In this document: positions 1 through 21,711 of the stretch, piece after piece
Layout of the letters: the number at the start of each line of letters is the position of its first letter
Numbering within the stretch: the stretch's first letter is position 1
Source of the DNA: a virus
Length of the DNA: 21,711 bases
Strand: one strand, 5' to 3'
IMG/VR virus record: IMGVR_UViG_3300042866_002576
Span: 1-21,711 of that record
Translations under genes and position numbers: made by a program
Notes under the pieces: model-generated
Databases searched by the model: none
Told to the model about the DNA's origin: nothing
The model's input: only the letters and a program-made list of their open reading frames with translations

Positions 1-465
1 ATTCGTGGGCAGGATGGCGGCGGCACTCCGGGGTGGAACTCCGGCGGATTCCGATTCCCTCGCCAATGGAGTACCTCTTCGTACGACATCCCAAGCATCC
101 CATACATCTGCGGCGGGGGAGGAAGCGGCGGGGTGATCAACACCGATGGCGTGTCCCGGCAGACGGGAGGTTCGGGCGGCACCGGGTACTTCTGGTACGA
201 GGCGTATCTTGCAGCCGATGGGGGCACTGGCGCAGGACGAGACGCCACCTTGCAGGACATGATCTTCGCCGGATGCGGCGGCGGTGGCGGGTACTCGGCA
301 GTCATCGCGGACAACGCGAATGCCTTCAACGGCGGCAACGGAATCCGTGGCGGAGGAGGCGGCGGGGGCGGCGGGATTTACATGAGCGCAAGCCCGGGCA
401 CCTATTCGTCAGGCGCAGGCGGCACGGGCGGAACTGGCTACTGCATGCTCCTTTGGACCCCCTGA
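1..465 (+). CDS. Glycine-rich tail appendage protein, C-terminal part (5' end outside window)
   Basis: The reading frame is open from base 1 and ends at the TGA at 463-465, so only the last 154 residues are seen. The visible part is very rich in Gly, with runs of four to nine glycines alternating with Ser, Thr, Tyr and Asn, and it closes with an aromatic stretch (GTGYCMLLWTP). Such polyglycine sandwich-like C-termini are typical of phage tail fibre or tail-tip adhesion proteins. The position directly upstream of a lysis-like cluster fits that role. An internal ATG at 133 is in frame but is probably not the start, because the glycine-rich pattern extends upstream to the window edge. The exact tail role cannot be decided from this fragment. 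Confidence 0.7.
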   Translation: MRGQDGGGTPGWNSGGFRFPRQWSTSSYDIPSIPYICGGGGSGGVINTDGVSRQTGGSGGTGYFWYEAYLAADGGTGAGRDATLQDMIFAGCGGGGGYSAVIADNANAFNGGNGIRGGGGGGGGGIYMSASPGTYSSGAGGTGGTGYCMLLWTP

Positions 466-466
466 C

Positions 467-646
467 ATGGAACGGTACGCACTCATCCAAGAGGAAGACA
501 ACATCGTCCGCACCATCGTCGCGGTCGCGCCGGATCAGGCGTGGCATTGCGATGATGATTGTTTTCAGATCCTCCTGAATCCCGGGGAGGACTGCGACAT
601 GGGCTGGCTGTATCGTGCCGAGGACACCCCGAGATTCGTCCCATGA
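467..646 (+). CDS. Small protein downstream of tail gene (59 aa)
   Basis: An ATG one base after the preceding stop opens a 59-codon frame that ends with an ATGA overlap on the next gene. The protein starts MERYALIQEEDNIVRTIVAV and ends in an aromatic and basic stretch followed by PRFVP. This layout resembles small proteins often encoded just after tail-fibre genes, with an N-terminal beta strand of the type KYALIENGVV and a C-terminal W..RA.D.PRF motif. Their function is not established. It contains three Cys and a DDDC patch in the middle. Tight coupling on both sides supports it being real. Confidence 0.65.
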   Translation: MERYALIQEEDNIVRTIVAVAPDQAWHCDDDCFQILLNPGEDCDMGWLYRAEDTPRFVP

Positions 647-852
647 CCGTAGAGCCCGGTTCCAACATCGTCAAGTTGTCCGCAGGTGATTGGTTCAAGA
701 TCGGCGGCGTGGCCCTAGGGCTAGCGGCAAGTTTGATCGGGGTGTATCTGCATCACGACAGGCTGCTCACGCAGTTGGTGACGCAGCAGCAGTACACGAA
801 CAACAGGCTTGATCGGATTGAGACCAAGTTGGATGAGAGCCCTCGCCGCTAG
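643..852 (+). CDS. Holin-like small membrane protein (69 aa)
   Basis: The start ATG at 643 overlaps the previous stop (ATGA). The 69-aa product has a short hydrophilic N-terminus, one predicted membrane helix at about residues 18-37 (FKIGGVALGLAASLIGVYL), then a charged, probably coiled-coil tail (NNRLDRIETKLDE). A small single-helix protein of this kind directly before a lipoprotein/membrane gene is consistent with a holin or holin accessory protein that acts in the cytoplasmic membrane at lysis. No endolysin is recognisable in the window, so the lysis assignment rests on topology and context only. An upstream in-frame ATG at 559 was rejected because it would overlap most of the previous gene. 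Confidence 0.6.
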   Translation: MTVEPGSNIVKLSAGDWFKIGGVALGLAASLIGVYLHHDRLLTQLVTQQQYTNNRLDRIETKLDESPRR

Positions 853-1324
853 CGTCTGCGTGGCCCTCGCGGCCTGCAACCCGGTCGAGCGCATCTCCGA
901 ACGCGCCAACGACATCAGGACGGAGGCAAAGGCCCTCGAGGAGCACGGCAGGGCTACCGGGGATCAGGTGGTCGTCACGAGCGCGCAGCGAATCGACGGA
1001 TACGCATCCGACATTCACGGAGAGATTCCCAACGTCCAGAACAAGACGCCGGAGTGGCTCAGTACGCTCAAGTGGTGGGGCATTGCGCTTGCGGCGGTGG
1101 CCTGCGCGTTGATTCTGTGGCAGTCCGGGGCCGGACAGGCGCTTCGAATCGCGGTCGGGTGGATCCCGCGCCGAAAGGCGAACGCCGCGGAGCTCGCAGT
1201 CGATATGCTCGACCCCTCGCGCCCGGAGGGTGATCGGGAGTATGTTGCAGCCATGCGGGCACAGGACCCGGAGTTCGACGCTGCGTTCCGAAGAGCGCAG
1301 TCCCGCAAGAAGAAAGGACCGTGA
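833..1324 (+). CDS. Lipoprotein with internal membrane helix, spanin-like (163 aa)
   Basis: From the ATG at 833 the product begins MRALAASVCVALAACNP, a short signal with a lipobox LAAC and acceptor Cys15; Asn at +2 would direct an outer-membrane destination in Proteobacteria-like hosts. A charged, helical segment follows (residues 18-75), then a membrane helix at about 79-97 (TLKWWGIALAAVACALILW) and a 65-residue basic tail. N-terminal lipid anchor plus a later membrane helix is the topology of a unimolecular spanin, which fuses inner and outer membranes in the last step of lysis. Unlike known u-spanins, a long tail follows the helix. A TTG start at 809 would add eight residues with an extra Arg. 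The gene overlaps the holin-like gene by 20 bases and is followed by an ATGA overlap. Confidence 0.6.
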   Translation: MRALAASVCVALAACNPVERISERANDIRTEAKALEEHGRATGDQVVVTSAQRIDGYASDIHGEIPNVQNKTPEWLSTLKWWGIALAAVACALILWQSGAGQALRIAVGWIPRRKANAAELAVDMLDPSRPEGDREYVAAMRAQDPEFDAAFRRAQSRKKKGP

Positions 1325-1425
1325 TGAGCCAGTTCATCGGATCGCTTTGGTTCGCCCTTCTCCTCGGCTGCGTCGGATTCGCGGCCGGATGGTTCGTCAA
1401 GGGCAAGTACGGCCACCGTCTTTGA
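1324..1425 (+). CDS. Very small membrane peptide (33 aa)
   Basis: The frame begins with an ATGA overlap on the spanin-like gene, behind a good ribosome site (AAGAAAGGA about 6-12 bases upstream, within the end of that gene). The product MSQFIGSLWFALLLGCVGFAAGWFVKGKYGHRL is shown here only by its layout: residues 4-24 form a single hydrophobic helix with small residues (GCVGFAAG), followed by a basic tail. The size and place suggest an accessory lysis or membrane peptide. No family is recognised. Confidence 0.5.
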   Translation: MSQFIGSLWFALLLGCVGFAAGWFVKGKYGHRL

Positions 1426-1440
1426 CGGAAGGGGGAGGGC

Positions 1441-2907
1441 ATGAGCGGCATCCTGAACGCCGCCTGCTGCTGCACGGATCAGTCCTGCCAGCGCAAGAGG
1501 CCTTTCGAGGTCACGATGCGCTATCGCGCCGCGTATCAGCGGCACATGAAGTTTGCGGGAAACCGCTCTGCAGACCCACCACCGCCGCCGTGCCCTCCCG
1601 TTTCACTGGTCTGTGACTGTCCGGAATTAGCGTGTGTCGCGGTTCTGGACAACCCGACGCAGCCATGCAGCATCATCAACCGGGAGCAGAACCTCGTGTC
1701 GTACCTCGACACGAGCGACCTCGTCATCAGCGTCCCGTACTGGCAGACCACGACCGAGACGCAGGGCATCGAGCCGGCCTGCGGATGGAGAGTTGATCTC
1801 GGAGCCGGCCCCGTGCAGTCAGGAATGACGTTCACGGGGCAGCGCGAGGTCGACCGAAACTATGCGGTGGTGAAGTACGACCTGAACTACTCGACCTGCG
1901 CCCGGTGCGTCGAGGTCGATGTGAATGCGAGCGGGGCGACGGACGTCGTGCTCCATGTCGACTACAGGTGGCGCTGCTTGTATCTCGCTCCCCCTTCCTA
2001 CTTCAGCGTGCGCCGCGAGGTCTCCGGCATCTACCTGAACTGGAGTTACGAGATCAACGGAGGCCAGTTCGTGGTCAAGAATGCGCTCGGCGTGATCGTT
2101 TCGTCCGTGAACCTTCTGCCGCTCACGCTTGCGCAGGCCCGAGCCGCGATTGACGCGCTTGCGGGAGTGCAGTGCATCGCGAACTTCGGAACCATCCCGG
2201 CCAACACGATGCCCGCCTCGTTGATCGAGGACAAGGCGAACGCGCTGCTCCCGCTGGCCTACCAGCCCGTCCCCTTGTTCGCTCCGCTGAGCAGGGAGGT
2301 GGAGTGGTACCAGCACGGGAACTACGGACCGAGTTGGACCGTCTACACGCGACTCGGTTCAAATCCGAATAGCGGCGCGATCGCGCTGTCGATCAAGTAC
2401 CCGCTCAAGGCTGCGTGCGATCCAAGCAGCGCGGATTTCACGGGCGGCACGGGCAAGGGCGCGGAGCTCTCGTTCTGCAAGTGCATCGCGGCGCAGCAGG
2501 TAGACCTTGCGAACACTTACGACCCGTTTAATGACCCGAACTTCGCGACATACGGCCTGTATGGAGCAGGAGTGTTCGGTATTGGCTGGCTCGGATCATG
2601 GAGCATCAACTGCTCCGATCCATCTCCGCAGTATGTCTGGACACCGCCGGACTGCTCATCGCCGCCGGACCCGGGATTTGGCTGGGGATTCCTGCTCGGC
2701 CCGTACGGAACCCGCGCCACGACCTGTGGCACTGGCATGGACATCTGTTCGGATGCAAGCGTCCCAGTTCCGACGTATTGCTATACCTACACCGATTCAG
2801 AATCAGATTTGTGCGGCTGCGGAGAGGCTGTTGACAACTACTGCCTGCGATACGAAGAGGTCAGCGGCTGGCATACGGCCAAGTACTTCGAGGTCGCGAG
2901 GGTCTGA
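1441..2907 (+). CDS. Cysteine-rich virion-like protein of unknown function (488 aa)
   Basis: It starts at the ATG at 1441 behind a strong GGGGGAGGG ribosome site and ends with an ATGA overlap on the next gene. The product is unusually rich in Cys, about 25 residues, including a CCC cluster at 9-11, C16, a CDC pair near residues 58-60 and a CGC near the C-terminus. It also has many Tyr, Trp, Pro and Gly. No signal peptide or membrane helix is evident. The composition (beta-rich, aromatic, low Lys) resembles structural proteins. Position after the lysis-like genes and next to a tail-type gene suggests a late, virion-associated protein, but no domain is recognised. Many Cys would imply metal or disulfide stabilisation. 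Confidence 0.75.
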   Translation: MSGILNAACCCTDQSCQRKRPFEVTMRYRAAYQRHMKFAGNRSADPPPPPCPPVSLVCDCPELACVAVLDNPTQPCSIINREQNLVSYLDTSDLVISVPYWQTTTETQGIEPACGWRVDLGAGPVQSGMTFTGQREVDRNYAVVKYDLNYSTCARCVEVDVNASGATDVVLHVDYRWRCLYLAPPSYFSVRREVSGIYLNWSYEINGGQFVVKNALGVIVSSVNLLPLTLAQARAAIDALAGVQCIANFGTIPANTMPASLIEDKANALLPLAYQPVPLFAPLSREVEWYQHGNYGPSWTVYTRLGSNPNSGAIALSIKYPLKAACDPSSADFTGGTGKGAELSFCKCIAAQQVDLANTYDPFNDPNFATYGLYGAGVFGIGWLGSWSINCSDPSPQYVWTPPDCSSPPDPGFGWGFLLGPYGTRATTCGTGMDICSDASVPVPTYCYTYTDSESDLCGCGEAVDNYCLRYEEVSGWHTAKYFEVARV

Positions 2908-3149
2908 TGCGAGCTCACCTGACGAACCGGATCGGCACGTGGGAGGTCGAACTGCACGAGGACGGCAGGCTCGAGGTCGTCTCGTTCGAGAAGGCTCAGC
3001 CGATGCGTGGCCTCGGCGATGCGGTCGCCCGGGTGACGGGAGCCCTCGGGATCCGGCCCTGCCCCGGGTGCGACAAGAGGCGGGAAGGGCTGAACCGGGC
3101 GGTGCCGTTCCCCGGGCGAGCGCCGGAAGGCCCGGCAGAGGCCCCGTAA
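2907..3149 (+). CDS. Small CxxC protein (80 aa)
   Basis: Start ATG at 2907 shares its A with the stop of the preceding gene. The product has a beta-like N-terminal half (VELHEDGRLEVVSF), then GLGDAVARVTGALGI at residues 35-49 and PCPGCDKRREGLNRAVPF around residues 51-68. The pattern G.GD.(V/I)A..T..LGI.PC.GC.KR...LNR recurs in small phage and bacterial proteins of unknown function. Cys52 and Cys55 could bind a metal. It is the last rightward gene before the convergent terminator region, so it is probably co-transcribed with the virion-like gene before it. Confidence 0.75.
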   Translation: MRAHLTNRIGTWEVELHEDGRLEVVSFEKAQPMRGLGDAVARVTGALGIRPCPGCDKRREGLNRAVPFPGRAPEGPAEAP

Positions 3150-3230
3150 AGCGCTCGGGAGGCCCGGGTGGCCCCGCCGCCCGGGCGCGGCTCGGGCGGC
3201 TCTAAAGGCGATCCAGCGGCCCGGGAAAGG

Positions 3231-3267
3231 GAACCGCCCCGGCTCCGTCGTGGGGCCGAGGCGGTTC
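3231..3267. terminator. Strong hairpin between convergent genes
   Basis: GAACCGCC at 3231-3238 pairs perfectly with GGCGGTTC at 3260-3267. After one mismatch a second stem pairs CGGCTCC with GGGGCCG (one G-T pair), leaving a 5-base loop at 3247-3251. It lies between the rightward gene ending at 3149 and the leftward gene ending at 3340, the usual place for a bidirectional terminator. There is no clear T-tract on either side, so factor-independent termination is inferred from the stem only. Confidence 0.6.
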
Positions 3268-3292
3268 TTGGCGGACGGGTCGGGGCCGGGTC

Positions 3293-3310
3293 GGGAGGCA
3301 CGAGCCTCCC
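3293..3310. terminator. Second convergent hairpin (7-bp stem, 4-base loop)
   Basis: GGGAGGC at 3293-3299 and GCCTCCC at 3304-3310 form a perfect stem around ACGA. It sits 30 bases beyond the stop of the leftward gene at 3340 and probably backs up the larger hairpin at 3231-3267. No T-run follows. Confidence 0.45.
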
Positions 3311-3339
3311 TCCCCTCGTCAGGCGACCGCGCTCGTCCG

Positions 3340-3738
3340 TCAGGTGGGCCAGACGTAGGGCAGATCAGGCGGCTCGCTCCAGCCGAATCGCCCGTAGTAC
3401 TCCGGCTCCTTGCGGAGCAGGTTGCTGCGATGCGAGGCGTGTAGGTCTACGCGCCCGATCCAAGGCGGGAGCGGCGCATCCGGGTCGTGATCCGGGATTG
3501 CCATCGTGTTGCGGTAGCCGCGCCCGATCCACTCCACGATGTTCTCGCGCAGGTAGTTGCGGAGCGCCCGGTCATAGCCTGACCACATCCTCGTGGCCGG
3601 GTGGTTGGCCCACCCACGCGACTCGCCCATCAGGGCGCGCAGGATCTGGTACGACTCGACTCGCTGCTTGCCCAGACGGCGAGTGTCCAGCACGGAGCAA
3701 GACTCGGCGAACCCGGGGTAGGGGAGGAAGGTCTGCAT
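3340..3738 (-). CDS. Pyrimidine-dimer DNA glycosylase-like protein (MSMEG_6728 type, 132 aa)
   Basis: The ATG at 3738 overlaps the upstream stop (ATGA) and gives MQTFLPYPGFAESCSVLDTR. The motifs LDTRRLGKQRVE (residues 17-28), ILRAL, GWANHPATRMW (42-52) and a following GYRNT are the hallmarks of the MSMEG_6728 / Pyr_excise-like family related to phage T4 endonuclease V, which excises UV-induced pyrimidine dimers by glycosylase/lyase action. The length of 132 aa fits. A longer Arg-rich extension upstream is open but belongs to the frame shadow of the preceding gene. It is the last gene of a leftward unit that starts at 4939. The role would be DNA repair or protection; activity on modified bases is possible but unproven. 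Confidence 0.8.
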   Translation of the reverse strand: MQTFLPYPGFAESCSVLDTRRLGKQRVESYQILRALMGESRGWANHPATRMWSGYDRALRNYLRENIVEWIGRGYRNTMAIPDHDPDAPLPPWIGRVDLHASHRSNLLRKEPEYYGRFGWSEPPDLPYVWPT

Positions 3739-4010
3739 CAGTCCATCTCCACCGGGTGGCCGAGCATCCACGAAGGCATGACATCGAGCAGGGAGGCATC
3801 CGGATCGCGCTGCGGCGGATCGCCGACAGCGCCGTCCGTGAGCCCGTGCAGCGCTGCGGAGGCGCACTCGATGGTGCGTTTGGCATCGCACGCGCACACG
3901 TTCACGGCATGATCGCACGGGCCGATCTCGGACAAGGAGGTACGGGCGAACTCAAGCAGGTCGCGGAGCGCTCGCACATCGGCGGCGCTGATCTTGGTTG
4001 CAGTCGTCAT
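3738..4010 (-). CDS. Hypothetical protein (90 aa)
   Basis: Start ATG at 4010 overlaps the upstream stop by four bases, and its stop overlaps the glycosylase-like gene. The product has an amphipathic helical N-terminus (AADVRALRDLLEFARTSLSEIG), three closely spaced Cys in PCDHAVNVCACDAKR (32, 39, 41), a fourth at 49, and an acidic/proline C-terminus. The Cys/His cluster could bind zinc. No family is recognised. Translational coupling on both sides supports it being a real gene. Confidence 0.65.
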   Translation of the reverse strand: MTTATKISAADVRALRDLLEFARTSLSEIGPCDHAVNVCACDAKRTIECASAALHGLTDGAVGDPPQRDPDASLLDVMPSWMLGHPVEMD

Positions 4011-4291
4011 GACGCAGTCTCCGTAGTGGGGGTTGAAGTGAACAGCGTGCGGAAGAACGCACGCGCCTTGTTGCAGGACGGGAACGATCGAATCACGGTG
4101 GCGTCGGGCACGGACACGCCTTCGCCGATCCACAGCACGACCCACTTGTGGTCAGCTCCGTGTCCGGTGATGGTGCCATCGAAGATGGCGTAGTGGCCGC
4201 GCCGGGTGTCGGCCGTGTTGCCTCGCCGCTCACAGATGTAGCCCGGAACGGGCGAGTGTGGCTTGCGGCGCGGCGTGACGGCGTCAGGCAT
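4007..4291 (-). CDS. Hypothetical protein (94 aa)
   Basis: The ATG at 4291 stands behind an AGGAGA ribosome site and is the first gene after the 4329-4353 hairpin. The product has a basic N-terminus (PRRKPHSPVPGYICERRG), a beta-like centre (GHYAIFDGTITGHGADHKWVVLWI) and a Thr/Ser-rich C-terminus. The pattern suggests a small OB-like or SH3-like beta fold, but this is only inferred. No family is recognised. Confidence 0.65.
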   Translation of the reverse strand: MPDAVTPRRKPHSPVPGYICERRGNTADTRRGHYAIFDGTITGHGADHKWVVLWIGEGVSVPDATVIRSFPSCNKARAFFRTLFTSTPTTETAS

Positions 4292-4328
4292 GATGCTTCT
4301 CCTGTGCTTGAGTGTTGCGAGTGAAGGT

Positions 4329-4353
4329 GGGGGTGGGCACGGTGCCCACCCCC
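4329..4353. terminator. Perfect GC-rich hairpin between two leftward genes
   Basis: GGGGGTGGGCA at 4329-4339 is complementary to TGCCCACCCCC at 4343-4353, with a 3-base loop. It lies in the 72-base gap after the stop of the 4364-4627 gene and 38 bases before the start of the 4007-4291 gene. No T-tract follows on the minus strand, so it may be an attenuator, an mRNA end-stabiliser or a partial terminator that lowers expression of the three distal genes. Confidence 0.55.
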
Positions 4354-4363
4354 GGCGTGTGCG

Positions 4364-4627
4364 TCAGTAGGTCACGGCGAAGGTCATCGCGCCCGACTTG
4401 TCTGGCTGATCCCAACACTTGCTGCGTCCGCACGGCATCCCGTCGAACCAGCCGCCGTTGTAGCAGCGGCCCTCCTCGCGCACGGCATCATGCGCGATGG
4501 CTGCGTCCGCCTCCGTGGCGAACCACAGGATCCCGAAGCAAATGCGCTCGTCCACGAACACGGTCTTGGCCGTGCGTCCGTCCTTGGTCTTGACTTCCAC
4601 TTGGGAGCTGCTGATGTGCCGAATCAT
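4364..4627 (-). CDS. Conserved-type phage hypothetical protein (87 aa)
   Basis: The ATG at 4627 follows the previous stop by three bases. The product has a beta-like N-terminus (VEVKTKDGRTAKTVFVDERICFGILWF), then FATEADAAIAHDAVREEG and YNGGWFDGMPCGR around residues 56-68. The YNGGW(F)xGMPCGR signature recurs in short phage proteins whose function is unknown. It is second in the leftward unit from the 5006-5074 promoter and is followed by the hairpin at 4329-4353. Confidence 0.75.
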   Translation of the reverse strand: MIRHISSSQVEVKTKDGRTAKTVFVDERICFGILWFATEADAAIAHDAVREEGRCYNGGWFDGMPCGRSKCWDQPDKSGAMTFAVTY

Positions 4628-4630
4628 GGT

Positions 4631-4939
4631 TTAGCGGCTCCCTCGCAGAGCGGCCTGAACCTGACACATGGACTCCGGCATGGTGGGTTGAGCGGGACGG
4701 CGATCGGTCAGGCCGTGCGCGTAGGCGAACGTATCGGCCTTGTTCTGCAGCATCATGTGGCAGTACTCGAACACGGCGCGGTTGAGCAGGTCGTACTCGA
4801 TGCCTCCGACGCTCTCGACCATGCGGAGCATGGCGCAGATGGTCGCCTGTCCGCCCGGGTTGAAGGTCAGGTCCATCTGCATCTCGGCTGCTTGCAGCAC
4901 GAGGCGACCAAGGTCCTCACGAGTTCTTGCGCTGATCAT
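4631..4939 (-). CDS. Hypothetical protein, first gene of leftward unit (102 aa)
   Basis: The ATG at 4939 was chosen because AAGGAG lies 8-13 bases upstream and the region further upstream is a conserved promoter and leader. An open extension to 5083 would translate that promoter element. The product is mostly helical and Met-rich (LVLQAAEMQMDL, ICAMLRMVESV, YCHMMLQNKADTFAYAHGL). No domain is recognised. As the promoter-proximal gene of a unit that shares its control element with the amidoligase unit and the 426-aa unit, it is likely expressed together with them. Confidence 0.7.
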   Translation of the reverse strand: MISARTREDLGRLVLQAAEMQMDLTFNPGGQATICAMLRMVESVGGIEYDLLNRAVFEYCHMMLQNKADTFAYAHGLTDRRPAQPTMPESMCQVQAALRGSR

Positions 4940-4976
4940 CGTTCGTTCTCCTTCGCTCGCGTCCGGCGAGATCGGC

Positions 4977-4995
4977 GCGGCGCGACATGCGCCAC
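4977..4995 (-). promoter_or_regulatory. 5' leader hairpin, copy 1
   Basis: In the predicted transcript GUGGCGC and GCGCCGC pair (seven pairs, one G-U) around the loop AUGUC. The hairpin begins about 13 bases after the TAGGGT element, near position +7 of the mRNA, and 38 bases before the start codon at 4939. The same arrangement recurs upstream of the other three leftward units. Confidence 0.6.
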
Positions 4996-5005
4996 TGCAG
5001 GCATC

Positions 5006-5074
5006 ATACCCTACCCCGCCGTAGGCGCTAGTCCCCCTGACCGTCAAAGTGGCGACTTTCGGAGAAATTCTCGC
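5006..5074 (-). promoter_or_regulatory. Shared leftward promoter/operator element, copy 1
   Basis: On the minus strand the element ends in GGGGTAGGGTAT, with TAGGGT at 5013-5008 as the likely -10. The 26 bases 5006-5031 are identical in the copies at 10714-10739 and 12732-12757. They contain the dyad CGCC-GTA-GGCG where a -10/-35 spacer would be. No TTGAC-like -35 stands 17 bases upstream of the -10. A second block at 5046-5074, with the palindrome GAGAAATTCTC (5062-5072), matches 10753-10781 in 28 of 29 bases. A repressor or activator site is the simplest reading. Confidence 0.65.
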
Positions 5075-5233
5075 GCCCCGCATTCCGGCATCCCAAGTGA
5101 GGGCGGCAGGCCCGGTTCGACCGTAAATGCTCTAGGAGGCCCCGGGCTCCCGGACGGGCCACCGGGTCACCCGGGCGGCGCGGACGCGTCTGGGGGCATT
5201 TGGCGAGGCGTCCTGCAGCGCCCGGGCCCGGTG
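5075..5233. other. Non-coding GC-rich gap
   Basis: No credible gene is seen. The stretch holds repeated CCCGGG/CCGGG words and the 12-mer AATGCTCTAGGA at 5126-5137, which recurs at 10791-10802 beyond the other fully conserved promoter block. It therefore seems to belong to a larger duplicated control region. No promoter is evident in it. Confidence 0.4.
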
Positions 5234-5266
5234 CGGGGCGGGTGGCCGCAGGCGCCACCCGCCCCG
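5234..5266. terminator. 13-bp perfect hairpin after the Gp157-like gene
   Basis: CGGGGCGGGTGGC at 5234-5246 pairs with GCCACCCGCCCCG at 5254-5266 around a 7-base loop. It lies 15 bases beyond the stop of the leftward gene at 5281 and ends the ERF unit before the next leftward promoter. There is no T-tract, so termination is inferred from stem strength and position. Confidence 0.65.
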
Positions 5267-5280
5267 AGGAGTAGGCCGGG

Positions 5281-5790
5281 TCACTTCAGGTCGAGACGCC
5301 ACCCGCGCTCGCCGAGCGCCGCCCCGGGCACCGGAGTGCCTGCTTCGAGCGCGGCGCGGATCGCATCGCGATCCACGGCGTGCGTGACCTTCGGAATCAT
5401 GTACTCCGGAGGCAGCGCCGCCGTGTCCGTGATCTCGACGGGGATCTTCCCGCCGTTGCGCTTCACAGACAGCCGGAATCGGTCGGTGTCGACCTTCGTC
5501 CGGCCCGTCTGCTGCATCGCGATCATCAGCGCCTCTCGCAGGCGCTTCGCGAGCGCCTCGTCGGAAGCGGCGAGAAGCGCGATGCGCTCGGACTCCTCCT
5601 TGCGTGCAGCGGCCCTCGTCTCCGCGACGCGGATGAGCGCCGCATAGTCGTCGGCCTTCGAATCAAAGGCCTCCGCGAGCGCCGCAGCGTGTTCGCGGAA
5701 AGCGTTCTCCACCTCGGGCGACTCCGCGCCGAACTGGTCGAAGGCCTCAAGCAGCCCAAGCATCTCGGACTTGATTGCGTACAGGCTCAT
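5281..5790 (-). CDS. Siphovirus Gp157-like protein (169 aa)
   Basis: The ATG at 5790 has an AAGGAA site upstream. The product follows the layout of the Sipho_Gp157 family: an N-terminal helix (SLYAIKSEMLGLLEAF), a long charged coiled coil (about residues 25-90, with AAARKEESERIALLAASDEALAKRLREAL), then AMQQTGRTKVDTDRFRLSVKRNGGKIPVEI and a C-terminal LPPEYMIPKVTHAVDRDAIRAAL segment ending in an AGTPVPGA loop. The family occurs in replication/recombination clusters of siphoviruses and has been linked to phage resistance, but its molecular role is unknown. It directly follows the ERF annealase gene (10-base gap) and precedes a strong terminator. Confidence 0.85.
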   Translation of the reverse strand: MSLYAIKSEMLGLLEAFDQFGAESPEVENAFREHAAALAEAFDSKADDYAALIRVAETRAAARKEESERIALLAASDEALAKRLREALMIAMQQTGRTKVDTDRFRLSVKRNGGKIPVEITDTAALPPEYMIPKVTHAVDRDAIRAALEAGTPVPGAALGERGWRLDLK

Positions 5791-5800
5791 GCGGTTCCTT

Positions 5801-6637
5801 TCAGAAGGGGACGTCGTCGTCCAAGTTCGCGGGAGTCGCCGTGGGCGTCTCGGGCTTCATCGACTTGCGCTCGATCTTCGAGACGCTTCGGGCCTCGAAG
5901 TATCCCGCGTTGTTCCAGTCCCACTCCAGTTCGCACAACTGATCGAGCTTCACGGCATGGAGCATGGAGTGCGGGACGCTGACCCACTGCCTGCCTTCGG
6001 TCGCGTGCGAGAACAGCACGGCGGAAACGCCCGGGCCGCGATCAACGACCTTCTCCGGCATGACGGCATCGCAGCCCTGATTGGGCCACTTCTTCGCGAC
6101 GCCCTCGTGCGGTCGCGCCGGAGCCTTCTTCAGGGGAGGGGCGGCGGTCGGAGGAGGCGCACTCGCCGGGGCGGGAGCAGGCTTCGGCGCAGGGGCGGAA
6201 CGCACCTCCGGACGAGGCGCAGGGCGATTGTCGTTGCCGCGTGCAACCCGGTCGAACTCCCCGTCCTCGCACTCCTCGCCGACGATCATCGTCATGCTCG
6301 CGAGCGAGTACCTGCGGAGGTAGGAAACGACCGACCCGAGCTGCTGCGCCGTTGCGCGGTCAGGCAGCGACATGCCGACGGTGGAGGCGATCCACTCGCC
6401 GCTTGCGTGCATGATCGTCGTCGTGACGGCGACCTCACCGGGTGGGGTCGTGATGGTCTGCACGACGGACAGGGCCTGCTTCGCGAGCGGAACGCGGACG
6501 GCGGCAAGGTGCGCGCCGAGCGATGCGTAGCGATTCTTAAAGTGCGGGTTGACCGAATCCAACGGCGGGTTGTTGATCTCCGCCTGCGCCTTCGCCAATG
6601 CGGCAGCGAGCGCACCAATCGATTGCGAACAGTTCAT
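5801..6637 (-). CDS. erf: ERF-family single-strand annealing recombinase with SSB-like tail (278 aa)
   Basis: The ATG at 6637 has AAGGAG upstream. Residues 5-135 carry the ERF pattern: LAKAQAEINNPPLDSVNPHFKNRYASLG, a strand region TTIMHASGEWIAS, and ATAQQLGSVVSYLRRYSL. ERF proteins form rings that bind single-stranded DNA and anneal complementary strands in phage recombination. A Pro/Ala-rich linker (about 139-175) follows, then a second folded region, and the protein ends in NLDDDVPF. That acidic DDD(V/I)PF end is the hallmark of bacterial SSB C-termini, which recruit partner proteins. The gene opens its own unit from a TAGGGT promoter at 6693-6698 and is followed by the Gp157-like gene. Confidence 0.88.
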   Translation of the reverse strand: MNCSQSIGALAAALAKAQAEINNPPLDSVNPHFKNRYASLGAHLAAVRVPLAKQALSVVQTITTPPGEVAVTTTIMHASGEWIASTVGMSLPDRATAQQLGSVVSYLRRYSLASMTMIVGEECEDGEFDRVARGNDNRPAPRPEVRSAPAPKPAPAPASAPPPTAAPPLKKAPARPHEGVAKKWPNQGCDAVMPEKVVDRGPGVSAVLFSHATEGRQWVSVPHSMLHAVKLDQLCELEWDWNNAGYFEARSVSKIERKSMKPETPTATPANLDDDVPF

Positions 6638-6668
6638 TCTCTACTCCTTGTGTTGAGATGGCACAGCC

Positions 6669-6710
6669 ACGCGACTGCGCTGCCCCAATGATACCCTAGA
6701 TCGGGGTAGG
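6669..6710 (-). promoter_or_regulatory. Leftward promoter with leader hairpin, variant copy 4 (ERF unit)
   Basis: The minus strand carries TAGGGTATCAT with the -10 TAGGGT at 6698-6693. Upstream is CTACCCCGATC in place of the 26-bp box of the other units. The predicted leader starts a short hairpin GCGC-AGUC-GCGU at 6680-6669, again 13 bases after the -10, with a loop ending in GUC. No good -35 is visible. The element occupies the whole 73-base gap between rusA and erf. Confidence 0.5.
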
Positions 6711-7169
6711 TTAGTTGGGTCGGTACGACCAAATTCCAGATTTCGGTGCATCGGCAACGACGATCGTCGCGCCGGATCCGAGGCCGTCATCCGCCCACTC
6801 GCGCTCCACCGCGATGCACGCCACCTGCCTGTCGTCGCGGTACGCGATCCCGGAGAGCGCATCGCAGATCGCACGCGCCAACTTGTCGCAGTCCGCGTAC
6901 CCGGGCCGCGCCGGGGCGGACGCACGGATGGAGCCGGATCGCCCGAAGTGACTGCGTGGCCGCACGAACCGGAACTTCGCGATGACGCAGACGTCACCCT
7001 CACGGAGCGGGCATCCGTGCGCCCGGGCGGCGGCGGCAACGCTCGCCCTCCAAGGCTTGACCTTCTTCGAGTTCTCGATCATCACCGTTCGCCCGTTGCG
7101 CAGAGACACGAGGCGCTTCGATCCCTGTGCCGCCGGATCGCCGTCCACGAAGAACACGGTCATGTCCAT
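6711..7169 (-). CDS. rusA: RusA-family Holliday-junction resolvase (152 aa)
   Basis: The product contains the RusA signatures: an N-terminal strand with PAAQGSKR (residues 12-19), and YADCDKLARAICDALSGIAYRDDRQV (91-116) with the acidic residues D93, D95 and D112/D113 that bind Mg2+ and cut Holliday junctions in the family. RusA enzymes resolve recombination intermediates and branched phage DNA before packaging. The length is slightly above the usual 120-140 aa. Two ATGs (7169 and 7163) are possible starts; neither has a clear ribosome site, so translation may be coupled to the preceding gene, which ends 10 bases upstream. It is the last gene of the long unit that starts at 10644. Confidence 0.88.
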   Translation of the reverse strand: MDMTVFFVDGDPAAQGSKRLVSLRNGRTVMIENSKKVKPWRASVAAAARAHGCPLREGDVCVIAKFRFVRPRSHFGRSGSIRASAPARPGYADCDKLARAICDALSGIAYRDDRQVACIAVEREWADDGLGSGATIVVADAPKSGIWSYRPN

Positions 7170-7178
7170 GCGCGCAGG

Positions 7179-7433
7179 CTACATACGCGCCTGCTTGCGG
7201 TACTCGCGGCGCTGCGCCGCTCGGGTGTGGGCGCGAACCGGGTTCGCCAACTCAGCGGCCTCGCGAAGCACCTGCTGCACCTCGGCCCGGAGCTCCTCCT
7301 CGAAAGCGAGGCGGCACAGGTCGAGGGTGGCAATCTCCCGGAGCCGATCGGCGAGCGGTGGCCGTCCGCGCCACTTGCCCCACACGCGGCAGGGCGCGCA
7401 GCCGACACCATTGAGGCAGCGGCAGCTCGTCAT
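7179..7433 (-). CDS. Small cysteine-cluster protein (84 aa)
   Basis: The ATG at 7433 overlaps the upstream stop (ATGA). The N-terminus MTSCRCLNGVGCAPCRVWGK has four Cys at 4, 6, 12 and 15 (CxCx5CxxC), probably a zinc knuckle. The rest is a long helix rich in Arg, Glu and Ala (LRAEVQQVLREAAELANPV) with a basic end. No family is recognised. It stands directly before rusA in the same unit. Confidence 0.6.
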   Translation of the reverse strand: MTSCRCLNGVGCAPCRVWGKWRGRPPLADRLREIATLDLCRLAFEEELRAEVQQVLREAAELANPVRAHTRAAQRREYRKQARM

Positions 7434-7600
7434 CGCTTCGCCTTCTTCTTGGATGCGTGGTGCATATACAGCCCGAGCCGCTGGTTGGCCCGGGCGAGGT
7501 CACGCTTCAGTTCCTTGATGCGTTGGACGGCAATCATGCCGACCGTAGCGGTCGTTCCCTTCTGCCTCAGCAGCCACTCCGTAAGTTCGGTGTCGTTCAT
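7430..7600 (-). CDS. Small basic helical protein (56 aa)
   Basis: The ATG at 7600 overlaps the stop of the upstream gene (ATGA), and its own stop overlaps the next start. The product is 56 aa: an acidic N-terminus (MNDTELTEWLLRQKG), a helical centre (QRIKELKRDLARANQRLGLY) and a Lys-rich tail (HHASKKKAKR). It may be a DNA- or RNA-binding peptide, judged by charge only. A longer open extension upstream was rejected because it would overlap the preceding gene by about 100 bases. Confidence 0.55.
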   Translation of the reverse strand: MNDTELTEWLLRQKGTTATVGMIAVQRIKELKRDLARANQRLGLYMHHASKKKAKR

Positions 7601-7962
7601 TTGCCGTACTCCCCAAAGCAGTCCCACCCGCGAGACTCCGCGATCTGCTGCGGAGTCCGCTGCTCGAAGCCCATGAGCGCCTGCTCGCTCGAGGTGCGTG
7701 CGCAGCATTCCCGCCTTGCCTCGTCGCGTTCGACGGTGACACGGTGAACGCTGGCGTCGAGGATGCCGACCATCTTCTCCAAGCGGTCGAGGTCCGTGGC
7801 CGTCACGGTCGCAACGGAGGCCATCACGTGCTTGTGGCCCGATACCTCCTCCGAGAGTTTCTGGTTGCGCTGCGTGAGGATCGTGACCTCGCGCTGCAGG
7901 CGATCGCGCTCCGCCTCCAGCCTGCGGATGACGGGTCCGGCGAGTGGATGCCAGCCCATCAT
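7597..7962 (-). CDS. Coiled-coil protein (121 aa)
   Basis: The start at 7962 (ATG ATG) overlaps the upstream stop. The second ATG at 7959 is an alternative. Residues 12-42 form a clear coiled coil (VIRRLEAERDRLQREVTILT...), and residues 56-85 form a second helical region. A C-terminal WDCFGEYGK end follows. Proteins of this type often oligomerise and act as scaffolds or regulators, but no family is recognised. It is coupled to its neighbours by four-base overlaps. Confidence 0.65.
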   Translation of the reverse strand: MMGWHPLAGPVIRRLEAERDRLQREVTILTQRNQKLSEEVSGHKHVMASVATVTATDLDRLEKMVGILDASVHRVTVERDEARRECCARTSSEQALMGFEQRTPQQIAESRGWDCFGEYGK

Positions 7963-8291
7963 GGCTTCTTCTCCACCTTCGGGGGTAGTTTGATCACGCC
8001 ATTTGCCAACAGGGCCTCGTCCCATTGGAGCGAGCCTACGCGGTTGGCGCTCTCGGCGAAGTCGCAGAGCGCCCGGAGCTTGGCGACCGAAAGGATCCAC
8101 AGCGAGTGGCATCCGTCTGACCCGGGCTTCCGCGTGAACAGAGTCACGCTCGGCGCGTCGTCGCAACCGAGGTCGTAACCGTACAGGCACGCCACGAGCT
8201 CGTGCTCGTGCTGATCCTCCGGCGTGCAGGTTCCGAGGACGATCTCGATGGTGCCGCTGATGTTGTTGCTTGGCTGCTGAAGTCGCATCAT
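7959..8291 (-). CDS. Hypothetical protein (110 aa)
   Basis: The ATG at 8291 (followed by a second ATG at 8288) overlaps the upstream stop and follows an AGAGGA site. The product is beta-like at the N-terminus (SGTIEIVLGTCTPEDQHEHELVACLYGY), then has a possible strand-helix unit (CHSLWILSVAKLRALCDFAESANRVGSLQW) and a Lys/Pro-rich end. Five Cys are present without a zinc-type spacing. No family is recognised. Confidence 0.65.
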   Translation of the reverse strand: MMRLQQPSNNISGTIEIVLGTCTPEDQHEHELVACLYGYDLGCDDAPSVTLFTRKPGSDGCHSLWILSVAKLRALCDFAESANRVGSLQWDEALLANGVIKLPPKVEKKP

Positions 8292-8470
8292 CCCTGTCCT
8301 CTGTAGAGTTCGCGCTCGATCTCGGCCGCTTCGGCGGCACGCTCCGCATCGCGATCGCGCTTGCGGATCAGGCATCGGGAGCACAGCCGATGCTCGGGGT
8401 CACGGTCGATCATGCAGCTGCACTCATGCCCGAGATGCTCGTTCCGGGCGATGATCCGCTCGATGTTCAT
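8288..8470 (-). CDS. Small zinc-ribbon-like protein (60 aa)
   Basis: The ATG at 8470 overlaps the previous stop by four bases. Residues 15-33 read HECSCMIDRDPEHRLCSRC, a CxC-x10-CxxC arrangement (C17, C19, C30, C33) that could bind one zinc. A strongly charged helix follows (KRDRDAERAAEAAEIERELY). Small phage zinc proteins of this size often bind nucleic acid or host enzymes, but this is not shown here. Confidence 0.6.
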   Translation of the reverse strand: MNIERIIARNEHLGHECSCMIDRDPEHRLCSRCLIRKRDRDAERAAEAAEIERELYRGQG

Positions 8471-8787
8471 CGCCACACCTCCTTCAGACGCCAGACCTTG
8501 ATCATGCGTCCGTGCGTCGACGGGCGCTTCGACGGGATCACCTCGCCCGTCCACTCGAACAGGCGGCGGAACACGGAGCCCCGGGCGTTGCCGAGCGCCT
8601 CATACGAGTGCCCGGCCATCTCCATCGCGTAGGCGAGGTCATCGCTGTTCACGGTGCCGTTGCGCTGCGCGAGTTCGTAGGCGCGGCGCTGCGCGTAGGC
8701 GAGCCACAGGGGCCTCGCGCCTGCGGCGAGCGCCATGCCGTGCTCCTTGCGGCGCTGCGCCTCTGCTTCGTCAAAGAGCGATTCCAT
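8467..8787 (-). CDS. Winged-helix-like phage protein (106 aa)
   Basis: The ATG at 8787 has GGAGGA upstream and lies inside the end of the CsrA-like gene (17-base overlap). The product has WLAYAQRRAYELAQRNGTVNSDDLAYAMEMAG, then GNARGSVFRRLFEW and SKRPSTHGRMIKVWRLK at the end. The order helix, NG.V.SDD(L/V), helix, GSVFR, then a beta hairpin with R..THGR.I.VWRL is common in small phage proteins that look like winged-helix domains. Their biochemical role is unknown. It fits a DNA-binding accessory gene of the replication/recombination unit. Confidence 0.7.
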   Translation of the reverse strand: MESLFDEAEAQRRKEHGMALAAGARPLWLAYAQRRAYELAQRNGTVNSDDLAYAMEMAGHSYEALGNARGSVFRRLFEWTGEVIPSKRPSTHGRMIKVWRLKEVWR

Positions 8788-8974
8788 CGGTTCCTCCTTC
8801 GGGCCGCTTGGCGCGACCGATCTCGACTTGCTTCGGGGCACGGATCACGATGCGTGTCCGGCCCATCGACATGGGCGTTGCCTCGATGACGACCGGGCCG
8901 TGCGCGGTTCGGACGACGAGGTCCTCGCGGTCGCGGCGCAGCGTCATCACGATGCATCCGGTCTTGTCAGGCAT
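8771..8974 (-). CDS. csrA: CsrA-like RNA-binding regulator (67 aa)
   Basis: The ATG at 8974 has AAGGAGG upstream and overlaps the previous stop. Alignment by eye to CsrA/RsmA is good: IVMTLRRDREDLVV resembles the first strand with its (T)RR..E.(L/I)V(V/I), and GRTRIVIRAPKQVEIGRA (residues 38-55) matches the conserved V-R-I-G-(V/I)-x-A-P-K-x-V-x-(V/I)-x-R end of the family. The length fits the roughly 60-70 aa of CsrA. CsrA dimers bind GGA motifs in mRNA leaders and block or enhance translation. Eight or nine residues precede the usual start of the family; an internal ATG (codon 10) is another possible start. A phage copy could regulate host or phage messages. Confidence 0.6.
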   Translation of the reverse strand: MPDKTGCIVMTLRRDREDLVVRTAHGPVVIEATPMSMGRTRIVIRAPKQVEIGRAKRPEGGTDGIAL

Positions 8975-9344
8975 CGTCGTCCTCCTTCACGAGATCGATG
9001 AGCGCGAGCGAGATGCCCTGCACGAGGTCCTTCGCGAACTCGTCCCCGACACCGTCGGGCGTGTCGCCCGGGGCAACGTCGGACGACGAGGTGGCGAGGA
9101 AGGCATCGGCACGGCTGCTCGTGATCGCGTAGTACGCACGCACCTGCCATTGCCTTCGCTCCCGGCCCATGTCCTTGTCCGTGACGATGCGCAGGATGGC
9201 AGGCAGCGAGAACACGTGGACGATGCCGAGCCCGAGCGTTTCGAGCGCATCGCATGGGGGTGGATTCTTGAGGAACTCTTTGGGCAGCTCCGTGACGGGC
9301 ACGTGCTTGATTTCAGGAAACTCGAATCTGCTTCGGACGTTCAT
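8967..9344 (-). CDS. Hypothetical protein (125 aa)
   Basis: The ATG at 9344 has GGAAGGAA upstream, 20 bases after the stop of the 426-aa gene. The product has a possible beta-rich domain (SRFEFPEIKHVPVTELP, GLGIVHVFSLPAILRIV, RRQWQVRAYYAITSS), then an acidic helical end (EFAKDLVQGISLALIDLVKEDDDA). No family is recognised. Its stop overlaps the CsrA-like start. Confidence 0.65.
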   Translation of the reverse strand: MNVRSRFEFPEIKHVPVTELPKEFLKNPPPCDALETLGLGIVHVFSLPAILRIVTDKDMGRERRQWQVRAYYAITSSRADAFLATSSSDVAPGDTPDGVGDEFAKDLVQGISLALIDLVKEDDDA

Positions 9345-9363
9345 GGTTGGTTCCTTCCTTGGT

Positions 9364-10644
9364 TCAGGGCTCGATGGGATCGGACAGGTTGAGGCGAAGG
9401 TCGCTCGCCATGATCTGCTGCACGGGCTCGGGAATCTCGTTCCAGTCCCACACCCGGCGCAGCGCGGCCTGCAACTCGACCTCGCGCTGTCGGCGGCGCT
9501 CGACCTCCTCGCGCTGCTGCGCCGCCCGGGCCTCCGCCGCCCGGGCTGCGCGAGCCTCGGCGCTCTCCGGGTGCAGCGGGTGCGCCTGACCGACGGTGGC
9601 AACGTCCCGCTGCTGCCATCCGCGCCGAACCACGGGCATCATGCGCACGATGTCCGCGAAGCGCGGCCAAGTCGAGCCCATGCCGCTGCCGAAGGCGGTC
9701 CACCTGCGAGCGCTGATTCCCGCCTTGCGAGCGAAGGTCTTCGTGGCATACGCATCCTCGTGCCACATGCGGCCCGAGTGCACGTCCGCGTACTTGCGGA
9801 AGGAGCGCATCAGCAGGGACGGAACCATCGAAGGAATGTCGGTGTTCGAGTTCGGGGCCACCGTCAGGCCCGTGAGCAGCGCTCGGATCCTGCTTGCGAA
9901 GTCCGAGACTTCGCGAGCGGCGTCTCCGAGCATCACGGAGATGCCCTGCGTGAAGATCGGCATCGTGCACACGAACTCCAACTGCTCACGGCCCGGGTTG
10001 ACGCGAGCGAAGGTCACGAGCCCGAACGCATCGACGAGCGCGACCATGTTCGAGAACAGGTTCTTGATCTGAACCGAGTCGCTGGTCATCGTCATCCAGA
10101 AGCAGTCCCGATCGGGGAACTCGAATGCACCCGGGCGAGCGTACAAGGTCGTGTCGCGATACAGGTTCAGTCCGCTGTCGCCGTCCGGGCCTTCAAGGCA
10201 GAGCGGCCTGCTGGAGCGCTCTGCGTGCCTCGCGACCGAGCGCAGCACTGCGTGGTGCATCTGGAAGAGGACGGTGTTGGCGCCCCAGTTGCTGCCGTTG
10301 CGCTGAGCCCACTCGGAGACACAACGCACCGCATCGGACTGCAGCGCCATGAACTCCTCTCGGTTGCAGAAATCAACCTCACCCGCCATCTCGTGGATGG
10401 CGATCATCCGGTTGTCGAACGCCTCGCTCACCATGCGAGCCATCACGATGATCGTGTTCGTCGCGCCCGGGCGACCAGACCAGAGGTGGGACAGCGCACG
10501 GCGCAGCTCCTCGCCGTCGCGAACGCGAACGGCAGTTCGCAGCCACTCCCCGGCGATCCGGAGGTCGTTGACGTTGGGGTGAGACAGCGGGATGCGGAAG
10601 GCTCCGCGAGCGGCCTCGTAGCAGTACAGGTGGGTGGTCGGCAT
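9364..10644 (-). CDS. Large protein of unknown function, first gene of unit (426 aa)
   Basis: The ATG at 10644 follows CGAGGAGAC and gives MPTTHLYCYEAARGAFRIPL. An open extension to 10710 would include the leader hairpin and was rejected. No catalytic motif is recognised. Visible parts are a mixed helical N-terminal half with conserved-looking DFCNREEFMALQSDAVRC, a central region with DRDCFWMTMTSDSVQIKNLFSNMVALVDAFG, a basic segment (MRSFRKYADVHSGRMWHEDAYATK) and a long Arg/Glu/Ala coiled coil at about residues 357-398. Its promoter is the same element that drives the amidoligase unit, so it could belong to the same programme. A structural, replicative or modification role cannot be decided. 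Confidence 0.75.
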   Translation of the reverse strand: MPTTHLYCYEAARGAFRIPLSHPNVNDLRIAGEWLRTAVRVRDGEELRRALSHLWSGRPGATNTIIVMARMVSEAFDNRMIAIHEMAGEVDFCNREEFMALQSDAVRCVSEWAQRNGSNWGANTVLFQMHHAVLRSVARHAERSSRPLCLEGPDGDSGLNLYRDTTLYARPGAFEFPDRDCFWMTMTSDSVQIKNLFSNMVALVDAFGLVTFARVNPGREQLEFVCTMPIFTQGISVMLGDAAREVSDFASRIRALLTGLTVAPNSNTDIPSMVPSLLMRSFRKYADVHSGRMWHEDAYATKTFARKAGISARRWTAFGSGMGSTWPRFADIVRMMPVVRRGWQQRDVATVGQAHPLHPESAEARAARAAEARAAQQREEVERRRQREVELQAALRRVWDWNEIPEPVQQIMASDLRLNLSDPIEP

Positions 10645-10686
10645 GACCGTCTCCTCGTTCGTTCGCCGCCTCCCGGGCGGCACGGC

Positions 10687-10703
10687 GCAGGCGACTTGCC
10701 CGC
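10687..10703 (-). promoter_or_regulatory. 5' leader hairpin, copy 2
   Basis: GCGGGC and GCCUGC pair (six pairs, one G-U) around the loop AAGUC. The position relative to the -10 (13 bases) is the same as in copy 1. Several stem bases differ from copies 1 and 3 while pairing is kept. Confidence 0.6.
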
Positions 10704-10713
10704 TGCTCACATG

Positions 10714-10781
10714 ATACCCTACCCCGCCGTAGGCGCTAGGGGGTGGGTCGGGAAAGTGGCGATTTTCGGAGAAATTCTCGC
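10714..10781 (-). promoter_or_regulatory. Shared leftward promoter/operator element, copy 2
   Basis: The 26-bp box at 10714-10739 is identical to copies 1 and 3, with TAGGGT (minus strand) at 10721-10716. The second block at 10753-10781 matches copy 1 in 28 of 29 bases, including the palindrome GAGAAATTCTC at 10769-10779. It drives the unit that begins at 10644. The spacer between box and block is 13 bases here and 14 in the other copies. Confidence 0.65.
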
Positions 10782-10837
10782 CGGACCCTGAATGCTCTAG
10801 GAACGCTCGCTATTCTGCCCGGGCGATCCCCCGGAAG

Positions 10838-10871
10838 CGCCCCGCGCAGAGCCTCTAGGCCACGCGGGGCG
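10838..10871 (+). terminator. Hairpin followed by T-rich bases
   Basis: CGCCCCGCG at 10838-10846 pairs with CGCGGGGCG at 10863-10871, and GCCT/AGGC pairs inside the loop. On the plus strand GTTTCGTTT follows, which would suit rightward termination, although no rightward gene ends here. It may act as a barrier against antisense transcription, or be part of a paired terminator with 10913-10951. Confidence 0.45.
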
Positions 10872-10912
10872 TTTCGTTTCCGGCCCCGGGCCCCGGGCCC
10901 CGCCCAATGAAA

Positions 10913-10951
10913 CCCGCCCCGGGTGACGCCAGCATGGCGGCCCGGGGCGGG
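10913..10951 (-). terminator. Terminator of the amidoligase/amidotransferase unit
   Basis: CCCGCCCCGGG at 10913-10923 pairs with CCCGGGGCGGG at 10941-10951, and an inner stem CGCCA/TGGCG (10927-10931/10935-10939) caps it. On the minus strand the stem is followed by TTTCATT. It lies 20 bases beyond the stop of the leftward amidotransferase gene at 10971. Confidence 0.65.
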
Positions 10952-10970
10952 GAACGAGAAAGAAGGTTCG

Positions 10971-11705
10971 TCAGGCGAACAGGTCGCTGCCGAGGAAGAG
11001 GCGCGAGGACTGCTCGCGGGGTCGCAGCGCCATCGTACGCACGCCGCGCTCCGCGCCAACCGAGATCAGGAACACCTGATCGTCGGGCACCTGATACACG
11101 CGTCCGGGCAGCGCCTGCCGCGTGGACGCGTACCACACCGTGCCGCTCTTGGTCACGGACCAGAACAGCGGGTTGCCGCGCCGCGCAAGCACGATGCCCT
11201 CCGGCACGATGGCGGCGACCGCGCAGGGCGCGTACGGATCGACATCGTTGACCGCATCCGCGAAGCGCTTGAGGATGGAGCCCTCGCCTGCCTCGACATG
11301 GCGCGCAAGCACCTCGCTGTCGCACTCCGTGTACAGGCGCAGGCCGCGCTCCTCCGCGATGCTCTCGTAGTTGCCGATCACGCCGTTGTGAACGAGGAAG
11401 CAGGCCTCGCGCTGCCAACGGAACGGGTGCGGGTGGTTGTTGTCGTTCCGGCAGGCGTCCCCGTGCGTTGCCCACCGCGTGTGCCCGATCAGGCCGATCG
11501 CGCCCTCTCCCCGGGCGACATCCTCCGGGTGGGACACGACCGAGCCCGGGCGCTTGAACGAGAAGATCTGGCGATCCTCGTTCATCCAAGCGAGCCCGAA
11601 GGCGTGGTGCCCACGGTGCACCTGCGAGTTCGCGACGGAGACGAGCGCGGGGAGCGCGAGGGAGGGGAGCGGGACGGCGGAGTACATTCCGAAGATTCCA
11701 CACAT
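10971..11705 (-). CDS. Stand-alone class II glutamine amidotransferase (244 aa)
   Basis: The ATG at 11705 gives MCGIFGMYS, so after Met removal Cys2 is the N-terminal nucleophile of an Ntn-type glutaminase. Further family motifs are RGHHAFG (31-37), GHTRWATHG (74-82, glutamine-carboxylate Arg), HNGVIGNYE (106-114, oxyanion Asn and Gly) and ECDSEVLARH (127-136). Such domains hydrolyse glutamine and pass ammonia to a partner. In GlmS, PurF and AsnB the partner is fused; here the protein ends after the glutaminase domain. The gene lies 38 bases downstream of an amidoligase gene in the same unit, so that enzyme is the likely partner. The reaction product is unknown. Confidence 0.88.
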   Translation of the reverse strand: MCGIFGMYSAVPLPSLALPALVSVANSQVHRGHHAFGLAWMNEDRQIFSFKRPGSVVSHPEDVARGEGAIGLIGHTRWATHGDACRNDNNHPHPFRWQREACFLVHNGVIGNYESIAEERGLRLYTECDSEVLARHVEAGEGSILKRFADAVNDVDPYAPCAVAAIVPEGIVLARRGNPLFWSVTKSGTVWYASTRQALPGRVYQVPDDQVFLISVGAERGVRTMALRPREQSSRLFLGSDLFA

Positions 11706-11743
11706 GGTCGTTGCCTTTCTCGTTGGGGTTCTCGTTCGTTCGT

Positions 11744-12664
11744 TCAGGCGGCGTCCTGCCGCTGCTGGGACGGGCGCAGTCCGCTGCGCTCGTCGTGACG
11801 GATGGCGAGGGCCTTGAGCGTCTTCTCCGCAGCCTTGCGGGTGAAGACCTCGTGGCCGAGTTCGCCGTAGTTCTTGGCGCGGTGCCCGTGGCCGAACCAC
11901 AGGCGGCGGCACATGTAGCGCACCTGCTGCTCGCCGTGGGTGCTGCCGAACGCGGCCCACGAGCGGACGCGGCTGTCCCAACCACCGACATCGACGCCGT
12001 CGAGCGCCATCTCGACGAGGGTCAGGCACATCTGAACCCACGCGGCGATCTTGGCCGGGTTGAGCGAACCGGAGAACACGCGGAACTCGACGGTCTCCAT
12101 GCGGTTCGACAGGAAGTTGGCCCAGTTGAGGACGCGGTAGCGATCGGACATGTCGTGGCGACCGTAGCCGCGAGCGATCGTGTCCTTCGTCTGGCCCTGC
12201 CACGAGAACTGCTTGTTGAGTTCGGTCTTCACCGGGCGGCAGTAGCCGCCGCGACGGCGATCCGGGCTCCCGCTCATCGCGTACAGCGCGTCCTCGAACT
12301 GCCCGACGAGCATCGTGAGGCGGCGCATCGCGGCGACATCCTGCGTGGGGAAGGCAACGTGCACGTGCAGGCCGCACGAGTTGTTGGTCACGCCGCCCCA
12401 AGCCTTGATCTGCGCGCAGGCGGCGCGGATGTTGTCGAGGCCATCGCGGCCCTTGAGCACGGGGCTCACGAACTCGACCGCACGGCTGCTGCGGAAGTGC
12501 AGCGAGCCATCGGCGTCCGCACGCCACTTGCGGCCGGAGAACTCGGGCAGGCCGTTGACGGGGTTGCCAGCGTGGTAGCGGCCGACGGACACGGGGGCAT
12601 CGTGGGAGATGCCGCACTCGATCTCGATCCCGTAGGTCAGGTCAGCGGCGGTGATTCGGGGCAT
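11744..12664 (-). CDS. Amidoligase (COOH-NH2 ligase family, 306 aa)
   Basis: The ATG at 12664 follows GAGGAACGAGCA; an ATG at 12688 lies in front of the ribosome site and was rejected. The product has the Amidoligase_2 pattern related to the glutamine-synthetase/gamma-glutamylcysteine-ligase fold: YGIEIECG (11-18), WRADADGSL (47-55), AVEFVSPVLKG (62-72), NNSCGLHVHVAF (94-105), YRVLNW (177-182) and TVEFRVFSGSLN (191-202), supplying the Glu, His and Arg residues for Mg-ATP and substrate. Such enzymes join a carboxylate to an amine using ATP. It is the first gene of a two-gene unit with a class II amidotransferase, and diverges from the ParB/TET/glycosyltransferase genes. The substrate (DNA base, peptide or metabolite) is not known. 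Confidence 0.85.
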   Translation of the reverse strand: MPRITAADLTYGIEIECGISHDAPVSVGRYHAGNPVNGLPEFSGRKWRADADGSLHFRSSRAVEFVSPVLKGRDGLDNIRAACAQIKAWGGVTNNSCGLHVHVAFPTQDVAAMRRLTMLVGQFEDALYAMSGSPDRRRGGYCRPVKTELNKQFSWQGQTKDTIARGYGRHDMSDRYRVLNWANFLSNRMETVEFRVFSGSLNPAKIAAWVQMCLTLVEMALDGVDVGGWDSRVRSWAAFGSTHGEQQVRYMCRRLWFGHGHRAKNYGELGHEVFTRKAAEKTLKALAIRHDERSGLRPSQQRQDAA

Positions 12665-12701
12665 TGCTCGTTCCTCGTTCTCCCGCATCCGGCGGGTCGG
12701 A

Positions 12702-12720
12702 GCAGCGCGACATGCGCCAC
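12702..12720 (-). promoter_or_regulatory. 5' leader hairpin, copy 3
   Basis: GUGGCGC pairs with GCGCUGC (seven pairs, two G-U) around the loop AUGUC. It starts 14 bases after the TAGGGT element and 38 bases before the amidoligase start codon at 12664. One base change against copy 1 (C to U in the second arm) keeps pairing as G-U. Confidence 0.6.
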
Positions 12721-12731
12721 TGCCAGTAAGA

Positions 12732-12776
12732 ATACCCTACCCCGCCGTAGGCGCTAGTCCGGCGGAGCATCAAAGT
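12732..12776 (-). promoter_or_regulatory. Shared leftward promoter/operator element, copy 3 (amidoligase unit)
   Basis: The box at 12732-12757 is identical to copies 1 and 2, with TAGGGT (minus) at 12739-12734. The second block begins with AAAGT at 12772, at the same 14-base distance as copy 1, but then diverges. This unit may therefore lack the site formed by the GAGAAATTCTC palindrome. Confidence 0.65.
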
Positions 12777-12793
12777 CAGAAATTTGTCCGAAA

Positions 12794-12826
12794 GTTGCAA
12801 ACCCTCATGGCCGTAGGGGTTGCAAC
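12794..12826. promoter_or_regulatory. 12-bp inverted repeat, candidate operator
   Basis: GTTGCAAACCCT at 12794-12805 and AGGGGTTGCAAC at 12815-12826 are complementary with a single mismatch, separated by 9 bases. It lies just upstream of the amidoligase promoter in the divergent intergenic region. No T-run follows at close distance, so an operator is favoured over a terminator. Confidence 0.5.
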
Positions 12827-12861
12827 TCATGCAGGGAGTCCCAAGTCGGGGTTTCGGGCCC

Positions 12862-12902
12862 AAAGAAAACGCCCAGCAGGCCGCGTGGAGGCCAACTGGG
12901 CG
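12862..12902 (-). terminator. Intrinsic terminator, leftward
   Basis: On the minus strand CGCCCAG and CTGGGCG (12902-12896 and 12876-12870) form a 7-bp stem with an inner GGCC/GGCC pair, followed at once by TTTTCTTTG. This is the best classical terminator in the window. It implies a leftward transcript that begins somewhere between 12903 and about 13300, where no confident gene is seen. Confidence 0.6.
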
Positions 12903-13276
12903 GCACAATGGGCGGACCTGCGCGGCGTGTCGGCGGCACGCTTGCTCGCCACGCAGGCCTGAATCCGTGCGGTCGCAGCATACCGCATCCCGGGAGAGCC
13001 ATGAGGTCAGTTCCTCAAGGGCTGCAGCCGTGTCCGGTGGCATCGTGTCCGGATCTGGGTGGCCGCACGAACGTGCGGCCGGAGAGATGCGCGCTGACCC
13101 TAGCGCATCCCGAGGCTTCGCCTCGCGCTCGCATGCTGCCGCAGCGGATGGCCCGTCGAAATGGTGAAAGCAGCATCACGGGAAACCTCGTCCGGCTCCA
13201 TCCGGCTGATCTCCCGAGACTCCGGAAGCCCGGGGTCTCGGTGTTCCTGCACCTCACCCTCCAACTGCTCCGAGCC
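12903..13276. other. Divergent intergenic region, no confident gene
   Basis: The 374 bases hold a perfect 9-bp inverted repeat with a 2-base centre at 13061-13080 (GGCCGCACG-AA-CGTGCGGCC), a smaller hairpin CGAGGC-TTC-GCCTCG at 13111-13125, and on the minus strand TAGGGT at 13102-13097. A leftward frame from an ATG at 13043 starts MPPDTAAALEELTSWLSRDA and contains a plausible CDRTDSGLRGEQACRRHAAQVR stretch. It has no ribosome site and runs on through the terminator at 12862-12902 and the amidoligase promoter, ending only at 12642. It could be a small RNA, a decayed gene or a control region. Confidence 0.4.
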
Positions 13277-13305
13277 TTGACGCACCATCGGCAAGCGCGT
13301 AGGGT
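13277..13305 (+). promoter_or_regulatory. Rightward promoter placed for a leaderless mRNA
   Basis: TTGACG at 13277-13282, a 17-base spacer, and TAGGGT at 13300-13305. The start codon of the HTH gene is at 13313, eight bases after the -10, exactly where transcription should begin. No ribosome site fits in the seven bases between. This is a near-consensus sigma-70-type promoter with a TANNNT -10. Confidence 0.7.
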
Positions 13306-13312
13306 ATGCCGC

Positions 13313-13582
13313 ATGGGCAAACCAACCGCAGCCGTCATCCGTGATCCGCAGTCTTGGAAGTCAGCGATGCGTGATCATCTCCGCGCCAACGGGATCAGCA
13401 GGTACGACTTCGCACGCAGGTGCGCGAAGGCTGGCGTCTGCACGATCCACACCGCCGAATGCCTCCTTGCCGGGGAGGAAACCGTTACGGGACAACGGGT
13501 TCCGACGATGGCGATGGCGATCCGGATGTCCGAGCTGGCCGGCATGGAGTTCATGATGCTGACGAAGGAGGTCGCGAAGTGA
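13313..13582 (+). CDS. Small helix-turn-helix-like protein (89 aa)
   Basis: The ATG at 13313 stands right behind a promoter and has no ribosome site, as expected for a leaderless start. The product is helical: WKSAMRDHLRANGISRYDFARRCAKAGVCTIHTAECLLAG at residues 15-54 has the spacing of an Xre-like HTH, with ISRYDFARRCAKAG as first and turn helices. A Met-rich third helix region (MAMAIRMSELAGMEFMML) follows. Such proteins are phage regulators. It is the first gene of the rightward unit and faces the leftward amidoligase unit, so it is a candidate regulator of the divergent promoters. Its stop overlaps the ParB-like start (GTGA). Confidence 0.65.
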   Translation: MGKPTAAVIRDPQSWKSAMRDHLRANGISRYDFARRCAKAGVCTIHTAECLLAGEETVTGQRVPTMAMAIRMSELAGMEFMMLTKEVAK

Positions 13583-14256
13583 CTCCCAAGATCGAGCGAA
13601 TCGAGCGAGTCCCGATCGACTCCGTCATCCCCGACCCGGAGAACGCACGCCTCCACCCCGAGCGCAACCTCGCAGCCCTCGCGAACAGCCTGAAGCGCTT
13701 CGGGCAGCAGAGGCCGATCGTCGTCTCCAAGGACGGCATCATCATCGCCGGGAACGGCGCATACGGCGTGATGAAGTCCCTCGGATGGACCGAGGTCGTC
13801 GTCGCGTTCTCCTCGCTCGAAGGAGACGAGGCGCGTGCGTATGCGATCGCCGACAACCGCGCAGGCGAACTCGCTGCGTGGAACGACGATGTCCTGCGCA
13901 AGCAGCTCGACGAACTCTGCCAGATCAGCCCGGACCTGCTCTCCGCCGCAGGCTACGCGGAGGAGGAGCTGCGAGCCCTTCTCGAGCGCGCACCGATCAG
14001 CGTCGCGGAACTCGGGGCCACGGAGGGAGGCGTCTCCGAACTGCCTTCCGGATTCTCCAAGACGCTCGAGGAGTACGACGCCTCGCAGGTGCGCTCCCTC
14101 ATCTTCGCGTATGCGGCCTCGCAGTACGGCCTGATCGTGGAGGCCCTCGCTACCATCGCGGAGGAGAACTCCCTCGAATCCAACGCGGACGTGCTGGTGC
14201 ATCTCCTTGAAAGGGCAGGACATGCAGTCACTGAGCGCATCGAAGCGGACGATTGA
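13579..14256 (+). CDS. ParB/Srx-fold domain protein (225 aa)
   Basis: The GTG at 13579 overlaps the previous stop behind AAGGAGG. Residues 10-105 follow the phage ParB-like pattern: RVPIDSVIPDPENARLHPERNLAALANSLKRFGQQRPIVV, then KDGIIIAGNGAYGVMKSLGWTEV and RAYAIADNRAGELAAWNDD. In phages this domain often stands before a DNA methyltransferase domain; here a different helical region of about 90 residues follows and no methyltransferase motif is present. The usual GxGRxxA nucleotide-binding motif reads GNGAYGVM (58-65), so the conserved Arg is lost. It precedes a TET/JBP-type dioxygenase and overlaps it by 35 bases, suggesting a shared DNA-modification role. Confidence 0.8.
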   Translation: MTPKIERIERVPIDSVIPDPENARLHPERNLAALANSLKRFGQQRPIVVSKDGIIIAGNGAYGVMKSLGWTEVVVAFSSLEGDEARAYAIADNRAGELAAWNDDVLRKQLDELCQISPDLLSAAGYAEEELRALLERAPISVAELGATEGGVSELPSGFSKTLEEYDASQVRSLIFAYAASQYGLIVEALATIAEENSLESNADVLVHLLERAGHAVTERIEADD

Positions 14257-15058
14257 CCTCTCGCAGTACCGCCGCCGCAGGGCGAGCCTCGACGATTGCA
14301 GTCGGCTGATCTCGGAGGACACCATCGTTCAGGTGGAGGGGATGCCCGTCCTCGCGTACTACCATCGCCTGCCCGGCGACTTCTCGACGCTGCGCACGGC
14401 GCTCGGCCGCGTCAAGTACCAAGAGGGATTCCGCGCCACCCGCGCCAACCCGATGTTCACCCGGGCGCGCACGTTCGGATACGCGCCTCGCCTCGAGATC
14501 CGAAACCAGCCGTGCCGCATGGCGAGCCTCGGACGCGAGCAGCCGCTCGAGCACTCCGTCCTCCTCGAGGCAGCGCAGGTCGCGTACCAGTGCTACCGCG
14601 ATTCGTTTCCGCACCGGGCGCAGGCCCATGACGAACTCGCGACGAAGGTCCTGCCGGAGTACCGGATCGGCAGCACGCCTTTCACGTCCGGCATCGTGAA
14701 CGCGAACAACCCACTGCCGTACCACTTCGACCGGGGAAACTTCCGTGGCGTCAACTCCGCGATGCTCGGGTTCAAGAAGGACATCGAGGGCGGGCACCTC
14801 ACGATCCCGGAACTGGACCTCGCGTTCGACATCGGCGACCAGAGCCTGCTGCTCTTCGACGGGCAGAGCCTCCTGCATGGCGTGACCCCGTTCCGGCGCA
14901 CGACGGATGCGGCCATGCGCTACACGGTCGTCTTCTACAGCCTCGAAGGGATGTGGCGCTGCGAGCCCCCGGGCGAGGAGCTGAAGCACTTCAACCGGGC
15001 GCGCACCCGCAACGAGCGACTCCGGGCCGAGAAGGCATCCGCGAAGGAGCCAGAGTGA
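14222..15058 (+). CDS. TET/JBP-type 2OG-Fe(II) dioxygenase, probable DNA base oxidase (278 aa)
   Basis: The ATG at 14222 follows AAAGGGCAGGA; a TTG at 14207 is less likely. The double-stranded beta-helix core is clear: PLPYHFDRGNFRGVNSAML with H168 and D170 as iron ligands, GGHLTIPELDLAFDIGDQSLL, LFDGQSLLHGVTPF with the third ligand H219, and AMRYTVVFYSLEGMW with R233 for 2-oxoglutarate. The HxD...HG(V/T)TP...RYT.VFYSL spacing is that of the TET/JBP group, which hydroxylates the methyl group of thymine or 5-methylcytosine in DNA; phage members start base hypermodification. The N-terminal part (EGFRATRANPMFTRARTFGYAPR) also fits. It is followed by a glycosyltransferase through a GTGA overlap. 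Confidence 0.82.
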   Translation: MQSLSASKRTIDLSQYRRRRASLDDCSRLISEDTIVQVEGMPVLAYYHRLPGDFSTLRTALGRVKYQEGFRATRANPMFTRARTFGYAPRLEIRNQPCRMASLGREQPLEHSVLLEAAQVAYQCYRDSFPHRAQAHDELATKVLPEYRIGSTPFTSGIVNANNPLPYHFDRGNFRGVNSAMLGFKKDIEGGHLTIPELDLAFDIGDQSLLLFDGQSLLHGVTPFRRTTDAAMRYTVVFYSLEGMWRCEPPGEELKHFNRARTRNERLRAEKASAKEPE

Positions 15059-16008
15059 ACGGACCCAAGGTCGCGATCGCGTACCTCGCCAAGGCGAAGT
15101 TCGGCGGCTGGCCCACCTTTACGCGGCACCTCCGCGCTGCCCTGCTGGCGTCCGGCCTGTCGCCCGTCATCCGGACTCTGGGTGCCCGCACGGCCCCGAT
15201 GCCGATGGACTTCGGCCACGGCCTCGTCTGCAGGCGCATGGCCCTGAAGGACCTGCTGGCCTCGAAGATGCCCATCCTGATCGCGTGCGCCGACAAGGAT
15301 CACGCCGCCGCAGCCATGACCCTCGTAGGCGAGGGCAGCATGATCGTCGTGCACGACCCGGCGGAGAAGCACCTCGCGGGCATCCCGGCCGACCGCACCA
15401 TCGTGATCCGGCGCTCCATGAAGCAGCGCTCCCCGGCAGCACGCCTGATCCTGCACCCGTACGAGCGCAAGTCTCCTCCGCGCAATCCCTTGCACCCGGC
15501 GATCGCGCACTCCCGCGTGGACTTCGACAAGTACACGCACCTCATCCTCGAGGCACGGGATCTGGGGGCGGACATCAAGATCTACGGGGCTCCGAACCCC
15601 ATGTACGTGCACTTCAAGCTGCACCCGAAGTGGCCCGGATTCCAGCCCGAGCCGTTCGAGCGCAACGCCCACGCAGGAGCGGACTTGTGCGCTACCGCAC
15701 GCGCCGTCGTGGACATGAGCGCGATCAAGGGGGACGGGGGCGGATCGCAGTACTCGTTCCTCGAAGCATGGGACGCACGCGCTCCGCTCATCATCAACCG
15801 CAAGTGGGTGACGGGGTACGACAGCGACGAGATGCAGCCCGGACACAACTGCCTCGCGGCGAGCGATGGCAAGGAGATCAAGGAATGCCTCGAAGCGCTC
15901 AAGGACCGCGCCCTCGCAGACGCCCTCGTACGCAACGGGGAAGCAAGCCTAGAGCAGCACTCCCCAGCCGTCATTGGTGCTGCATACCGCTCCCTCCTCG
16001 GAGTTTAG
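15055..16008 (+). CDS. GT-B-like glycosyltransferase, probable DNA-base glycosyltransferase (317 aa)
   Basis: The GTG at 15055 overlaps the dioxygenase stop and has AAGGAG upstream. The product begins VAIAYLAKAKFGGWPTFTRHLRAAL, a strand followed by the glycine-rich loop of a GT-B N-domain. Nucleotide-fold strands recur (PILIACAD, SMIVVHDP, TIVIRR). The second half has IKIYGAP, ARAVVDMSAIKGDGGGSQYSFLEAWDARAPLIINRKWVTG (216-254) with a family-type E-A-W...PLI segment, and a closing helical region. Glycosyltransferases of this sort follow TET/JBP genes in phages and glycosylate hydroxymethyl bases. The sugar donor and base are unknown. Another sugar-transfer role is possible but less supported by context. 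Confidence 0.7.
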   Translation: MNGPKVAIAYLAKAKFGGWPTFTRHLRAALLASGLSPVIRTLGARTAPMPMDFGHGLVCRRMALKDLLASKMPILIACADKDHAAAAMTLVGEGSMIVVHDPAEKHLAGIPADRTIVIRRSMKQRSPAARLILHPYERKSPPRNPLHPAIAHSRVDFDKYTHLILEARDLGADIKIYGAPNPMYVHFKLHPKWPGFQPEPFERNAHAGADLCATARAVVDMSAIKGDGGGSQYSFLEAWDARAPLIINRKWVTGYDSDEMQPGHNCLAASDGKEIKECLEALKDRALADALVRNGEASLEQHSPAVIGAAYRSLLGV

Positions 16009-16009
16009 G

Positions 16010-16495
16010 ATGAGCCGGAACAACCCGCGCAGCAACCCGAGGCCTCGCAAGCCTCCATCCCCGCGACCCCCGCAGGGGAAAGGGGAGGGAGCGCCCTCAC
16101 CCACGCGCACGCCCGCACCCGCGCACACACATGAGGCGGAGGTGGCGTCGACCGCCCTCGCGCTCGCAGGGTCATCCGAGTCCATGCGGCTGATCCGCAG
16201 CGCCGTGCGCAACCGATGGATCATCCCGGAGCGCCTGTTCGAGGCAGCACCCGCGATCGTGGCCCGAATCCTGCTCGACCCCGGCACGGACATCAGGGAC
16301 AAGATCCGCGCTACTCAGACGCTCGCCATGCTCGACCGGAACAACACAGAGCTCCTGCTCGAGTCGCACCGGATCGAGAGGCTGCAAGAGGGATCGAGCA
16401 CGGACAACGTGGCAGTCGTCGCCAGCCTGTCCGATGAGCAGATCGCAGCGGTCGCCAAGACCATCCTGCCCCCGAAGGCAAAGCGCAAGTCGTGA
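16010..16495 (+). CDS. Probable small terminase subunit-like protein (161 aa)
   Basis: The ATG at 16010 lies one base after the previous stop. The N-terminal 50 residues are Pro/Arg/Ser-rich and probably disordered (PRPRKPPSPRPPQGKGEGAP). The rest is helical: SMRLIRSAVRNRWIIPERLFEAAPAIVARIL, DIRDKIRATQTLAMLDRNNTELLLESHRIERLQEG, SDEQIAAVAKTIL. The RLIR.A(V/I)R.RW.IP...... pattern is common in proteins directly before a phage large terminase. It is coupled to that gene by a GTGA overlap, which supports a small-terminase or DNA-recognition role. No sequence signature proves it. Confidence 0.6.
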   Translation: MSRNNPRSNPRPRKPPSPRPPQGKGEGAPSPTRTPAPAHTHEAEVASTALALAGSSESMRLIRSAVRNRWIIPERLFEAAPAIVARILLDPGTDIRDKIRATQTLAMLDRNNTELLLESHRIERLQEGSSTDNVAVVASLSDEQIAAVAKTILPPKAKRKS

Positions 16496-17943
16496 ACGCC
16501 GAGGTGCTTACGGCATCCGCAGCGGTCGCCGCCGCGCAGGAGAGCCCTGCCGCATTCGTCTCGCTGTGCCTGTCCCGCGAGGTGTCCATGCTGCAGCGGG
16601 AACTGCTGAATCACGCACTCGTGAATCACTCGTGGTACGCGGAGCTGCCTCGTGGACACGCCAAGACCAGCACGGGCGCCTACCTCGTCGCATGGTGGCT
16701 CGGCGTCCGGCCGGAGACGCGGTTCAAGATCGTCGGGCAGAACGACGAGGCGGCGAGCGCCACGACCCGGTTCATCCGGGAGATCGTTCGCTCGCAGGCC
16801 TTCCGCGCCACCTTCCCACACGTGCGGCTGAAGCCCGGAGAGGACACGGTCATGTCGTGGAGCGTCACGGCCCCGGGCCTTCCGGCGCGGCGCGACCCAT
16901 CCGTGCAGGGATCTGGCGTGTTCGGCAGAACGGGCGGTCGAGCGGACGTCCTGTGGTTCGATGACATCTGCGACCTGCGCAACTCCGTGCTGCAGCCAGC
17001 GTTGCGATCGCAGGTGAAGGAGGCGGTCGCGAACATCTGGATGCCGATGCTCGACCCGTCGGCGTCCCATCCGAGCCGCACTTGGCGGACCGCCACGCCC
17101 TTCCATACGGACGACCTGACGGCCGATTGGAGACGGGCGCACGGAGACGAGGGAACGCTTCTGCGCCGACCCTGCGTCGGCCCGATCAGCCCGTGGCCCG
17201 AGGTGTTCACCCCGCCCGTGCTGGAGGCGAAGCGCACCGAGATGGGCGCGATGGCCTACGCACGCGCCTACGAACTCGTACCCCTGTCGAGCGACCTGCT
17301 CGTCTTCCGCCCAGAGTGGATCCAGCACTACCGCTACGAGGAGCTGCCGACCGTCACCCGCACCATCGCGGCCATCGACTGGGGATACGGCAAGAAGGAG
17401 CAGGAGCGGGACGATCCCGACTACTCGGTGTGCCTCATCGGCGAGGTCGACAGCCGCAGGCACCTGTACCTGACGGACATCCTGCGCGTGCGCGAATCCT
17501 TCCCGGTGTTCGCTCGGCAGGCCGCAGCCCTGCTCGAGCGCAGGGGAGCATCGGCGGTTCTGGCCGAATGCAACGGGCCGCAGAAGGGCATCTTCGACCA
17601 GTTCCGGGACATGACAAACCAGCCGATGGTCGCGGTCGAGCGGACGACCGACAAGCACATGAGGGCAGCAGGCTCGCAACCCTTCGTCGAGCAGGGCCGG
17701 CTGCACTTCCCCGTCGACGCATCCGGCAAGATCCTGCCTGCGTTTCAGGTGGTATGCGACGAGATGCTCGCGTTCCCCGCAGGGAGCCACGACGACACCG
17801 TGGATACTGTGGTTGACCTATGCGGAGAGGCGGTACGCGGCACGCTCTCTGCGGAAGAGAAGATGCCCAAGCGCATCGAGCGCCCCGACGCGATCGGCCG
17901 GATGTTCTCGGCGCGTTCCGCGAAGCGTCCGTTCTTCACCTGA
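16492..17943 (+). CDS. terL: Terminase large subunit (483 aa)
   Basis: The GTG at 16492 overlaps the previous stop. ATPase motifs are ELPRGHAKTSTGA (51-63), a Walker A variant of the phage PRGHxKT type, and ADVLWFDDICD (151-161), the Walker B with its acidic pair. The C-terminal RNase H-like nuclease has IDWGYG (295-300, D296), VLAECNGPQKGIFDQF (356-371, E359) and GSHDDTVDTVVDL (431-443, D434 or D435). The enzyme drives DNA into the prohead using ATP and cuts concatemers. Length and motif order are complete. Gene order small terminase-large terminase-two genes-portal is usual. Confidence 0.93.
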   Translation: MNAEVLTASAAVAAAQESPAAFVSLCLSREVSMLQRELLNHALVNHSWYAELPRGHAKTSTGAYLVAWWLGVRPETRFKIVGQNDEAASATTRFIREIVRSQAFRATFPHVRLKPGEDTVMSWSVTAPGLPARRDPSVQGSGVFGRTGGRADVLWFDDICDLRNSVLQPALRSQVKEAVANIWMPMLDPSASHPSRTWRTATPFHTDDLTADWRRAHGDEGTLLRRPCVGPISPWPEVFTPPVLEAKRTEMGAMAYARAYELVPLSSDLLVFRPEWIQHYRYEELPTVTRTIAAIDWGYGKKEQERDDPDYSVCLIGEVDSRRHLYLTDILRVRESFPVFARQAAALLERRGASAVLAECNGPQKGIFDQFRDMTNQPMVAVERTTDKHMRAAGSQPFVEQGRLHFPVDASGKILPAFQVVCDEMLAFPAGSHDDTVDTVVDLCGEAVRGTLSAEEKMPKRIERPDAIGRMFSARSAKRPFFT

Positions 17944-17963
17944 CGATGGTCGATCTGTAGGAT
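17935..17963 (+). promoter_or_regulatory. Rightward promoter placed for a leaderless mRNA
   Basis: TTCACC at 17935-17940, a 17-base spacer and TAGGAT at 17958-17963. The next gene's ATG is at 17970, seven bases after the -10, so transcription would start at the A of the ATG. The -35 overlaps the end of terL. The -35 matches TTGACA in four of six positions. Confidence 0.55.
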
Positions 17964-17969
17964 TCGGGC

Positions 17970-19589
17970 ATGGCAGACATCGACCTGACCCCCACGGCAG
18001 AGATGGCTGCGAACGCCACGCGAGGCCTCGAACTGCGGAAGAAGCACGGCAAAGGAGGCACCGCCGTAGGCGTCGCCCGGGCTCGTGACATCAAGAACCG
18101 GGCATCCCTGTCTCCGGACACCGTCCGCAGGATGCACTCATTCTTCTCGCGGCACGAGGGCAATCAGGCGGGTGGCGAGGACGACGCCGGATACATCGCG
18201 TGGCTCCTCTGGGGTGGCGATGCCGGGAAGTCGTGGGCGAAGCGCAAGACCGAGCAACTCAACGACAAGCAGGAGAACGCACGCATGGAACGCTCTGACG
18301 AACTGGCCGAGGCCCTGATGAAGCCCGTCACGTACTCCAACCACAGGCAGATGGAGAAGGTGGTGTCCGCCGCCATCGCCCACGCGAAGAAGGTGGGCGA
18401 CGACGACCTGCTGGAGCTCGCGGAGGAGACGGGGCAGGAGATCCTTGCGCTTCGCTCCCGTGCGGCGCGTCCGGACCCAAAGAGAATGATCGGCACGCCG
18501 AGGGATTACATGAAGGCGAAGCTGATGCCCCTGACGTACCAACAGCTCGTCAAGCAGTGGGTTAAGTCCACGCAGAAAAGCGCGGCGAGTGCCCCGCCGT
18601 ACACACAAGACGGGAGGAAGCAGCTGATCAAGGAGATCCTCGAAGCGCATCACGGGCCATCATCCTTCACCCGCCCCGGCGCGAAGGCGAAGTTCGCCGC
18701 TCGCCTCGGCTCGCATCCACAGAAGAAGAAGATCATCGAACTGCTCCGAACCAGCGACGATGTCGGTGATTGGGACGACAAGGGAGTGATCGTGTACGAC
18801 AAGTCCGCCATCGCTGCCGTCAAGAAGATGCTCGAGAAGAACGGCATCAAGCCGATGGTCAATGTCGGACTCGCTGATGATTACAGCGGTGGCTCTTACC
18901 ACTCCCGTGCGGCACGCCCCGGCGCGAAGGCGAAGTTCACCCTGATGGATGCGCTTCGGAGCATCACGCCGATCGAGAAGAGCATCTCCGCAGCGAGGGA
19001 ACTGCTCCGCAACGACTCGAAGCAGGGGAACTGGAGCAACTGCGTCGGGATGTCGATGTCGCTGTCGAACCTGTACATGAAGATGGCGAAGCAGTACGAG
19101 GCCGCGAGCCGCATGGCGCAGATGTCCCGCCCCGGCGCGAAGGCGGTGATGAGGCAAACACTTCAGGCAATGCATGATGGAATGCAGTGGAAGGTTGTAA
19201 TCCCATCCGGTGCGGCGTGGTACAGCGATGACGGCAAGCGATGGACTAAGAAGCATGGCGAGCCTGTGCCATCATCGGAAGTGAAGCAGTATGAAATCAA
19301 GTTGGGCACGGGGTTTGCCCGACCCGGCGCAAAGGCAAAGATGGGCATCGAGTACAGCGAGGAAAGCCGCAAGATCATCAAGAAGGATCTAAAGGACTTG
19401 GCTGAACTTGCGAAGGCGTACAGAAACAAGGAGGCCGAACGCTTGGCGCTCCGACACCTGCAAAGCGTCTTGAAGCCCTCAGCAACGGCGCAGACGTGGA
19501 TGGAGGCCGAAGATGCCGTCCATCACATCATGGATGTGATGCATGGTGAATACTCCCGCCCCGGCGCGAAGGCGAAGATCAGAACATGA
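17970..19589 (+). CDS. Modular protein with repeated RPGAKAK linkers (539 aa)
   Basis: The ATG at 17970 lies at the predicted transcription start with no ribosome site. Residues 17-92 form a known-looking phage domain: GLELRKKHGKGGTAVGVARARDIKNR...LSPDTVRRMHSFFSRHEGNQAGGEDDAGYIAWLLWGGDAGKSWAKRK, whose pieces GGT.VGVARARD, VRRM.SFF.RHE and IAWLLWGGD..K.WA recur in phage proteins of unknown function near packaging genes. After a helical stretch come five copies of RPGAKA(K/V) at residues 235, 316, 387, 451 and 530, plus a degenerate RPDPKRM at 167. The segments between them, 57-74 residues each, do not resemble each other. One has WYSDDGKRWTKKHG. The function is unknown; a polyprotein or a multi-domain adaptor is possible. 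Confidence 0.78.
   Translation: MADIDLTPTAEMAANATRGLELRKKHGKGGTAVGVARARDIKNRASLSPDTVRRMHSFFSRHEGNQAGGEDDAGYIAWLLWGGDAGKSWAKRKTEQLNDKQENARMERSDELAEALMKPVTYSNHRQMEKVVSAAIAHAKKVGDDDLLELAEETGQEILALRSRAARPDPKRMIGTPRDYMKAKLMPLTYQQLVKQWVKSTQKSAASAPPYTQDGRKQLIKEILEAHHGPSSFTRPGAKAKFAARLGSHPQKKKIIELLRTSDDVGDWDDKGVIVYDKSAIAAVKKMLEKNGIKPMVNVGLADDYSGGSYHSRAARPGAKAKFTLMDALRSITPIEKSISAARELLRNDSKQGNWSNCVGMSMSLSNLYMKMAKQYEAASRMAQMSRPGAKAVMRQTLQAMHDGMQWKVVIPSGAAWYSDDGKRWTKKHGEPVPSSEVKQYEIKLGTGFARPGAKAKMGIEYSEESRKIIKKDLKDLAELAKAYRNKEAERLALRHLQSVLKPSATAQTWMEAEDAVHHIMDVMHGEYSRPGAKAKIRT
18672..19577 (+). repeat. Dispersed 21-bp coding repeat, five copies (RPGAKAK)
   Basis: Copies lie at 18672-18692, 18915-18935, 19128-19148, 19320-19340 and 19557-19577, always in the same frame. 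Copies 1, 2 and 5 are identical over 21 bases (CGCCCCGGCG then CGAAGGCGAAG). Copy 3 ends in GTG (Val). Copy 4 differs at several third positions only (CGA CCC GGC GCA AAG GCA AAG), so the peptide is unchanged. The residue before each copy is Thr, Ser or Ala, and that after it is Phe, Met or Ile. Confidence 0.9.
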
Positions 19590-20473
19590 TCCCCGGGGAG
19601 ATGCCTGTTACTGCGCGCTACGCATCGCCAAGCGTCCTGCGTTGGCTGGCGGAAGCACGGCAGATCGCCGAGGAGGCGAGAGGCGTCGCCGCCATCCCGA
19701 ACACGCGATACGAACAGTTCAAGATGCGGGTGTCGGGTGCGCTCCGTGAGACGCATGAGAACTGGCAGAAGGCCTACCTTCAACTGCCGCACGGCTATCT
19801 GCGGGAGATGGGAAACGAGGTCTACTACAGCAGCAGCCTCGGCATCCACAACATCACGGCGTGGGTGACGAAGGCGAACAAGGTAGTCGCGATCTTCCAT
19901 GCTCCCGCGATCTACAAGGACGTCCGGGACATCTTCGTGGAGTTCGTGCCGTGGAATCAGGTTCTGACCGAACTCAAGGGCAAGGCAGCGAAGCGCGGCG
20001 ATGCGCGACTCGCAGCGCCCACGCCGCGAGTCCCGGTCAACCCCGACCAGATCCGTGCGACCTGCTCCTGCTGCTTCCGACAGGTCGCGGTCGTCAGGGG
20101 AGGGAAAGGCATGGCCCACCACGGCTATCAGCGCCCCGAGCGCGGTTGGCAGACCCGATCCTGCATGGGGGTCTCGTATCCGCCTTACGAGCTCTCGAAC
20201 AACGGTACGAAGGCGTTCAAGCAGGCGCTGATCGCCAGCGCGGAAGACAACGAGCGGAGACACGCTAGGCTGTCCGCGCACGAAGAACCCGTCCGCGAGC
20301 GGAACAGCGGATCTGTCCTGCAGAGCGACCATGCGAACTACGAGCCCCGGCGGCGCAGCATGATGTTCGACGCGCAGCAGCAGTCCGAAGGACTCCGTCG
20401 CATGGCGGCAGAACTGGAACCCAAGATCAACTCATGGCAGCGGATCCCCGTTGCAGGACTGACCAATGCCTGA
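19586..20473 (+). CDS. Phage protein with zinc-ribbon-like domain (295 aa)
   Basis: The ATG at 19586 overlaps the previous stop (ATGA). Residues 10-145 form a mixed domain with SSLGIHNITAWVTKANKVVAIFHAPAIYK. Residues 157-202 read IRATCSCCFRQVAVV...GMAHHGYQRPERGWQTRSCMGVSYPPYE, with Cys160/163, His178/179 and Cys193. The C..C....V......HHGYQRP..GW.T.SC.G..(Y/F).P(Y/F)E pattern is a zinc-ribbon-like unit found in many phage proteins. A charged helical tail follows. The role is unknown; placed between the modular protein and the portal, it may be a DNA-associated protein carried by the virion. Confidence 0.75.
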   Translation: MIPGEMPVTARYASPSVLRWLAEARQIAEEARGVAAIPNTRYEQFKMRVSGALRETHENWQKAYLQLPHGYLREMGNEVYYSSSLGIHNITAWVTKANKVVAIFHAPAIYKDVRDIFVEFVPWNQVLTELKGKAAKRGDARLAAPTPRVPVNPDQIRATCSCCFRQVAVVRGGKGMAHHGYQRPERGWQTRSCMGVSYPPYELSNNGTKAFKQALIASAEDNERRHARLSAHEEPVRERNSGSVLQSDHANYEPRRRSMMFDAQQQSEGLRRMAAELEPKINSWQRIPVAGLTNA

Positions 20474-21711
20474 CAGTAGCAACCCGATGGCGAGCGGCGT
20501 GCCGCCCGAGAAGCGTGTTCGCAAGCCCTTGCCTGCGCCGATCGAGCGTGGGCTGACCCACCCGCTCGCAACGCCCGTCGAGGTGCAGCGGTCGTTCTTC
20601 ACGACCGCCGACAAGCTGCTTCGGAACAGCAGCCTCGCGTACAGGCTGAACCCGCAGTACCAGATGATGATGCGTGCGGACGCGGACATCGAGGGCGTCC
20701 TGCGCTCGCTGCAGGTGACGCTCGCGAGCCTTGAGTGGTCAATCGTGCCGGCCGACGACGAGAATCCGCGCCTCGTCGCGCTCGCAGAGCGCATCAGCGA
20801 CATCTTCAACGCGATGCCCCGGCGCAGCGACTTCATCCGTTCCATGCACGAGGCGGTTTGGTACGGCAACTCCGCGACCAACCTCGTGTATGCCAAGCAT
20901 CCCGATCTCGGCGTGGCGATCAAGGAGTGGTATCCGTTCCACCCGGACACGATCGCCTACGACCAGCGTGGCAACCTCGCCATGAAGGTCGGAGCGGCGT
21001 ACAGCGCGGACGGCCCCTCCTCGCAGAACATCGGGTTCGATGCCCGGGTGCACATCTTCGATGAGCAGGAGCGACGAGCCATCGTGCTGCACCGGGTGTT
21101 CATCAACGCGCCGGACTTCAACGACCCCAACGTGACGGAGAGCCTGTATCGGGGTGTCGGGGCTCGCGACGTCTGCTGGTTCATGTGGCTCGCGAAGCAG
21201 GAGATCCTGCAGGACGCGATCACCTACGCCGAGCGGTACGCGATGGGCATCCGCGTCGGCTACTACCCGCTCGGTCAGGATGCGGGGCGCTCCATGATGG
21301 AGAACGTCCTCGCGAACCTGACGAACGACAACAGCGTTCTGCTCCCGCAGTCCGGCACCGAGAAGATCTACGACATCGACATCAAGGAGCCGAACGCAGG
21401 CCGCGCTCAGGTGTTCATGGAGTTGGTGAACTGGTTCAGCGGGAAGATCAAGGAGGCGATCCTTGGACAGAGCCTCTCCTCCGAGGCTGCTTCGACCGGG
21501 CTCGGATCGGGGGTCGCCAGCCTGCACGCCGACACCCTCTCCCGCATCATCCGCTACCACGCGGACGCGCTCGCGGACAGCCTGACGACCGACTTCGTTC
21601 GGGTCGTCGCCAAGATGCTCGGGGCGACCGACTCCGAGGTCGACGGCCTGCGATTCGTGTTCGCGCCGGAGCGGCCCGACCAGAAGGAGCGCCTTGAGGC
21701 GATCGAGAAGT
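20466..21711 (+). CDS. Mu gp29-like (DUF935) portal protein, 3' end outside window
   Basis: The ATG at 20466 overlaps the previous gene by eight bases. 415 codons are visible without a stop. The pattern is that of the Mu gp29/DUF935 portal family: YQMMMRADADIEGVLRSLQVTLASLEWSIVP (65-95), EAVWYGNSATNLVY (129-142), YPFHPDTIAYD, WFMWLAKQEILQDAITYAERYAMGIRVGYY (238-267), NVLANLTNDNSVLLPQSGTEKIYDI, and EAILGQSLSSEAASTGLGSGVASLHADTL (330-358). The protein forms the dodecameric ring at one vertex of the head through which DNA is packed. About 70-100 residues may be missing. Confidence 0.88.
   Translation, partial: MPDSSNPMASGVPPEKRVRKPLPAPIERGLTHPLATPVEVQRSFFTTADKLLRNSSLAYRLNPQYQMMMRADADIEGVLRSLQVTLASLEWSIVPADDENPRLVALAERISDIFNAMPRRSDFIRSMHEAVWYGNSATNLVYAKHPDLGVAIKEWYPFHPDTIAYDQRGNLAMKVGAAYSADGPSSQNIGFDARVHIFDEQERRAIVLHRVFINAPDFNDPNVTESLYRGVGARDVCWFMWLAKQEILQDAITYAERYAMGIRVGYYPLGQDAGRSMMENVLANLTNDNSVLLPQSGTEKIYDIDIKEPNAGRAQVFMELVNWFSGKIKEAILGQSLSSEAASTGLGSGVASLHADTLSRIIRYHADALADSLTTDFVRVVAKMLGATDSEVDGLRFVFAPERPDQKERLEAIEK

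Follow-up and report, generated by a model that had tools for sequence, protein, structure and literature searches.

Base J synthesis in trypanosomatids relies on JBP1/2 and a glucosyltransferase. The TET/JBP enzyme hydroxylates the base within DNA, and glycosylation follows (PMC12730594). In phages, a ParB-like protein lies directly or nearly directly upstream of Tet_JBP, just before the terminase, in Coopervirus (Mycobacterium phage ChrisnMich gp1-gp4) and in Rhodococcus phage Tonitrus (genes 1-7); the Tonitrus set has been read as thymidine hypermodification (PMC11955845). Other phage systems place a TET-associated glycosyltransferase (TAGT, PF20691) in the slot after TET. Separately, Amidoligase_2 and a class II glutamine amidotransferase (GAT) lie close together among the early genes of phiEco32, LUZ24-like, RIO-1 and Arthrobacter Laroyevirus phages (PMC3890496, PMC5498523).

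We analysed a stretch of an uncultivated bacterial virus in which both kinds of genes meet (IMG/VR virus record IMGVR_UViG_3300042866_002576, positions 1-21,711; a 21.7-kb fragment, hereafter the window). An earlier note had described here a single DNA hypermodification island arranged around a control region of about 650 bp, and its gene content and layout were borne out: all six island genes are intact open frames, and 648 nt separate the two divergent starts. The amidoligase and GAT genes face leftward, and the HTH, ParB-like, TET/JBP and GT-B genes face rightward, followed by the terminase. The arrangement is not due to chance, because both blocks are kept in relatives. The features are:

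10971..11705, minus strand: class II GAT (GATase_6, 1.2e-11; PHROG 14519, 3.8e-25)
11744..12664, minus strand: Amidoligase_2 carboxylate-amine ligase (PF12224, 8.7e-24; alternative upstream start at 12688)
12732..12757, minus strand: leftward promoter/operator-like repeat CTAGCGCCTACGGCGGGGTAGGGTAT (direct repeat D1, upstream of the amidoligase)
13277..13307, plus strand: candidate rightward promoter TTGACG-17 nt-TAGGGTAT (by eye, before the HTH gene)
13313..13582, plus strand: small HTH-like regulator (clade conservation upstream of ParB)
13579..14256, plus strand: ParB-like N-domain protein (PHROG 620, 2.7e-34)
14222..15058, plus strand: TET/JBP-type 2OG-Fe(II) dioxygenase (PF12851, 1.1e-12)
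15055..16008, plus strand: GT-B glycosyltransferase (PF13524, 6e-4, weak; GT-B fold match)
16010..16495, plus strand: terminase small subunit, TerS (position and conservation)
16492..17943, plus strand: terminase large subunit, TerL (PHROG 38, 4e-59)

The rightward genes are tightly coupled to the terminase genes: the ParB-like gene shares 4 nt with the HTH gene and 35 nt with TET, the glycosyltransferase gene overlaps TET by 4 nt, and TerS and TerL overlap by 4 nt. Further copies of the CTAGCGCCTACGGCGGGGTAGGGTAT element were found at 10714-10739 and 5006-5031, and GTAGGGTAT occurs 4 times against 0.01 expected; the promoter-like repeat of the amidoligase-GAT pair also occurs at early genes. 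In the record L019, an element with the same TAGGGTAT core lies 5′ of the amidoligase. A sigma-70 scanner called no promoter in the region, including the by-eye candidate, and Rfam and tRNA scans returned no matches.

The combination of TET and a glycosyltransferase, one half of the proposed island, has good support from the recurrence of ParB-TET-decorator-TerS-TerL cassettes. Of 91 related loci, 83 have ParB as the gene immediately before TET (contig ends cut five of the eight exceptions), and a recognised decorator lies near TET in 72 of the 91 (TAGT 32, FkbM 15, GT-B 15, kinase 11, ADDT 3, GAT 2, C5 methyltransferase 1; some loci hold more than one). The ParB-TET cassette recurs before the terminase, and the slot after it takes interchangeable decorators (TAGT, GT-B, FkbM methyltransferase, hmU-type kinase or ADDT). 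The window fits it, with ParB directly upstream of TET and the decorator downstream, then TerS-TerL. The window's GT-B family follows TET in 15 loci, and the sister phages L003 and L005 carry TAGT in the same slot. The kinase, ADDT and aGPT-PPlase partners known from thymidine hypermodification also occur in ParB-TET cassettes; we found these three enzymes in relatives only, and the scan of the island genes and of other genes in the window showed none. L230 has TAGT without an amidoligase, but its TAGT lies outside the ParB slot.

TET itself is assigned above the curated threshold (PF12851, 48 bits against a cut-off of 34.9), and its active site (H168xD170, H219 and R233) is invariant across 18 sequences. 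The ParB-like protein falls under the curated ParB_N cut-off (2.1e-4) and is strong in PHROGs (2.7e-34). PADLOC returned nothing beyond the ParB component of a methyltransferase model; in the clade member L180 the same ParB family, in the same slot, is fused to an N6/N4 methyltransferase. The ORF at 13313-13582 shows 50-51% identity to its L002 and L003 counterparts and no Pfam or family match; its putative 'HTH' label comes only from the earlier note and conservation. The downstream enzyme matched PF13524 only below the cut-off (6e-4), did not match PF20691, and gave no matches in a sequence search of the PDB. Its AlphaFold model (pLDDT 71), however, retrieved GT-B/GT4 enzymes in Foldseek (best 6eji, E 1.6e-7, TM 0.64), T4 beta-GT among them (1e-4). 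The model and the sub-threshold Pfam match together suggest a glycosyltransferase.

In the leftward block, the amidoligase is above the PF12224 cut-off, has GxExE, CGLHxH and EFR motifs that are invariant or nearly so, and adopts a GS/YbdK-like fold by model and Foldseek; a sequence search of the PDB found no matches. The adjacent GAT is a stand-alone domain with an N-terminal Cys (MCGIFG), and NCBIfam places it, far under the cut-off, with GlmS-type GAT domains. GAT adjoins the amidoligase in relatives too, and the pair stays together while moving relative to TET. In L003 and L005 it sits behind Gp157/ERF/RusA and some 11 kb separate it from TET, and the sister L107 keeps the pair in a 29-kb record without TET. 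A single integrated island as the default was therefore rejected. We consider it probable that the locus combines two modules meeting at one divergent control region, a late HTH-ParB-TET-GT hypermodification cassette and a separate amidoligase-GAT unit.

The pair's adjacency to TET is not conserved, so the extra amide step proposed in the earlier note is not supported by gene order. That note named as a refutation that the amidoligase pair and the dioxygenase pair never co-occur elsewhere, which does not strictly hold. Outside the genus the families rarely meet (one amidoligase among 42 other TET records; one TET among 50 unrelated amidoligase records and none among another 9), yet L064 and L121 each carry both units, with a long distance between them. 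Further searches gave three TET loci in genome contigs, in Siphonobacter and Ignavibacteria records, no amidoligase in genome contigs, and no confirmed GAT matches in viral contigs with over-specific patterns; Arthrobacter phage Bumble, which has TET, has no annotated amidoligase in an annotation covering part of its record. In the TerL clade to which the window belongs, the pair is confined to phages with a ParB-[TET]-glycosyltransferase cassette before TerS (4/4 against 0/12 lineages). Its carriers (the window, L002, L005 and L107, the last lacking TET) fall in at least three separate lineages of the TerL tree. The association has p 5.5e-4 with all four carriers and 0.011 without the window and L002, on small counts and post hoc. 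This tracking argues against complete independence of the modules.

One question is what the pair modifies. That it acts on peptidoglycan peptides of the host or on some other carboxylate at the cell surface, in superinfection exclusion, and lies next to TET by coincidence, has about an even chance; such a role has been proposed for phages of the phiEco32, LUZ24-like and RIO-1 types. Among phages that lack TET this pair is widespread, in L003 and L005 it sits in an early, recombination-gene block, and cell-wall modification is a prediction that PMC5498523 and PMC10580990 give with reference to Iyer et al. 2009. However, the scan of window genes did not show the wider cassette of PMC5498523, with its second ligase, ATP-grasp and gamma-glutamyl cyclotransferase, and coincidence leaves the tracking with the DNA-glycosyltransferase cassette unexplained. 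Since a sister phage lacking TET still carries the pair, the TET-oxidised base is probably not what it acts on. A carboxylate of the cell wall or of a small molecule is a more likely substrate, and the sugar of the DNA glycosyltransferase has a minority chance.

A second question is the base that TET oxidises. We could not detect a C5-cytosine methyltransferase (PF00145) in the window fragment or in a 38-kb sister record, and it was absent from 91 of 92 TET records, 30-60 kb records among them. The sole positive was L101, of the same family, with the methyltransferase beside TET, which indicates that the search works. The near-absence of these enzymes from TET records makes thymine (hmU, base-J-like) appear a likelier target than cytosine, and disfavours 5mC, which the methylated-DNA test in the earlier note presumes. 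The choice draws on not finding such an enzyme: 5mC could come from a methyltransferase of the host, and since the window is a fragment, the rest of the genome could hold a gene for a methyltransferase or for making the sugar. Oxidation of 5-methylcytosine made by a phage or host methyltransferase, giving glycosylated hmC as in C5-methyltransferase-linked phage TETs, seems doubtful to us: it has in its favour L101 and the phage C5-methyltransferase/TET/GT sets that PMC12730594 cites from Burke et al. 2021, and against it the survey and the thymidine-hypermodification enzymes that sit with several TETs.

A single pathway, in which the pair amidates the sugar, precursor or oxidised base of the TET-GT product, is unlikely: the clade association, a contiguous ParB-TAGT-amidoligase in L127 and class II GAT genes inside the ParB-TET cassettes of L102 and L104 speak for it, but the clade counts are small, there is no enrichment outside the clade, the L102 and L104 GATs accompany ADDT rather than an amidoligase, the pair is under a different repeated promoter-like element, and pair and TET part in L003, L005 and L107. 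A related reading, in which the pair supplies an amidated building block (e.g. a uronamide sugar nucleotide or amino-acid amide) that GT-B or TAGT attaches to hydroxymethyl pyrimidines, is distinctly unlikely; if true, it would operate in phages with and without TET and yield an amide-bearing glycosylated base, of which we found no description in the literature consulted.

Genes, motifs, predicted folds, order and co-occurrence were observed; what chemistry the two modules carry out, on which base, when and to what biological end is inferred. The HTH-ParB-TET-GT module would be a late cassette, translationally coupled and continuous with the terminase, with the ParB-like protein as its DNA-binding partner. 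Once the DNA is replicated, TET would hydroxylate the methyl group of a pyrimidine in it, with conversion of thymine to hmU most likely and of 5mC to hmC less so; the GT-B enzyme would add a sugar to the new hydroxyl just before packaging, and the sugar may protect virion DNA from host nucleases. In the second module, GAT would split ammonia off glutamine for the GS-fold ligase, which would use ATP to join it to a carboxylate.

The cassettes share one conserved slot before the terminase, holding a ParB-like protein and interchangeable modifiers (methyltransferases, TET with sugar transferases, or TET with a thymine kinase/transferase set), which offers a practical route to predicting and testing DNA modifications new to phages. 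A real link to the amidoligase would add amide chemistry to glycosylated DNA; if there is none, a mistaken pathway is kept out of annotation.

Compared with the described systems, the window's TET shares only about 36-37% identity with the ChrisnMich and Tonitrus proteins; in ChrisnMich no glycosyltransferase gene separates TET from TerS, and Tonitrus has aGPT-PPlase2 and a kinase in its place. The window's glycosyltransferase occupies the TAGT slot but belongs to another family, of GT-B fold and closer to GT4 and T4 beta-GT. The thymidine hypermodification pathway (hmU kinase, ADDT/aGPT-PPlase) is recruited by the same ParB-TET cassette family in L010, L098, L102 and L104, whereas the window has a glycosyltransferase as its decorator. 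With thymine as the target, the system would likely work much like base J synthesis, but with phage proteins, a ParB partner and an unrelated gene setting. Unlike the pairs of phiEco32, LUZ24-like, RIO-1 and Laroyevirus phages, the window's pair adjoins a TET cassette, and no ATP-grasp or second ligase was seen in the window. The ParB-TET-glycosyltransferase cassette is of an already known type, and there is only a hint that the amide pair is linked to the coating of the DNA.

All of the genes that the earlier note had named were found at 10971-16008 of the window, a fragment of 21,711 bases from the IMG/VR viral collection. They are arranged as follows:

within 10971-16008, minus strand: class II glutamine amidotransferase (GAT) and amidoligase
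648 nt: gap separating the amidoligase from the HTH-like gene
within 10971-16008, plus strand: HTH-like, ParB-like, TET/JBP-type dioxygenase (TET) and glycosyltransferase genes, in that order
3' of the glycosyltransferase gene: terminase, then Mu-type portal

HTH and ParB, TET and the glycosyltransferase, and the terminase small and large subunits (TerS and TerL) each overlap by 4 nt, ParB and TET overlap by 35 nt, and the glycosyltransferase gene ends 2 nt before TerS. Given these overlaps and the 2-nt spacing, the TET-glycosyltransferase block is probably read with the packaging genes. Further along, 17970-19589 encodes a protein whose segments are separated by RPGAKAK repeats, at least four of them in the window, with a copy number that differs among relatives. 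The Pfam match of the glycosyltransferase was sub-threshold only; a model from eight relatives matched GT-B enzymes, T4 beta-glucosyltransferase being in the match list, and that of the amidoligase matched YbdK and glutamine synthetase.

The earlier note had read both gene groups as one candidate hypermodification island with a suggested further amide-forming step. We found that the amidoligase-GAT pair is a unit separate from the TET cassette. GAT lies close behind the amidoligase in nearly all nearest relatives of the window amidoligase. The sister phages L003 and L005, two close kin of the window (TerL about 71%, portal 83%), retain the pair, but there it follows Gp157, ERF and RusA at a distance of about 11 kb from TET, which speaks against a single island. 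These phages also retain the Pyrimidine-dimer DNA glycosylase family gene of the window (3340-3918, minus strand; Pyr_excise 2.5e-20). Joint occurrence of these families elsewhere does exist, but is rare: of 42 additional TET records, one (L064) has Amidoligase_2; of 50 records of amidoligase relatives, one has TET (L121, roughly 25 kb off and in an FkbM cassette), and of 9 from the first scan, none. Two amidoligase-GAT relatives, L108 (5121-7219) and L110 (4281-6249), carry beside ParB, in the modification slot, a methyltransferase and a PAPS-reductase domain protein (in L110, an ORF similar to it).

A repeated minus-strand element ending TAGGGTAT lies 5' of the amidoligase and other leftward genes, and in the related locus L019 an element with this TAGGGTAT core stands 5' of the relocated amidoligase. 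The window copies are:

5006-5031, 10714-10739 and 12732-12757, minus strand: element CCTAC-N6-GTAGGGTAT, promoter/operator-like and 5' of leftward genes
6691-6698, minus strand: further copy of the TAGGGTAT core
13300-13307, plus strand: TAGGGTAT core before the HTH gene

A link between the pair and the glycosyltransferase cassette remains in the TerL clade, sampled by a TerL scan unconditioned on either module. Among 50 clade records searched whole, only L002, L005 and L107 (a sister phage), in addition to the window, carry the amidoligase. ParB and a glycosyltransferase, with or without TET between them, precede TerS in 4/4 of these carriers versus 0/12 other lineages taken to be informative, and at least three changes on the TerL tree are needed to place the four. 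This arrangement has a probability of 5.5e-4 when all four are counted; leaving out the window raises it to 2.2e-3, and leaving out L002 as well to 0.011. If L230, whose TET-associated glycosyltransferase (TAGT, PF20691) is located outside the ParB slot, is scored as glycosyltransferase-positive, the three values become 0.0027, 0.0088 and 0.033. All of these values are descriptive, because lineages were grouped by eye on the tree and the test was picked after the data were seen. Three records with a whole or partial cassette (L195, L197 and L212) are too short to reveal presence or absence of the pair. A ParB-TAGT cassette precedes TerS in L107 (7241-8888), L195 and L197, and TET was not found anywhere in the records of L107 and L195, nor in the short L197 locus. 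In L127 (2877-5368), ParB, TAGT and amidoligase lie near one another on the same strand, with no TET in its 32-kb record.

Amidoligase-GAT pairs are known from other phages, with a predicted role in cell-wall alteration (PMC5498523, PMC10580990, PMC3890496). As a candidate reading, the pair may carry out an amide step on phage DNA. Since L107 carries the pair without TET, such a step would imply a substrate used by the glycosyltransferase rather than the very carbon that TET oxidises.

A C5 cytosine methyltransferase (PF00145) was present in 1 of 92 TET records, L101, where it immediately adjoins TET; the search was therefore able to detect such enzymes. This near-absence, with hmU-type kinases and ADDT in several cassettes, points to thymine as the TET target, a reading from absence in records of which many are fragments and for which a host enzyme could supply 5mC. 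ParB-TET cassettes in L102 (2297-4612) and L104 (2852-4787) include a class II GAT, ADDT and P-loop kinase, and in L102 also GNAT; the GAT might supply ammonia to ADDT, giving an aminomethyl-U type base. In L098 (1876-3930), L105 and L106, ADDT, an FAD-dependent DAO oxidase and a kinase lie 5' of TET, without ParB (identified by Pfam in L098 and by sequence clustering in the other two), a set reminiscent of thymidine hypermodification, in which hmU would come from TET.

ParB-TET cassettes recur among phages. An alignment-based IMG/VR scan gave 365 relatives, the best 80 of which, with the first scan, made 91 loci in all; ParB is directly 5' of TET in 83, and of the other eight, five are truncated by contig ends. 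The slot that separates TET from terminase holds TAGT in 32 loci, the window GT-B family in 15, FkbM methyltransferase in 15, P-loop kinase in 11, ADDT in 3 and GAT in 2, counts that are approximate in membership, being based on profiles built from locus clusters, and that include loci with more than one occupant. L003 and L005 have TAGT where the window has GT-B, and the same slot in L180, a clade member, holds a fusion of a ParB domain with an N6/N4 methyltransferase. The name 'queuine tRNA-ribosyltransferase', widely given to this TET family in PHROG 6059 and RefSeq phage records (H3, H7, H10 and others), is an annotation error. Among cultured phages, Coopervirus and Rhodococcus phage Tonitrus have the ParB-TET cassette, and the Tonitrus gene set was interpreted by its authors as thymidine hypermodification (PMC11955845). 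The TET-glycosyltransferase half of the window is a convincing further example of this already known cassette type.
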